DNA of 64,000 nucleotides from Niveibacterium sp. SC-1 (lineage in GTDB: Bacteria > Pseudomonadota > Gammaproteobacteria > Burkholderiales > Rhodocyclaceae): NCBI RefSeq assembly GCF_038235435.1, contig NZ_CP151275.1, forward strand, positions 1,054,001 to 1,118,000, written 5' to 3'. A program made the translations under genes and the position numbers. The notes beneath the pieces were generated by a model, which was not told the origin of the DNA, made no database searches, and saw only the letters and a program-made list of their open reading frames with translations. Shown piece by piece: positions 1 to 64,000 of the stretch (within the stretch, counting starts at the first letter, position 1; every line of letters begins with the position of its first letter).

Positions 1-2
1 TC

Positions 3-908
3 AAGTCGCTCGTGGTCGATGGCGAAGATCACACCGGCGATTGGTCGATCACCGACTTCACCGTTGCCGAACTCAAACAGTGGCTGGGCGGCACGACCTA
101 CGATGCGCGCAACGAGCGGCCGACCGCGGACAACGGCAAGTACCCGATCCTGACGATGCAGGAGATCATCGACATCGCGAAGGCCAAGAGCGCCTCGACC
201 GGCCGCGCGATCACGGTCTATCCCGAAGCGAAGAACCCGTACTGGAACAACCAGCAGGCGATCGCCAACGGCTGTGGAAGCGGTTCGCATCCGTTCGAGG
301 ATGCCATCGTCAAGCTGATCAAGGACAACAACCTGAACACCAAGAGCTCGCCGATTCTGGTGCAGAGCTTCGATCCTGCGAGCCTGAAATACATGCGTTC
401 GATCGGCCTGGCGACCCGCGTCGTGCAGCTCATCGACGGCAACGACGTCAACTATCAGACCGGCGCGATGATCTACCAGCAGCCGGACGCCTACAACTTC
501 GTCGACGGCCGACCCTACAGCTGGACGCTGGCCGGCGACGGTCGCTACTTCGGCGACATGCTCACGCCTGCCGGACTGGCCGAGATCAAGACTTACGCCG
601 ACGGCATCGGCCCGTGGAAACCGCAGGTGATGGCGCTCAGCGTGGTGCCGGCCAAGGCCGGCGCAGGCCTGGCTGACGTCAACACCCTGACGCCGACCAG
701 CGTGATCGCCGATGCGCACAAGCTGGGACTGTTCGTTCACGTCTACACCTTCCGCAACGAGCAGAAGTACCTGGCTGGCGTCTTCAAAGGCGACCCGGCG
801 GCCGAGTACCTGGCGTATTTCCGCGCCGGCGTCGACGGCGTCTTCACCGACTTCGCCAACGCCGGGTTCGCTGCGCGCAAGACCTATCTGACCGAGACCG
901 GCCGCTGA
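3..908 (+). CDS. Glycerophosphodiester phosphodiesterase (3' part, truncated by window edge)
   Basis: The reading frame is open from the left edge, so the true start lies outside; about 301 residues are visible. GDPD-family enzymes hydrolyse glycerophosphodiesters to glycerol-3-phosphate and an alcohol, often in the periplasm. The visible part shows the acidic strand motif VYPEAKNPYW near residue 80, the later barrel strand LVQSFDPASL, and a C-terminal GVDGVFTDFANAG strand, the usual order of the last two thirds of the GDPD TIM barrel. The catalytic HRG motif would be upstream of the window. A strong hairpin terminator follows. Family assignment is firm; substrate and location are inferred. 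Confidence 0.85.
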   Translation, partial: KSLVVDGEDHTGDWSITDFTVAELKQWLGGTTYDARNERPTADNGKYPILTMQEIIDIAKAKSASTGRAITVYPEAKNPYWNNQQAIANGCGSGSHPFEDAIVKLIKDNNLNTKSSPILVQSFDPASLKYMRSIGLATRVVQLIDGNDVNYQTGAMIYQQPDAYNFVDGRPYSWTLAGDGRYFGDMLTPAGLAEIKTYADGIGPWKPQVMALSVVPAKAGAGLADVNTLTPTSVIADAHKLGLFVHVYTFRNEQKYLAGVFKGDPAAEYLAYFRAGVDGVFTDFANAGFAARKTYLTETGR

Positions 909-1044
909 TCCCGTCCGTATGTTGCCGGTGCGTCTCGCGCCGGCGTCGGTGTCATGGTCCTGCCGCGCGCACGGGCCATGACACCCTGTCTTTCATGCAG
1001 CGGCGCGATAGCGGAGGACGCTAGCCCGATGTGACGCGTTCAAA

Positions 1045-1070
1045 GAAAGGCCCGCAAACGCGGGCCTTTC
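1045..1070. terminator. Bidirectional rho-independent terminator
   Basis: An 11-bp perfect stem, GAAAGGCCCGC (1045-1055) pairing with 1060-1070, and a 4-base loop. The downstream run TTTCTCTTTCC serves the plus-strand phosphodiesterase gene; the AAAG run on the other side could serve the convergent efflux operon. Confidence 0.85.
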
Positions 1071-1097
1071 TCTTTCCTGCAGATCAAGCGACGACGT

Positions 1098-2630
1098 TCA
1101 GTGCGCTCCCGCCGCTGCCCCTCCCGCTGCCTTCGACGTGAAGGGCGGCTTGGCGATGAACACCACCAGGATCAGCGCGAGGAACATCCAGCCCAGGCCG
1201 TGGAAGATCTCGTTGAAGGAGATCTGGTAAGCCTGCTGGATGATCGTGCGTTCCAGTGCGGCGGCGCCGGCCTGAAGGTTGCCGTGGCCCATGGCGTCGA
1301 GCGCGTGGTTGGCGATCGGGTTGTAGGGCGTGATGTTCTCCGTCATGTGGGCGTGGTGCACCACCGCGCGATTGCTCCACAGGTAGGTGGTGATCGAGGC
1401 CGAGAAGCTGCCTGCCAGCGTGCGCAGGAAGGTCGCGAGGCCCGAACCGCCGGCGATCTCGTGGGGCTTGAGGTCGGAGAGCAGGATCGTCAGGACCGGC
1501 ATGAAGAAGAAGGCCACGCCGATGCCCTGGATCAGCTGCACATAGGACACATGCTTGAAGTCCACCACCGTGGTGAAGCCTGAGCGCATGAAGCTCGTCA
1601 TCGCCAGCGTGAAGAAGGCGAGCGAGGCGAGTGCGCGCAGGTCGAAACGGTTGGCGTACTTGCCCACGAAGGGTGTCAGCAGCACCGGGAAGACGCCGAT
1701 CCAGGACGACGCGATCCCCGACCACAGCGCGGTGTAGTGCAGCTGCGTCTGCAACCACTGTGGCACCAGCAGGCCGCCGGCGAAGAAGGCGCCGTAGGCG
1801 AGCATCAGCACCACCGTTCCGGAGGCGAAATTGCGGTGGCGGAAGAGCCGCAGGTTCACGATCGGCTCGTCGTCGGTGAGCTCCCAGATCACGAAGATCG
1901 CCAGCGCGATCGCCGAGATGATGGAGGCGATGACGATGAAGTTCGAGGCGAACCAGTCTTCCTCGTTGCCCTTGTCGAGCACCAGCTGCAGGGCGCCCAC
2001 GCCGATCACGAGCGTGATGAGGCCGACGTAGTCCATCTTCGGACGATGCGTCTGCTCGGTGCGCGCCTTCATCTGGTTCCACACCACCCAGCTCGCGAAG
2101 ATGCCGATGGGGACGTTGATGAAGAAGATCCACGGCCAGCTGTAGTCGTCGGTGATCCAGCCGCCCAGGATCGGGCCGGCGATCGGCGCCACCACGGTCA
2201 CCGTGGCAAGGAGCGCGAGCGCCTGCCCTCGCTTGTTGGGCGGATAGATCGAGATCAGCAGGGCCTGCGTGATCGGATACATCGGACCGGCGACGAAGCC
2301 CTGCAGGGCGCGGAAACCCACCAGCATGCCCATGCTCTGCGCAATGCCGCAGAGGAAGGACGCGAAGGTGAAGAACAGCGTGGCCGCCACGAAGAGCTTG
2401 ACCTCGCCGAAGCGGCGCGAGAGCCAGCCGGTGAGCGGCAGGGCGATCGCGTTGCTCACGGCGAAAGCGGTGATCACCCAGGTGCTCTGGTCCGAACTGA
2501 CGCCGAGATTACCGGCGATGGTCGGCAGGGACACGTTCGCGATCGTCGTGTCCAGCACCTGCATGAAGGTCGCCAGCGTCAGGCCCAGCGTGCACAGCCA
2601 GAGGCTGGGCGGGCGGTAGGACGGACTCAT
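1098..2630 (-). CDS. emrB: DHA2-family multidrug efflux transporter (EmrB-like)
   Basis: 510 residues, the usual size of a 14-helix drug:H+ antiporter of the major facilitator superfamily in the inner membrane. The N-terminal helix carries the DHA2 pattern QVLDTTIANVSLP (near residue 25), followed by WLSRRFGE, the loop 2-3 motif, and many hydrophobic segments. It is the last gene of a minus-strand operon MarR - outer-membrane factor - EmrA - EmrB; its ATG overlaps the emrA stop by 4 bases (ATGA), indicating translational coupling. With its neighbours it should form a tripartite pump exporting hydrophobic or phenolic toxicants; the substrate cannot be read from sequence. Confidence 0.93.
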   Translation of the reverse strand: MSPSYRPPSLWLCTLGLTLATFMQVLDTTIANVSLPTIAGNLGVSSDQSTWVITAFAVSNAIALPLTGWLSRRFGEVKLFVAATLFFTFASFLCGIAQSMGMLVGFRALQGFVAGPMYPITQALLISIYPPNKRGQALALLATVTVVAPIAGPILGGWITDDYSWPWIFFINVPIGIFASWVVWNQMKARTEQTHRPKMDYVGLITLVIGVGALQLVLDKGNEEDWFASNFIVIASIISAIALAIFVIWELTDDEPIVNLRLFRHRNFASGTVVLMLAYGAFFAGGLLVPQWLQTQLHYTALWSGIASSWIGVFPVLLTPFVGKYANRFDLRALASLAFFTLAMTSFMRSGFTTVVDFKHVSYVQLIQGIGVAFFFMPVLTILLSDLKPHEIAGGSGLATFLRTLAGSFSASITTYLWSNRAVVHHAHMTENITPYNPIANHALDAMGHGNLQAGAAALERTIIQQAYQISFNEIFHGLGWMFLALILVVFIAKPPFTSKAAGGAAAGAH

Positions 2631-3877
2631 GAACGCTTGCCGCTGGCGGTGTGTGCGGCGAGGGCCGCGGCCTTGTCGTGGTCAGCCGTGGCGAGCGACT
2701 TGCCGGCGTTGGCCTGCACGATCTGGGCGATGCGGGTTTCGGCGTCGACGAGTTGCTGGCCGTACACGTCCGTGCTGAAGGCCGGCTTCGTGTTCGGCGC
2801 CTGCGAGAGCATCGGGCCGGAACGGTCATGCATGTCGACCTCCACGCGCATGGAGAGGCCCACGCGCAGCGGATGCTCCGCCAGCTCCTTCGGATCGAGC
2901 GCGATGCGCACCGGCACGCGTTGCACGATCTTGATCCAGTTGCCGGTCGCGTTCTGCGCCGGCAGCAGCGAGAAGGCGCTGCCGGTGCCCATGCCAAGGC
3001 CTTCGATGTGGCCGTGGTAGGTCACTTCCGAACCGTAGAGGTCGGAGCGCAGTTCCACCGGCTGGCCGATGCGCATGTGCGCGAGCTGGGTTTCCTTGAA
3101 GTTGGCGTCCACCCACAGGGCATCCAGCGGCACCACCGCCATCAGCGGCGTGCCCGCCTGCACGCGCTGGCCGACCTGGGCGCTGCGTTGGCCCACATAG
3201 CCGCCGACCGGGGCGACGAGCTTGGTACGGCTGAAGTCGAGGTAGGCCTTGCGCACTGCGCTGGCGGCTGCCTTGACGTCGGGATGCGATGACACGCCGG
3301 TGTTCTCGATCAGCGCGCGGCCGGTGGCGACCTGTTGCTGCGAGGCGGCCAGTGCGTTCTCGGCGGCGGCCAGCGCTTCGCGGGCGTGGGCGAGTTCTTC
3401 CTGCGGGATGGCGCCAGAACTGGCGAGGCCGTTGCGGCGATCGAAGTCGGCACGGGCGCGGTCCAGCGCCACCTTCTTGGCGGCGAGATCGGCTTCCTGG
3501 CCGCTCACGTTGGTGTAGAGGCCGCGCACCTGGCGTACCGTGCGGGCGAGGTTGGCCTCGGCCTGGTCGAGCGCGACGCGCGCGTCGCTGGCGTCGAACT
3601 CGATCAGGGTCTGGCCGGAGCGCACCAGCGAGTTGTCGTCGGCACCGATGCTGATGATGGTGCCGGCGCTTTGCGGTGTGACCTGGACGATGTTGCCGTT
3701 GGCATAGGCGTCTTCGGTCTCTTCGAACCAGCGGCCGTGGATCATGTACCAGCTGCCCCAGGCGACGCCGGCGGCGACGAGCGCGCCGGCGAGGAGCGTG
3801 AGAGCGACCTTGCGGCGGCGGCCAGTGGGCGCGGCCGTGGCAGCGGCGGGGGCGGACGTGTTGGGCGTCGTGCTCAT
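2627..3877 (-). CDS. emrA: HlyD/EmrA-family periplasmic adaptor subunit
   Basis: 416 residues. A cytoplasmic stretch rich in Ala/Thr precedes one transmembrane anchor (about residues 23-45), then a beta-barrel/lipoyl half-motif (VQVTPQSAGTIISIGADDNS), a long Ala/Arg/Glu-rich alpha-hairpin (about 95-200) and the second lipoyl half (KLVAPVGGYVGQRSAQVGQ), the classic order in membrane-fusion proteins. It bridges the EmrB-like transporter and the outer-membrane channel. Start ATG at 3877 has an upstream AGAGAGG about 10 bases away. It overlaps emrB by 4 bases. Confidence 0.93.
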   Translation of the reverse strand: MSTTPNTSAPAAATAAPTGRRRKVALTLLAGALVAAGVAWGSWYMIHGRWFEETEDAYANGNIVQVTPQSAGTIISIGADDNSLVRSGQTLIEFDASDARVALDQAEANLARTVRQVRGLYTNVSGQEADLAAKKVALDRARADFDRRNGLASSGAIPQEELAHAREALAAAENALAASQQQVATGRALIENTGVSSHPDVKAAASAVRKAYLDFSRTKLVAPVGGYVGQRSAQVGQRVQAGTPLMAVVPLDALWVDANFKETQLAHMRIGQPVELRSDLYGSEVTYHGHIEGLGMGTGSAFSLLPAQNATGNWIKIVQRVPVRIALDPKELAEHPLRVGLSMRVEVDMHDRSGPMLSQAPNTKPAFSTDVYGQQLVDAETRIAQIVQANAGKSLATADHDKAAALAAHTASGKRS

Positions 3878-3916
3878 GGAGTCTGTACCTCTCTCTGTAT
3901 TCGTTTAATTCGGCGT

Positions 3917-5377
3917 TTAATTCGAGCCGGCAGCGCGGACGTCCGTGCTGGCGTGTTGGGGTGCGGGTTCGCTGTAGCCGCCGCCGAGGGCGCGCACGAG
4001 CAACACCGAGTTGTCGATCTGCTGGGCGTGGATGGCGGCGAGCTGCAGGTCCGCACCGAGCAGGGTCTTCTGCACGATCAGCACTTCGAGGTAGGACCCG
4101 ACGCCGTTCTTGTAGCGCAGCATCGCCAGGTCCCAGGCCTGTTGCGCGGCCACCAGCGCGCGTCGCTGCGCGGCTTCCTGTTCCTGCAGCGAACGCAGGG
4201 TGTGCACCTGCTCGGCGACCTGGTTGAAGGCCGAGACCAGGGTCTTGTTGTACTGCGCCACCGCGAGGTCATAGTCCGCGTCGCGGCCGGCCAGGTTGGC
4301 GCGCAGGCGGCCACCGTCGAAGATCGGCAGGCTGATCGCCGGCGTGACGAAGGCGTAGCGGCTGGAGAGTTGCAGCAGGTCGCTGGTGTGGGCCGAGATC
4401 AGGCCGATGGCGCCCGACAGGTTCACGTTCGGATAGAAGCCGGCCTTGGCGTTCTTGATGCCTTGCGAGGCGGCCTCGACGCGCCAGCGCGCGGCGACGA
4501 TGTCAGGGCGACGGCCGATCAGGTCCGCCGGCAGGTTGGCCGGCACGGCCAGCGCGACCGGTTGCAGCACCTGCGGACGTTGCAGCGAAAGACCGCGATC
4601 CGGGCCTTGGCCAAGCAGGCTTGCCAGCGCGACCTGCGCCGACTCGACCGCATTGTTGGCCTGTGCCAGGCGCTGCTCGGCCGAAGCTTCGTCCGCCTCG
4701 CCCTGGTGTAGCTGGGCTTCGGAATCCAGGCCGGCCTTGAGCCGCTTGCGGGTCAGTTCGAGCAGGCCCTGGGCACGCTGCAGGTCGCTCTTGGCGACGT
4801 CCCGCGCCTGGTAAGCGTAGGCGAGCTGGGAGTAGGCGCGCGCCACGTCGGCCGAGAGGGATAGGCGCGCCGCCTTGGCGTCCACTTCCGCCGCGCGCTG
4901 TTCGCCCAGCGCCGCTTCCCAGGCAGCACGCTCGCCGCCCCAGAGGTCGAAGGTGTAGTTGAAGTTGAGCGAGAGCAGCTTCAGGAAGCTGAAGTCACCG
5001 TCCAGGGAAGGCGCGAGCTCCTTCGGGAGCTGCATGCCGGGCAGGCTCGCCTTCGCGCCCACCGTGGGCATGCGGGCGGCGTCTGCACCGGCGGCGCGGG
5101 CCGCGGCCTGCTGGGCGCGGGCATCGACCACGGCCAGATCCGGATTGCCCTGCAGGGCTTCGCCGATCAGGCCATCGAGTTGGTGGTCGCCCAGCTGGGT
5201 CCACCAGTCACCGGCGGGCCAGGCGGCTTCGGAGACCGGGGCCGCCGAAAGACTTGTCGCGGCCTGAACAGTATTTGCATTGCGCAATTGACCCGTCGGG
5301 GCAAGGCCGCCGGAGCTGGCGCAGGCGGCCAGCGTCAGGGCGGCTGCGGCCGGGAGCAGGAAAGAGGGAGTTTTCAT
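3917..5377 (-). CDS. Outer-membrane efflux lipoprotein (NodT/OprM family)
   Basis: 486 residues from ATG 5377, chosen because it gives a proper lipoprotein signal: MKTPSFLLPAAAALTLAAC, with the lipobox Cys at residue 19. An upstream in-frame start would put 38 Arg/Ser-rich residues before it. The body has the two repeated outer-membrane-factor halves; typical segments are GDWWTQLGDHQLDGLI, ADVARAYSQLAYA, GRRPDIVAARWRVEAA and LPIFDGGRLRANL. It forms the TolC-like trimeric exit duct of the EmrAB pump. It starts 22 bp after the MarR gene, in the same operon. Confidence 0.93.
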   Translation of the reverse strand: MKTPSFLLPAAAALTLAACASSGGLAPTGQLRNANTVQAATSLSAAPVSEAAWPAGDWWTQLGDHQLDGLIGEALQGNPDLAVVDARAQQAAARAAGADAARMPTVGAKASLPGMQLPKELAPSLDGDFSFLKLLSLNFNYTFDLWGGERAAWEAALGEQRAAEVDAKAARLSLSADVARAYSQLAYAYQARDVAKSDLQRAQGLLELTRKRLKAGLDSEAQLHQGEADEASAEQRLAQANNAVESAQVALASLLGQGPDRGLSLQRPQVLQPVALAVPANLPADLIGRRPDIVAARWRVEAASQGIKNAKAGFYPNVNLSGAIGLISAHTSDLLQLSSRYAFVTPAISLPIFDGGRLRANLAGRDADYDLAVAQYNKTLVSAFNQVAEQVHTLRSLQEQEAAQRRALVAAQQAWDLAMLRYKNGVGSYLEVLIVQKTLLGADLQLAAIHAQQIDNSVLLVRALGGGYSEPAPQHASTDVRAAGSN

Positions 5378-5399
5378 TGTGTGCTCTGGCTGGGGTTGG

Positions 5400-5861
5400 T
5401 TACAGCGCGTCGAGCGAGGCACGGACCCGGCGCAACAGCGCGAAGATCTGGGCCTGCTCCTCGGCGTCGAGGTCGCTGAGGGCGTGTGCATTGACCTGCT
5501 CGACGACGCGGGCGATCGACGTCCACAGCACCCGGCCGGCCTCGGAGAGGTCGATGTCGGTGGCGCGGCGGTCGTCCTCGCGCGGACGGCGCGTGACGTA
5601 GCCTTTGTCCACCAGTCGGTCGAGCAGGCGCGTCATGGCGCCGGCGTCGTGATCGACGCAGCGGGCGAGTTCGGAGGAAATGATGGGGCCGCGGATGCTC
5701 AGGGTCTTGAGCACGCGGAACTGGCTGAAATTCAGTTCGAACCCGGCCTCGGCGAAGGCAAGTTCGAGCTGGCGGATCAGGCCGACGCGGACCAGGTGGA
5801 GGAGGCCACCAAAGGACTCATCGAGGCTGGGAAGCGTCTTGGAGGTGGGAGGCGGGTTCAT
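5400..5861 (-). CDS. MarR-family transcriptional regulator of the efflux operon
   Basis: 153 residues from ATG 5861 (a TTG at 5888 is a weaker alternative). MarR winged-helix dimer: the segment LSIRGPIISSELARCVDHDAGAMTRLLDRLVDKGYVTRRPREDDRR covers the recognition helix and the wing with its RxxDxRR signature. First gene of the efflux operon, so probably an autorepressor released by pump substrates, as for EmrR/FarR; this is inference. The promoter inferred just upstream would give an almost leaderless transcript. Confidence 0.9.
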   Translation of the reverse strand: MNPPPTSKTLPSLDESFGGLLHLVRVGLIRQLELAFAEAGFELNFSQFRVLKTLSIRGPIISSELARCVDHDAGAMTRLLDRLVDKGYVTRRPREDDRRATDIDLSEAGRVLWTSIARVVEQVNAHALSDLDAEEQAQIFALLRRVRASLDAL

Positions 5862-5869
5862 GTCACGGA

Positions 5870-5898
5870 TTTTTATTTGCCGCAGCAAAGATTGTCAA
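5870..5898 (-). promoter_or_regulatory. Candidate sigma-70 promoter of the MarR-emr operon
   Basis: On the minus strand a perfect -35 TTGACA (5893-5898) is 17 bases from TAAAAA (5870-5875), 4/6 matches to the -10 consensus. The start point would fall around 5863, within two or three bases of the ATG at 5861. An imperfect palindrome ACAA-N9-TTGT lies just upstream and could be the MarR operator. Confidence 0.45.
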
Positions 5899-5984
5899 CA
5901 CAAGCTCATAAATTGTCACATTCTTGCCGAAGCCAGTTCGGCAGAAAGGCGACCTCACGAAACGGCCGGGCCGGACTTCGGGCA

Positions 5985-6010
5985 AAGAAAAAAGGACCCT
6001 TGCGGGTCCT
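5985..6010 (-). terminator. Rho-independent terminator of the MAPEG gene
   Basis: Read on the minus strand: stem AGGACCC (6010-6004), loop GCAA, stem GGGTCCT (5999-5993), then TTTTTTCTTT. It follows the MAPEG gene, 41 bases after its stop. Confidence 0.85.
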
Positions 6011-6050
6011 CTCGTCCTGCGGGCGACCGCCTGGCGGCGGTCCGGAGGGC

Positions 6051-6440
6051 TCAGAGAGCTGCGACGATGAGCATGAGCAAGCCCACCAGCGAGATCAGCC
6101 ATACCAGGGTGCGCAGTACCGCCACGCCGGCCGCGTACAGCGGCACATAGACGACACGGGCGATCAGGTAGATCAGCGCGCCCCAGTAGGTCAGCGGACC
6201 GGTGCGCTGCGCCACGGACACCAGCAGCACCGCCGCGACAAAGAGCGGCAGGGTCTCGAAGAGATTGGCCTGTGCCCGCAGCAGGCGCGCGGCCACGGGG
6301 CCCAGGGGGCGCGGTTCGCTGTCGCGGGCACCGAGATCCCATTTGACGCCGTATTCCACGGTACGTGCGCCGGCGGCGGCAAAGATCTGGACCAGGGCGA
6401 GGACCAGGGTCCAGGCCAGGCACTGCAATTCAAAGCTCAT
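6051..6440 (-). CDS. MAPEG-family inner-membrane protein
   Basis: 129 residues from ATG 6440, preceded by AGGAG at good spacing; a longer in-frame extension upstream has no coding character. Four hydrophobic segments (LQCLAWTLVLALVQIFAAA, LFETLPLFVAAVLLVSVAQ, YWGALIYLIARVVYVPLYA, LVWLISLVGLLMLIVAA) and the RAQANLFETLP motif mark the MAPEG superfamily of small glutathione/eicosanoid-type membrane proteins; bacterial members are mostly uncharacterised. Monocistronic, with its own terminator. Confidence 0.88.
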   Translation of the reverse strand: MSFELQCLAWTLVLALVQIFAAAGARTVEYGVKWDLGARDSEPRPLGPVAARLLRAQANLFETLPLFVAAVLLVSVAQRTGPLTYWGALIYLIARVVYVPLYAAGVAVLRTLVWLISLVGLLMLIVAAL

Positions 6441-6678
6441 GAAGTCTCCTGCTTTTGGTGGGAAAGCGTGGTGTCTGGATAAGGGGCCGACGCGATGTCC
6501 GCCGGCACATGCATGCGCGGCGAGCGGCAAGCCGGATGGGGGCGCGCCTTTGCATGCAATGACGGGATCATGCCTGCGGAAGGGAACGCAAGACGGTGAA
6601 TTCGATCGCAAGAAAGCGGATGCAGGCACTTTCCTGCGGACGGAGCATGGGTCCGTCGAACACCCCAGAGGACCTGTC

Positions 6679-7782
6679 ATGCTTGCCGATCTCATGAGCG
6701 CCCCCCAAGCCAGCCCCGCCACCTACCGCAGCGACGCCGCGCGCTGGACCGCCGTCCAGCGGCGCGATGCAGCGGCCGATGGCCAGTTCGTCTATTCGGT
6801 GCGCAGCACGGGCGTCTATTGCCGGCCCAGCTGCGGCGCCCGCTTGCCGCTGCGCGAGAACGTCGCTTTCCATGCCGACGGCGCGGCCGCGCAGGCGGCG
6901 GGCTTCCGGCCCTGCCGCCGTTGCCGGCCCGACGAGGCGCCCCGGGCCGAACGCGTTGCCCGGCTGGTGGAGGCTGCCTGCCGCCGCATTGAGGAAGACG
7001 AACAGGAGCCCAGCCTCGCCACCCTTGCCGCCGACGCAGGCCTGAGCCCGCAACACTTCCAGCGCCTCTTCAAGTCGGTGGTCGGCGTCTCGCCCAAGGC
7101 CTGGGCGATGGCCCGCCGCGGCGAGCGCCTGCGGGCGGGGCTCAACGAGCGGCATTCGGTCACCACCGCCGCCTTCGATGCGGGCTTCAATTCCAGCGCG
7201 CGTCTCTACGCGAATGCGGAGGCCGCGCTGGGCATGGCGCCGCAGCGCTTCCGCCGCGGCGGCGTGGCGGAGACGATCCGCTTCGCGCTGGGTGAATGTT
7301 CGCTGGGCGCGATCCTGGTCGCGGCAACCGGGAAGGGGCTCTGCGCCATCCTGCTCGGTGACGATGCGGATGCCTTGCTGCGCGACCTGCAGGACCGTTT
7401 TCCGCGTGCCGAGCTGGTGGGGGGCGACGCCGGCTTCGAGCAGCATGTGGCGCAGGTCGTCGGTCTCGTGGAGGCCCCGGCCCGCGGCGATGCGGCGCTG
7501 CCGCTGGACATCCGCGGCACGGCCTTCCAGCGCCGCGTCTGGCAGGCGCTGCGGGAGATTCCGCCCGGCAGCACCCTGAGCTACGAGGCCGTGGCGCGCG
7601 CCATCGGTGCCCCACGCGCAGCTCGCGCGGTGGCCGCCGCCTGTGCGGCCAATGCGCTGGCGGTGGCGATTCCCTGCCACCGCGTGGTGCGCCAGGACGG
7701 CAGCCTCTCCGGCTATCGCTGGGGCATTGCGCGCAAGGCCGCCTTGCTCGCGCGGGAACGCGAGGCTCGCGATGCAGCATGA
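6679..7782 (+). CDS. ada: Ada: bifunctional methyl-DNA methyltransferase and transcriptional activator
   Basis: 367 residues. N-terminal zinc domain with Cys48 (YCRPSC), Cys52, Cys79 and Cys82 (CRRC), where the first Cys accepts methyl groups from phosphotriesters; AraC-type helix-turn-helix (about 95-190; LATLAADAGLSPQHFQRLF); C-terminal O6-methylguanine methyltransferase with the PCHR active site near Cys333. All parts of E. coli Ada are present. Start ATG 6679 follows AGAGGA; ATG 6694 is possible. First gene of ada-oxygenase-alkB, so it probably autoactivates a dedicated alkylation-repair operon. Confidence 0.96.
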   Translation: MLADLMSAPQASPATYRSDAARWTAVQRRDAAADGQFVYSVRSTGVYCRPSCGARLPLRENVAFHADGAAAQAAGFRPCRRCRPDEAPRAERVARLVEAACRRIEEDEQEPSLATLAADAGLSPQHFQRLFKSVVGVSPKAWAMARRGERLRAGLNERHSVTTAAFDAGFNSSARLYANAEAALGMAPQRFRRGGVAETIRFALGECSLGAILVAATGKGLCAILLGDDADALLRDLQDRFPRAELVGGDAGFEQHVAQVVGLVEAPARGDAALPLDIRGTAFQRRVWQALREIPPGSTLSYEAVARAIGAPRAARAVAAACAANALAVAIPCHRVVRQDGSLSGYRWGIARKAALLAREREARDAA

Positions 7783-8545
7783 AATGTTCGTTGCGCGAAC
7801 GGAGGCGCGCGTTGGGCCGGCAACACACGCAGGCGATCCCGACCCGGGTGGCCGCGCCGGCGCGCTGGACTGGCCGGCCCTGCATGCGCAGCTCGATGCG
7901 GAAGGCTGGGCGATGGTGCCTGGCCTGCTTTCGCCCACCCAGTGCCGGACGGCGGCAGCCCTCTACGACGGCGAGGCGGGTTTTCGCAGTCGGGTGGTGA
8001 TGGCGCGCCACGGTTTCGGCTCGGGCGAATACAAGTACTTCGACTATCCGCTGCCCGAGGGCGTGCAGTGGCTGCGCGAGCGCTTCTATCCGCCGCTCGC
8101 GCAACTCGCCAACCGGTGGGCGGAACGCCTGGGCGAGGCACGCCGCTTCCCGGCTGCGCATGCGGATTTCCTCGCGCAATGCCGCGCCGCGGGCCAGACG
8201 CGCGCCACGCCGCTCCTGCTGCGCTACCGCGCCGGCGACTACAACTGCCTGCATCAGGATCTCTACGGCGAAGCCGTGTTCCCGCTGCAGATGGCGATCC
8301 TGCTCGACCGCCCCGGCGAGGATTTCGAGGGCGGCGAGTTCGTGCTCACCGAACAGCGGCCGCGGATGCAGTCGCGGGTACAGGTCGTGCCGCTGCGCCA
8401 GGGCGATGCGGTGATCTTCGCGGTGAACCAGCGGCCGGTGCAGGGCGCGCGGGGCAGCTACCGCGTGGCGATGCGCCATGGCGTGAGCCGGCTGACGCAC
8501 GGCCAACGCCACACCCTGGGCGTGATCTTCCATGACGCCACGTGA
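7772..8545 (+). CDS. 2OG-Fe(II) oxygenase, Oxygenase-NA type, in the ada operon
   Basis: 257 residues; starts 11 bases inside the end of ada. The iron ligands of the double-stranded beta-helix fold are visible: His161-x-Asp163 (LHQDLYG) and His236 (MRHGVSRL), with Arg246 as a likely 2-oxoglutarate-binding residue. It resembles the family annotated as an oxygenase acting on damaged nucleic acid (COG3826-like), a neighbour of ada/alkB in other bacteria, but is not AlkB itself. Its substrate is not experimentally clear to me; a role in alkyl-damage removal is inferred from context. Confidence 0.85.
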   Translation: MQHEMFVARTEARVGPATHAGDPDPGGRAGALDWPALHAQLDAEGWAMVPGLLSPTQCRTAAALYDGEAGFRSRVVMARHGFGSGEYKYFDYPLPEGVQWLRERFYPPLAQLANRWAERLGEARRFPAAHADFLAQCRAAGQTRATPLLLRYRAGDYNCLHQDLYGEAVFPLQMAILLDRPGEDFEGGEFVLTEQRPRMQSRVQVVPLRQGDAVIFAVNQRPVQGARGSYRVAMRHGVSRLTHGQRHTLGVIFHDAT

Positions 8546-8563
8546 GCGGCGACGGGCCCGCAC

Positions 8564-9217
8564 ATGACGCCCGATCTCTTCGACTTCGCCGATGCCAGCC
8601 GCACGGATGCCGAGACGATCGCGCCGGGGGCTGTCATCCTGCATGGCTTCGCGCGCGAGACCACGGAGGATGTGCTCGCCGCAGTAGCGGAAGTGGTGAG
8701 CGCGGCGCCTTTTCGCCACATGCAGACGCCGGGCGGCTACACCATGTCGGTGGCGATGAGCTGCTGCGGACCGGTGGGCTGGGTGAGCGATACACGGGGC
8801 TATCGCTACAGCCCGATCGATCCGGAGACAGGCCGCGACTGGCCGCGCATGCCGGAGTTACTGCAAGCCCTCGCGCGCGAGGCCGCCGCCGCCGCGGGCT
8901 TCGCGGACTTCGCACCGGACGCCTGCCTCATCAATCGCTACGCGCCGGGCGCGCGGCTCTCGCTACACCAGGATCGCGATGAGCGCGATCGCCGCCAGCC
9001 CATCGTCTCGGTTTCGCTCGGGCTCCCCGCGACCTTCCTGTTCGGTGGGCTCAGCCGCGGGGTGCGTCCGCAGCGGTATCGTCTGGTCCATGGCGACGTG
9101 GTGGTGTGGGGTGGCCCCTCGCGCCTGGCCTATCACGGTGTGGCACCGCTGGCGGCGGGCGTGCATCCGCAAACGGGCGAGGTCCGCATCAACCTGACGT
9201 TCCGGCGGGCCCTGTAA
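8564..9217 (+). CDS. alkB: AlkB: DNA/RNA oxidative demethylase
   Basis: 217 residues and strikingly like E. coli AlkB: PFRHMQTPGGYTMSVAM, GYRYSPIDPETG, PDACLINRYAPGARLSLHQD. Iron ligands His135, Asp137 and His191; 2-oxoglutarate-binding Arg208 and Arg214 (NLTFRR). It removes 1-methyladenine and 3-methylcytosine by oxidative demethylation. It starts 18 bases after the preceding oxygenase gene, completing a three-gene repair operon. Confidence 0.97.
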   Translation: MTPDLFDFADASRTDAETIAPGAVILHGFARETTEDVLAAVAEVVSAAPFRHMQTPGGYTMSVAMSCCGPVGWVSDTRGYRYSPIDPETGRDWPRMPELLQALAREAAAAAGFADFAPDACLINRYAPGARLSLHQDRDERDRRQPIVSVSLGLPATFLFGGLSRGVRPQRYRLVHGDVVVWGGPSRLAYHGVAPLAAGVHPQTGEVRINLTFRRAL

Positions 9218-9331
9218 GTACCCCTGGAGGCGCGCGATGGTCCTTCGATTCGGCCCTTCGATTCCCTTGGGGCGCGAACTTCCGCGGCCTTCAGGCATCT
9301 CTTCGCAACAAGCGTGAGCAAGGAGACTTCG

Positions 9332-10339
9332 ATGAGCGCGACCGATTCCGGCACGGACGAGCTGGCCGTGCGCGTGACCCAGCGGTTCACGGCCCCGGCC
9401 GAGCGTGTCTTCGACGCCTGGCTGGACCCCGAGGGGCTGACACGATGGATGTTCGGCCCGGCGACACGGGAGGAGGAGATCGCCCGCCTGCAGATCGATC
9501 CGCGCGTGGGCGGCGGCTTCTCGTTCCGCGTCCGGCGTGCCGGCACGCTGCTCGACCATGTCGGCAAGTACATGCGGCTGGAGCGGCCGCACCACATCGA
9601 GTTCAGCTGGGGCATGGCGGGCGAGAGTGATTCCCTGGTCAGCGTGCACCTCGCGCCGACCGCCCAGGGCTGCGAGCTTGAGCTGACCCACTACCTCGAT
9701 CCCGCGTGGCGCGACTTCGCCGAGCGGACCCGCAGCGGCTGGGCGCGCATGCTCGACCTGCTGGATCGCAATCTGTACTCGGCGCAGCGGACCGAGGCGA
9801 TGCCCGCGCAGTCCTTCGGCTGGGTCGATGCGGCGCATGTGCTGCACATGGAGCGTCTCCTGCCGGCGCCTCCGGCGCAGGCCTGGAACTGGTTCGCCGA
9901 ACGGGCGCCACGGGCGCACTGGCTGGCCGAGGGCGACCTGCCGCTGGAGCCCGGATCGGCGATCGAACTCATCTTCGACCATGCCGAACTGTCGCCCTAC
10001 GTGCTGCCTGCGCCCGATGCCCTGCGTCGCCATGAAGGCAGCTACCTGCGCGGGAGGCTGCTGGCCTGTGAGCCGCCCGGCCTGCTCGCGCTGAGCTGGG
10101 GCGACACGCCTGAAGCCGGCGAAGCGCGCTTCGTGCTCTCGCCCCGCGGGCAGGCGAGCGTGCTGGAACTCACCCATTCGGGCCTCGCGGATCCCGCCAC
10201 GCGCGTCGATGTGGCGGCAGGTTGGCACACGCACCTCGCAATGCTCACCGCGCGCATGCAGGGTGCGGCACCGCCGGCCTTCTGGCCGTTGTATGTGGTG
10301 CTGCACAAGGAATACGCGTTGCGGCTTGCAGCCGCGTGA
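9332..10339 (+). CDS. Tandem SRPBCC (AHSA1-like) domain protein
   Basis: 335 residues from ATG 9332, which has AAGGAG 7 bases upstream; a GTG at 9314 is unlikely. Two AHSA1/START-like ligand-binding folds are fused: residues about 10-150 (VTQRFTAPAERVFDAWLDPEGLTRWMFGP) and about 165-320 (HMERLLPAPPAQAWNWFAERAPRAHWL). Such proteins bind hydrophobic ligands or act as stress co-chaperones; no specific function can be named. About 110 bases downstream of alkB, so possibly separately transcribed. Confidence 0.8.
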   Translation: MSATDSGTDELAVRVTQRFTAPAERVFDAWLDPEGLTRWMFGPATREEEIARLQIDPRVGGGFSFRVRRAGTLLDHVGKYMRLERPHHIEFSWGMAGESDSLVSVHLAPTAQGCELELTHYLDPAWRDFAERTRSGWARMLDLLDRNLYSAQRTEAMPAQSFGWVDAAHVLHMERLLPAPPAQAWNWFAERAPRAHWLAEGDLPLEPGSAIELIFDHAELSPYVLPAPDALRRHEGSYLRGRLLACEPPGLLALSWGDTPEAGEARFVLSPRGQASVLELTHSGLADPATRVDVAAGWHTHLAMLTARMQGAAPPAFWPLYVVLHKEYALRLAAA

Positions 10340-10540
10340 AACCGGCGCCGCGTAGGCCGCTTCCCCCGCGCCTGTCGGACGCGAGGCCGTCGTACTGAGG
10401 ACCTGTGCCGGCGCGTCGGTGCGGAGGAACTGGCGCGCGCGGCCGTCGTCACGAGAAGTGCATCCCTGCCTGCGAGGATGTGCGGGCGCCGCGGCGTCCT
10501 GGTGCAGACTGCGGGTTTTCCTTCTCGTCCGGAGATCGCC

Positions 10541-11197
10541 ATGCCGAGCTCGACCGTTCCTCCCCGTCCCGCCGAGCGGACGGCACCGCGTCATTTCTCG
10601 ATGATCCGGCAGTTGCACCTCGCGGACTTCTTCACGCTCGCGAACGCGGCCTGCGGCATGGGCGGCGTCTTCTTCGCGATGGCCTTCATGGCCTCGCAGT
10701 CGCTGCGCGACTTCTACATCTCGATCGCCTTCGCGCCCGCGGCGCTGATCTTCGACATCCTGGACGGGCGCATCGCGCGCTGGCGGCACCAGCACTCCAC
10801 GCTGGGGCGGGAGCTGGACTCGCTGGCGGACGTCATTTCGTTTGGCGTGGCGCCGGCCGCGCTGGCCTTCGCCGCGGGTATGCGCGGCGGCTGGGACATG
10901 GTCGCGCTGGCCTACTTCGTCTGCTGCGGCGTCGGGCGGCTGGCGCGCTTCAACGTCACGGCCGAAACGCTTTCGGGCGGCCAGGACAAGGTGGCCTACT
11001 TCGAAGGCACGCCGATTCCCACCAGCGTGGTGCTGACGGCGGTGCTCGGCTACTTCGCCTACTCCGGTCAGCTGGGTGTGCAGCTGCCTGGCGGCATGTG
11101 GACTGTGGCCGGCTGGGGGCTGCATGCGACGAGCCTGCTCTTCGTGCTCTCCGGCTCGCTGATGATCAGCAAGACGCTGCGGATTCCCAAGTTCTGA
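10541..11197 (+). CDS. pssA: CDP-diacylglycerol--serine O-phosphatidyltransferase
   Basis: 218 residues. The CDP-alcohol phosphotransferase signature DG(x)2AR(x)8G(x)3D(x)3D is complete: Asp75, Gly76, Ala79, Arg80, Gly89, Asp93, Asp97. Several membrane segments follow. It makes phosphatidylserine, the precursor of phosphatidylethanolamine, in the inner membrane. Start ATG 10541 is preceded by GGAG at 8 bases; an upstream GTG-rich extension lacks a ribosome site. The short type (about 220-280 residues) differs from the E. coli peripheral enzyme. Weak terminator-like hairpin 11197-11215. Confidence 0.88.
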   Translation: MPSSTVPPRPAERTAPRHFSMIRQLHLADFFTLANAACGMGGVFFAMAFMASQSLRDFYISIAFAPAALIFDILDGRIARWRHQHSTLGRELDSLADVISFGVAPAALAFAAGMRGGWDMVALAYFVCCGVGRLARFNVTAETLSGGQDKVAYFEGTPIPTSVVLTAVLGYFAYSGQLGVQLPGGMWTVAGWGLHATSLLFVLSGSLMISKTLRIPKF

Positions 11198-11276
11198 GGC
11201 GGCTTCGCTCCGCCTGGCAGGGCATTGGCGGTGGGGCGAGCTTTCGGTTCGACTGCGCAGTGGCGGGCCACCGACC

Positions 11277-11753
11277 TCAGTGCGGCAACACAGCGTCGCC
11301 CAGCGGGACTGCCGTCACGCTGTTGCGCGGGCTGCCGTCGACCAGCTTGTCCGAATACACCAGATAGACCAGCACGCGCCGTTTCGCGTCCAGCATCCGC
11401 ACCACGCGCACCCGCTTGAAGAGCACCGAGGCGCGTTCGGTGAAGACCTCCTGGCGGGCCGGCAACGCGGCCAGCACCTTGATCGGCCCGACCTGGCGGC
11501 AGGCCACGGAGGCCTCGGCCTTGTCCTCGGCCAGACCCAGCGCACCGCTCACGCCGCCCGTGCGGGCGCGGGCGAGATAGCAGGTGACGCCCGCAACCCT
11601 GGGGGCGTCGAAAGCTTCCACCACGATCTTGTGATCGGGGCCGATCAGCTTGAACTCGGTGTTGACGCTGCCGATTTCCTCGGCCTGCGCGCCAGCGGCG
11701 AGGCCGATCAGGAGCGCGCAGACAAGGCCTGTACGGCGGAAGGTTGCAGTCAT
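11277..11753 (-). CDS. creA: CreA family periplasmic protein
   Basis: 158 residues with an N-terminal signal peptide (LVCALLIGLAAGAQA, cleavage near residue 24). The mature part closely follows E. coli CreA: EIGSVNTEFKLIGPDHKIVV, VTCYLARARTGG, GLAEDKAEASVACRQVGPI, and a Tyr-Ser-Asp-Lys segment near the end. The molecular function is unknown. Start ATG 11753 has AAGGAG upstream. It lies 63 bases downstream of another small exported protein. Confidence 0.92.
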   Translation of the reverse strand: MTATFRRTGLVCALLIGLAAGAQAEEIGSVNTEFKLIGPDHKIVVEAFDAPRVAGVTCYLARARTGGVSGALGLAEDKAEASVACRQVGPIKVLAALPARQEVFTERASVLFKRVRVVRMLDAKRRVLVYLVYSDKLVDGSPRNSVTAVPLGDAVLPH

Positions 11754-11816
11754 GGCGAAGGACTCCTTGGAGGGGTGGAAGGTCGCGACGCGGACCCGAT
11801 GCGAGCCGCCCGCGGT

Positions 11817-12164
11817 TCAGGGCCGGGACGCTCCGGCTGCCGGGGCGGATTCCTGCGGCCGCCAGTTGACCGGCGGCTTGCCGTTGATGCTGAGCTGCCC
11901 GTGGCCGCTCTGCTTGTTGACCATGCAGGCGGCGCTCGATAGCTGGTTATCCGCGAGGCGCACCAGACGCGCACCCTTCCAGTGGAAGAAGAAGGACTTG
12001 TCGTCGCCCGCATCCGCGACCTGGGGTACTTCGACTGCGCCCAGCTCGCGCAGCCAGTGTTCGCATTGCGCGAAGGCGGTGGCGGTGGCCGCGGGGTCGG
12101 CCGCGAAGCCGGGCGGGCTGAGCAGGAGCAGAAGCGGCAGCAGGCAGGCGAAGCGCAAGCGCAT
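11817..12164 (-). CDS. Small secreted protein of unknown function
   Basis: 115 residues from ATG 12164. Signal peptide MRLRFACLLPLLLLLSPPGFA, then a mature part of about 93 residues with two cysteines (QCEHWL, AACMVNK) that could form a disulphide, and the tail LSINGKPPVNWRP. I do not recognise a family. High third-position GC supports coding. Upstream lies an AT-rich stretch with a short palindrome ATGC-TAATT-GCAT (around 12211-12223) that may be part of its promoter or operator. Same strand as creA; an envelope-protein pair is possible. Confidence 0.7.
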   Translation of the reverse strand: MRLRFACLLPLLLLLSPPGFAADPAATATAFAQCEHWLRELGAVEVPQVADAGDDKSFFFHWKGARLVRLADNQLSSAACMVNKQSGHGQLSINGKPPVNWRPQESAPAAGASRP

Positions 12165-12277
12165 GGCGGAGTTTCCCTGAGGAGGGCGTACCTTCACGCC
12201 GGCTGTTGGCAATGCTAATTGCATATTGTCGCATTGACGAGGGCTTCGCGTCCTCGCGTGCCCCGCGCTCCGGCCCG

Positions 12278-13294
12278 CTACTGGTGGCCGACGATCGCGT
12301 GGGGCGTGTAGGGGGCGGCCAGCCGCTGCAGCTCGGTCGGTGAGAGTGCAAGCGCGCAGGATGCTAGCGCATCGTCCAGCTGTTCGGCGCGGCTGCATCC
12401 CACGATCGGCGCGGTGACGCCAGGCTGGTGCAGCAACCAGGCGTAGGCGAGCTGCGCGCAAGAGACGCCGCGTTCGGCCGCCAGCGTTTCGAGCGCGGCG
12501 AGCACTGCGAAATCGGCATCCTCGAAATAGAACTGCTTGGCGAGATCGTCGGTCTGCGCGCGCAAGGTGTCGCCGCCGCGCTGTCCTTCGCCGCGGCGGC
12601 GGTTGCCGGCGAGGAAGCCGCGCGCGAGCGGGCTCCAGGGGATCAGCCCGACGCCCTGGTCCAGGCAGAGTGGGTTCATCTCTCGCTCTTCCTCCCGATA
12701 GGCAAGGTTGTAGTGGTTCTGCATCGAGATGAAGCGCGTCCAGCCATTGTGCTCGGCCACCTGCTGGGCCTTGGCGAACTGCCAGGCCCACATGCTCGAC
12801 GCCCCGAGGTAGCGCACCTTGCCGGCCTTCACGACCTCGTGCAGGGCCTCCATGGTTTCCTCGATCGGCGTGGCATAGTCCCAGCGGTGGATCTGGTAGA
12901 GGTCGATGTAGTCCAGGCCCAGGCGCTGCAGCGAGGCATCCACCGCATGCAGGATGCGCTTGCGCGAGAGGCCGCGATCGTTGGGCCGCGGTGCGGCAGC
13001 CGCGCCCTGCAGTCCGGTGTCGACAAAGTTGTAGACCTTGGTGGCGACGACCACTTCGTCGCGCCGCATGAACTCGCGCACAAAGCGCCCGGTGAGCACC
13101 TCGGATTCGCCGCCCGAATACATGTCGGCGGTATCGAAGAAGTTGATGCCCAGCTCCACGGCGCGCTGCACGACCGGCCGCGAGGCTGCTTCGTCCAGCA
13201 TCCAGGGGCGAAAGCGCGGGGTGCCGAAACTCATCATGCCCAGGCACAGCCGGGAAACCTTGAGACCGCTGCGGCCGAGATTCACGTAGTCCAT
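12278..13294 (-). CDS. Aldo/keto reductase
   Basis: 338 residues from ATG 13294 (AAGGAAC upstream). Full catalytic tetrad of the AKR barrel: Asp54 and Tyr59 (FFDTADMYS), Lys86 (VVATKVY) and His136 (YQIHRWD); NADPH-binding C-terminal motif [12 protein letters not shown]. Close to the YajO/YakC-like group of soluble NADPH-dependent carbonyl reductases. Divergent from the TPP-riboswitch cytX gene. Confidence 0.92.
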
Positions 13295-13477
13295 GGCATT
13301 GCTCGTTCCTTGGGGGAGCGGCCATCTTCCCACGCGGATGCCCGGCTCCAGCGCGGAGGCGGCAAATCCGCAGGCTCGGAAAGGTCGGGGCGGCACGCTC
13401 GCGCGGCTGTTCGGCCCGTCCTCTTCTTGCCATAATCCACCGACGCCGGCTGCCCTGGGATCAGGACTGCCGGTGTT

Positions 13478-13562
13478 CATCCGCTAGGGGTGTTGGAGGT
13501 ACTGCCTCCGACTGAGAGAGTCCCTTTGAACCTGACTGAGGTAATCCTCGCGCAGGGAAGCC
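13478..13562 (+). promoter_or_regulatory. TPP riboswitch (THI box)
   Basis: The conserved blocks appear in order: GGGGTG (13487-13492), a short P3 stem GGAGG/CCTCC (13495-13499 with 13505-13509), CTGAGA (13512-13517), CCCTTTGAACCTGA (from about 13522), TAAT in the P4-P5 loop, and CGCAGGGAA (13551-13559). This is the thiamin-pyrophosphate aptamer. It sits 62 bases before the ATG of a pyrimidine transporter, so high TPP should shut that gene off. No U-tract terminator is obvious, so control may be at translation. Confidence 0.95.
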
Positions 13563-13623
13563 GGCGCCCCGCGAAGGGGCCTCGCCGCCCTGTGCTCGTT
13601 CGATCGAACAAGAAAGACCACGA

Positions 13624-14913
13624 ATGAACACGAGCACCACCCTGAGCGGGGCGGCCAGTACCGCCAGTTCCGCCAACACAGCCCTGTCCCCTTTGCCGCA
13701 GAGCGAGCGCGCCTTCGGCTGGCGCGAGCATGCCGCGCTCTGGATGAGCCTGGGCGTGGGCCTCCTGGTGATCCAGGTCGGCGCCTACCTCGTCCCGGCG
13801 CTGGGTGCGCGCGGCGCACTGCTGGCGATCCTGTGTGGCTCGCTGCTCGGCGCCGGCCTGCTCGCCTGGACCGCGAAGATCGGCTGCGAGAGCGGACTCT
13901 CCAGCGCGGGCCTGATGCACGCAGCCTACGGCAGCCACTTCGCGCGCCTGCCGGTGCTGCTCAACATCGTCCAGCTGGTCGGCTGGACCACCTTCGAACT
14001 AGTGGTGATGCGCGATGGCACGGTCGCGATCGCGCGCCAGGGCGGTGCGCCGCAGAGCGCGCTGTGGCCGGCGCTGACGACGCTGCTGTGGGGCGGCGCG
14101 CTCGCGGCCTTGATCTCCGGATCGATGGTGGGGTTGGTGCGCAAGTTCATCGGCCGCTTCGGCCTGCCGCTGGTGATCGCCTCGCTCCTGTGGCTCTCCT
14201 GGCAGTTCCTGCAACTGGCGAGCGCCCAGGGCATCGCGGCCGTATGGGCGCGGCCGGGGCAGGGCGGCATGAGCGTGCTCTCGGCGCTGGACCTGGTGAT
14301 CGCGATGCCGGTCTCGTGGTTGCCGCTGGTGGCGGATTTCGCGCGCCACGGGCGTGACGGTCGCGGCGCGTTCGGCGGTACCTGGCTCGGCTACGCGCTC
14401 GCCAATGTGTGGTGCTACGCGCTGGGCGTGCTGGTGGCCCTGGTGGCGCCCAGCGAGGATCTGGTCGCCGCGCTGCTGCTCGCGCAGGGCGGGCTGATCG
14501 CGCTCGGCCTGATCCTGATCGACGAAGTCGACAACGCATACGGCGATGTCTATTCCGGTGCCGTCGCGAGCCACAGTCTCATGCCGGGCTGGAGCGCGCG
14601 CCGCTGGGGCGTGCTGATCGCCGCGGTCTGCACCGGGCTTGCGCTGGTGCTGCCGATGCACAGCCTGGAGCCTTTCCTGCTGATCCTGAGCTCGGTCTTC
14701 GTGCCGCTCTACGGCGTGATCCTCGCGCGCCTGTCCTTCCGCAAGCGCATCGCGGTGGATGCGCGCAAGGTGGATACGAGCGCGGTGGCGATCTGGCTGC
14801 TCGGCATCGCCACCTATCATCTCGCCGCGCAGTTCGCGCCGGACTACGGCTCCGCGCTGCCGGCGCTGGGCCTGAGCTTCGTCCTCGGCTGGATCACCCG
14901 CCGCGCGGATTGA
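13624..14913 (+). CDS. cytX: Hydroxymethylpyrimidine transporter CytX (NCS1 family)
   Basis: 429 residues with about 12 hydrophobic segments, the layout of cytosine/purine permeases (nucleobase:cation symporter-1). Key helices include LLVIQVGAYLVPALGARGAL and DLVIAMPVSWLPLVADFARHG. The upstream TPP riboswitch identifies the substrate class: thiamin precursors, most likely hydroxymethylpyrimidine, as for cytX elsewhere. No thiamin biosynthesis gene is adjacent. The ribosome site is weak (AAGAAAG). Confidence 0.88.
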   Translation: MNTSTTLSGAASTASSANTALSPLPQSERAFGWREHAALWMSLGVGLLVIQVGAYLVPALGARGALLAILCGSLLGAGLLAWTAKIGCESGLSSAGLMHAAYGSHFARLPVLLNIVQLVGWTTFELVVMRDGTVAIARQGGAPQSALWPALTTLLWGGALAALISGSMVGLVRKFIGRFGLPLVIASLLWLSWQFLQLASAQGIAAVWARPGQGGMSVLSALDLVIAMPVSWLPLVADFARHGRDGRGAFGGTWLGYALANVWCYALGVLVALVAPSEDLVAALLLAQGGLIALGLILIDEVDNAYGDVYSGAVASHSLMPGWSARRWGVLIAAVCTGLALVLPMHSLEPFLLILSSVFVPLYGVILARLSFRKRIAVDARKVDTSAVAIWLLGIATYHLAAQFAPDYGSALPALGLSFVLGWITRRAD

Positions 14914-14948
14914 GCACGCGGGCCGCACCGGGTTTCTGGCGCGCCCTT

Positions 14949-16268
14949 TCAGCGGGGATCCGGTGTGCGGTCCCCGTCGCCGGACGAGCTCGGCGAGTAC
15001 TGCGGATTGCCCAGCTCACCCAGCCGGCTACCCTCGCGGACCGGCTGGTGCTTGGACTGGCCGATCCGCTGCGAGCGATAGATTCCGGTGTGGCCGGAAC
15101 ACAGGTAGCTCACCACGCAGGCCACCATCGCATACACGCCGACCTCCGCGCCGAAAAGCTCCATCGCCATCAGGGTCGAGGCCAGCGGCGTGTTGGCCGC
15201 GCCCGCGAACACGGCGACGAAGCCGATGCCCGCGAGCAGCGAGACGGGTTGGTGCAGCAGGGGCGCCAGCGCATTGCCCAGGGTCGCGCCGATGTAGAAG
15301 AGCGGCGTGACCTCGCCACCCTTGAAGCCACTCGCCAGCGAGGCGACGGTGAAGGCGAACTTGCCGGCGAAGTCCCAGGGCGCGAGCGGATGCTGGAAGG
15401 CCTCCACGATCACCGGGATTCCGAGCCCGATGTAGCGATCCGTGCCCACCGCCCAGACCGCGACGGCGACCACGATGCCGCCGACCAGCGGCCGCAACGG
15501 CGCATAGGCGAGCCGCCGCTTGATCCAGCCTCCCAGCGCATGGGTGGCGTCCGCGAAGAACTTGCCGACCAGGCCGAAGGCCGCACCCGCGATGCCCATG
15601 GCGAGCAAGGGCCAGGCGGAGATCGCCGGCACCGCGCTCACGGTGTAGTGCGTGTGATGCACGCCCCAGAGCAAGCCGACCTGATCGGCCACGATCGCTG
15701 CGAGCGTGCAGGGCAGGAGCGCGTCGTAGCGCAGGCGCCCGATCGCCAGCACCTCCAGCCCGAATACCGCGCCGGCGAGCGGCGTGCCGAACACCGAGGC
15801 GAAACCGGCGCTGATACCCGCCATCAGGATGATGCGGCGGTCCTCGCGCTGCAGCCGGAAGAGACGCGTGAGCTGGTCGGCGAGCGCGCCACCCATCTGC
15901 ACCGCCGTGCCTTCGCGGCCGACCGAAGCGCCGAAGAGGTGCGAGATCACCGTGCCGCCCAGCACCAGCGGCGCCATGCGCAGCGGGATCACTTTCTTCG
16001 GGTCGTGGATCTCGTCGATCAGCAGGTTGTTCCCGGCCTCGACCTCGCGGCCGAAGCGCAGGTAGAGCCAGCCGACGCCGAAGCCCGCGAGCGGCAACAG
16101 CCAGATCAGCCAGGGCCGCGCGTTGCGGGTGGCCGTGGCCCATTCGAGTGCGAAGAGGAAGAAGGCGGAGGCCGATCCTGCGAGCACTGCGACGGCGCAG
16201 GCGAGCAGCAGCCACTTGCCCAGGTAGGGCAGCAGATCGACGAGTTCAGGGCGGGAAGGGGTTTTCAT
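14949..16268 (-). CDS. clcF: CLC-F type fluoride/proton antiporter (EriC-F)
   Basis: 439 residues from ATG 16268 (AGACAGGA 8 bases upstream). CLC fold with about 12 membrane segments. The three selectivity motifs are of the divergent kind: EAGNNLLID (from residue 78) replaces GSGIP, GREGTAVQ (117-124; gating Glu119) replaces GKEGP, and KGGEVTPLF replaces GxFxP. This pattern is known for the fluoride-exporting CLC-F branch. A fluoride riboswitch directly upstream confirms the role: export of F- coupled to H+ at the inner membrane. Often annotated simply as a chloride channel. Confidence 0.9.
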   Translation of the reverse strand: MKTPSRPELVDLLPYLGKWLLLACAVAVLAGSASAFFLFALEWATATRNARPWLIWLLPLAGFGVGWLYLRFGREVEAGNNLLIDEIHDPKKVIPLRMAPLVLGGTVISHLFGASVGREGTAVQMGGALADQLTRLFRLQREDRRIILMAGISAGFASVFGTPLAGAVFGLEVLAIGRLRYDALLPCTLAAIVADQVGLLWGVHHTHYTVSAVPAISAWPLLAMGIAGAAFGLVGKFFADATHALGGWIKRRLAYAPLRPLVGGIVVAVAVWAVGTDRYIGLGIPVIVEAFQHPLAPWDFAGKFAFTVASLASGFKGGEVTPLFYIGATLGNALAPLLHQPVSLLAGIGFVAVFAGAANTPLASTLMAMELFGAEVGVYAMVACVVSYLCSGHTGIYRSQRIGQSKHQPVREGSRLGELGNPQYSPSSSGDGDRTPDPR

Positions 16269-16327
16269 GCATGTCCTGTCTTTGGCTGGGCATCGACCCG
16301 GACATGCGGAAGGCGGAGAACACATGC

Positions 16328-16408
16328 GCCTACACCTTCCCGGTCCGGGAATTCGTGTAGGCATCATCAGCCCCAAGGGCGGTTAAGGGAGGAATGCCAT
16401 CTCCGCGG
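16328..16408 (-). promoter_or_regulatory. Fluoride riboswitch (crcB motif) with expression platform
   Basis: Minus strand, 5' to 3': GGAGATGGCATTCCTCC (P1 stem GGAG/CTCC enclosing GATGG), TTAACCGCCC, then GGGGCTGATGATGCCTAC. These match the crcB consensus blocks. The loop GGCAT (16394-16398) pairs with ATGCC (16360-16364) as the pseudoknot; the consensus pair is different, so this is a compensatory change. Downstream a strong hairpin (16328-16362) has outer stem GCCTACAC/GTGTAGGC that reuses the GCC of the pseudoknot, a mutually exclusive switch. It precedes the CLC-F start by about 60 bases. Confidence 0.93.
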
Positions 16409-16461
16409 GCGAGGATAGCATGCGTCCTCGCCCTCACTGTCCGCGCGGTGGCGGTCGGCGA

Positions 16462-17196
16462 CTACTGGAACGCGTGCGCGGCTTCGAGCACGGCCAGCAC
16501 TTCCTGTGCGATCGCTTGCAGGGCGAGGGTGTCCTGGCGCTGCTCGCGGGGCAGGGTCACCCGGATGCGCGCGGCCACCGTCGCGGGACGTTCACCGAGC
16601 ACGAGCACGGTGTCGGCCAGGCGCACCGCCTCGACCACATCGTGGGTGACGATCACCGCCGTGATGCCGTGCTCGCGCAGCACGTCGGCAAGCAGTGCCT
16701 GCAGGCGTTGGCGGGTGAAGGGATCGACCGCGCTGAAGGGCTCGTCGAGCAACAGGATGCGCGGGCGGCGATAGAGCCCGCGCGCGATCGCGACGCGTTG
16801 CGCCTGTCCGCCCGAGAGCGCCTTGGGCAGCGAGGCGCCGTAGCCGGCGAGACCGACTTCGCGGAGCAGGATCTCGACCCAGGTGGCATCCACCTCGCCC
16901 GCGGCCGCATCGAAGGCCACGTTCTGCGCCACCGTGAGCCAGGGCAGCAGGCGCGGCTCCTGGAAGACGAAGCCGATGTCGCGCGTCACGCCGGTGAGCG
17001 CGCGGCCGTCGAGCCGGAGCGTGCCGGCGTAGTCGCGGTCCAGCCCGGCGAGGATGCGCAGGAGGGTGCTCTTGCCGCCACCGCTGGCGCCGACCACCGC
17101 CAGCACTTCGCCTTCGTCCAGACCGAGCTGCAGGTCGCGCAGCACCGGTTTCGCGCCGAAGCGTTTCTCGCCCAGTGCGAGTTGCAGCAGGCTCAT
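16462..17196 (-). CDS. ssuB: Sulfonate ABC transporter ATP-binding protein
   Basis: 244 residues from ATG 17196, which overlaps the ssuC stop by 4 bases. Walker A GASGGGKST (near 37-45), Q-loop FQEPRLLPW, signature LSGGQAQR, Walker B ILLLDEPFSAVD and the switch His in VTHDVVEA. Belongs to the nitrate/sulfonate/taurine importer class; powers uptake of aliphatic sulfonates. Last gene of ssuE-ssuA-ssuC-ssuB. A longer upstream in-frame extension is a shadow inside ssuC. Confidence 0.93.
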   Translation of the reverse strand: MSLLQLALGEKRFGAKPVLRDLQLGLDEGEVLAVVGASGGGKSTLLRILAGLDRDYAGTLRLDGRALTGVTRDIGFVFQEPRLLPWLTVAQNVAFDAAAGEVDATWVEILLREVGLAGYGASLPKALSGGQAQRVAIARGLYRRPRILLLDEPFSAVDPFTRQRLQALLADVLREHGITAVIVTHDVVEAVRLADTVLVLGERPATVAARIRVTLPREQRQDTLALQAIAQEVLAVLEAAHAFQ

Positions 17197-18059
17197 GCCG
17201 CACCTCGCGTGGCGAGCGTATCGCGCCAGTGCAGCTGGCGCTCCTCGACCCATTTCAACAGGCCGTCCGAGAGCTTGCCGACCAGGGCCAGCAGCACGAT
17301 GGCGGCGATCACGATGTCGGGCCGGCTCGTCTCGCGACCGTCCGACAGCAGGTAGCCCAGACCCTTTGTGGCGGCGATCAACTCGGCCGCGACCACGAAC
17401 ATCCAGGCCAGGCCGAGCCCGCCGCGCAGGCCGGTGAAGAGCGCGGGCAGCGCGGCGGGCAGCAGGATGCGGCGGGCCAGCGCGGTGCGCGAGAGGCCCT
17501 GGATCTCGCCCAGCTCGATCAGCTTGCGATCCACGTCGCGCAGGCCGCCCAGCAAGGTGAGGTACACCGGGAAGAAGGCCCCCAGCGCGATCAGCGTGAT
17601 CTTGGGCGTCTCGTCGATCCCCAGCCAGAGCAGCAGCAGCGGCACCCAGGCGAGGCTGGGCACCGCGCGCAGGGCCTGCAGGCTCGGGTCGAGCAGCCAT
17701 TCCAGCGGTCGCGACAGTCCTACAGCCAGCGCCAGCAACACGCCGGCCGTAGCGCCGAAGCCAAAGCCCACGGCGACGCGCAGCGTGCTGGCGCCCAGAT
17801 GGGTCCACAGCGCGCCGTCGGCGACCATGCTGCTCAGGGTGCGCAGGATCTCGCTGGGCGGCGGCAGCTGATGGCTGGCGATCCAGCCGGCGCGCACGCC
17901 CACTTCCAACCCGGCGAGGAGCAGTGCCGGCAGCAGCAGGCCCAGCGCCACCTGCAGCCCGCGCGAGCCGGCTTCGCGCGCCGGTGTAGCCGCAAGGCTC
18001 GGGGTGGCCGCCTGGGCGAATGCCGGATCCTCCAGCTCGGCAAGTGCGGTCTCGACCAT
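17193..18059 (-). CDS. ssuC: Sulfonate ABC transporter permease
   Basis: 288 residues from ATG 18059 (ACGGAG at good distance). Six hydrophobic segments and the binding-protein-dependent permease EAA loop (ELGEIQGLSRTALARRILLP). The N-terminal about 35 residues are cytoplasmic and Ala-rich. PSLAWVPLLLLWLGI is typical of SsuC/TauC permeases. Encoded between ssuA and ssuB; forms the transmembrane dimer of the importer. Confidence 0.93.
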   Translation of the reverse strand: MVETALAELEDPAFAQAATPSLAATPAREAGSRGLQVALGLLLPALLLAGLEVGVRAGWIASHQLPPPSEILRTLSSMVADGALWTHLGASTLRVAVGFGFGATAGVLLALAVGLSRPLEWLLDPSLQALRAVPSLAWVPLLLLWLGIDETPKITLIALGAFFPVYLTLLGGLRDVDRKLIELGEIQGLSRTALARRILLPAALPALFTGLRGGLGLAWMFVVAAELIAATKGLGYLLSDGRETSRPDIVIAAIVLLALVGKLSDGLLKWVEERQLHWRDTLATRGAA

Positions 18060-18091
18060 GACGGACTCCGTGACGGGGTCAGTGGCGCAAA

Positions 18092-19072
18092 TCAGGCGCT
18101 GACGATGCCGCGCGCGAAGCGCGGCTCCACCAGGGTGGCGATGACCTTGTTGGCGTCGGTGCCGGCGCGTACCAGTTGCTCGTCGAGCAGGATGGGCGCG
18201 GCTGCACGCAGGGCCTCGACGTGTTCGTCGCCGATCAGGGCGCGGCTGAAGTCGGTGCGCTTGAGCTGGTAGGCCGCCACCGCGGGCGAGAGCTTGGCTT
18301 CCTCGGCGAGGATCCGGGCGGTTTCCTGCGGGTTGGCGATGACCCACTGGCGCGCGCGTTCGTAGAGACGGATGACCGTCTGCACGTCCTCCGGATGCTC
18401 GGCGGCGAACTTCTCGCTCACGTTGAGGAAGCCGTAGGTATTGAACCCGACGTTGCGATAGATGAGGCGCGAGCCCGCATCCAGCTCGCTCGCGGCGAGG
18501 TGCGGATCGAGCCCGGCCCAGGCATCCACCTGGCCCTGTTCGAGCGCCACGCGACCGTCGGCGTGTTGCAGATGCACGATCTCGACGTCGTTCTTCTTGA
18601 GGCCGAATTCATGCAGGCTGCGCAGCAGGAAGAGGTAGGGATCGGTGCCCTTGGTCGCGGCCACCTTGCGGCCCTTGAGCTCCGGCACGCTCTTGAGCGG
18701 CGAGCTCTTGGCCACGGCCAGCGCGGTCCACTCGGGGCGCGAATAGACATAGACCGACTTGATCGGATTGCCGTTGGCACGGGCGAGCAGCGCGGCGAGG
18801 CCGGCGGTGCTGCCGAAATCCACGCTGCCTGCGTTCAGGTATTCGAGCGCGCGGTTGCTGCCTGCACTCTGCACCCAGCGCACCTGGGTGCCTTTGGCCT
18901 TGTAGGTGTCCTCGACCCAGCCCTGGCGTTTGAGCACCAGGGAGGCCGGCGAGTAGTAGGCGAAGTCCAGGCGCAGTTCGGTGGGGGCCTCGGCGGCGAA
19001 GGCGCGGGACGGGAGCGCGGCGAGCGCGCCGAGGCCGGCACCCAGCTTCAGGAAATTGCGACGTTGGGTCAT
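18092..19072 (-). CDS. ssuA: Aliphatic sulfonate-binding periplasmic protein
   Basis: 326 residues. Tat-like signal: RRNFLK followed by a hydrophobic stretch, cleavage near residue 26 (SRAFAA). Mature part LRLDFAYYSPASLVLKRQGW and GSTAGLAALLARANG is the SsuA/NrtA/TauA two-lobed fold. Captures alkanesulfonates for the SsuBC importer. Preceded by ssuE with a gap of 87 bases. Confidence 0.92.
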   Translation of the reverse strand: MTQRRNFLKLGAGLGALAALPSRAFAAEAPTELRLDFAYYSPASLVLKRQGWVEDTYKAKGTQVRWVQSAGSNRALEYLNAGSVDFGSTAGLAALLARANGNPIKSVYVYSRPEWTALAVAKSSPLKSVPELKGRKVAATKGTDPYLFLLRSLHEFGLKKNDVEIVHLQHADGRVALEQGQVDAWAGLDPHLAASELDAGSRLIYRNVGFNTYGFLNVSEKFAAEHPEDVQTVIRLYERARQWVIANPQETARILAEEAKLSPAVAAYQLKRTDFSRALIGDEHVEALRAAAPILLDEQLVRAGTDANKVIATLVEPRFARGIVSA

Positions 19073-19159
19073 CTTGCAGGTGTCCTGTCGGGAGGGAGTG
19101 GGGCGTGGGCCCCGGAGCTGCGGCCGTGCGTGCGGCGCGCAGTCTCTGGAAAAACGGGC

Positions 19160-19774
19160 TCAGGCGCGGGCGAGTTGCAGCGGGGCGTTGCCGCGGACGA
19201 AGCGGCCTGCGCCTTCGTCGCTGGCTGCGCCGAAGAAGGGCACCTGCAGGCGCGCGAGCGTCTCGTCCAGGTGGGCGATGCCTTCTTCCAGGCGCAAGTC
19301 CAGTTCGGGCGAGAGCAGGACGCCGCCATCACTGTCGCTGCCGATCTCGGCGTCGGTGGCATACACGCTGGCCAGCACATAGCGGGCGCCCAGCGCGGCG
19401 AGTACCGGCCGCAGGGCGTAGTCCAGTGCGAGCAGGTGCGCCTTGCTGCCGCCGGTGGCCAGCGGCAGGACTACCTTGCCCTTGAGCCCGTCCTGCGGCA
19501 GCAGGTCGAGGAAGCTCTTGAGCAGGCCGCTGTAGGCGGCCTTGTAGACCGGCGTGGCGATGACCACGCCGGTGGCGCGTGCGACCTGGGCGCTGGCCTC
19601 GACGATCTGCGGATGGTCGAAACGGGCGTGGAGCAGGGCTTCGGCCGGCAGCTCGCGCACGGGCAGGCGTTCGGTCACGTGGCCCAGCTTGCGCAGGCGC
19701 GCCGCGGCATGGTCGAGCAGGCGGCCGGAGCGGGAATTGAGTGACGGGCTGCCCGAGATGGTGAGCAGGGACAT
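19160..19774 (-). CDS. ssuE: NADPH-dependent FMN reductase SsuE
   Basis: 204 residues. Flavodoxin-like: phosphate-binding loop SGSPSLNSRSGRLLDHA near the N terminus, and ATPVYKAAYSGLLKSFLDLLP, the SsuE/MsuE signature. Supplies reduced flavin to a two-component sulfonate monooxygenase. First gene of the ssu operon; AGAGAGG before ATG 19774. The partner monooxygenase SsuD is not in the operon or window. Confidence 0.93.
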   Translation of the reverse strand: MSLLTISGSPSLNSRSGRLLDHAAARLRKLGHVTERLPVRELPAEALLHARFDHPQIVEASAQVARATGVVIATPVYKAAYSGLLKSFLDLLPQDGLKGKVVLPLATGGSKAHLLALDYALRPVLAALGARYVLASVYATDAEIGSDSDGGVLLSPELDLRLEEGIAHLDETLARLQVPFFGAASDEGAGRFVRGNAPLQLARA

Positions 19775-20089
19775 GGGGAAGACCTCTCTCTGTTGGCCGT
19801 GCCCATCGACGCGGGCTTGCGGGGTTGGTCAGGAGGGGCAGTGTAGGTAGCGGTCGCGGCGGGGCGAACGATCGCTTTCTTGGATGCTTATGACGCCGCC
19901 GGGAAGAAGGGCTGCGCGTTTGTCCGCGCAGACGCACGGAGCGGGACGTGGGCCAGGCCTGCGGCGGCCGTGATCCATGCCGGAGCGGGCCCCTACAAAC
20001 CCGTTTTCGATTTGCCGCTGGCCTTGTAGGATGCCGCCACGGTATCCGGCGCCCCTGTGCCGCCCGGCAGAGATAGGAAAGGGAGACAG
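19775..20089. other. Divergent intergenic region ssuE / DUF4870 gene
   Basis: 315 bases with no convincing reading frame. It must hold the ssu promoter on the minus strand and the DUF4870 promoter on the plus strand. Visible structure: the inverted repeat CCTACAA (19992-19998) and TTGTAGG (20024-20030), 25 bases apart. No clear CysB/Cbl site could be identified by eye. Confidence 0.5.
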
Positions 20090-20434
20090 ATGAGTGAAGA
20101 CCTGCAAGTGAGCAAGCCCTCCAACGATTCGACCACCATGGCTGTCCTGAACTGGGTCGGCACCCTGATCTTCGGCTTCATCCCGCCGCTGATCCTCTTC
20201 CTGGTGAAGAAGGACGACCCCTATGTGCTGGACCAGTCCAAGGAAGCGCTGAACTGGTCGATCACCGCGATCATCGGCTACATCGCCTGCATGATCCTGT
20301 CCTTCGTCGTGATCGGCGTCTTTCTGATGCTGGCGCTGGGGATCGTGCACCTGATCTTCTGCATCCTGGGTGCGGTCAAGACCAGCAAGGGCGAAGCCTT
20401 CCGCGTGCCTTTCGCGCTGCGCCTGGTGAAGTGA
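20090..20434 (+). CDS. DUF4870 family membrane protein
   Basis: 114 residues from ATG 20090, preceded by AAAGGGAGA. Pattern LNWVGTLIFGFIPPLILFLVKKDDPYVLDQSKEALNW is the hallmark of DUF4870, a small membrane protein family with three hydrophobic segments and no known function. Stands alone between divergent ssuE and convergent nrdG, with a strong terminator after it. Confidence 0.85.
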   Translation: MSEDLQVSKPSNDSTTMAVLNWVGTLIFGFIPPLILFLVKKDDPYVLDQSKEALNWSITAIIGYIACMILSFVVIGVFLMLALGIVHLIFCILGAVKTSKGEAFRVPFALRLVK

Positions 20435-20463
20435 TCCGCTGCGGCGCGTCATGCGCCGCCAGG

Positions 20464-20499
20464 AAAGACAAAGGCCGCCTGCGGGCGGCCTTTGTCTTT
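20464..20499. terminator. Strong bidirectional terminator
   Basis: A 16-bp perfect stem, AAAGACAAAGGCCGCC (20464-20479) with 20484-20499, loop TGCG; the 3' arm CTTTGTCTTTG gives a T-rich tail in both directions. It lies between the convergent DUF4870 gene and nrdG. Confidence 0.88.
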
Positions 20500-20512
20500 G
20501 CGGCAAGGGGAA

Positions 20513-21223
20513 TCACTCGCGCAGGCTGAAGTGGGCGAAGAGCGGCGAGATGCGCTCGACCAGATCGAAGGGGATACCGGCCGACGGGGCGAGTCGTTGG
20601 CCGATCTGCGGTCGGGCCCGATAGGCCTGCAGGGTAAAGTGGCGAATGCCCAGATCCGCGGCGTGGTGCGCGACTTCCAGCGCATCGGCCTCGTCCATGA
20701 GCGCCGAGTGGTAGGTCAGGCGGAACTCGCAGGCCACGCCGCTGGCGGCGAGCTTCTCCGCGCTGGCCCAGGCGCGTCGGGCACTGCCCGGCGCGCCGGT
20801 GAGCGTGTCGTAGCGCGCGACGCCGCTCTTCAGATCGAAACCGACCCAGTCGAGTGCGGGCAGCACGGCGGCCAGCCGCTCCGGGTAGATGCCCGCGGTA
20901 TGCAGGCCGACCTTGAAGCCCAGCGCGCGCATGCGGGCGATCGCCTGCGGCAGGGCCGGGTCGCTGGTGGGTTCGCCGCCGGAGAACACGACGCCGTCTA
21001 GCAGTCCCTGGCGGCGTGCGAGGCGTGCTTCCACGGCCGTCCATTCGAGATCCGCGCGGCTGCGCGAATTCTGCAGGTCGGGGTTGTGGCAGTACGCGCA
21101 GCGCCAGGGGCAGCCCGCGATGAAGACCACCGCGCAGAGCTGCCCCGGCCAGTCCACCGTCGAGAACGGGGAGAAACCGCCCAGCCGCAGCTCGCGCGGC
21201 CAGGCGTTCGCCAGTTCGATCAT
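20513..21223 (-). CDS. nrdG: Anaerobic ribonucleotide reductase activating protein
   Basis: 236 residues. Radical SAM enzyme with CPWRCAYC: Cys38, Cys42, Cys45 hold the 4Fe-4S cluster; SGGEPT follows. It generates the glycyl radical on the class III reductase. The gene is longer than E. coli NrdG (154) and of the PflA-like type common in pseudomonads and betaproteobacteria. It starts 13 bases after the small glycyl-radical gene, in operon with nrdD. Confidence 0.93.
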   Translation of the reverse strand: MIELANAWPRELRLGGFSPFSTVDWPGQLCAVVFIAGCPWRCAYCHNPDLQNSRSRADLEWTAVEARLARRQGLLDGVVFSGGEPTSDPALPQAIARMRALGFKVGLHTAGIYPERLAAVLPALDWVGFDLKSGVARYDTLTGAPGSARRAWASAEKLAASGVACEFRLTYHSALMDEADALEVAHHAADLGIRHFTLQAYRARPQIGQRLAPSAGIPFDLVERISPLFAHFSLRE

Positions 21224-21236
21224 CGTCGGGTGTGCT

Positions 21237-21563
21237 TCAGGCCTGCGATTCGCGGAAGTAGCAGCGCTCGTAGAACTCGCCCTGCTTGCCGCGGTTGAAG
21301 GACGCCACGGGGCGGTGGTAGCCCATCACGCGGGTCCAGATTTCGCAGGGTTGGCGCTCGCTCTCATCGAGCTGTTCATGGGCTGCGAAGCGTTCGGCGC
21401 GTTCGGGAATATCTGGAGAAGTGGCTGCGACGGCGCATCGCGGCGTTGCGGCGTGCTCGCTCCCGCGCCTATCTGTTTGATATGTCTTGGTCGCTGCGCG
21501 CGCCGCGCCTTGCGCTGCATCCGTCTCGCTCACTTCTTCAGATATTCCTTCGGTCTGGATCAT
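21237..21563 (-). CDS. Separate glycyl-radical subunit of class III ribonucleotide reductase
   Basis: 108 residues from ATG 21563, which has AGGAGAG upstream. The first about 70 residues are low-complexity, Ala/Glu-rich; the last 35, CEIWTRVMGYHRPVASFNRG and onward to ERCYF, are the glycyl-radical loop normally found at the C terminus of NrdD, with Gly81 as the radical site in RVMGY. The large NrdD upstream stops before this motif. The gene is in a different frame, 17 bases after the nrdD stop, with its own ribosome site, so it is not a simple sequencing frameshift. NrdG would act on it. Confidence 0.8.
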   Translation of the reverse strand: MIQTEGISEEVSETDAAQGAARAATKTYQTDRRGSEHAATPRCAVAATSPDIPERAERFAAHEQLDESERQPCEIWTRVMGYHRPVASFNRGKQGEFYERCYFRESQA

Positions 21564-21580
21564 CGGTCTCTCCTCTTGGG

Positions 21581-23611
21581 TCAATGCAGGGCAGGGGCTG
21601 TCTTCTTGCGCGCCAGGGCCTCGGCGTCGCACTTCGGACAGTAGGGATGCTCGCCGGCGAGGTAGCCGTGGCGCGGGCAGATGGAAAAGGTCGGGGTGAT
21701 CGTGATGTAGGGCAGGCGGTAGCCGGAGAGGGCGCGGCGCACCAGGTTCTTGCAGGCCTCGGCGGAAGACACGCGCTCGCCCAGGTAGAGGTGCAGCACG
21801 GTGCCGCCGGTGTAGCGCGTCTGCAGCGGCGCCTGCCGTTCCAGGGCTTCGAAGGGGTCGTCGCAGAAGCCCACCGGCAGCTGGGTCGAGTTGGTGTAGT
21901 AGAAGTTGTCGCCCGCACCGGCCTGCAGGATGCCGGGCCAGCGCTTGCGGTCTTCCTTGGCGAAGCGGTAGGTCGTGCCTTCGGCCGGTGTGGCTTCGAG
22001 GTTGTAGAGGTGGCCGGTTTCTTCCTGGAAGCGGGTGATGCGCGCGCGCACGTGATCGAGCAGGCGCAGCGCGAAGTCGTTGCCCCAGGTGGTGGTGATG
22101 TCCTGCGCATCGCGGGTGAAGTTGCGGATCATCTCGTTGACCCCATTGATGCCGATGGTCGAGAAGTGATTGCGCAGGGTGCCGAGGTAGCGCCGGGTGT
22201 AGGGGAAGAGGCCTTCGTCCATCAGTCGCTGGATCGTCTTGCGCTTGATCTCCAGGCTGGTGCGGGCGAGCTCCAGCAGGTCATCGAGCCGGTCGAGCAG
22301 GGCGGCCTCGTCGCCGGCATGCAGATAGCCCAGGCGCGCGCAGTTGATCGTCACCACGCCCAGCGAGCCGGTCTGCTCGGCGGAGCCGAAAAGGCCATTG
22401 CCGCGCTTGAGCAGCTCGCGCAGGTCGAGCTGCAGGCGGCAGCACATCGAGCGCACCATGTTCGGTGCGAGATCGCTGTTCACGAAGTTCTGGAAGTAGG
22501 GCAGGCCGTACTTGGCCGTCATCTCGAAGAGCGGCGCGCAGTTGGGGTGATCCCAGTCGAAGTCCGGCGTGATGTTGTAGGTCGGGATCGGGAAGGTGAA
22601 GGCGCGGCCGCGCGCGTCGCCCGCCATCATCACTTCCAGGTAGGCGCGGTTGATCAGATCCATTTCCGCCTGGAGATCGCCGTAGGCGAAAGGCATTTCC
22701 TCGCCGGCGATGTAGGGGATCTGTTCTCGCAGGTCCTCCGGGCAGATCCAGTCGAAGGTGAGGTTGGTGAAGGGCGTCTGCGTGCCCCAGCGCGAGGGCA
22801 CGTTGAGGTTGTAGATCAGCTCCTGCATGCACTGGCGCACGGTCGTGTAGTCCAGGCGATCCTTGCGCACGAAGGGCGCGAGATAGGTGTCGAAGGAGCT
22901 GAAGGCCTGGGCGCCGGCCCATTCGTTCTGCAGCGTGCCGAGGAAGTTCACGATCTGCCCGACCGCGCTGGAAAGATGCTTGGGCGGTGCTGCCTCGACC
23001 TTGCCCGGCACACCGTTGAGGCCTTCCTGCAGCAGCGAACGCAGGGACCAGCCGGCGCAGTAGCCGGAGAGCATGTCCAGATCGTGGATATGCAGGTCGC
23101 CTTCGCGGTGCGCTTCGCCCACGCGGGCCGGGTAGACATGGTTGAGCCAGTAGTTGGCGACCATCTTGCCCGACACGTTGAGGATCAGGCCGCCCAGCGA
23201 GTAGCCCTGGTTGGCATTGGCCTGCACCCGCCAGTCGCTCTGCGACAGGTATTCGCCGATCGAACTGATCGCGTCGACCAGCGCGCGCCGGTCGGTACGC
23301 AGCTTGGAGTGCTGCTCGCGATAGACGATATAGGCGCGCGCGGTGCGCAGGTAGTCCGAGGCGAGCAGGACCTGCTCCACTACATCCTGGATCTGTTCGA
23401 TGTCCGGCGTGCCGCGTGCCTTGCGGTGCGTGAGCACCTTGCAGACGGTGGCGCAGAGGGTCGCCGCCACATCCTTGCCGAACTCCCCGCTGGCTTCGCC
23501 GGCGAGCGCGATCGCGCGCTGGATCTTGGCCCCGTCGAAGGGGACCTGACGGCCGTCGCGTTTGGTCACACGGGGCGGCAAGGCCGCCGACAGGCTTGCG
23601 GGCGTGTTCAT
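21581..23611 (-). CDS. nrdD: Anaerobic ribonucleoside-triphosphate reductase, large part (NrdD without glycyl-radical tail)
   Basis: 676 residues from ATG 23611. N-terminal ATP-cone (about 8-100; VTKRDGRQVPFDGAKIQRAI), then the ten-stranded reductase barrel (REGDLHIHDLDMLSGYCAGW, NLNVPSRWGTQTPFTNLTFDW, FSTIGINGVNEM). It ends in a zinc-binding segment CPRHGYLAGEHPYCPKC and stops about 15 residues later, with no RVxGY motif; that lies in the next gene. Reduces NTPs to dNTPs without oxygen. Expected to be FNR-activated and NrdR-repressed from the promoter described separately. Confidence 0.93.
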   Translation of the reverse strand: MNTPASLSAALPPRVTKRDGRQVPFDGAKIQRAIALAGEASGEFGKDVAATLCATVCKVLTHRKARGTPDIEQIQDVVEQVLLASDYLRTARAYIVYREQHSKLRTDRRALVDAISSIGEYLSQSDWRVQANANQGYSLGGLILNVSGKMVANYWLNHVYPARVGEAHREGDLHIHDLDMLSGYCAGWSLRSLLQEGLNGVPGKVEAAPPKHLSSAVGQIVNFLGTLQNEWAGAQAFSSFDTYLAPFVRKDRLDYTTVRQCMQELIYNLNVPSRWGTQTPFTNLTFDWICPEDLREQIPYIAGEEMPFAYGDLQAEMDLINRAYLEVMMAGDARGRAFTFPIPTYNITPDFDWDHPNCAPLFEMTAKYGLPYFQNFVNSDLAPNMVRSMCCRLQLDLRELLKRGNGLFGSAEQTGSLGVVTINCARLGYLHAGDEAALLDRLDDLLELARTSLEIKRKTIQRLMDEGLFPYTRRYLGTLRNHFSTIGINGVNEMIRNFTRDAQDITTTWGNDFALRLLDHVRARITRFQEETGHLYNLEATPAEGTTYRFAKEDRKRWPGILQAGAGDNFYYTNSTQLPVGFCDDPFEALERQAPLQTRYTGGTVLHLYLGERVSSAEACKNLVRRALSGYRLPYITITPTFSICPRHGYLAGEHPYCPKCDAEALARKKTAPALH

Positions 23612-23615
23612 CGAT

Positions 23616-23662
23616 ACACCGTATATAGTTGCCGTGAAGGAGCGGCACACTATATGTGGTGG
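23616..23662 (-). promoter_or_regulatory. Tandem NrdR-like boxes over the nrdD promoter
   Basis: Two 16-bp elements resembling the NrdR consensus acaCwAtATaTwGtgt: ACACCGTATATAGTTG (23616-23631; 12 of 16 match) and ACACTATATGTGGTGG (23647-23662; 13 of 16). The gap is 15 bases, so they are 31 bases apart start to start, three helical turns, the classical spacing of NrdR pairs. The upstream box covers the -10 candidate TATAGT (23649-23654). Confidence 0.75.
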
Positions 23663-23676
23663 TGTTGCCCGGCGGA

Positions 23677-23692
23677 TTTGATCCGGATCAAA
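23677..23692. promoter_or_regulatory. FNR/Anr-type binding site
   Basis: TTTGATCCGGATCAAA, a perfect 16-bp palindrome holding the FNR consensus TTGAT-N4-ATCAA. Its centre is about 42 bases upstream of the transcription start predicted from the -10 TATAGT, the class II activator position. This implies oxygen-responsive activation of nrdD. Confidence 0.88.
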
Positions 23693-23742
23693 TCCCGGCG
23701 GCGGTCAGCGCTGGCAGTTTCCGTCCGGTGGAGGATCCGGCT

Positions 23743-24135
23743 TCAGGCTTCCACGTCGAATTCCGGCAGCATGGAGCGGAACAGGTCGAAAGCGGCGTTG
23801 CCCTCGCGCCCTTCGAAGCGCTGGAAGGCCTCGGGGTCGGTGCAGATGCCGAAGGCCAGGGACCAGCCCGGGAAGAAGCGCGGTCCGGCGAATTCGATGT
23901 CGAGCCGCACATGGAATCCGCTGTGGCGGCGGTCGCGCGACAGCAGTTCGCGCAGTTCGGCGAGCACTCCCGGCGGGCCTTCGAGGTATTGCGCCAGGGC
24001 CAGGCCATCGAAGACCAGCACGCCGGTGACACCCTGGAGCCGGTTCTTGTAGCGTGCGGCGCGGACGATGTCCGTCACCGTGGCTGGGCTCTCGCCGGAG
24101 GCGAGCAGGCTGGTGTAGAAGAGGCAACGCAACAT
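23743..24135 (-). CDS. BLUF-domain blue-light photoreceptor
   Basis: 130 residues, a stand-alone BLUF domain. The flavin-binding and photocycle residues are in place: Tyr7 (FYTSLL), Asn31 (YKNRLQGVTGVLVF), Gln49 (ALAQYLEGP) and Trp91 (FFPGWSLAF), equivalent to Tyr21, Asn45, Gln63 and Trp104 of AppA. Being a short form without an output domain it probably signals by protein contact. It diverges from a Crp/Fnr-family regulator gene across 110 bases, which is the obvious candidate partner, though unproven. Confidence 0.92.
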   Translation of the reverse strand: MLRCLFYTSLLASGESPATVTDIVRAARYKNRLQGVTGVLVFDGLALAQYLEGPPGVLAELRELLSRDRRHSGFHVRLDIEFAGPRFFPGWSLAFGICTDPEAFQRFEGREGNAAFDLFRSMLPEFDVEA

Positions 24136-24245
24136 GAACCAGCGCCAACAAGATGGAGCTGAGTAAGATAGTTCCTACCGCGCCGCGGCAATACCTCAAA
24201 AGATGTAGCGCGTCGTCCGGCCTGGCCCCATAAAGCACGCCATCC

Positions 24246-24977
24246 ATGAAACCCGTTGCCTGCCAGCAATGCCCCTTGCGCGAGCGTCCAGCCTTCCAGG
24301 CAGGCACGCCCGAGCAACTGGCCTTTATCCGGGACTTCCGCCGCGGCATGCGCGAGCTGGAAGCGGGTGGCAGCATCGTGCGCGAGGGCTGCGCGGGCAG
24401 TTCGCTCTACACACTTTTCTCGGGCTGGGCCTTCCGCTACAAGACCTTGTCAGACGGGCGCCGCCAGATCCTCAACTTCCTCCTGCCCGGCGACATGATC
24501 GGCCTGCAGCGGGAAGTATGGGCGGACTCGACGCACGGGGTGGAGGCGCTGACCGCGGTGCAGCTCTGCGTCTTCGAGCGCGACCAGCTGTGGACGCTCT
24601 ACCGCGAACAGCCCGAGCTCGGCTATGACCTCACCTGGATCGCCGCCCACGAGGAGGGCCTGGTGGATGACAACCTGCTCTCGGTCGGCCGCCGTTCGGC
24701 GATCGAGCGGGTGGCGATGCTGCTGATCCATCTCTACAAGCGGGCGCTCTCGCTCGGCATCGGGCGCGAGGGGGCGGTTCCGCTGCCGATCACCCAGCAG
24801 CATGTGGCCGACGCCCTGGGGCTCTCTCTGGTGCATACCCACCGATGCCTGCGTGAGCTGGCGCGGCGGGGCATGTACCGGATCGAGAATGGCCAGCTTA
24901 TCGTCGCCCAGCCAGAAGCCCTCGCGCGCCTGGCGGACTACCTCGCGCAACCCCTGCGCAGCCGCCCCCTGCTGTAA
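24246..24977 (+). CDS. Crp/Fnr-family transcriptional regulator
   Basis: 243 residues. Cyclic-nucleotide-binding-like beta-roll (about 25-140; RYKTLSDGRRQILNFLLPGDMIGL) and a C-terminal winged helix (HVADALGLSLVHTHRCLRELARRG, about 190-215). Cys6 and Cys9 (CQQCPL) recall Fnr, but the rest of the Fnr cluster ligands are not in the normal places, so iron-sulfur sensing is doubtful. Closest in pattern to FixK-like members. A small hairpin GTAGGA-GCGT-TCCTAC (24990-25005) follows the stop. Confidence 0.88.
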   Translation: MKPVACQQCPLRERPAFQAGTPEQLAFIRDFRRGMRELEAGGSIVREGCAGSSLYTLFSGWAFRYKTLSDGRRQILNFLLPGDMIGLQREVWADSTHGVEALTAVQLCVFERDQLWTLYREQPELGYDLTWIAAHEEGLVDDNLLSVGRRSAIERVAMLLIHLYKRALSLGIGREGAVPLPITQQHVADALGLSLVHTHRCLRELARRGMYRIENGQLIVAQPEALARLADYLAQPLRSRPLL

Positions 24978-25126
24978 GAGCCGTGCCCTGTAGGAGCGTT
25001 CCTACGGTGCCATGCTGCCTCGTCCTATCGGTGCCCCCGTGCGACACCGACGGGCCAGGAGGTATCCTGCGCATAGCATTTCTTCCAAGCACGGAGCCAG
25101 TCTCCGGGGACAAGGGAGGACTGCAG

Positions 25127-25339
25127 ATGACACTGACCGAGGCTTTCAAGCGGGCGCCGCGATCGGCGACGAGCCGCGCACGGCAGGCGGGCTTTCTGGG
25201 TTTCGACGGCGACGAGGTCGAGCGGGCCCGGGCGCGCGAGCGCATGATCCGGGACGCACAGGCGTGGTATGGCATTTCCCGCGAAGACGCGGAGGCCGAA
25301 CTTGTCGTCTACCAGAGTCGCTACCAGGCACTGATCTGA
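25127..25339 (+). CDS. Small conserved-looking hypothetical protein
   Basis: 70 residues from ATG 25127, with a strong GGGAGGA about 8 bases upstream. Highly charged and helical: TSRARQAGFLGFDGDEVERARARERMIRDAQAWYGISREDAEAEL. I do not recognise the family; it may be a CsbD- or DUF-type small stress protein but no motif proves it. 69 bases before a histidine kinase gene, probably in the same transcript. Confidence 0.6.
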   Translation: MTLTEAFKRAPRSATSRARQAGFLGFDGDEVERARARERMIRDAQAWYGISREDAEAELVVYQSRYQALI

Positions 25340-25408
25340 GAGGGCTGCGGGGCCGTCTGGCGCGAGCGACCCCGGGGAGCTGCAGGGCCGACAACAAGGA
25401 GAGAAGGT

Positions 25409-26848
25409 ATGGCTTCGCGCATGGGAGGGCTTCTGGCGCGCGCAGGGGCGTCCCTGAAGCAGGCGTGGCCCCACATCATCCTGGCCTTCGGCTGCGCGAT
25501 CGTGCTGACCCTCTTGGTGGTCAGCTTCCAGCAACGCCAGCTGGCCCTGACTGCCGTCGACGTGGCGCGCTCCAATGCGCAGCTACTGCGTCGCCTCGAT
25601 GCGATCCAGCTCCTGATGGCCGACTGCGAGAGCAGCGTGCGCGGCTACGTGATCACCCGCGACCCCGCCGTGCTCGATGTCTACTACCGCGCCAAGGGCG
25701 AGCTGCCTGACGCGGTGAACGCGATCCGGCGCGACTACCCGATCGACGAGGGCCGCCGCTCCGAGATGAACGACCTGCTCGACATGCTCAGTGCCAAGCA
25801 GGCCGTGCTCGCGACCGCGGTGGAGACCTTGCAGCGGGGCGAGAACTACGTCGCCGACCGGCGCGGCCGGGAGTACATGGACCGTATCCGCGTCCTGCTC
25901 GGCGACATGCGCGACAAGGTGCGGCATGACGGCGAGGGCTTGCTTGCCCAGTTCCTCGACCGCTACCGCGATTCCTGGCTGGTGACCCTGGGCCTCTCCT
26001 GTCTCGCCATGCTGCTGCTGGTGATGCTCTTCTCGTCGAGCCAGCGGCGTACCGTGTTGCAGCAGCGACTTCACAACATCCTGCGCACCGAGGCCGACCG
26101 CCTGGAGGCCACGGTGGCGGCGCGCACGGTGGAGCTCTCCGAGCTGGCCTCGCACCTGAACGTGATCCGCGAGAGCGAGAAGGAAAGCCTTGCGCGCGAG
26201 CTGCACGACGAACTCGGCGCGGTGCTCACGGCCGCCAAGATGGAAGTCGCCACGATCCAGCGACGTTCCGGGGCCAGCATGGACGAGGCGATGCGCGAAC
26301 GTTTCGCGCGCCTGATCGAACTGCTCAATACCGGTATCGGCATCAAGCGTCGCATCATCGACGACCTGCGCCCGCCGCTCCTGATCGAACTCGGACTCAC
26401 GGCCGCCCTGCGTGCCATGGCCGAGGACTTTGCGCATGCCCAGGGGGTGAAACTGAGGCTGGAGCTGCCCGAGGACGAACCGGTCCTCAATGAGGAGACC
26501 TCGCTCGCCTTCTTCCGCATCGCGCAGGAGAGCCTCACGAATATCCGCAAGTACGCCCACGCGACCGAGGTCGAACTCTGGCTCCGGCGCGGCCCGGACG
26601 GGGGCCTCGAACTCAGCGTCGCGGACAACGGCAGGGGCTTTGACGCCGGCGTGCTGCCGACCCGCAGCCATGGCATCACCGGCATGCGCCACCGCATGCG
26701 GATGCTCAACGGGGCCTTGCGCATCGACACCCGTCCCGGATCGGGCGCCCGCGTGGTCGCGCTGGTGCCACCGGCCGGGCTGGGCGAGGCGAACGCGAGT
26801 TCCGTCGTCGGGGCACGCATTTCACCGCCGCAGTCGATCCTGCACTAA
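25409..26848 (+). CDS. NarX-type sensor histidine kinase with CHASE3 domain
   Basis: 479 residues. Two membrane segments (about 21-40 and 190-208) bracket a CHASE3-like four-helix sensor (QLLMADCESSVRGYVITRDP). Then a coiled stretch, a HisKA_3 dimerisation helix with phosphoacceptor His266 (ARELHDELGAVLTAAKME), and a HATPase domain (ESLTNIRKYAHATEVEL, DNGRGF, HGITGMRHRM). Kinases of this class pair with NarL/LuxR-type regulators; none is adjacent, so it is an orphan. Start ATG follows AAGGAGAGAAGG. Confidence 0.92.
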   Translation: MASRMGGLLARAGASLKQAWPHIILAFGCAIVLTLLVVSFQQRQLALTAVDVARSNAQLLRRLDAIQLLMADCESSVRGYVITRDPAVLDVYYRAKGELPDAVNAIRRDYPIDEGRRSEMNDLLDMLSAKQAVLATAVETLQRGENYVADRRGREYMDRIRVLLGDMRDKVRHDGEGLLAQFLDRYRDSWLVTLGLSCLAMLLLVMLFSSSQRRTVLQQRLHNILRTEADRLEATVAARTVELSELASHLNVIRESEKESLARELHDELGAVLTAAKMEVATIQRRSGASMDEAMRERFARLIELLNTGIGIKRRIIDDLRPPLLIELGLTAALRAMAEDFAHAQGVKLRLELPEDEPVLNEETSLAFFRIAQESLTNIRKYAHATEVELWLRRGPDGGLELSVADNGRGFDAGVLPTRSHGITGMRHRMRMLNGALRIDTRPGSGARVVALVPPAGLGEANASSVVGARISPPQSILH

Positions 26849-26860
26849 GCGCCGTTTGAG

Positions 26861-26877
26861 GCCGCGCCGGGCGCGGC
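26861..26877. terminator. GC-rich hairpin between convergent kinase genes
   Basis: GCCGCGC (26861-26867), loop CGG, GCGCGGC (26871-26877). No T-run, so it may not be an intrinsic terminator, but it sits exactly between two convergent genes. Confidence 0.35.
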
Positions 26878-26886
26878 TCGCCAGGC

Positions 26887-27987
26887 TCAGGCGCCCTGGC
26901 GCCGCGGCAGGCGGACGAGGAAACGGGTGCCAGCGTCAGTGTTGGTCTCAAGCCGGATGTCGCCGCCGTGCATGCGCGCAAATTCGCGTGCGATATGCAG
27001 GCCCAGACCGAGCCCGTCGGATTCGCGCGTGCCGCGCTGGCTGCCGCGGAAGGGTTCGAAGATGTGCGCGCGCAGGGTCTCCGGGATGGTGCCGCCGTTG
27101 CGTACGCCGAGCTCGATCCACTGCGCATCGCGGCCGTCGATCCGCACGCTCACGGGCACCTCCGGCGTGCCATGTTGCAGGGCGTTGCCAATGAGGTTGG
27201 AGACGATCTGGGAGAGCAGGTTTTCGTCGCCCTCCAGCTGGCAGTCGCCCTCGGCCTCCAGGTGCAGTTCGCGGTCGGGCCGGCGGGCGCGACACTCGTC
27301 GGCGATGAAGACGGCGAGCGCGTGCAGGTCCAGGCCCACCGGTTCGACGTGCAGGCGCCCGCCTTGCAGGCGGGCGAGGTTGAGCAACTGGTCGACCATC
27401 CGCGTCATGCGCGTGGCGGAGCTCTTGATGCGCCCGGCCGCGGCGCGGCTCTTGTCCTCCTTGGCAAGGAAGAGCAGCACCTCGGAGGAAGCCATCACCG
27501 CGGAGAGCGGGGTGCGCAAGTCGTGGCCCAGCACCGCCATGAACATCTCGTTGGCTTCGAGCAACTGTTGCATGGTCGCGAGCTGCTCGGCGAGCTGCTG
27601 CTTCTGTTGCTCGAGGCGCACGAAGACCTCGACCTTGCTGGCGAGGATGCGCGTGTCGAAGGGCTTGTAGAGGAAGTCCACCGCGCCGGCCTCGTAGCCC
27701 TTGAAGGTGCGGCTGGCGTCATGCGCGCTGGCGGTGAGGAAGATGATCGGCACGCTGCGGGTGCGGGTAGTGCCGCGCATCAGCTCCGCCAGCTCGAAGC
27801 CGTCCATGCCCGGCATGTTCACATCGAGGATCGCCAGCGCGACCTCGTGCTGCAGGAGTATCTCCAGCGCCTCGGGGCCGGAGCGGGCCTTGAGCACCGT
27901 GACCCGGGGGCTGGCCAGCAGCGCTTCGAGCGCGATGATGTTGTGCTCGATGTCGTCGACGATCAGGAGCTTGATGTTCTTTTCCAT
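26887..27987 (-). CDS. Response-regulator/histidine kinase (REC-HisKA-HATPase)
   Basis: 366 residues from ATG 27987. Receiver domain 5-120 with phosphoacceptor Asp55 (AILDVNMPGMDG) and conserved Lys108 (YKPFD); short coiled linker; HisKA with His155 (VLGHDLRTPLSAVMASSE); HATPase with DGLGLGLHIAREFARMHGG. No membrane segment, so cytosolic. Fourth and last gene of the operon hybrid kinase-CheR-CheB-this; it may be the downstream relay of the hybrid kinase. The ribosome site is weak (TGAGG). Confidence 0.92.
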   Translation of the reverse strand: MEKNIKLLIVDDIEHNIIALEALLASPRVTVLKARSGPEALEILLQHEVALAILDVNMPGMDGFELAELMRGTTRTRSVPIIFLTASAHDASRTFKGYEAGAVDFLYKPFDTRILASKVEVFVRLEQQKQQLAEQLATMQQLLEANEMFMAVLGHDLRTPLSAVMASSEVLLFLAKEDKSRAAAGRIKSSATRMTRMVDQLLNLARLQGGRLHVEPVGLDLHALAVFIADECRARRPDRELHLEAEGDCQLEGDENLLSQIVSNLIGNALQHGTPEVPVSVRIDGRDAQWIELGVRNGGTIPETLRAHIFEPFRGSQRGTRESDGLGLGLHIAREFARMHGGDIRLETNTDAGTRFLVRLPRRQGA

Positions 27988-27991
27988 GGCC

Positions 27992-28603
27992 TCAGTCTTT
28001 TCCACCGCGTCCAGCAAGGTCCAGCTCGCCCAGGCGCTCAGCCAGGGTGTCCAGGCTGAGTACTTCGTCGGGGGCATGCCGCTCGATTGCAGCGAGCGGC
28101 ATGGCAGGGTGTGCGGCGCTCACCGGGTCCTGAACCCAGGTGCGTCCGCCCTCGGCCCGGATGGTCGCCAGGCCCTGCGCCCCGTCGTCGCTGGCGCCGG
28201 TGAGCAGGATGCCCAGCAGGCGCTGGCGGAAGACCCAGGCCGCGGATTCGAACAGCACGTCGATCGAGGGCCGCGAGAACTTCACCGGCGGGTCCACCGA
28301 GAGAGCAAGCGCCGGGCCGGCTTCCACCAATAGATGGTAGCCGGGTGGCGCGATGTACACATGGCCGCCGTGCAGCGGCGCCTTGTCCAGGGCCTCGCTC
28401 ACCGGCAGCTGGCAGCGTTCGGCGAAAAGTCCGGCGAGCAGGCTGGGCACATCGGGCCGCAGATGCAGGACCACCAGCACCGCGGGCGCGAAGCGGCGCG
28501 GTAAGGCGGCGAGCACGCGCGAGAGCGCCTCGATGCCGCCGGCCGAGGCGCCGATCACCACGGCTTCGCCGGCCTTGCGCAGTCGGGCCGAGGTGGGCTT
28601 CAT
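27992..28603 (-). CDS. CheB-type protein-glutamate methylesterase (catalytic domain only)
   Basis: 203 residues; the methylesterase domain without the usual receiver. Catalytic triad: Ser20 (GASAGG), His47 (VLHLRPD) and Asp139 or Asp140 (GASDDGAQG). Its ATG overlaps the cheR-like stop by 3 bases. Removes methyl groups from glutamates; the substrate here may be a signalling protein other than a chemoreceptor, since no receptor gene is close. Confidence 0.9.
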   Translation of the reverse strand: MKPTSARLRKAGEAVVIGASAGGIEALSRVLAALPRRFAPAVLVVLHLRPDVPSLLAGLFAERCQLPVSEALDKAPLHGGHVYIAPPGYHLLVEAGPALALSVDPPVKFSRPSIDVLFESAAWVFRQRLLGILLTGASDDGAQGLATIRAEGGRTWVQDPVSAAHPAMPLAAIERHAPDEVLSLDTLAERLGELDLAGRGGKD

Positions 28604-29435
28604 CGCTTCTGGTAGAGACGTTCGGCCGCGTCGAACTCGTCGAAGCGGTGGCCGTGGGCGGAGAAGCGCAGGCTCTCCTTGCTGCCCAGCCCGAGGAAGC
28701 CGCGATGCACCAGCGCCTCCTCGAAGAGGCCGATGACGCGGTCCTGCAGCGCACGGTCGAAGTAGATCAGCACGTTGCGGCAGGAAATCAGCTGGGCTTC
28801 GAGGAAGACGCTGTCGGTGGACAGGCTGTGGTCCGCGACCACCATGCTGCGCTTGAGCTCGTCGGAGAACTTCGCCGCGCCGTAGGCCGCGTGGTAGTAG
28901 TCCGAGAGCGAGCCCCTGCCGCCGGCCGCCAGGTAGTTGCGGCTGAACTCGGCGACGCGTTCGAGCGGATAGACGCCGGCCTCCGCGATGCGCAGTGCCT
29001 CCTGGTTGATGTCGGTGGCGTAGATGAGGCAGCGCTCGATCAGGCCTTCCTCGGCGAGGAGGATGGCCATGGACCAGAGCTCCTCGCCGCTGCTGCAGCC
29101 GGCGACCCAGACCTTGAGCGAGGGGTAGGTGCGCAATACCGGGACGACCTTCTCGCGGATGGCGCGGAAGTAGCCCGGGTCGCGGAACATCTCGCTCACC
29201 TGCACCGTGAGGTACTGGAAGAGGCGGGCGAAAACCGTGGCGTCGCGCAGGATGCGTTCCTGCAGGCGCGAGAGGTTTTCGCAGCCGAGGTCCTGCAGCG
29301 CCTGCGTCAGCCGGCGGCGCAGCGAGGAGCCCGCATAGTGGCGGAAGTCGTGGTGGTACTTGAGGTAGATCGCCTCCAGCAGGAGCCGCAGCTCGATGTC
29401 GAAGTCGTCGAGAGGGGCGGGTTTCGCCTGCCGGC

Positions 29436-29439
<4 letters not shown>
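28600..29439 (-). CDS. CheR-type protein-glutamate O-methyltransferase
   Basis: 279 residues from ATG 29439, overlapping the hybrid kinase stop by 4 bases. N-terminal helical CheR domain (FDIELRLLLEAIYLKYHHDFRHY) and a SAM-binding fold: VWVAGCSSGEELWSMAILLAE, YATDINQEAL, ISCRNVLIYFD. Forms with the adjacent methylesterase a reversible methylation pair. Confidence 0.93.
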
Positions 29440-32915
<3,476 letters not shown>

Positions 32916-33107
32916 CTTTTCTCTTGGGTGCTGGGCGAAGTCTGTCGGGGATTGGCAACGGTCCCGCAGACGAGTCTTTTACCCGAAGCAGGCCAGGCCG
33001 CCTTGTAGGACAACGCCGCATCTTGCAGGCGCGCCGCCGGATGGCGATGCAGCGCTGGCGCTATCCTGCAGCGTTTGTCTTCCTGCCTCCGCCCGGATCC
33101 CCGCCGA

Positions 33108-34178
33108 ATGAAGCCACGCCTCGCCGCGCGCCCCTCCTTGCTCCTCGTCCTGCTGGCCTGTCTGAGCGCCTGCGGCGCGCACAACCCTTACTACGATCCG
33201 GCCCGCCGCCATCACACGCCCGAAGGCTTTCGCAACAACTACCCGATGCAGGCGCCCTCGCGCTCCGACACCTTGCGCTGGCAGTGGGAGCGCTGGCGCG
33301 ATGGCCTGCCGCCCGCACCGCAGGATCTGCCAACGCCGGTCGAGCCCGACCTCGCCGCGCTGGCGCATCCGGGGCCGCGGCCTGCGGTGACCTGGATCGG
33401 CCACGCGACGGTGCTGCTGCAGGTCGCGGGCCGCAACGTCCTGACCGACCCGCAGTTCTCCGAACGGGCTTCGCCTTTCAGTTTCGCCGGGCCGAAGCGC
33501 GCGCAGCCCCCCGGCGTGCCGCTGGCTTCGCTGCCGCATATCGACCTGGTGCTGATCTCGCACAACCACTACGACCATCTGGACCAGGCGAGCCTCGCTG
33601 CGCTCGCGCGGCAGGCCGGCGGCGCACCGGAACTGGTGGTGCCGCTGGGCATCGAGACGTGGATGGCGGAGGAAGTACCGGAATGGCCCAGGGACAGGAT
33701 CCATCGCTTCGACTGGTGGGATGGCCGGGCTTTCGGGGAACTGCGGACCACCCTGGTGCCGGTGCAGCACTGGAGCGCCCGTGGCCTCTTCGACCGCAAC
33801 GAGACGCTGTGGGGCGGCTGGGTGCTGGAGGCGCCGGATTTCCGCTTCTTCTTCTCGGGCGATCTCGGCTATTCACGCGACGTCGCCGACATCGCGGCGC
33901 GCTTTCCGCAGGGTTTCGACTTCGCCGCGATCGCGATCGGCGCCTACGAACCGCGCTGGTTCATGCACTCGCAGCATGTGGACCCGACGGAGGCGGTGCG
34001 GGTTTTCCGCGAGCTCAAGGTGCGCCGCGCACTGGGCATCCACTGGGGCACCTTCGCGCTGACCGACGAACCGCTCGACCAGCCGCCGCGCGATCTTGCG
34101 CAAGCGCGCGCGGCGCAGGGCGTGGCCGAGTCCGACTTCTTCGTCCTGCGCCACGGCGAGACGCGGGTGCTGCCCTGA
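33108..34178 (+). CDS. Metallo-beta-lactamase-fold lipoprotein (RomA/NAPE-PLD-like)
   Basis: 356 residues from ATG 33108. Lipoprotein signal LLLVLLACLSAC, with the lipidated Cys near residue 22. Metal-binding motif SHNHYDHLD in the middle and further ligands in FSGDLGYSRD and IHWGTF. This pattern matches bacterial outer-membrane hydrolases related to N-acyl-phosphatidylethanolamine phospholipase D and Klebsiella RomA. Substrate unknown; phospholipid-type hydrolysis is a guess. Abuts the convergent nrtR gene with no gap. Confidence 0.88.
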   Translation: MKPRLAARPSLLLVLLACLSACGAHNPYYDPARRHHTPEGFRNNYPMQAPSRSDTLRWQWERWRDGLPPAPQDLPTPVEPDLAALAHPGPRPAVTWIGHATVLLQVAGRNVLTDPQFSERASPFSFAGPKRAQPPGVPLASLPHIDLVLISHNHYDHLDQASLAALARQAGGAPELVVPLGIETWMAEEVPEWPRDRIHRFDWWDGRAFGELRTTLVPVQHWSARGLFDRNETLWGGWVLEAPDFRFFFSGDLGYSRDVADIAARFPQGFDFAAIAIGAYEPRWFMHSQHVDPTEAVRVFRELKVRRALGIHWGTFALTDEPLDQPPRDLAQARAAQGVAESDFFVLRHGETRVLP

Positions 34179-34880
34179 TCAGAAACCGCGGTTGATCAGC
34201 TTGAGCCGCGTGCGGAAGGCCGGCTTGAGCCGGTAGAGCTGCGCGGGACGGAAAGGCCCATCGGCGCGCTGGGCACCGGGCACCGCTTCGAGCATGTCCA
34301 TCTCGTCCATCTTGCGGCGGAAGCTCACCTTGTTGATGGTGCTGCCCATCACCGCTTCGTAGATCTGCTGGAGCTCCGGCAGGGTGAAGGCCTCGCCGGC
34401 GAGGTGGCAGGGCAGGGACGAGTACTGCGACTTCGCCCGCAGGCGCTCGACCGCCGCAGCGAGGATCCGCGCATGGTCGAAAGGCAGGGGCTCGGGCAGC
34501 GCGTCGACCGGCAGGATTGCGAGCTCCGGATGTGCAGTCTCGGAGAGCAGGTCGGGCGCCACCAGCGCGTAATAGGCGAGCGAGACGGACCAGCCGCGCG
34601 GATCGCGGCGCGCACCGGAGAAGCTGCCGAGCTGCTCCAGGTAAGGGCTGCTCACGCCTGCCTTCTCGCGCAGCACCCGCGCCGCGGAGGCTTCGGCGTC
34701 GCCGTCCTCCTGCGCGTGGATGTAGCCACCGGGCAGTGCCAGCCGACCCTTGAAGGGCATCTGCTCCCGCTTGAGCAGCGCCACATGCAGGGCATTGTTC
34801 CGCAAGACCAGCAGCACGACGTCCACCGTGCAGATGATGTTGGGATACGCTTCCGCGGTTCTGGGATCGGGTCTGCTCAC
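34179..34880 (-). CDS. nrtR: NrtR-family NAD-metabolism transcriptional repressor
   Basis: 233 residues from GTG 34880 (no ATG near; ribosome site weak). N-terminal Nudix-like domain (about 13-140; GRLALPGGYIHAQEDGDAEASAARVLREKAG) in which the catalytic box has lost its Glu pair (REKAG instead of REExG), as expected for a sensor, and a C-terminal winged helix (FTLPELQQIYEAVMGSTINKVSFRRKM). NrtR proteins bind ADP-ribose and repress NAD salvage genes. It diverges from exactly such an operon. Confidence 0.92.
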   Translation of the reverse strand: MSRPDPRTAEAYPNIICTVDVVLLVLRNNALHVALLKREQMPFKGRLALPGGYIHAQEDGDAEASAARVLREKAGVSSPYLEQLGSFSGARRDPRGWSVSLAYYALVAPDLLSETAHPELAILPVDALPEPLPFDHARILAAAVERLRAKSQYSSLPCHLAGEAFTLPELQQIYEAVMGSTINKVSFRRKMDEMDMLEAVPGAQRADGPFRPAQLYRLKPAFRTRLKLINRGF

Positions 34881-34996
34881 GGCGCAATACGCGGGGTCGA
34901 AGGCAGGCGCATTCTACGCATGCCATCCGGCGCGGCGGTGCCTGGCGCGCGGTCCGTGACGCGTTCCGCAATCGAGCCTCCGCTCCAGACGGCCAC

Positions 34997-35017
34997 TTAG
35001 TTGCATTGTGCAAATAA
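34997..35017. promoter_or_regulatory. Candidate NrtR operator
   Basis: A 21-bp palindrome: arm TTAGTTGCA (34997-35005), spacer TTG, arm TGCAAATAA (35009-35017), one mismatch in nine pairs. It covers the -35 element TTGCAT (35001-35006), which is 18 bases from TAGTAT (35025-35030), the likely promoter of the NAD operon. The 21-bp size fits NrtR operators. Confidence 0.75.
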
Positions 35018-35071
35018 GGTGTCCTAGTATTCGCTCCATGGCCGCGCCGCGGCCGGTACAGGAGAGTTGCC

Positions 35072-35965
35072 ATGAGCCCGCAGCAGGCCCTCAAGGTGCA
35101 ATTGCTGGTCATCGACCCCCAGAACGATTTCTGCGACCTGCCGGAGGGCTGGTTGCCGCCCGATCCGCTGCACGCCGATGCGCGCACTCAGTCCGGCATC
35201 CAGCCTGCCTTGCCGGTGGCCGGCGCCCATGCGGACATGCAGCGGCTCGCAGGCTTCGTGCGCGAAGCCGGTGCCGCGCTCGACGCGATCACCCTCACGC
35301 TCGACTCCCACCACCGCGTCGGGATCGAACGCCCGACCTTCTGGCGGAAGGGCGACGGCGGGGCGGTCGATCCCTTCACCACGATCACCGCCGCCGACGT
35401 GCGCACCGGACGTTTCGCGCCGCGCCATCCCGCGCATCGCGAACGCGTGCTCGCCTACCTCGACACGCTGGAGGCCGCCGGCCGCTACACGCTGATGGTG
35501 TGGCCGGTGCACTGCGAGATCGGCACCTGGGGTTATGCGGTGCATGCCGGCCTGCAGGCGGCCTACAACGAGTGGGAAGTCGCCCGCGGCACCCAGGTGC
35601 ACAAGGTGCTCAAGGGCAGCAATCCCTGGACCGAGCACTACAGCGCCCTCATGGCCGAAGTCCCCGATCCTGCCGATCCGCACACCCAGCTCAACCGGGC
35701 CCTGGTCGGCCGACTCGCCGCGGCCGATCTGCTGATCGTCGCGGGCGAGGCGGGCAGCCACTGCGTCAAGGCCACCGTGGAGCACTATGTGCAGCAAGTG
35801 CCCGCTGCGCTGGCGAGCCGCATCGTCTTGCTCACCGACTGCATCAGCCCGGTGGGCGGGTTCGAGGCGCAGTACCGCAAATTCCTCGACGACATGCGTG
35901 CGCGTGGCGTGCGCGTCGCCAGCAGCCAGGAAATCCGGGCCGAGCTTCGCGCTCGCGCCGCTTGA
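35072..35965 (+). CDS. Nicotinamidase-like isochorismatase-fold hydrolase
   Basis: 297 residues; AGGAGAG before ATG 35072. Catalytic triad of cysteine hydrolases: Asp15 (VIDPQNDFCD), probable Lys181 and Cys231 (GSHCVKATVEHYV); metal/substrate region DSHHRVGIERPTFW. About 80 residues longer than typical PncA, with extra loops. As first gene of an NAD salvage operon before pncB, conversion of nicotinamide to nicotinate is the natural assignment. Confidence 0.85.
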   Translation: MSPQQALKVQLLVIDPQNDFCDLPEGWLPPDPLHADARTQSGIQPALPVAGAHADMQRLAGFVREAGAALDAITLTLDSHHRVGIERPTFWRKGDGGAVDPFTTITAADVRTGRFAPRHPAHRERVLAYLDTLEAAGRYTLMVWPVHCEIGTWGYAVHAGLQAAYNEWEVARGTQVHKVLKGSNPWTEHYSALMAEVPDPADPHTQLNRALVGRLAAADLLIVAGEAGSHCVKATVEHYVQQVPAALASRIVLLTDCISPVGGFEAQYRKFLDDMRARGVRVASSQEIRAELRARAA

Positions 35966-35977
35966 GAAAGTCACTCC

Positions 35978-37186
35978 ATGTCCAGCTTCCAGCCCGCCAG
36001 CTTCCAGCCTGTCGTCCGCAGCCTTCTGGAGAACGATCTCTACAAGTTCACCATGTGGCAGGCGCTGCTGCACCAGCACCCGGGTGCCAGCGCCGAGTAC
36101 GGTTTCGTCTGCCGCAGCCAGACCCGCTTCCCGCTCGCCGAACTGCGCGAGGAGGTCGAACGCCAGCTCGACCACCTGTGCTCGCTGAGCTTCAGCGAAG
36201 AGGAGCTCGCCTACCTGCGCGGCCTGCGCTTCATCAAGGGTGACTTCGTCGACTTCCTCTCGGTCTTCCGCTTCCAGCGGCGCTTCATCAAGGTCGCCAC
36301 CGAGGGCGACAAGCTGACGATCCACGCCGAGGGCCCGCTGGTGCACGTGATGGGTTTCGAGATCTTCGTGCTCTACATCGTCAACGAGGTGTACTTCCGC
36401 CGCATCGGTGACACGGGCGAACGGCTCGCCGAAGGTCGCCGTCGCCTCGCCGACAAGGTCGCCCTGGTGAAGGCGCAGCGCTTCGAGCGCCGGCATCCTT
36501 TCGTGGTGACCGACTTCGGTTTGCGCCGCCGCTATTCCGGCGCCTGGCAGGACGAAGTCGTGAGCACCCTGCAGCGCGAACTGCCGCAGTACTTCACCGG
36601 CACCTCGAACGTGCACCTCGCGCGCACGCTGGGGCTCACGCCCATCGGCACCATGGCGCACGAATACCTGCAGGCCTTCCAGGCCCTGGGTTTCCGCCTG
36701 CGCGACTCGCAGCGTGCGGCGCTGGAAGGCTGGGTTCACGAGTACCGCGGCGACCTCGGCATCGCGCTCACCGACGTGATCGGCATGGATGCCTTCCTCG
36801 CCGATTTCGACCTCTACTTCGCCAAGCTCTTCGACGGCCTGCGCCACGATTCGGGCGATCCCTTCGAATGGGGCGAGAAGGCGCTCACGCACTACCAGAA
36901 GCTGCGCATTGACGCGAACACCAAGCGCCTGACCTTCTCCGACGCGCTGGACTTCCCGCGCAGCTTCGCGCTCTACGAACGCTTTGCCGACCGCATCGCG
37001 CCCGCCTTCGGCATCGGCACGCATCTCACCAACGACACCGGCGTACCTGCGCTCAACGTGGTGATGAAGATGCTCAGCTGCAACGGTCAGCCCACCGCCA
37101 AGCTCTCCGATTCGCCGGGCAAGACCCTGTGCGACGACGCCGTCTTCCTGGCCTACCTGCGCCAGGTCTTCAACAAGCCGGAGTAA
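35978..37186 (+). CDS. pncB: Nicotinate phosphoribosyltransferase
   Basis: 402 residues, the standard PncB length. Characteristic segments: [21 protein letters not shown] near the N terminus, [36 protein letters not shown] and [19 protein letters not shown], covering the phosphoribosyl-pyrophosphate site and the phosphorylated-His region. Converts nicotinate to nicotinate mononucleotide. Starts 12 bases after the hydrolase gene. Confidence 0.96.
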
Positions 37187-37190
37187 GTGG

Positions 37191-38894
37191 ATGTTCCGAA
37201 TCACGCTCGCCCAGATCAACCCCATGGTCGGCGACATGCAAGGCAATCTTGCCCTGATGCGCGAGGCCGCCGCCAAGGCCGCGGCCGAGGGCGCACGCAT
37301 GGTGGTATTCCCCGAGCTTTCGCTCACCGGCTACTACCCGGGCGACCTGCTCGATGAAGAGGGCTTCCTCGACGCGGTCGATGCCGCGCTCGCCGAGGCA
37401 CTGGCCGCAACGCGTGCGACGCCGGGCCTGCACTGGGTGATCGGCGCGCCGCTGCGCCGCAGCGGTCCCGGCAAGGCGATCGAGAACGCGCTGCTGGTGC
37501 TGCAGGACGGCGAGGAGCGCCTGCGCTACGCCAAGCAGCTGCTGCCGACCTACAACATCTTCGACGAGCGCCGTCACTTCGAGCCGGGCCCCGACGTCGC
37601 GCGCGTGCTGCGCATCGATGACGTACGCATCGGCTTCCTGATCTGCGAGGACGGCTGGAACGACGACGGTGCCGACTACGCGGTCAATCCCTTCCTGCGG
37701 CTGGCCGACGCGGCGCCTGATCTCGTGGTGTCGATCAACGCGAGCCCCTCGCACGTGGGCAAGCGCGAGCAGCGCCACCAGCTGTTCGCCGCGGCCGCGC
37801 GGCGCAACGGATTGCCGCTGCTCTATGTGAACCAGGTGGGCGGGCAGGACCAGCTCGTCTTCGACGGCGCGTCCTTCGCGGTCACGCCGGAGGAGGGCGT
37901 GGTTTTCGAGGCGCGCCGCTTCGTGCCCGACACGGTGACGATCGGTTTTGCGGCAGGTCGCTTCCTCGACGCGCAGGGCAGGGCGCCCGCGAAGCCACCC
38001 GTCGAGGGGCTCGCGCGCATGGCCTTCTATCACCAGCAGATCGTGCTGGGCCTCTCCGACTACGCGCGTCGCTGCGGCTTCCGTCGCGCGGTGGTGGGCT
38101 CCTCCGGCGGCATCGACAGCGCACTCACGCTCGCGCTCGCGGCCGAGGCGCTGGGGCCGGAGAACGTGGTGGGCATCACCATGCCTTCGCGCTTTTCCTC
38201 CTCGGGCAGCGTCGATGATTCCGTGGCGCTCTGCGAGGCGCTCGGCGTGCAACTGCTGACGCATCCGATCCGCGAGATCGTCGCCGAGTTCGAGCGAGGC
38301 TTCGCCGCCGCGACCGGCGTCGCGGCCCAGGGTCTCACGCTGGAGAACCTGCAGGCGCGGGTGCGCGGCACCATCCTCATGGAGTACAGCAACGCCCACG
38401 GCCATCTCCTGCTCACTACCGGCAACAAGAGCGAGATCTCGGTGGGTTACTGCACGCTCTACGGCGACACCAATGGCGGCCTCGGCCTGATCGGTGATCT
38501 CTACAAGACGGAGGTCTTTGCGCTCGCCCGCGAGGTGAACGAAGCGGCGGGTCGCGTGCTGATTCCGCTGGCGATCATCGACAAGGAACCCTCCGCCGAA
38601 CTCGCCCCCGGCCAGCGCGATACCGACAGCCTGCCGCCGTATCCGGTGCTCGACGACATCCTCAAGCTGCTGATCGAGGGACGTCGACTGGGCGCGGAGG
38701 AGTGGGCCGAGGCCCACGCGCGCGTCGCCGCGTTGCGGGCCACGCCCGAGGGCGAGGCCCTGGTGGCGCGCATCCACAAGCTGGTCGCGCGCAACGAATA
38801 CAAGCGCCGCCAGGCACCGCCCATCCTGCGCCTGCGTCCACGCGCCTTCGGCAGCGGGCGCCAGATGCCGATCGCGGCTCGCCACGTTTTCTGA
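37191..38894 (+). CDS. nadE: Glutamine-dependent NAD+ synthetase
   Basis: 567 residues. N-terminal nitrilase-fold glutaminase (1-270) with Glu42 (PELSLTGYY), Lys in RYAKQLLPTYN and nucleophile Cys in LICEDGW; C-terminal synthetase (about 285-560) with the PP-loop SSGGIDSALT. Amidates nicotinate adenine dinucleotide using glutamine nitrogen. 4 bases after pncB. Confidence 0.96.
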   Translation: MFRITLAQINPMVGDMQGNLALMREAAAKAAAEGARMVVFPELSLTGYYPGDLLDEEGFLDAVDAALAEALAATRATPGLHWVIGAPLRRSGPGKAIENALLVLQDGEERLRYAKQLLPTYNIFDERRHFEPGPDVARVLRIDDVRIGFLICEDGWNDDGADYAVNPFLRLADAAPDLVVSINASPSHVGKREQRHQLFAAAARRNGLPLLYVNQVGGQDQLVFDGASFAVTPEEGVVFEARRFVPDTVTIGFAAGRFLDAQGRAPAKPPVEGLARMAFYHQQIVLGLSDYARRCGFRRAVVGSSGGIDSALTLALAAEALGPENVVGITMPSRFSSSGSVDDSVALCEALGVQLLTHPIREIVAEFERGFAAATGVAAQGLTLENLQARVRGTILMEYSNAHGHLLLTTGNKSEISVGYCTLYGDTNGGLGLIGDLYKTEVFALAREVNEAAGRVLIPLAIIDKEPSAELAPGQRDTDSLPPYPVLDDILKLLIEGRRLGAEEWAEAHARVAALRATPEGEALVARIHKLVARNEYKRRQAPPILRLRPRAFGSGRQMPIAARHVF

Positions 38895-38908
38895 ACGGAT
38901 ACTCCCGC

Positions 38909-39952
38909 ATGAGTGAATACACCCACGACCTGGCCGTGCTGGTCGGCCGCTTCCAGCCCTTCCACAAAGGTCATCAGACCCTGCTCGACCGCGCGCTCGC
39001 CAGCGCCGCCCGCGTGGTCGTCGTGCTCGGCTCGGCCTTGCGTGCCCGCGACGCCAAGAACCCCTTCACCTGGGAGGAGCGCGCGCAGATGACCGGCCTC
39101 GCGCTCAGCGAGGAGCAACGCGCGCGCCTGAGTTTCGTACCGGTGCGCGACTACTACGACGACCGGCTCTGGCGCGACGCGGTGGCGCAGGCGATCGGCC
39201 GCGAAGGCGGCGGCCGCGTCGCCCTGGTCGGTTTCTTCAAGGACGCCTCCAGCTACTACCTGAACCTCTTCCCAGACTGGGACTTCCTGCCGGTCGAGCG
39301 CGAACACCCGATCGACGCCACCGGCGTGCGCCGCGCGTTGTTCGAGAGCCAGGACGCGGCGGCCCGCCGGGCGGTGCTGCTCAGCGTGCTGCATCCCGCG
39401 GTGGTCGACTACCTGCATGGCTGGGCTTGCCAGGGTTGGTTTCCGCGGCTGCAACGCGAACACGCGAGCCTGCAGAAATACCGCGAGTCCTGGTCGGGTG
39501 CCCCCTACGAACCGATCTTCGTGACGGTGGACTCGGTGCTCAGGGCGGCCGGCCATGTGCTGCTGATCCGTCGTGGCGGCGAGATGGGCGAGGGCCTGTG
39601 GGCGCTGCCCGGCGGCTTCGTCGAGCCGCAGGAGCGCCTGCTGCAGTCTGCCCTGCGCGAACTGCGCGAGGAGACCGGTTTCGGCGTGCTCGAACTCACG
39701 CTAGCCGGGGCGCTCCGCGAAGTGGCGGTGTTCGATCACCCGAGCCGCAGCCAGCGTGGGCGCACCATCACCCATGCGCACTTCTTCGACCTGGGCGAGG
39801 TACGCCTGCCCGAGGTCCGCGGCGGCGACGACGCCGCCCATGCCGCATGGGTGCCGGTGGCGGAACTCGCGGCGCTGGAGACCAGCTTCTTCGAGGACCA
39901 CTACACCATCCTCAGTCACTTCCTCGGCCTCGCGCGGGAGTTGCCGGAATGA
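38909..39952 (+). CDS. nadM: Bifunctional NMN adenylyltransferase / Nudix hydrolase
   Basis: 347 residues from ATG 38909; an upstream in-frame extension lies inside nadE. N-terminal nucleotidyltransferase (1-180) with GRFQPFHKGH (His19, His22) and the ISSTxxR-equivalent HPIDATGVRRALF. C-terminal Nudix (about 200-340) with intact box GGFVEPQERLLQSALRELREETG. Same architecture as cyanobacterial NadM-Nudix; makes NAD from NMN and cleaves ADP-ribose. It stands in the NrtR operon, where the Nudix half may remove the repressor's ligand. Confidence 0.93.
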   Translation: MSEYTHDLAVLVGRFQPFHKGHQTLLDRALASAARVVVVLGSALRARDAKNPFTWEERAQMTGLALSEEQRARLSFVPVRDYYDDRLWRDAVAQAIGREGGGRVALVGFFKDASSYYLNLFPDWDFLPVEREHPIDATGVRRALFESQDAAARRAVLLSVLHPAVVDYLHGWACQGWFPRLQREHASLQKYRESWSGAPYEPIFVTVDSVLRAAGHVLLIRRGGEMGEGLWALPGGFVEPQERLLQSALRELREETGFGVLELTLAGALREVAVFDHPSRSQRGRTITHAHFFDLGEVRLPEVRGGDDAAHAAWVPVAELAALETSFFEDHYTILSHFLGLARELPE

Positions 39953-40539
39953 CGCCACTGGAAGTCGCCGCCAATGTCGCCCTGGTGATCTCCATCCTGC
40001 TCGCCGCGCGTAACAGCGTGCATACCTGGTGGACCGGCATCGTCGCCTGCGGCCTGTTCGCACTGCTCTTCGAGCGCAGCCAGCTGTACGCGGACGTAGT
40101 GCTGCAGCTCTTCTTCGTCGCCACCTCGGCGTGGGGCTGGTGGCTCTGGCTCGTGGGGCAGGGCGGCGAGGCGCTCCCGGTAGGCCGCAGTTCGCCGCGC
40201 ATGCTGCTCGGCCTGGCCGTGGTGGGCGCGCTGGTGACGCTGATCTACGGCGCACTCCTGCATCGCTTCACCAATGCGTATGCCCCCTTCGCGGATTCGG
40301 CGGTGCTCGCTTTCAGCGTGATCGCACAGTGCCTGATGATGAAGCGCAAGCTCGCGTGCTGGCCGGTCTGGCTGCTGGTCAACAGCATCGCGGTGCCGCT
40401 TTACTTCAGCCGCGGCCTAACGCTCACCGCCGGGCTCTACGTGCTCTTCTGGTTCAACGCCTTCCATGGCTGGCACCGATGGCGCCAGGACTTGCTGCGC
40501 GCCGACGTGGCGCTACCCGCGGCAGGTCAGCGGGCGTGA
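39949..40539 (+). CDS. pnuC: PnuC nicotinamide riboside transporter
   Basis: 196 residues, seven hydrophobic segments. Typical PnuC signatures: NSVHTWWTGIVACGLFALLFERSQLYADVVLQLFFVATSAWGWW (membrane helix pair with aromatic substrate cage) and FNAFHGWHRWRQD at the C terminus. Facilitates nicotinamide riboside entry; the kinase encoded next would trap it. ATGA overlap with nadM and GTGA overlap with the following gene show tight coupling. Confidence 0.95.
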   Translation: MTPLEVAANVALVISILLAARNSVHTWWTGIVACGLFALLFERSQLYADVVLQLFFVATSAWGWWLWLVGQGGEALPVGRSSPRMLLGLAVVGALVTLIYGALLHRFTNAYAPFADSAVLAFSVIAQCLMMKRKLACWPVWLLVNSIAVPLYFSRGLTLTAGLYVLFWFNAFHGWHRWRQDLLRADVALPAAGQRA

Positions 40540-41654
40540 GCGAGCGGGAGGAAGGCGCGCCGCGCTTTCGTCGCGGCCTGGTGGTGGGCAAGTTCTCGCC
40601 CCTGCACCTGGGTCACCTCGCCTTGATCCGCGCGGCGCGCGCGGCCTGCGCGTCGCTGCTGGTGCTGAGCTACTGCAAACCCGAGCTGCCGGGCTGCCTC
40701 GCCGAACGGCGGGCGCGCTGGCTGGCCCGGACCTGTCCGGATGTCGACATCTGCGTGCTCGATGAAACCGGCGTCGGCGCGTATGCGCGGGACAAGGGCC
40801 TCGTGCCGCGCCCCATGCCCACCAACGACGCAACGGACGCCGAGCACCAGGCCTACCTCGCCTGGCTGCTGGTGGAAGTGCTCGACGAACGCCCGGATGC
40901 GTTCTTCGCCAACGAGGCCTACGCCCAGCCGACCGCGCGGGTGCTCAGCGAGGCCTGCACACGCCGTGGGGGCGTGGCGCACACGGTGCATGCGCGCAGC
41001 CCCGATCCGGGCCGCCGGCAGCTACCGGTGTCCGCCTCGCAGATCCGCGCCCAATCCCTTGCCGCGACTCGCTGGCTTCCCGACGCGGTGCGCGCCGACT
41101 ATCCCCTGAGGGTCGGTTTGATCGGCGCGGAGTCCAGTGGCAAAACCACGCTGGCCGCCGCGCTTGCCCGCCATTTCGGCACGCCCTGGGTGCCCGAGTA
41201 CGGACGTGAGCTATGGGAAGCGAAGGGCGGAACGCTGGCCTTCGAGGACTACGCGCGGATCGCCGCCGTCCAGGTCGCACGCGAGGAGGCGGTGCGCGAC
41301 GCCGCGCTGGTGTTCTGCGACACCACGCCGCTTACGACGATTTTCTACTGCCGCGACGCGCACGACCGCGCCGACCCGGCGCTCATCGATGCGGCAGCGC
41401 GGCCTTATGCGCTGCTCGTGCTGTGCGAGGACGACTTCGCCTTCGAGCAGGACGGCACCCGCCGCGGCGCGGATTTCTCGCGCCGCCAGCAGGCCTGGTA
41501 TCGCGCCGAACTGGCCGCCCGCAGCCTGCCCTGGATCAGCGCGACGGGCGCGCTGGAGGCGCGGGTCGCCCAGGTCGCCCGCGCGCTGGCGGCGTGCGGC
41601 GCTTCACCATTGCCAGCCTGCGCCGACGCTGGCGCCATAGGCCCCGCGGGATGA
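40536..41654 (+). CDS. NadR-like NMN adenylyltransferase / ribosylnicotinamide kinase
   Basis: 372 residues from GTG 40536, which overlaps the pnuC stop (GTGA). Nucleotidyltransferase domain with GKFSPLHLGH (His24, His27) at 15-190, then a P-loop kinase with GAESSGKTT and PEYGRELWE. It lacks the N-terminal helix-turn-helix repressor domain of enterobacterial NadR, so it should be purely enzymatic; NrtR does the regulation. Completes the nicotinamide riboside to NAD branch started by PnuC. Its last 51 bases overlap the convergent autotransporter gene. Confidence 0.92.
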   Translation: MSEREEGAPRFRRGLVVGKFSPLHLGHLALIRAARAACASLLVLSYCKPELPGCLAERRARWLARTCPDVDICVLDETGVGAYARDKGLVPRPMPTNDATDAEHQAYLAWLLVEVLDERPDAFFANEAYAQPTARVLSEACTRRGGVAHTVHARSPDPGRRQLPVSASQIRAQSLAATRWLPDAVRADYPLRVGLIGAESSGKTTLAAALARHFGTPWVPEYGRELWEAKGGTLAFEDYARIAAVQVAREEAVRDAALVFCDTTPLTTIFYCRDAHDRADPALIDAAARPYALLVLCEDDFAFEQDGTRRGADFSRRQQAWYRAELAARSLPWISATGALEARVAQVARALAACGASPLPACADAGAIGPAG

Positions 41655-43418
41655 GGCATTGCCGCTGGCCTTGATCACGAAGCGGCCGTCCGGGGTGACG
41701 GTGGACAGGCCCACGGCGAAGCCGCTCTCGTTGTTCCAGGTCGCGCCGCCGAACGCCACCATGCTCGCGCCCGGGCGATAGGCCTGCGGCAGGCTGGCGC
41801 TCGCCATCGCGGTGGCCACGCCCGCGCTGAGCTTGTTTTCCATGTGGTCGAGATTGCCCTGGTAGTTGTTCACCACGTTGCCCAGGCGCGCAACCTCGTC
41901 GTTGGTGGCCTTGAGCTGCGCGCCGTTGACCGCCTCGGTCGAGCTGTCGCTCAGTTCGCCTGCGCGCACATGGGTGATGTTGCGCTCGGCCCCCGCCGCG
42001 CCCACCGAGACCACATTGCTGCGGCCATCGTCCGTGGAGCCGCTGCCCAGCGCGACCGAGTTGCTGCCACTGCTCTGTGCGCTGGAGCCTAGCGCGAGGC
42101 TGTTCGCACCGCTCGCGCGCGCGTTGGCGCCGCCTGCGGCCGAGTTGCTGCCGGTTGCCTGCGGCGCGCCGCGCGCGTCGGTGCTGCTCTGGAACATCGC
42201 CGCGTCCGCGCTGCGCTGCATCGCGGCCTTGAGTTGCGCTACGTTGGCGGCATCGCTGTCCGCGCTGCCCGCGGCTACGTTGGTGATCTGGCGCTGCGCG
42301 CCGGCGGCACCCACGGAGACTTCGCCCGCGGAGTTCTGGTTGGCAAGCGTCCCGGTGCCGTCGGTGTAGCTGTTGTTGGCGCCGCGCACGGTCTGCGAGC
42401 CCGCCCCCAGCGCCACGCTGTTGGCATGGCTGGCGCTCGCGGTGCGGCCCAGGGCGACGGCGTCCTGCGCGTTGGCGTCCGCATCGCGGCCCGCCGCCAG
42501 GCTGTCCGTCTGTTGCGCCTTGGCGCCGTAGCCGAGCGCCGTGCCGTTGCTGCCGGCGGAGGACGACCATTCGCCCACCGCGGTCGCGTGGTTGCCTGCG
42601 GCCTGCGAGGCGCCGCCGATGGCGATGCTGGCCGTGCCGCTGCTCTGCGCGCCCGACCCCATGGCGATGCCATAGTCGCCCTGCGTCCGCGCCCCTTCGC
42701 CGATCGCCACGGCGGAGACCCCGTTGGCGGTCGCGTTGGTGCCGAAGGCCGCAGCGTTATTCTTCGTGGCGCCTGCGCCACCGCCGACGGCGACGGCACT
42801 GTCGGCGCTGCTGGTCGAACCGGGGCCGATGGCGACGCTGCGGTTGAAGCTGGCCGCGCTGCCTTCGCCGATCGCCACGGCCTGTCCGCCGGTGGCGCTG
42901 CTACGCACGCCCAGTGCGAGCGCGCCGGACTGGGTGGCGCTGGCGGCGCCACCCACGGCGACCGCATTGTCGGCGCTGCTGCCCGCCCCGGAGCCGATCG
43001 CGACACCGTAGTTGCCTGTGGCGCTGGCCGCCTGGCCCAGCGCCACGGAATCCACCGCGGCGCTGTTGGTGGCGCTGCCCAGCGCGACCGCGTTCTGTCC
43101 CCCGGCCCGCGCCGCATTGCCCTCGGCCAGGGCGCCGGTGCCGGAGGCCACCGTGCCCTGGCCGACAGCGATCGCGCTGCTGCCGCTGGCCTGCGAGCCT
43201 GGGCCGACTGCGACGGCGTTCGCCTGCGTGGCCTGCCCTCCATTGATCGCAGTGGCGGTGGTGTTGCCGCCGTCGCTGGCGGCGGGCACATCAGGGTTGG
43301 TGCCACCCGCGATGAAAGCGGCGGCCGGCAGGCTCAGCGAGCCCAAGGCCGCGGCGATGAGACTCAGGCGCCAGGGGCGGCGGGAGCTTGCGTTCGGGAT
43401 TGCGGTCGAGGCGGGCAT
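41604..43418 (-). CDS. Trimeric autotransporter adhesin (YadA-like)
   Basis: 604 residues from ATG 43418 (AAGGAG 6 bases upstream). Long-signal region (RRPWRLSLIAAALGSLSLPAAAF), then a head of about 25 left-handed parallel beta-roll repeats of 14-16 residues with the pattern AVAIGxGAxAS (about 50-440), a neck QITNVAAGSADSDAANVAQL, more repeats, a second neck, a short coiled stalk (NDEVARLGNVVNNYQGNLDHME) and a YadA anchor of about 70 residues ending in GAGWQW. Exported through its own C-terminal barrel to the outer membrane and likely an adhesin. Follows a TPR-type protein gene by 42 bases. Confidence 0.93.
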   Translation of the reverse strand: MPASTAIPNASSRRPWRLSLIAAALGSLSLPAAAFIAGGTNPDVPAASDGGNTTATAINGGQATQANAVAVGPGSQASGSSAIAVGQGTVASGTGALAEGNAARAGGQNAVALGSATNSAAVDSVALGQAASATGNYGVAIGSGAGSSADNAVAVGGAASATQSGALALGVRSSATGGQAVAIGEGSAASFNRSVAIGPGSTSSADSAVAVGGGAGATKNNAAAFGTNATANGVSAVAIGEGARTQGDYGIAMGSGAQSSGTASIAIGGASQAAGNHATAVGEWSSSAGSNGTALGYGAKAQQTDSLAAGRDADANAQDAVALGRTASASHANSVALGAGSQTVRGANNSYTDGTGTLANQNSAGEVSVGAAGAQRQITNVAAGSADSDAANVAQLKAAMQRSADAAMFQSSTDARGAPQATGSNSAAGGANARASGANSLALGSSAQSSGSNSVALGSGSTDDGRSNVVSVGAAGAERNITHVRAGELSDSSTEAVNGAQLKATNDEVARLGNVVNNYQGNLDHMENKLSAGVATAMASASLPQAYRPGASMVAFGGATWNNESGFAVGLSTVTPDGRFVIKASGNASSRGAYGASVGAGWQW

Positions 43419-43460
43419 GGGCAACTCCTTGGGGGAATGTGCTTGGCAGAAGAGAGGCGT

Positions 43461-44252
43461 TCAGAAGGCCGAGAGCATCTGGCGGATCACCAGTCGCTCG
43501 CTCGATGCATTGGGGGGCAAGGCCATCTCGTGGCGGAACAGCAGACTGGCCGCGGGGCGGTCGCCGCGCACGTAGAACAGGTAGCTGCCGGCGAAGAAGA
43601 CGGCCTCGCTCAGTTGGTCGCGCCGCGCCAGGGCATCGGGGTCGCTGGCCGCGACGGCATCGAGCACCAGGTCGACGCTGCCTTCTCCGCGATAGAGCGC
43701 GACCAGCGCGCGCTGCACGGCATTGGCGGGTCGCAGGCCCGCCGTGCGTTCGCGCAGGGCGGCCTGCAGGGTGGCCGACGGGCCGCCGTGCGTGCGGGCG
43801 AGCAGGTAGAGCTGCCAGAGTTGCAGGTAGGTGGCGACGGCGTCGGAGCGCACGCCTTCTCCTGCTTTGGCGAAGGCGTTTGCGGCGGCGCTCAGTTTGT
43901 TCTGGGCCACGAGATTGATGGCCGCGGGAATGGCGGCGGTCGCGGCGAGCGGCGTGCCGCGCAAGGCCTCGTAGCCCTGCTGTGCTTCGGCATGGCGGCC
44001 GGCCGCGTCGTCGAGCAGGGCTTGTTCGAATAGCGCGCGCGGCGCGCTGCGTGCGGCGGCGGGCAGCTGGAGCAGCATGGCCTGGGCGCTCGCAAAGTCG
44101 CCGCGCGCATAGGCGCTGTGGGCGGCTTCGGCGCCGGGGGCCGCGGCCTGCGGCAGGGCTTCGCCGGCGGGGGCTCCGCTTGCCGCCAGGCTTGCCAGAA
44201 TCACTGCAAGGCAGCGGCCCAAGGCCACGCCGCACAAACGTCGATGAGGCAT
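43461..44252 (-). CDS. Exported TPR-like protein upstream of the autotransporter
   Basis: 263 residues from ATG 44252. Signal peptide (GRCLAVILASLAASGAPAGEA), then helical repeats of TPR type: AHSAYARGDFASAQAMLLQLP, EQALLDDAAGRHAEAQQGYEAL, INLVAQNKLSAAANAFAKAG. C-terminal part has RHEMALPPNASSERLVIRQML. No exact family recognised. Co-oriented and 42 bases from the autotransporter gene, so a periplasmic helper for its biogenesis is plausible, but unproven. Confidence 0.75.
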   Translation of the reverse strand: MPHRRLCGVALGRCLAVILASLAASGAPAGEALPQAAAPGAEAAHSAYARGDFASAQAMLLQLPAAARSAPRALFEQALLDDAAGRHAEAQQGYEALRGTPLAATAAIPAAINLVAQNKLSAAANAFAKAGEGVRSDAVATYLQLWQLYLLARTHGGPSATLQAALRERTAGLRPANAVQRALVALYRGEGSVDLVLDAVAASDPDALARRDQLSEAVFFAGSYLFYVRGDRPAASLLFRHEMALPPNASSERLVIRQMLSAF

Positions 44253-44426
44253 TGCTGCACCCGATTTCGGATACACGGTCCCGGCCCTTCCGGGCTCTCA
44301 TCTTTGATCCGCGACGGTGCGGTCGCGGTGCGTTGTGGTGTCGAAGCCCGCCGATCCGTTCCGCTGGGCCGGATCCTCGCGCGCGGCAGGGCCGTGCAAA
44401 GGATAATGAAGCCTGAGGAGGAAGAC

Positions 44427-45281
44427 ATGCAGAAAATTCTCGTTACCGGTGGCAGCGGAAAACTCGGGCGCGCGGTGGTGCGCGACCTGGTCGAACACGG
44501 CTACACCGTCATCAATGCAGATATCGCGCCGCCGCGCGAGCCGCTATGCCGTTTCCTCAAGCTGGATCTGGAGGATCTGGGGCAGACCATCGAGGCGCTC
44601 TCGGGGATCGATGACCTGCATGGCGGCATCGATGCGGTGGTGCATCTCGCGGCGATTCCCGCGCCAGGTCTGGTGCCGGACGCGACCGCTTTCCGCATCA
44701 ACACGATGTCCACCTACAACGTGTTCTCCGCGGCGCGGCGCCTGGGCATCCGCAATGTGGTGTGGGCGAGTAGCGAGACGCTGCTCGGCCTGCCCTTCGA
44801 GACCTTCCCCGACTACATCCCGATCGACGAAGCCGCCGTGCCGCGGCCGGAGAGCAGCTATTCGCTTTCCAAGCTGATGGGCGAGGAGATGGCGCGCGAG
44901 TTCTGCCGCTGGGATCCGCAGGCCAAGGTGATCGGGCTGCGGTTTTCCAACGTGATGGAGCCGCAGGACTATGCCGCCTTCCCTGGTTTCGACGCCGACG
45001 CAAAGCTGCGTAAATGGAACCTGTGGGGCTACATCGATGCCCGCGACGGCGCGCAGGCAGTGCGCAAGTCCCTGCTCGCCGAGCTCAAGGGCGCGGAGGT
45101 TTTCATCATCGCCAACGCCGACACGGTGATGCGCCGGCCCAACCGCGAACTGGTGGAAGAGTGCTTCCCGGGCGTGCCCTTCAACGAGCCTGCCGATCCG
45201 AACGCGACCCTGCTTTCCATCGACAAGGCGCGCGCGATGCTGGGCTACGAGCCGGAATACTCCTGGCGCAAGCCGGCGTAG
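44427..45281 (+). CDS. NAD(P)-dependent epimerase/dehydratase (extended SDR)
   Basis: 284 residues; ATG 44427 is preceded by GAGGAGGA. Rossmann loop GGSGKLG near the N terminus, VVHLAA in the middle, and catalytic SYSLSKLMGEEMAREF (Tyr-x3-Lys). Sugar-nucleotide or uronate epimerase-like; the segment DYIPIDEAAVPRPESSYSLSK resembles uronate dehydrogenase relatives, but the substrate cannot be fixed. Monocistronic. Confidence 0.88.
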   Translation: MQKILVTGGSGKLGRAVVRDLVEHGYTVINADIAPPREPLCRFLKLDLEDLGQTIEALSGIDDLHGGIDAVVHLAAIPAPGLVPDATAFRINTMSTYNVFSAARRLGIRNVVWASSETLLGLPFETFPDYIPIDEAAVPRPESSYSLSKLMGEEMAREFCRWDPQAKVIGLRFSNVMEPQDYAAFPGFDADAKLRKWNLWGYIDARDGAQAVRKSLLAELKGAEVFIIANADTVMRRPNRELVEECFPGVPFNEPADPNATLLSIDKARAMLGYEPEYSWRKPA

Positions 45282-45440
45282 GCGGCTGCCACGGCGCGGT
45301 CTTGCGGCGGCCTCGCTCGGCGTCTGTGCTGCGTCAGACCCGCCCGCGCTGAACTTGAGGATGGCGGGGCCGTCCCAATCTGAAGACGATCCCGCCGCCT
45401 GCGATCTGCGCAGGCCGCCACCTCTTCAGTGGAAGCCCGC

Positions 45441-46439
45441 ATGATCCCCTTCTCGGTTCTCGATCTCTCGCCCATCGTCCAGGACAGCCACGCCGGCGAG
45501 GCGCTTGGCCACACCCTGGATCTCGCCCGCCATGCGGAGCGCCTGGGCTACCACCGCTTCTGGCTCGCCGAGCACCACAACATGCCGGGCATCGCCAGTG
45601 CGGCGACGGCGGTCGTGATCGGCCATGTCGCGGCCGGCACTGAGCGCATCCGCGTCGGTTCCGGCGGCGTGATGTTGCCCAACCATGCGCCGCTGGTGAT
45701 CGCCGAACAGTTCGGCACCCTTGCTGCACTGTTCCCGGACCGGATCGACCTGGGCCTGGGCCGCGCGCCCGGCACCGACACCGCGACCGCGCGGGCGCTG
45801 CGCCGCTACTTCGACGGGGTCGATCGTTTCGCCGACGATGTGGCCGAACTGCAGCACTACTTCTGCGAACCCGAGCCCGGCCAGACCGTGCGTGCAGTGC
45901 CCGGCGCCGGCCTGCGCGTGCCGCTGTGGCTGCTCGGCTCCAGCCTCTTCTCGGCCGAGCTCGCGGCGCGCATGGGGCTGCCCTTCGCCTTCGCCTCGCA
46001 TTTCGCGCCCGACTACCTGCACAACGCGCTGGAGCTCTACCGGAGCCGCTTCCGGCCCTCGGAGCAGTTGCAACAGCCCTACGCGATGGTGGCGGCGAAC
46101 CTCGTTGCAGCCGACTCGGACGAGGAGGCGCGGCGGCTCTTCACCTCCATCCAGTTGCAGTTCCTGCGCCTGCGCCGCGGCACGCCCGGCCAGTTGCCGC
46201 CACCGGTGGACGACATGTCGGCGCACTGGAACGAGACGGAAGAGGCCATGGTCCGGCGCACCCTGCGTTGCTCCGCCGTGGGCGGGCCCGAGACGGTGCG
46301 CACGCAGCTCGCAGCGCTGATCGCCGAGACCGGCGCCGACGAGCTGATCCTGACCTCGCATCTTTTCGATCACGCCGCGCGCCTGCGCTCCTACGCGATC
46401 GGGGCTGAAGCGAGGGCGCAAATGGCCAACGCGGCCTGA
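45441..46439 (+). CDS. LLM-class flavin-dependent oxidoreductase (bacterial luciferase fold)
   Basis: 332 residues from ATG 45441; a GTG at 45429 is a weaker start. Starts [12 protein letters not shown], has [19 protein letters not shown] and [41 protein letters not shown]: the YhbW/MsnO8-like subgroup. FMN-dependent but with unknown substrate. Followed at 33 bases by a cupin gene. Confidence 0.9.
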
Positions 46440-46472
46440 CGACATGTCGAGTTCCACCCGGGAGGCACGCTC

Positions 46473-46952
46473 ATGACAGCTTCGAACCGGATCGTCCGCA
46501 CGCAGGACCTGGAGCAGGTTCCTGCGCGCGATCTCGTGCATCCGCTCAATCCGAAGGCCAGGCGCCACACGCGCTCGCTCGGCGACGCAACCGGACTGAC
46601 GCGGCTGGGCATTCATCACAGCGTGGTTGCGCCCGGCGATGAGGCGACCGAACTGCACTCGCACGAATTCTGTGACGAGTTCATCTACATCCTCTCGGGC
46701 CATGCAACGCTGTATCTCGACGACGCGAGCCACGAAGTCGGCCCCGGCGATTTCATCGGCCTGCCCTCGCGCCGGGAGGCCCACTCGATGAAGAACACCG
46801 GTGACGAGCCGCTCGTCTACCTCGTGGGAGGAGAGCGGCCTGCCTTCGATGTCTGCGACTACCCGCGCCTGGGCAAGCGCGCCTATCTCGCCGCCCATCC
46901 GGACAGCCGGCGACTGCAGTTCGTCGACGTCGAGCCCGACGAAAAACGCTGA
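46473..46952 (+). CDS. Cupin-domain protein
   Basis: 159 residues; GGGAGG before ATG 46473. One cupin barrel: metal motif 1 HSHEFCDEFIYILSGHATLYL and motif 2 GPGDFIGLPSRREAHSMKN. Likely a small metal-dependent enzyme or binding protein; the reaction is unknown. Probably co-transcribed with the flavin-dependent oxidoreductase. Confidence 0.85.
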   Translation: MTASNRIVRTQDLEQVPARDLVHPLNPKARRHTRSLGDATGLTRLGIHHSVVAPGDEATELHSHEFCDEFIYILSGHATLYLDDASHEVGPGDFIGLPSRREAHSMKNTGDEPLVYLVGGERPAFDVCDYPRLGKRAYLAAHPDSRRLQFVDVEPDEKR

Positions 46953-47061
46953 TCCCATCTTTTCGACGCACAGCCGCTCCGGGGTCCCCGCGGGCAAGGT
47001 TGGTATTGCGTCGCCCCGCGTATCTGCGCCACGCTGCCAGAAACCGCCCGGCCAGACGCTG

Positions 47062-47268
47062 CCGGCCGGCGCCGAGGTCTATCGTGTCCGCTTCTTCGGC
47101 TTCGGCCTGGCCGCGGACGGCAAGATCCCGCGCTACGAATACCGGGGGACGGCCGAATACTCGGCGCGGCGCATCCCCGTCTCCGGCGCGACACAGGCCC
47201 TGCAATACACGACGTCGGATCCGGCCGGGCTGGCCGTCGGCATGACCGTGCGCTACTCCATCGAGTAG
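47062..47268 (+). pseudogene. Coding-like remnant without a start codon
   Basis: About 69 codons ending TAG at 47268 have the strong third-position GC bias of real genes and a protein-like sequence (AEVYRVRFFGFGLAADGKIP, TQALQYTTSDPAGLAVGMTV), but no ATG, GTG or TTG start with a ribosome site precedes them after the cupin stop. I read it as the 3' end of a decayed or truncated gene. Family unknown. Confidence 0.4.
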
Positions 47269-47439
47269 TCGCTGTCGCGACCCGTCCGGCTCCTACTCGC
47301 CGCACACCCGAAGCCCGGCCGCCAGATATCTTCCGCGCCGGAATCGCGGGCCTGGCTGTCGAAATCCGCGCTGCCCGTTCGACTGTGCAGTGAGGGCAGG
47401 GCAGGTGGCCCGCCCGAAACCCCATTTGCAGGAGGCCTC

Positions 47440-47787
47440 ATGACGCAGTTCCTGGTTGCGATTCACCACCCCGACGATTACGACCCCCTGGTTTCCGAGG
47501 ACGCGGCCATGGACCGCGCCATCGATGCGCTCAACGAGGAGATGGTGGCCGCGGGTGTCAGGGTCTTTGTCGGCGGGCTGCGCTCGGTCAGCGCTGCGAA
47601 GTCCCTGCGGATGCGGCCCGATGGCGAGGTCCTCGTCACCGACGGGCCCTACCTGGAGACCAAGGAGCATGTGGGCGGCTTCTGGGTGCTGGAGGTTGCC
47701 GACCTTGAGGAGGCGCTGGGGTGGGGGCGCAAGGCCGCCGTGGCCTGTCGCGCGCCGGTGGAGGTGCGTCCCTTCCATTCGCTCTAG
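47440..47787 (+). CDS. YciI-like (DGPF-domain) protein
   Basis: 115 residues with a perfect AGGAGG before ATG 47440. The YCII/DGPF signature VLVTDGPYLETKEHVGGFWVLE is near residues 68-90. Such small ferredoxin-fold proteins are often encoded beside ECF sigma factors; none is seen here. Function unknown. Confidence 0.88.
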   Translation: MTQFLVAIHHPDDYDPLVSEDAAMDRAIDALNEEMVAAGVRVFVGGLRSVSAAKSLRMRPDGEVLVTDGPYLETKEHVGGFWVLEVADLEEALGWGRKAAVACRAPVEVRPFHSL

Positions 47788-47886
47788 GGCCTGCTCCCGG
47801 GCAGGCCGCCGGGCGCCCCATCCAAAAAGACGCGGACCTTCACCTGAGGACGGCTATCATGCCGGTCCTCTTTGAAGTAGCTCCTC

Positions 47887-49548
<1,662 letters not shown>

Positions 49549-49713
49549 TCGGGGCGGAGGCGCACACGGCCGCCCCGGCCCGCCACAGGATTCAAGACCG
49601 AGCGACGGGCCGCCCGCTCATGGGTTGAGGTGAAGGGCGACGCCCGACGGTCCAGGCCGGCGGCCGAAGGGCACTTCCGCGCGCCGGCAGCAAAGTGGCG
49701 CGCGAACGAAGCT

Positions 49714-49881
49714 TCAGCTCTCCTCCTGCACCGGAAGATCCGCCCCGGGTTCTTGTTGCGGATCCTCGGGCGCTTGCGGATCTTGGGCTCCAAGCGCTTT
49801 CCTCTGCGCCTTCTCGGCCTTCTTCCGCTTCTTTTCCTGCTCCTTCTGACGTTTTTCGAATTGGTAGTTCGGCTTTGCCAT
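49714..49881 (-). CDS. Small basic protein, MAKPNYQFEKRQKE type
   Basis: 55 residues from ATG 49881. Sequence begins MAKPNYQFEKRQKEQEKKRK, so the first half is a charged, probably helical Lys/Glu-rich segment, and the rest is Pro/Gln/Glu-rich (DPQAPEDPQQEP). Short proteins with this start are widespread in betaproteobacteria and pseudomonads, as I recall, and have no assigned function. Convergent to the ABC-F gene with 165 bases between. Confidence 0.75.
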   Translation of the reverse strand: MAKPNYQFEKRQKEQEKKRKKAEKAQRKALGAQDPQAPEDPQQEPGADLPVQEES

Positions 49882-50149
49882 GATGTTTCCGATCGTGATG
49901 GTTCAGGAGAAGATACCGCGTTCGGGGCACTTCACCGGCGACGCAAGGTGAAAACGGACGGCGAGGCCAGGGATCTTGTCCCTCTGCCTGCCAGCAAACC
50001 GGCAGTGCCTGCGGAAAGGTGGCGCACCGTGGGCCCTTGCCAAGGCTGCCTCCGCACGGCCGGCTGACGCTGGTCAGGCCATTCCCGACGCCAAGCGAGT
50101 AGATTTCCGGTTTCGCCCCGAAGGCGGGTACCTGAGCGCTTGAACCGGA

Positions 50150-51814
50150 ATGACGCCTCCCACTGTCTCCTCCTCATCCTTGTTCGGCGGCGAGATCGGC
50201 GATCGTTCCAATCTCGCCGTCAAGCCCAGCCAGATCCTCCTCTGGGCCTGCGATGCCCAAGGGTATTTCGATTTCTTCAGTCCTTCCTGGTTTGCCTTCA
50301 CCGGACACGACCTTGCCTGCGAGCACGGCCAGGGCTGGCTGGACGAGGTGTACCCGGAGGATCGCCCCTTGCTCCGGCGGGACATCCTCGATGCGCTGCA
50401 GCGGGAAAGCCCGTGGCGGCGCACGTTCCGCCTGCAGCGCCACGACGGCGTCCATCGTTGGGTCTTGATGGAAGGGATGCCCCGCCATGCCGTGGATGGC
50501 CACTTCGCCGGATTCGTCGGGCATTGCCTCGACGTGGGTGGGCAGGAAGCGGGTGACGTGGCTGCGGACTTGTCCGCCTCGCAGATCACCCGGCTGCTGA
50601 CGCAAACCCGGTTGCTTGCCGTGATGGTCGAGCCCGACGGGACGATCTCGTTTGCCAATGAGCGCGTGGGCGGACTGCTGGGCCGATCGCAGGAAAGCCT
50701 CCGCGGCGCCTCCTTCTTCGAGCATTTCAGCGCCGAGCATCTGGATCTCCTGCCCGACGGCGGGCCCTTGCGCGACTTCCCCACCGAGTTTGAAACCACA
50801 CTCAGGGGCGACGGCCGATCCCTGGTCCTGTGGCATTCCATGGTGCAGCGGGACTACGCCGGCAGCCTCGCCGCGGTGGTCTTGCTCGGTGAGGACGTGA
50901 CCGCGCGGCGGAGCGAGGAAGACAAGCTCGCGGTGACCTCGAAGGTGTTCGAAAGCTCACACCTGGCCATGACCATCACCGATGCGGCGGGCACCATCCT
51001 GTCGGTCAACGACGCCTTCACGCGGCTGACCGGCTACGGCCGGGAAGAGGCGCAGGGGCAGAACCCGCGCATCCTGCAGTCCGGCCGCCACAGCCCCGAG
51101 TTCTACAAGGAGATGTGGCGCTCGCTGGTCACGAGCGGCCACTGGCATGGTGACATCTGGGATCGCCGCAAGGACGGCACCATCTATCCCAAGTTCATCT
51201 CCATGAACGCCATTCGGGATGAAGAAGGCCGCACCACCAACTACAGCTGCATCTTCTCCGACATCACCGAGCGCAAGGCGATCGAGGAGAAGCTCAGCCT
51301 GCTGGCTCACCTCGACGCGCTCACCCGGCTGCCGAACCGCACACTCCTGCGCGAGAGGCTGGGCGAGGCGATTGCCGACGCTGCCGGCGGCACGGACAGG
51401 GTGGCGCTGCTCTACATCGATCTGGACCGCTTCAAGCAGGTGAACGACAGCCTCGGCCACCAGGCCGGCGATCAGGTCCTGCTGGAGGTGGCGCGACGGA
51501 TGAGCGACTGCGTGCGCTCGGCCGACACGGTGGCGCGGATAGGCGGGGACGAATTCATTGTGCTGCTGCCCCGCGTCCGCGAGCTGGAGAACGCGGGTCG
51601 CATCGCCGGCAAGATTGTCGAGGCCCTCAAGCAACCCATCGCTCTCGGGCAACAAGAGGCGATCTGCACGCCCAGCATTGGAATCAGCATCTGCCCCGAC
51701 CACGGCGCCGATGTCGAGGCCTTGATCCATTGCGCCGACCAGGCCATGTACCGGATCAAGACCACCAGCCGCTGCGGCTATCACTTCTACGATCAGGCGC
51801 GCAAGGAAGCCTGA
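50150..51814 (+). CDS. PAS-domain diguanylate cyclase
   Basis: 554 residues. Three PAS-like domains (about 25-130, 145-255, 265-385; the third with GTILSVNDAFTRLTGYGREEAQGQNPRILQSG) and a C-terminal GGDEF domain (about 385-550) with DALTRLPNR and intact RIGGDEFIVLLP. The inhibitory I-site RSAD is 5 residues before GGDEF. Cytosolic; makes cyclic di-GMP. No EAL domain. Stand-alone gene. Confidence 0.94.
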   Translation: MTPPTVSSSSLFGGEIGDRSNLAVKPSQILLWACDAQGYFDFFSPSWFAFTGHDLACEHGQGWLDEVYPEDRPLLRRDILDALQRESPWRRTFRLQRHDGVHRWVLMEGMPRHAVDGHFAGFVGHCLDVGGQEAGDVAADLSASQITRLLTQTRLLAVMVEPDGTISFANERVGGLLGRSQESLRGASFFEHFSAEHLDLLPDGGPLRDFPTEFETTLRGDGRSLVLWHSMVQRDYAGSLAAVVLLGEDVTARRSEEDKLAVTSKVFESSHLAMTITDAAGTILSVNDAFTRLTGYGREEAQGQNPRILQSGRHSPEFYKEMWRSLVTSGHWHGDIWDRRKDGTIYPKFISMNAIRDEEGRTTNYSCIFSDITERKAIEEKLSLLAHLDALTRLPNRTLLRERLGEAIADAAGGTDRVALLYIDLDRFKQVNDSLGHQAGDQVLLEVARRMSDCVRSADTVARIGGDEFIVLLPRVRELENAGRIAGKIVEALKQPIALGQQEAICTPSIGISICPDHGADVEALIHCADQAMYRIKTTSRCGYHFYDQARKEA

Positions 51815-51831
51815 GGTCCGCGGAGAGGGGC

Positions 51832-51888
51832 GGCAACACGCAAGGCCTTTGCGTGTTGCCGGTCATGGCCGACCTGGGTCGGCCATGA
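51832..51888. terminator. Two adjacent perfect hairpins
   Basis: First: GGCAACACGCAA (51832-51843) with 51849-51860, 12-bp stem, 5-base loop. Second: TCATGGCCGACC (51863-51874) with 51877-51888, 12-bp stem, 2-base gap. Between convergent genes; no T-run, so possibly mRNA 3'-end stabilisers or a two-part terminator. Confidence 0.55.
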
Positions 51889-51895
51889 GGATGGT

Positions 51896-53140
51896 TCAGG
51901 CCTGCGACTGCCCGGCGACCGGCCGGTAGTCCGCGGGTCGCTCGCTACGCCCCATGAGCGCCAGTCCGCATGCCGCGAGACCCGCGAAAAGCGCCGGCAG
52001 GAAGAAGACCTGCGGCAGGCCCAGGCCCGCGACACCGAGACCTCCGGCAATGCCGCCCAGCGCCGAGGCGAGCGCCGTCGAGCTCATGAAGATGGCGGAC
52101 GCGGTGGCCACTGCATCGGGAAGCAGTCGTTGGGCCACGATGATGCCCAGCACCATGAAGATGCCCCAGACGCCGCCCATCAGGATCTGCCCGGCGAACA
52201 TCCCGGCTGCGGAAGGCCAGAGCGAGAAGCACAGATTGGCCGCCACACCGAGCACTGCCGCAACGCTCATCAGGCGCATGTTGCCCATCCGCCGCCCCAG
52301 TCCGACGCTGAAGGGCATGATCAGCAGCTCGATGAGCGGCTGGATCCCGATCACCGCGCCGCGGACGGCAGGGCTCAGCTTGAGATGCTCTTCCATGTAG
52401 ATCAGCAGGAAGCCGTACTTGATCGGTTCGCCGGCATAGACGAGCACGAAGAGGCCGGTGAAGGCCAGCAGCGGCAGCATGGCCCGCAGGCTCGAATGCG
52501 GCGTCGCGCCAGGCGCGGCTGCGGGCTTGGGCGTCGCGGCTACGTTCAGCGCGCCCAGCGGCACGATCTGCAGCAGCGTGCAGATGGCGGTCATCCAGAG
52601 CATCGGGCGCAGGCCGTACTCGGCTGCGACCCAGGCGCCCACGACCGGCCCGATGATCCAGCCACCCGTGAGCGCCATGCGGACGATCGCCACGACGCCC
52701 TCGTTGGCCTCGCCAGGCTTGCGACTCAGTTCGTCATGCACCGCCGTGAAGATCTGCGAGGTCGCCGCACCGGCAACCGCCAGGAGCAGGATGCTGGCTG
52801 CGAACGGCATCCAGACTGCCGTCGACAGCGCGACTCCCGCCCAACCGACGAAGCCCGCGATGGCGCAGATGCGGAACAGCCCGAGGCGGATCCCCGTGCG
52901 ATCGGAATAGCGCCCGATGAAGTAGCCCGCGATCGGCGCCGCAAGGCTCGTCAGGTAATAGAGCCCGGCCAGCGAGAGCGAGGCACCGAGTTCCTTCACC
53001 AGGAACAGGACGATCTGGGGCGCGGCTGCCGAAGCGCCGAGCCCGGACAGGAACATGGCAATCGTGGAACCGAGAAACAGGCGCGAGGCTGCAACCTCGC
53101 GCAAGGCGGACGTACCGCCAGTTTGGGTGTGGGTGGACAA
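51896..53140 (-). CDS. SET-family MFS sugar-efflux transporter
   Basis: 414 residues from TTG 53140, supported by AGAGGAG 7 bases upstream and the lack of an earlier ATG. Twelve hydrophobic segments; IGRYSDRTGIRLG is the loop 2-3 MFS motif, GEPIKYGFLLIYM and FTAVHDELSRKPGEAN resemble SetA/SetB sugar exporters. Role: efflux of sugars or analogues. The region 53141-53411 upstream shows no gene. Confidence 0.85.
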   Translation of the reverse strand: MSTHTQTGGTSALREVAASRLFLGSTIAMFLSGLGASAAAPQIVLFLVKELGASLSLAGLYYLTSLAAPIAGYFIGRYSDRTGIRLGLFRICAIAGFVGWAGVALSTAVWMPFAASILLLAVAGAATSQIFTAVHDELSRKPGEANEGVVAIVRMALTGGWIIGPVVGAWVAAEYGLRPMLWMTAICTLLQIVPLGALNVAATPKPAAAPGATPHSSLRAMLPLLAFTGLFVLVYAGEPIKYGFLLIYMEEHLKLSPAVRGAVIGIQPLIELLIMPFSVGLGRRMGNMRLMSVAAVLGVAANLCFSLWPSAAGMFAGQILMGGVWGIFMVLGIIVAQRLLPDAVATASAIFMSSTALASALGGIAGGLGVAGLGLPQVFFLPALFAGLAACGLALMGRSERPADYRPVAGQSQA

Positions 53141-53411
53141 GTCAGCTCCTCTGATACATCCGGGATTCGGCCAGAGCCTGGCGAAAGGATTCCGCCTGCG
53201 GGCTCAAAGCTCGGGCCGATTGTATGAATGCACGCGCGGACTTCGATTGCAGGGATTGCTCTTCCGGTATGGCCGGTGGCTGACCTTCGACGCCTGCGCA
53301 GGCCTGGATCGTCGCGACGTGGCGCCGAGTGACCCCGACGAGCCCGCGGCAACGAACGCTCAGGTGGCCAGACATGAGCGGCGGTCGAGACCTGTCCTCT
53401 CCCTCGAGTGG

Positions 53412-53891
53412 CTAGGTCTGCTCGTCCCTGTGCACAACGTGCCGGAACGAAAAGTCCTGCGCTTTCAATAGCGGCACCAGGAAGGACGGTCGAACATCGA
53501 GCGCAGCAAGTTCGCTCGGCGCGAACCACGCAAACTCCAGACTGCGCACTCCTTCGCGTCCCACATAGGGGCCCGGTTCATTCATCAAGGAACTGGCGCT
53601 CGACGGTTCCGCGAGGAAGTACAGGCCGACCTCGTGGTGCGACTCGCCCCGGTATCCGAAGAAGTTCTCCACCACCCAAACAAGCCGCACCGCCCTGACT
53701 TCGGCAGATAGCTCCTCCTTCATCTCGCGCGCCACCGCATCCGCTGCAATCTCACCCGGCTCTACCCGCCCGCCAGGGAGCGCCCAGAAAGCATCGCCTT
53801 CGGCACGATGCAGCAGAACGGCACCCTCTCGAACCACCACGGCGGCCGCGCGAAGATGAAATCGATAGTTTCCGACGGGGAAGCTGATCAT
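53412..53891 (-). CDS. Nudix hydrolase
   Basis: 159 residues. Nudix box GGRVEPGEIAADAVAREMKEELSAEV keeps the REMKEEL metal-binding core; the last Gly is Ser. MutT-like sanitising or house-cleaning pyrophosphatase, substrate unknown. No close partner gene. Confidence 0.88.
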   Translation of the reverse strand: MISFPVGNYRFHLRAAAVVVREGAVLLHRAEGDAFWALPGGRVEPGEIAADAVAREMKEELSAEVRAVRLVWVVENFFGYRGESHHEVGLYFLAEPSSASSLMNEPGPYVGREGVRSLEFAWFAPSELAALDVRPSFLVPLLKAQDFSFRHVVHRDEQT

Positions 53892-54123
53892 GGGCTTTGA
53901 GGACTGCGTTCAGCGGCCGCTGCGGGCGGTCCGCTGGAGTGACTTGTCGTGTCTAGTGCGCTTCGACTTTCGAGTCTATCCAGAGGGATCTACATTCGGC
54001 GCAATGCACTCCCTTTTGTGGACGCTCGAACGTCGTATCACCATGTGCTTGATTGCGGAAAGCGGACGGCCGCCGTCCTGTAGGACTCCAAAGCCGGAGC
54101 CTCCGCGAAACCCCGGGGCGGAT

Positions 54124-54393
54124 TACTGCAATTTGCCCGCAGAGCGGGGCGGGGTTTTCAGGGATCGAGTCGGCGGTGGCCGTCCAGGTGAACGGCTTGC
54201 AGTTTGCGTCGCATTGGCTGGCGAAGGCGTCGATCTTCTGCATCAGTTCCTTGAAGTTCTTGAACGAGCCACGCCGGATCGCCTCATAGAAGTACCCGAC
54301 CTGCGCCTTTACCTCGTCTTCGCCGCAGATCCATTCGAAAGGGGAGTCGAATGCCGGCTTCTCTCGCTCCTGCAAGGCCGGATTGTCACAGGC
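54124..54393 (-). pseudogene. Truncated gene lacking its 5' end at the amidase junction
   Basis: About 85 codons on the minus strand have strong third-position GC and a good protein sequence: CDNPALQEREKPAFDSPFEW, AQVGYFYEAIRRGSFKNFKE, MQKIDAFASQCDANCKPFTW. Four cysteines suggest a secreted domain whose signal peptide is missing. The only possible start is a GTG right after the amidase stop, without a ribosome site; near the 3' end the frame may shift to a TAA near 54124. I interpret it as the surviving part of a gene cut by insertion of the amidase module. Confidence 0.45.
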
Positions 54394-54406
54394 CACCCTG
54401 ACGGGC

Positions 54407-55894
54407 TCAGGACCACGGATCCTTGCAGGCCAGTGCCGCCATTGCGAAAGGCGCGATGCGCTCGGCGGCGGCGGCCAGGCCCAGTACCCCAAGGTCATCG
54501 AGGTGCCTGCCCATGATCTGCAGGCCGACCGGCAAGCCGCCGGCGGTGACGCCGGCCGGCACGGAGACGGCCGGTAGCCCCGTGAAGTTCCCGAGCGGCG
54601 CAAAGCCCACCCAGGCGTGCAGGTCGACCGGTAGCCCGTCGATGCACGGCGGCCCCTCACAGTCCAGCGCGAAGGCCGGGCACGCCGTGGTGGGCGTGAG
54701 CAGGAAGTCGTAGCGGGCCATGAACCGCTGGGTGGCGTTGACGATGCGCTGTCGCGCGAAATGGGCCGCCCGGAACTCGTCCGCCGTCCATTCCCGCGCG
54801 AGTAGCCTGGCGAGCCAGCCGTGGAGCTCCACGCCCTGCTCGGCGGCCAGGCGTACGAGGCCCTGGCGGTCGGTCTGCAACGCCACCAGCGCTTCGAACG
54901 TCGGGCCTGGATTGCCGAACCCCGGGTGTGCCACGTCGACCGTGCAGCCGAGCGCATCACCCAACCGACGCGCCAGCGCTTCTGTCGCCACGCGCACCTC
55001 GGGATCCACGGTGGCGAAACCCAGGTCCGGGCTGAAGGCCAGGCGCCGACCGCGCAGCGCCACTTCTGGCGGCACTGCCCAGGCGTCAATCTCGTCCGGG
55101 ATTGACACGCGATCGCGCGGATCCGGCCCCGCGAGCACCGACAGGGCCAGCGCGGCGTCTGCGGCGCTGCGCACCAGCGGGCCGATGTGTTCGAGCGATT
55201 CCCAGCTCGACACGCCTGGCAACCGCTCGTCGCGGCAACCGGGGTACACGGGCACCCGCCCCATCGAGGGCTTGAAGCCGACGATGCCGCACAACGCAGC
55301 CGGCAACCGGATCGAGCCGCCGCCGTCGCTGCCCAATGCCAGCGGGACCAATCCCGCAGCCACGGCTGCCGCCGATCCCGCGCTCGACCCGCCAGAGGTG
55401 CACTGCAGGTTCCAGGGATTGCGCGTGGTGCGGAACAAGGCGTTGTGGCCGAAAGCGCCGTAGCCGAATTCGGAGGTATTGGTCTTGCCGACCACGATGG
55501 CGTCGGCCGCGCGCAAGCGCTCGACCACCACATCGTCCTCTTGCGGCACATGGTCGCGGTAAAGGCGTGAGCCGTAGGTGGTCCGCAGGCCGCGCGTGGC
55601 GAGCAGGTCCTTCACCCCGACCGGCACGCCCGCGAGCGGGCCGGCGGGCGCGCCCGCGGCGATGCGGGCGTCGAGCGCACGGGCCGCCGCCAGCGCGCCG
55701 GCTTCGTCCAGCGTGCAGAAGGCGTTCAGTTCGCCATCGAGCGCGTGAATCCGCCGGAACGTCTCTTGCACCACTTGCTCCGCCGTGGTGCGCCTGGAGC
55801 GCACCGCAGCCGCAATTGGTGCAATGGCCCCCAACGCGGTACCCCCAGCGTCCGCCCCGGACGGGCACGCCGCATGCTCATCAGCAACATTCAT
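54407..55894 (-). CDS. Amidase (amidase-signature family)
   Basis: 495 residues. Ser-cisSer-Lys triad: Lys95 (GVKDLLAT), cis-Ser170 (TSGGSSAGSAAAVAAG) and Ser194 (GSDGGGSIRLPA). Hydrolyses linear amides or carbamoyl compounds. Start ATG 55894 lies a little far from AAGGA. Divergent from the ABC importer genes, across 180 bases containing the small inverted repeat AAGGA-AAG-TCCTT. Confidence 0.93.
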   Translation of the reverse strand: MNVADEHAACPSGADAGGTALGAIAPIAAAVRSRRTTAEQVVQETFRRIHALDGELNAFCTLDEAGALAAARALDARIAAGAPAGPLAGVPVGVKDLLATRGLRTTYGSRLYRDHVPQEDDVVVERLRAADAIVVGKTNTSEFGYGAFGHNALFRTTRNPWNLQCTSGGSSAGSAAAVAAGLVPLALGSDGGGSIRLPAALCGIVGFKPSMGRVPVYPGCRDERLPGVSSWESLEHIGPLVRSAADAALALSVLAGPDPRDRVSIPDEIDAWAVPPEVALRGRRLAFSPDLGFATVDPEVRVATEALARRLGDALGCTVDVAHPGFGNPGPTFEALVALQTDRQGLVRLAAEQGVELHGWLARLLAREWTADEFRAAHFARQRIVNATQRFMARYDFLLTPTTACPAFALDCEGPPCIDGLPVDLHAWVGFAPLGNFTGLPAVSVPAGVTAGGLPVGLQIMGRHLDDLGVLGLAAAAERIAPFAMAALACKDPWS

Positions 55895-56074
55895 ATAAGG
55901 AAAGTCCTTGCGCCTGATTACACGCCATTGAGCAAGTTACATTCCTGGCACTCATGTTGCTTGAACGACATGCCCGCAAATACGCAATTTGCCTTCCCCG
56001 GGCTAATGCATGCTGACTTCAATTCAGGCCACTGCCGACCGCCAAGCCTTCTTCATCTTCACGGAGCGAATGAC

Positions 56075-57730
56075 ATGAGCAGCCAGAAACATCCCCTCGT
56101 CAAGCCATCCCGCCGGACCTTCCTGAAGACCGCCACTGCGACCGGGGTGCTCGCGACCGCCTCGGGGCGGGCCCTGGCGCAGGCGGGCACTGCGCGGGCA
56201 AAGACGCTGGTCATCGCCGCTCCGGCGACGCCGCTCAGCCTCGACGTCGAGAATTCGCTGTCGCTCGGCACCATCGACACCGTCGCGGCCTTCTACGACT
56301 ACCTGATCGAGTTCGACACCATGCCCGACCCCAAGGTCGCCGGCGTGCTGCGCGAGAACCTGAAGCCCAACCCGAGTCTGCCCGGCGGCTACCACCTCAA
56401 GAGCCGCCTGGCCGAAAGCTGGACCTTTGCGCCCGACGGCAAGTCGGTGCAGTTCAAGCTGCGCCGCGGCGTGGTTAGCAACTGGGGCAACCCCTTCACC
56501 GCGAAGGACGTGAAGTACACCTTCGACCGCAAGTTCGAGGTCAAGGGCGCCGGCGCCTTCATGACATTCGTGATGGGGCTGCCGAACAAGGACGCGGTGG
56601 TGGTGGACGACGACTACACCATCACCTTCAAGCTCGAGAACCCGAATGCCATCCTGATGATCGTCTGCGGCCACCTCGCCAACCCGATCTTCGACTCGGT
56701 GAAGTGCAAGCAGATGGCCACGCCCGACGACCCCTGGGCCCGCAAGTTCCTGGACACCAATGTGGCCGGCTTCGGCCCGTACACACTGACCAGCCTGCAG
56801 CGCGGCCAGCAGCTGGTGGCCACCGCCCGAAAGGACTACTGCGGCGACAAGCCGTTCTTCGAGACGGTCATCTTCCGCGAGGTGCCGGCGTCGGCCACCC
56901 GGCTGCAACTGCTCAATGGCGGGTCGGTGGACATCGCCCAGGGGCTCTCGCCCACCGAGATGAAAAGCCTGGGTGCCAGCAAGACGGTCTCAGTGACGTC
57001 GATCGAGGCCTCGCAGATGATGTGGGTCGGCCTGAACACCGCCTTCAAGCCGTTCGACAACGTCAAGGTGCGCCAGGCGATGAACTTCGCCATGCCTAAG
57101 GACGAGATCGTCAAGACCGTGCTGCAGGACTTCGGCCGCAAGCAGAAGGCACTGATGCCCGAGTTCTACCCGGGTGCGACCAGCGAGTTCTACAAATACG
57201 ACTTCGACATCGCCAAGGCCAAGGCGCTGCTGGCCGAAGCGGGCCTGCCGAACGGGTTCTCCTCCACGCTGGCCTACAACGCGGGCGACCCGGTGCAGGA
57301 GTCCATCGCCATCATCTACCAGACGGCGCTCAAGCGCGTGGGCATCAACGTCGAGCTCAAGAAGATCGCGGCCGGCACCTTCTTTGACAGCCTCAGCAAG
57401 CGCACCGAGCCGATGATCTTCAACGTCGACGCGCCCTGGACGCCCGACCCGGGCTTCTCGCTCAACCTGTACTTCCAGTCCGGCTCGTTCATCGACTTCT
57501 CCAACTACAAGAACGAGAAGGTCGACGCCCTGATCAAGCAGTCGCTCACCACCCTCGACGAGAAGACGCGCATGACAGCCGTCAAGGAGGCACAGCGGAT
57601 CGTGAATGACGAGGCACCCTGGGCCTTCATTGCCAATCCTGGCTTCCATCTTGCTCATCGCAAGGACGTGGGCGGCATCGTGTACTACACCTCCAACCGG
57701 CTGAATTTCAGGGACTACAAGCGTGTCTGA
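56075..57730 (+). CDS. ABC transporter substrate-binding protein (peptide/nickel family)
   Basis: 551 residues from ATG 56075 (GGAGCGA upstream). Tat signal SRRTFLK followed by TATATGVLATASGRALAQA. SBP_bac_5 fold: RLAESWTFAPDGKSVQFKLRRGV, AKDVKYTFDR, GFGPYTLTSL, MNFAMPKDEIV. Captures a large amide or peptide-like substrate in the periplasm. First gene of a plus-strand operon of at least six genes. Confidence 0.92.
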   Translation: MSSQKHPLVKPSRRTFLKTATATGVLATASGRALAQAGTARAKTLVIAAPATPLSLDVENSLSLGTIDTVAAFYDYLIEFDTMPDPKVAGVLRENLKPNPSLPGGYHLKSRLAESWTFAPDGKSVQFKLRRGVVSNWGNPFTAKDVKYTFDRKFEVKGAGAFMTFVMGLPNKDAVVVDDDYTITFKLENPNAILMIVCGHLANPIFDSVKCKQMATPDDPWARKFLDTNVAGFGPYTLTSLQRGQQLVATARKDYCGDKPFFETVIFREVPASATRLQLLNGGSVDIAQGLSPTEMKSLGASKTVSVTSIEASQMMWVGLNTAFKPFDNVKVRQAMNFAMPKDEIVKTVLQDFGRKQKALMPEFYPGATSEFYKYDFDIAKAKALLAEAGLPNGFSSTLAYNAGDPVQESIAIIYQTALKRVGINVELKKIAAGTFFDSLSKRTEPMIFNVDAPWTPDPGFSLNLYFQSGSFIDFSNYKNEKVDALIKQSLTTLDEKTRMTAVKEAQRIVNDEAPWAFIANPGFHLAHRKDVGGIVYYTSNRLNFRDYKRV

Positions 57731-58682
57731 CGGCAGCCCGGCCAGCGCGGAAGCAGGGGACGCCGCGCCTGAACTGCGCGCGTTCCTGCACTTCGTGCTC
57801 TGGCGGCCCGGGTTCGCCATGGGCTATGCCATCGTGCTGGCCACGGCGCTGGTGGGGCTGCTGGCGCCGTGGCTGCCCCTGCATCCGCCGCGAGAAGCCG
57901 ACCCCAGTGCCTTCCTGCTGCCGCCCAGCCTGGTCCACCCCATGGGCACCGACGCGACGGGGCTGGACGTGTTCTCGCGCGTGCTGCATGCGCCCCGCGT
58001 GGACCTGGCGATCGCGCTGGTCTCGACGGCCTGGGGCGCACTCGTCGGCGGCGCCCTGGGCGCTTGCGCCGGCATGTGGCATGGCCGGCGCGGTGCCAAG
58101 GGCTGGACCGCCGCCGCGATCCTGCGCACAGGCGACGTGGCACAGGCCTTCCCGGTCTTCGCGCTGGCGCTGGTGCTGGTGGCCGTTCTTGGCCAGGGCG
58201 TGGCCTCCGTCGTGATCGCGATCGGCGCGGTCAACGTCCCGGTGTACCTGCGCCTCATGCGGGCCGAGACGCTGGCGCTGCGCAGCCGCAACTACGTGGA
58301 GGCGGCCGCCATCGCCGGTGCTGGCGACTTCTACCTGCTCGCGCGGCACATCGCGCCGCATGCCACCGCGCCGCTGCTCGCGCAGGCCACCATCAATACG
58401 GGCGCGGCCGTGCTGCTGACCGCCGGCCTGTCCTTCCTCGGCGCCGGCGTTCGCGCGCCCACACCGGAATGGGGATCGATGATCGCCATGGGCTTCCAGA
58501 ACATCGTCACCGGACAGTGGTGGCCGTCCATCTTCCCGGGGCTGGCACTGGCATTGACGGTGTTCGGCCTGGGGCGCATCGGTGCGTCCATCCAGGCTTG
58601 GTCCGACCCGCGTGAGCGCGTGCGGCCCACGCGGCGGCAATGGAACGCCTTCGTGCGAGACCGTACGGCCGGGGCCGACTGA
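57723..58682 (+). CDS. ABC transporter permease (DppC type)
   Basis: 319 residues from GTG 57723, overlapping the binding-protein gene by 8 bases. N-terminal helix, extracytoplasmic HPMGTDATGLDVFSRVLH (OppC signature), EAA loop YVEAAAIAGAGDFYLLARHIAPH. Inner membrane half-channel. Confidence 0.92.
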   Translation: MSDGSPASAEAGDAAPELRAFLHFVLWRPGFAMGYAIVLATALVGLLAPWLPLHPPREADPSAFLLPPSLVHPMGTDATGLDVFSRVLHAPRVDLAIALVSTAWGALVGGALGACAGMWHGRRGAKGWTAAAILRTGDVAQAFPVFALALVLVAVLGQGVASVVIAIGAVNVPVYLRLMRAETLALRSRNYVEAAAIAGAGDFYLLARHIAPHATAPLLAQATINTGAAVLLTAGLSFLGAGVRAPTPEWGSMIAMGFQNIVTGQWWPSIFPGLALALTVFGLGRIGASIQAWSDPRERVRPTRRQWNAFVRDRTAGAD

Positions 58683-59695
58683 TGCCGCTCCTGCGCTACC
58701 TCTTGGGCCGGCTCGCCCTGGCCGTGCCCCAACTGCTGGGAATCGCCCTGCTGGCCTTCGCGCTCCTCAAGCTGATCCCGGGCGACCCGGCGCCCATGAT
58801 GCTCGGGCCGCTGGCCACCCAGGAAGCCGTGGACAAGCTACGCGCGGAAATGGGCCTGGATCAGACGCTACCAAGGCAGTTTGGTGCCTACCTGGGGCGC
58901 CTGGTGCAGGGCGACCTGGGCCGCTCGTGGCAGACCACCAACCCGGTGCTGCGCGACATCGCCGAGCGGTTGCCGGCGACGCTGGAGTTGGTGACGCTCT
59001 CGCTGCTGGTCGCCTTGGCCATCGGCGTGCCGCTCGGCTTGGCCGCGGGCCGCAACCCGGACGGGCCAACTGCCCGCGTCGCTGACGTCTTCACCACCGG
59101 CGTCGGTGCGCTGCCCGACTTCTGGCTCGCGCTGGTGCTGATCTTCGTGTTCTACAGCCTGCTGGGCGTGGCGCCGCCGCCAATCGGCCGGCTCGACATC
59201 GCGGTGCTGCCACCGCCCCCGGTCACCGGCTCCCACGTCGTGGACGCACTGCTTGCACGCGACATCGGTACCTTCCGCGCGGCGGCCCGCCAGCTCGTCC
59301 TGCCGGTCGCCACCCTCGGCGTGCTGTATGCCGTTCCACTGCTCACGATGACGCGTGCCACCGTGGCCCGCCTCAACACCAGCGACTTCATCCGGTTTGC
59401 CGAGGCCAAGGGGCTCACGCCTGCCCGCATCGCGTGCCACGCCCTGCGCAACGCCTTGCCCACGCTCGTCACGGTGTTTGGCGCGCTCTACAGCACGCTT
59501 GTGGGCAGTGTGGTCCTGGTCGAAGTGGTGTTCGCCTGGGGCGGCATCGGCCAGTACGCCGTGGGCGCCGTGCTCAATGCCGACATCAATGCCTCGCTCG
59601 GGTTCATCCTGGTCGCGGCGGTGGTCTCGCTGCTGGTCCACCTGGCCGTCGACCTCACCGCCATGCTGCTGGACCCCCGGCAGCGGCCGCAATGA
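58682..59695 (+). CDS. ABC transporter permease (DppB type)
   Basis: 337 residues from ATG 58682, overlapping the previous stop codon by one base. LLRYLLGRLALAVPQLLGIALLAFALLKLIPGDP is the DppB start, with GLDQTLPRQFGAYLGRLVQGDLGRSW and RFAEAKGLTPARIACHALRNALP (EAA loop). The C-type permease gene precedes the B-type here, the reverse of the common order. Confidence 0.93.
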   Translation: MPLLRYLLGRLALAVPQLLGIALLAFALLKLIPGDPAPMMLGPLATQEAVDKLRAEMGLDQTLPRQFGAYLGRLVQGDLGRSWQTTNPVLRDIAERLPATLELVTLSLLVALAIGVPLGLAAGRNPDGPTARVADVFTTGVGALPDFWLALVLIFVFYSLLGVAPPPIGRLDIAVLPPPPVTGSHVVDALLARDIGTFRAAARQLVLPVATLGVLYAVPLLTMTRATVARLNTSDFIRFAEAKGLTPARIACHALRNALPTLVTVFGALYSTLVGSVVLVEVVFAWGGIGQYAVGAVLNADINASLGFILVAAVVSLLVHLAVDLTAMLLDPRQRPQ

Positions 59696-59730
59696 ATACC
59701 GGCATCCCCTCTTCCTCCCGGAGCCTTCCC

Positions 59731-60222
59731 ATGAATCCCCTCGTCAAGGACACCCGCACTCTCACACTGGCCGGCGGCCTGGCCGTGCTGCAAGCCGCCA
59801 TCGCCGAAGCCGGGCGCATCGGCCAGCCGATGTGCATCTCCGTCGTTGATACGGGCGGCAATCTGCTGGCGTTCGGGCGGATGGACGGCTCCAAGGCGCT
59901 GTCGGTCATCTCGTCGCGCAACAAGGCGGTGACGGCCGCCCTGTCGAACGCGCCGACCGGCGGCGCGCACGCCGATGTGGAGCTGCAGGTCACGCTGGCC
60001 TCCGAGAACCAATGGACCAACCTGATCGGCGGGCTGCCGATCCGTGTCGGTGACCACGTGCTGGGCGCCGTGGCCGCGGGCTCGGGCACGGGCACGCAGG
60101 ATCTCGCGGTGGCCCGCGCCGGCGCGGCCGCCATCGCGGGCGCGCACATGTTCGAGGAATTCGAACCCATGGGCGCCGAAGACACCGGCATCATCCGGGG
60201 CCAGGCGCCCGTGCGCACCTGA
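59731..60222 (+). CDS. GlcG/HbpS-family heme-binding-like protein
   Basis: 163 residues from ATG 59731, which has GGAG 9 bases upstream; ATG 59692, overlapping the permease stop, would add 13 residues without a domain. Body: LTLAGGLAVLQAAIAEAG, MCISVVDTGGNLLAFGRMDG, SRNKAVTAALSNAPTGG, GAVAAGSGTGTQDLAVARAG, which is the GlcG/HbpS/PduO-C fold. Frequent beside catabolic transport operons; function unclear. Confidence 0.88.
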   Translation: MNPLVKDTRTLTLAGGLAVLQAAIAEAGRIGQPMCISVVDTGGNLLAFGRMDGSKALSVISSRNKAVTAALSNAPTGGAHADVELQVTLASENQWTNLIGGLPIRVGDHVLGAVAAGSGTGTQDLAVARAGAAAIAGAHMFEEFEPMGAEDTGIIRGQAPVRT

Positions 60223-60306
60223 GCGCCGCGATGGCTACACTGGACAGCTGTTCCCGCTGGAACAAGACACGCGCCGCACTCGCGCGCCAAGACCTGGACA
60301 CCCTGC

Positions 60307-60909
60307 ATGGACGACGAAACCAACGACGACAACGCCGACCCCAAGCTCGAGGAGCTGCAGATCGGCGGGCGGCTCAAGCATGCGCGCATCCTGCAGGGGA
60401 TGCGCATGCGCGAACTGGCCGAGCGCGTGGGCTGTGCCGAGAGCATGATCTCCAAGATCGAGAGCGGCAAAACCACGCCGTCCATCGTGATGCTGCAACG
60501 CCTGGTGACGGCGCTCAACCGCGACCTGTCGTCCTTCTTCGGCGCCAGCGTCAGCGCGCCGGGCGTGGTCCAGAAGGCGGGCGAGCGGCCGATCTCCACC
60601 ACCGACGCCATCCGCGGCGGCACGGGCACGAGCTACGAGCGACTGATCCCGTTTGCGGCCGGCAACCTGCTGGAGGGCAACATCCACCGCATCGAACCCG
60701 GCGCCGAGAAGGTGGACACGATCACGCACCAGGGCGAGACCATGGGTTATGTCATCGAGGGCGAACTCGATCTGACCATCGACACCACGACGTACCGGCT
60801 CGGCACGGGCGACTCCTTCTTCTTCAAGAACCACCTCACCAGCCGCTACCGCAACCCCGGGACCACGCTCGCGCGGGTGCTGTGGGTGAACACGCCGCAG
60901 GTGCACTGA
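60307..60909 (+). CDS. XRE-family regulator with C-terminal cupin
   Basis: 200 residues. Helix-turn-helix (about 18-75; MRELAERVGCAESMISKIESGKTTPSIVMLQRLVTAL) and cupin (about 125-195; GYVIEGELDLTIDTTTYRLGTGDSFFF). PuuR/SutR-like: typically senses the amino-acid- or amide-type substrate of the adjacent operon through the cupin. Probably the local regulator of the amide-uptake module. Confidence 0.9.
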   Translation: MDDETNDDNADPKLEELQIGGRLKHARILQGMRMRELAERVGCAESMISKIESGKTTPSIVMLQRLVTALNRDLSSFFGASVSAPGVVQKAGERPISTTDAIRGGTGTSYERLIPFAAGNLLEGNIHRIEPGAEKVDTITHQGETMGYVIEGELDLTIDTTTYRLGTGDSFFFKNHLTSRYRNPGTTLARVLWVNTPQVH

Positions 60910-60952
60910 GGCGCCGTCCCGACCGCCGGCGCGCCGCCGCAGGAGCAGCGCG

Positions 60953-62782
60953 ATGACGGCAAAGACCGGCCCGCTACTGAGCGTCGCCAACCTCACCACC
61001 TGCATCCTCACCCCGGCGGGACCGCGCACCGTTGTCGACGGCCTCGATTTCACGGTCGAAGCCGGCGAGGTCCTGGCCCTGATCGGCGAATCCGGTTCGG
61101 GCAAGAGTGTTGCCACGCAATCGCTGCTGGGGCTCTTGCCCAGCCCCCCAGGACGCGTCGTGGCGGGCACCGCCCTGTTCGAGGGCCGCGACCTGCTGGC
61201 GCTGACGCCGGCGCAGTTGCAGCAGGTGCGCGGCAACCGCATCGGCGCCATCTTCCAGGAGCCGATGGCCGCGCTCAATCCGATGCTGCCGGTCGGCGAG
61301 CAGATCGCCGAGACGCTCGTCACCCACCGCAACATGGACCGGCAGGCGGCACGCGCGGAAGCGCTGCGCCTGCTCGACCGCGTGCGCATCCCCGACGCCG
61401 CGGCGCGCGCCAGGCTGCATCCTGTCGCACTGTCGGGAGGCATGTGCCAGCGGGTGGTGATCGCCGCCGTGCTCGCGTGCAAGCCTGCGCTGGTGATCGC
61501 CGACGAACCCACCACGGCGCTCGACGCCACAGTGCAGGCCGAGATCCTGGCGCTGCTGCGCGAACTGCAGGCCGAGTCCGGCTGCGGCATCGTCTGCATT
61601 ACGCACGACATGGACGTGGTCCGCCAGATCGCGGACCGCGTGCTCGTCATGCGCAGCGGCCGCGCCGTGGAAAGCGGAACGCGCGACGCCGTGCTGCAAG
61701 CACCGCGCCACGACTACACGCGCATGCTGATCGAAGCCACCCGGCCGGCCACCCCGCGCGCGCCCGTCGCGCCGGCGCCGAAGGTGGCTACCGACCCGCT
61801 GGTCATCGAGGACCTGACGGTGTCCTTCCCGCGTGCCCAGTCGCTGCTGGCAGTGCGCCGCGCCGAACGGCTCTTCGCCGTCGATGGCGTCAGCCTGCGC
61901 GTGCGCGCTGGCGAGACACTGGCGCTGGTGGGCGAAAGCGGCAGCGGCAAGTCGACCCTCGCGCGCGCCATCCTCGGGCTGGCCGGCATCGACGCCGGGC
62001 GCGTGCGCGTGCAGGGCCGCGACGTGGTCACGGAGCGCGAGCGCCTGCGCGGGCGTGTGCAGTACGTGTTCCAGGACCCGCAATCGTCGCTCGACCCCCG
62101 GTGGCGCGCCTGGCAGTCGGTGGCCGAACCGCTGCGCCTGGCCGGCGAACGCCGGCCAGGCGTCCTGCGCGAAACCGCCGCCGCCTGCATGGCGCGCGTG
62201 GGGTTGGCCGACCACGCCGACCGGTATCCGCACGAGCTCTCCGGCGGCCAGCGGCAGCGCCTGGGCATCGCGCGGGCCCTCAGCGTGGCGCCAGACCTGG
62301 TGATTGCGGACGAAGCGGTCTCCGCGCTCGATGCGGCCACGCGTCTGCAGGTGCTGGAACTGCTGGACCGCATCCAGCGGGACACCGGGCTGCCGTTGCT
62401 GTTCATCACCCATGACTTCTCGGTGGTCACCCGCATCGCGCACCGGGTGGCGGTGCTGCGCTTCGGGCAGTTGCTGGAGATCGGTCCGACGGCGGCGGTG
62501 CTCCAACGGCCGCAACACGCGTACACGCGCGCCCTGATCGCGGCCGCGATGACCGGTGAGGCCGCCTCCTTGCCGGGAAGCCGTGGCCATCGCCTGGGCG
62601 CGGCCGGCTCGCAGCGGCCTTGGCGGCCGATGCGGGAGGTCGGCGACGGCCATTTCGTGACGGAGGAGGACGCGCCTGCCGCCTCCTCCCAGGACGACGC
62701 CCGCCGGATGAACCCGGGCGCCGGGCCAGACCCCGCGCTCCCTGCCGACATGAACCGCCTTTCGATGGAGGGACCGCGATGA
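60953..62782 (+). CDS. ABC transporter ATPase, two fused ATP-binding domains (DppD-DppF/GsiA type)
   Basis: 609 residues. First domain: Walker A GESGSGKSV (about 43-51), signature LSGGMCQRV, ADEPTTALD. Second: GESGSGKST, LSGGQRQRLG, ADEAVSALD (Ala for Pro after the catalytic Glu region). A single protein thus energises the importer. The tail of about 90 residues is Pro/Ala-rich. ATGA overlap with the hydantoinase gene. Confidence 0.93.
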   Translation: MTAKTGPLLSVANLTTCILTPAGPRTVVDGLDFTVEAGEVLALIGESGSGKSVATQSLLGLLPSPPGRVVAGTALFEGRDLLALTPAQLQQVRGNRIGAIFQEPMAALNPMLPVGEQIAETLVTHRNMDRQAARAEALRLLDRVRIPDAAARARLHPVALSGGMCQRVVIAAVLACKPALVIADEPTTALDATVQAEILALLRELQAESGCGIVCITHDMDVVRQIADRVLVMRSGRAVESGTRDAVLQAPRHDYTRMLIEATRPATPRAPVAPAPKVATDPLVIEDLTVSFPRAQSLLAVRRAERLFAVDGVSLRVRAGETLALVGESGSGKSTLARAILGLAGIDAGRVRVQGRDVVTERERLRGRVQYVFQDPQSSLDPRWRAWQSVAEPLRLAGERRPGVLRETAAACMARVGLADHADRYPHELSGGQRQRLGIARALSVAPDLVIADEAVSALDAATRLQVLELLDRIQRDTGLPLLFITHDFSVVTRIAHRVAVLRFGQLLEIGPTAAVLQRPQHAYTRALIAAAMTGEAASLPGSRGHRLGAAGSQRPWRPMREVGDGHFVTEEDAPAASSQDDARRMNPGAGPDPALPADMNRLSMEGPR

Positions 62783-64000
62783 ACAACTTCGACCTGGTCG
62801 TGCGGCGTGCGCGCGTCGCCACCGCGGCCGACACCTTCGATGCCGACATCGGCATCGTCGATGGGCGCATCGTCCAGATCGGGCTGCAGCTGGCAGCCGG
62901 CCGCCAGGAGATCGACGCTGCAGGCCGGGTGGTAACGCCGGGCGGGGTCGACGCGCATTGCCACCTCGACCAGCCGATGCCGGCGCCGATCCGGATGGCC
63001 GACGACTTCGACACCGGCACGCGCGCGGCCGCCTGCGGCGGAACGACCACCGTCATTCCTTTCGCCGCGCAGCAGAAGGGGCAGTCGCTGCGCGCCGCGG
63101 TGGCCGACTACCATCGCCGCGCCGAAGGCCAGGCCCACGTGGACTATGCCTTCCACCTGATCGTGAGCGACCCGACGCCCACGGTGCTGGAAGAGGAGTT
63201 GCCGGCTTTGATCCGCGAAGGCTACACGTCGTTCAAGATCTACATGACCTACGACGACCTGAAGCTCAACGACGGCCAGATCCTGGACGTGCTCGAAGTC
63301 GGGCGCCGGCATGGCGCCATGGTGATGATCCACGCCGAGAACGCGGACTGCATCGAGTGGCTCACCAAGCGCCTGGAGGCAGCCGGCCGGACCGCACCAC
63401 GCTTTCACGCGCACGCCCGGCCCATGCTGGTGGAGCGCGAGGCCACGCACCGCGCGATCTCGCTCGCCGAGCTAGTCGACGTGCCGATCCTCCTCGTGCA
63501 CGTGTCCGGGCGGGAGGCCGTGGAGCAGATCCGCTGGGCCCGTGCGCACGGCCTGAAGGTGTTTGCGGAGACCTGCCCGCAGTACCTGTTCCTCACCGCG
63601 GCGGACCTCGGCATCGACGACAGTTACCTCGGTGCCCGGTGTGTCTGCAGCCCGCCGCCGCGCGACAAGCAGAACCAGGCGGTGATCTGGGACGCCCTGA
63701 ACGACGGTGTGTTCACCGTCTTCAGCTCCGACCATGCGCCCTTCCGCTACGAAGGGGCGGATGGCAAGAAACCGGGAGGCGCCGAGGTCGCTTTCCGCCA
63801 CATCCCTAACGGCATTCCCGGCATCGAGACGCGCATGGCGCTGCTCTATTCCGAGGGTGTACTCGGCGGGCGGATGACGCTTTCGCGCTTCGTCGAGCTG
63901 ACGGCGACCAACCCGGCCAAGGCCTTTGGCCTGCACCCGCGCAAGGGCACGATCGCGGTCGGCGCCGATGCCGACCTGGTTATCTGGGACGAGCGCGAGT
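62779..64000 (+). CDS. Dihydropyrimidinase/hydantoinase (truncated by window edge)
   Basis: 407 residues visible; the stop is beyond the right edge. Amidohydrolase barrel with binuclear metal ligands His60, His62 (DAHCHLD), carboxylated Lys153 (SFKIYMTYDD), His185 (MIHAEN), His241 (VHVSG) and Asp318 (FSSDHAPF). Opens cyclic ureides such as hydantoins or dihydropyrimidines. Coupled to the importer by ATGA overlap, so its substrate probably enters by that route; the amidase may act on the opened product. Confidence 0.92.
   Translation, partial: MNNFDLVVRRARVATAADTFDADIGIVDGRIVQIGLQLAAGRQEIDAAGRVVTPGGVDAHCHLDQPMPAPIRMADDFDTGTRAAACGGTTTVIPFAAQQKGQSLRAAVADYHRRAEGQAHVDYAFHLIVSDPTPTVLEEELPALIREGYTSFKIYMTYDDLKLNDGQILDVLEVGRRHGAMVMIHAENADCIEWLTKRLEAAGRTAPRFHAHARPMLVEREATHRAISLAELVDVPILLVHVSGREAVEQIRWARAHGLKVFAETCPQYLFLTAADLGIDDSYLGARCVCSPPPRDKQNQAVIWDALNDGVFTVFSSDHAPFRYEGADGKKPGGAEVAFRHIPNGIPGIETRMALLYSEGVLGGRMTLSRFVELTATNPAKAFGLHPRKGTIAVGADADLVIWDERE

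Follow-up and report, generated by a model that had tools for sequence, protein, structure and literature searches.

A Predicted Fluoride Riboswitch and a Candidate Translational Relay Upstream of a CLC-F Type Antiporter Gene in Niveibacterium sp. SC-1

Introduction

A CLC-family gene of Niveibacterium sp. SC-1 lies directly behind a leader that resembles a fluoride-responsive element, and we asked whether this leader is a genuine fluoride riboswitch, at which level it would act, and what the protein behind it would transport. The DNA analysed is a stretch of 64,000 nucleotides, referred to as the window throughout. An initial annotation, made from the letters alone, had read the locus as a fluoride riboswitch controlling a CLC-F antiporter, and this reading is supported by our analyses. 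We are largely confident that a canonical fluoride riboswitch turns on the translation of a CLC-F fluoride/proton antiporter here. Riboswitch-controlled CLC-F antiporters as such are already known; a 2012 study by Stockbridge et al. reportedly has them in its title. Besides, crcB and eriC-F are described as the two commonest genes behind the fluoride riboswitch (PMC5533749, partial text).

An intact fluoride riboswitch aptamer in the clcF leader

The aptamer and the gene comprise the following features:

16351-16413, minus strand: fluoride riboswitch aptamer (crcB motif), RF01734 match of 55.2 bits against a gathering score of 34
16394-16398, minus strand: 5' strand of the pseudoknot, GGCAU, pairing with AUGCC 16364-16360
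16360-16364, minus strand: 3' strand of the pseudoknot, AUGCC, common to the pseudoknot and a downstream hairpin (hairpin D)
14949-16268, minus strand: clcF, predicted CLC-F type fluoride/proton antiporter of 439 aa (ATG 16268-16266, TGA 14951-14949)

When the whole 64-kb window was searched with cmscan, RF01734 matched over its full length (model positions 1-64 of 64, E 1.4e-12), and the clcF ORF begins 82 nt downstream of this match. P1 (GGAG 16404-16401/CUCC 16391-16388, minus strand), P2 (GCCC 16380-16377/GGGC 16373-16370, minus strand) and the pseudoknot are all intact; as the structure line of the Rfam alignment covers the two hairpins only, the pseudoknot pairing is additional support. 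By its covariance-model match the element is a fluoride riboswitch, which would be expected to bind fluoride together with Mg2+. An overlapping match to PhotoRC-I RNA remained below threshold (18 bits against a gathering score of 45) and was rejected. With 150 of 750 first-look candidates scored, the clcF leader is the single fluoride riboswitch match in the 5.17-Mb genome.

These results bear out the proposal of the initial annotation that all blocks of the crcB aptamer stand 5' of the CLC gene, and the covariance-model search that it had suggested came out well above the gathering score. The span given there, 16328-16408, denotes the right element, albeit slightly displaced, as it lacks the first five bases of the match and extends 23 bases beyond the match end.

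The same annotation had pointed to an atypical pseudoknot that nevertheless pairs. Compared with the RF01734 consensus GGaGU/ACUCC, the window pseudoknot GGCAU/AUGCC indeed differs in two pairs, each changed on both sides, and the pairing itself holds. Searching the genomes of 84,980 species yielded 337 ClcF homologues, and the best 80 of these 337 were taken further. RF01734 scored above gathering upstream of clcF, on the coding strand, in 41 of these 80 loci, the aptamer end lying no more than about 200 nt ahead of the protein match. The pseudoknot can pair in all 42 leaders (the window and its 41 relatives). Its 5' strand reads GGCAU in 40 of them; the remaining two carry GGUAU, with a G-U pair, and GGCGU opposite ACGCC, a two-sided change. 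GGCAU/AUGCC is hence the norm of this clade, and the reading of the window pseudoknot as unusual was rejected.

Coevolving alternative pairings between aptamer and start codon

Four elements occupy the stretch from the 3' part of the aptamer to the start codon:

16329-16361, minus strand: hairpin D, alternative to the pseudoknot, closed by CCUACA 16361-16356/UGUAGG 16334-16329
16343-16349, minus strand: strand A, CCCGGAC, upper part of hairpin D, 7 pairs with B
16297-16307, minus strand: strand B, of which GUCCGGG 16303-16297 pairs with A and GCAUGUCC 16307-16300 pairs with C
16269-16276, minus strand: strand C, ribosome-site region GGACAUGC adjoining the start codon, 8 pairs with B in the MFE fold

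Hairpin D sits at the 3' edge of the aptamer, where it overlaps the pseudoknot strand AUGCC, and the MFE fold of the window leader contains it. The best match to its base within a 32-nt range shows all six pairs in 35 of the 42 leaders, and covarying forms of this base (CCUGCA/UGCAGG, CCUACG/CGUAGG and CCUGUU/AACAGG) are found among them.

Coevolution of the strands was tested by swapping partner strands among the 42 loci in 5000 permutations. The A-B duplexes averaged -19.8 kcal/mol with their own partners against -16.0 kcal/mol when swapped, the B-C duplexes -16.4 against -13.0 kcal/mol, and for neither duplex was the own mean attained in any of the 5000 permutations. For A-C, taken as control, there was no gain, 4547 of 5000 permutations reaching the own mean. 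In 35 (A-B) and 36 (B-C) of the 42 leaders the own partner was better than the median swap; it was the very best of the 42 in only four leaders for each duplex, as would be expected if near relatives share partners. Since A had comprised the whole upper part of hairpin D in the first A-B test, which possibly inflated the result, A was also cut to 14 nt, with the same outcome: A-B and B-C were again reached by 0 of 5000 permutations, also in a reduced set of 32 leaders from which ten near copies had been dropped, and A-C again showed no gain. The start codons were set by hand in 16 of the 42 leaders.

The same portion of B is used in both duplexes in 31 of the 42 leaders. The window leader was scored as having no overlap, its best ungapped B-C run (score 8) lying elsewhere in B; the GCAUGUCC/GGACAUGC helix is that of the MFE fold. 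The alternative pairings themselves are thus evident from the aligned leaders. From them we incline, if only somewhat, to the view that the clcF leaders of beta- and gammaproteobacteria share a conserved relay of coevolving A-B and B-C duplexes, in which an aptamer-side strand imitates the ribosome site and both compete for one blocking strand, and that this would be a translational platform not modelled so far for the fluoride class.

Direction and level of the switch

Compared with its shuffles, the window leader has a somewhat better fold (z -2.36, with 3 of 200 as good). In all 42 leaders the free fold was compared with one in which P1 was forced and the pseudoknot strands and the next three bases were kept unpaired. 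Upon forcing of the aptamer, hairpin D fell in 40 of 42 leaders, and B-C pairing went down in 32 and up in three. A-B pairing rose in 28 and decreased in none, the other 14 showing no clear gain. The start region opened clearly in 20 leaders and closed in three, and in the window its unpaired probability increased from 0.35 to 0.61. A looser aptamer constraint gave a small mean opening of the start region, from 0.36 to 0.41, upward in 31 of 42. Without the constraint the leaders fold about 10 kcal/mol better on average (57.9 vs 47.8), the energies of pseudoknot and ligand being outside the model, so that switching would need these energies or co-transcriptional folding. Taken together, the fold models back in part a translational switch that is ON with fluoride.

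The same riboswitch could instead act mainly on transcription, through Rho-dependent or some other unrecognised termination, with burial of the ribosome site as a secondary matter. Such a mode would be in keeping with the fact that poor translation can expose an mRNA to Rho, and fluoride riboswitches elsewhere do use terminators (PMC8814607 and PMC13273304, partial texts). No terminator-like (intrinsic) site, however, was called between 16200 and 16560, and a mechanism acting on transcription only would not require the coevolution of B with C at the ribosome site; we therefore regard control mainly at transcription as unlikely, though the most serious of the alternatives.

For the translational switch, we infer the following course. 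In the absence of fluoride, the aptamer's 3' end, and with it the pseudoknot strand, would be drawn into hairpin D, which would also hold strand A, while strand B would pair with strand C and bury the ribosome site and the start codon. Fluoride with Mg2+ would lock the pseudoknot, and hairpin D would then be unable to close; strand A, once freed, would take strand B, and the A-B duplex would release strand C and the AUG, turning translation ON. The ClcF protein so produced would expel fluoride in exchange for protons.

Promoter and genomic neighbourhood

One further element was placed just upstream of the aptamer stem:

16412-16417, minus strand: likely -10 element TATCCT with TGC before it (extended -10), 7 nt before P1; TGCTATCCT in the window

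A strict two-box promoter scan of the window leader found none. In 31 of the 42 leaders the best-scoring -10 candidate, located 7-10 nt before P1, has the form TA...T; 21 of the 42 carry TG ahead of their best hexamer, and the mean -10 score is 5.06 vs 3.04 for the upstream background. It is therefore likely, judging from these motifs, that transcription starts at or just 5' of P1. Besides, a perfect 9-pair inverted repeat, GGGCGAGGA/TCCTCGCCC (16407-16433, minus strand), stands just ahead of the aptamer and shares bases with the likely -10 element. The terminator search gave no site at this repeat, which may end the ssu transcript described next or mark a regulator site.

Directly upstream of the clcF leader, on the same strand, lies an ssu-like sulfonate cluster (16462-19774, minus strand) with genes for an ABC ATPase, a permease (BPD_transp_1), an SsuA-family binding protein and an SsuE-type FMN reductase. 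As these genes end at 16462 on the strand of clcF, read-through into clcF is possible. On the other side, a TPP riboswitch (13476-13575, plus strand; 57.6 bits against a gathering score of 54.3) precedes a CytX-like hydroxymethylpyrimidine transporter gene (13624-14913), convergent with clcF, which matches TIGR02358 with 243.7 bits, under the cut-off of 309.85.

The position of clcF behind the ssu-like genes, whose ATPase stop codon is at 16464-16462 (minus strand), raises a second alternative, namely that the aptamer is a relic and that clcF expression, driven from the upstream ssu genes or by its own promoter, does not depend on fluoride. Relatives of the gene do exist without a recognisable aptamer. 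Of the 39 loci among the best 80 that gave no match above gathering, 20 were rechecked at a lower threshold, which added three weak aptamers, of which one is truncated where its contig stops, and the remaining 19 were checked by a simple pattern over their first 1100 bases. In the regions searched, the aptamer was not found in 36 of the 80 loci, among them L055, which has no upstream sequence. An extended -10-like site stands no further than 40 nt from where the protein match begins in 14 of these 36, and in 12 of them it is 9-13 nt before the match, as though clcF were constitutive and leaderless there. Yet the window aptamer is a full-length match of 55.2 bits with every pairing intact, and its leader retains the D, A-B and B-C pairings, so that a relic appears very improbable, more so than control at the transcriptional level.

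The 12 sites read TTGYTANNAT and belong to Duganella/Rugamonas loci (L057, L062, L068, L069, L072, L076, L080 and L082-L086, at about 960-1003). From this arrangement it looks as if the riboswitch had been lost or never gained in these aptamer-less clcF genes, with an mRNA that would be nearly leaderless. Riboswitches have been reported to control about 30% of CLC-F genes (PMC11139923, partial text).

Within the genus of the window, one of seven genomes gave a riboswitch match (150 of 470 to 776 first-look candidates scored per genome), and a close ClcF match was confined to the window's own genome, the best elsewhere in the genus being 2.7e-15. Hence, the riboswitch-clcF pair seems patchy in the genus and may have been acquired. 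The window's genome also has a Fluc/CrcB gene (L090, G000:C1:3476025-3476360, 89.1 bits); both exporter types together were reported in only about 3% of surveyed strains (PMC11139923, partial text).

Two further arrangements were seen among the relatives. In Achromobacter veterisilvae (L081), two fluoride riboswitches diverge (693-760, minus strand, and 844-917, plus strand), one before clcF and the other before an ORF (2-637, minus strand) without Pfam match at E 0.001. Two Herbaspirillum loci (L042, 2727-2817, minus strand; L048, 2724-2814, minus strand) have C4 antisense RNA matches on the downstream side of clcF. Because C4 antisense RNA belongs to phages, a prophage may adjoin clcF at both loci.

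The gene product is of the CLC-F type

Pfam assigns ClcF to Voltage_CLC ('Voltage gated chloride channel', 249.8 bits), and an NCBIfam search returned the ClcA and ClcB models alone, far under their cut-offs. Among solved structures, phmmer ranked 6d0j first by a wide distance (6.2e-60, over residues 21-402), followed by Sll0855 (3.3e-11) and ClcA (3.3e-8). The CLC-F signatures are given as GNNLI/GMGLI, GREGT/V and GEVTP (PMC11139923, partial text); ClcF reads GNNLL, GREGT and GEVTP and agrees with this signature test, with L rather than I as the fifth residue of the first motif.

A tree was computed from 22 rows, comprising the window protein, 14 of the 80 relatives, two paralogs, four CLCs of the genus and 6d0j; the weak genus match L007 was not included. 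ClcF, its relatives and 6d0j split from the remaining CLCs at 100/99, in a midpoint-rooted tree with a long branch on the 6d0j row. The two further CLC matches of the genome have ClcA-type proteins as their best structure hits and carry the motifs GSGIP/GREGP (L008) and GHGIP/GAEGP (L009). We conclude that the window CLC is of the CLC-F type, and fluoride is its predicted substrate. An ordinary chloride CLC that came to stand behind a fluoride riboswitch by chance, as the Pfam name might suggest, is scarcely credible and was rejected, being contradicted by the CLC-F signatures, by 6d0j as best solved relative and by the placement in the tree apart from the other CLCs of the genome.

Regarding the protein, the initial annotation had recognised motifs of the fluoride type, which the ORF and its three signatures confirm, and had suggested a phylogeny, which indeed places the protein with 6d0j, away from those CLCs of the genus that are of the GSGIP/GREGP type. 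Misannotation of the gene as a chloride channel is plausible in view of the Pfam name; the NCBIfam models for ClcA and ClcB stayed far below their cut-offs. The gene thereby gains a likely correct name, as a fluoride exporter under fluoride control, in place of the Pfam label of a chloride channel.

Comparison with known systems

As an aptamer, the window element agrees with the RF01734 class in its full length, in P1, P2 and the pseudoknot, and in its site before a putative fluoride exporter gene. The protein may be compared with 6d0j, a CLC-F fluoride/proton antiporter that originates from Enterococcus casseliflavus; CLC-F proteins are described as exchanging fluoride for protons with a more than 80-fold selectivity over chloride (PMC11139923, partial text for both). 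GREG followed by T/V, as well as GEVTP, are common to both proteins, whereas the first motif is GNNLL in the window ClcF and GMNLV in 6d0j.

Translational fluoride riboswitches are recognised (PMC8814607; PMC13273304, partial texts), and those of Pseudomonas syringae and a Burkholderia are reported as translational controls (PMC13273304, partial text). The latter, a 2026 study of covariation in full fluoride riboswitches, describes a terminator filter applied first and a wider search that gave one aptamer-plus-hairpin motif, taken by its authors to cover both kinds, and also models the overlap of the aptamer pseudoknot with a downstream hairpin (PMC13273304, partial text). No description of the A-B-C relay was found in the literature that we searched, a set outside which the founding papers of the fluoride riboswitch lie. 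The window leader shares with the translational fluoride riboswitches that no terminator was found and that a downstream hairpin overlaps the pseudoknot strand; it may differ from them in the A-B-C relay of the clcF leaders, which coevolution suggests. In the 42 aligned leaders, coevolution becomes visible for translational fluoride riboswitches, the arm of this class that has been modelled less.
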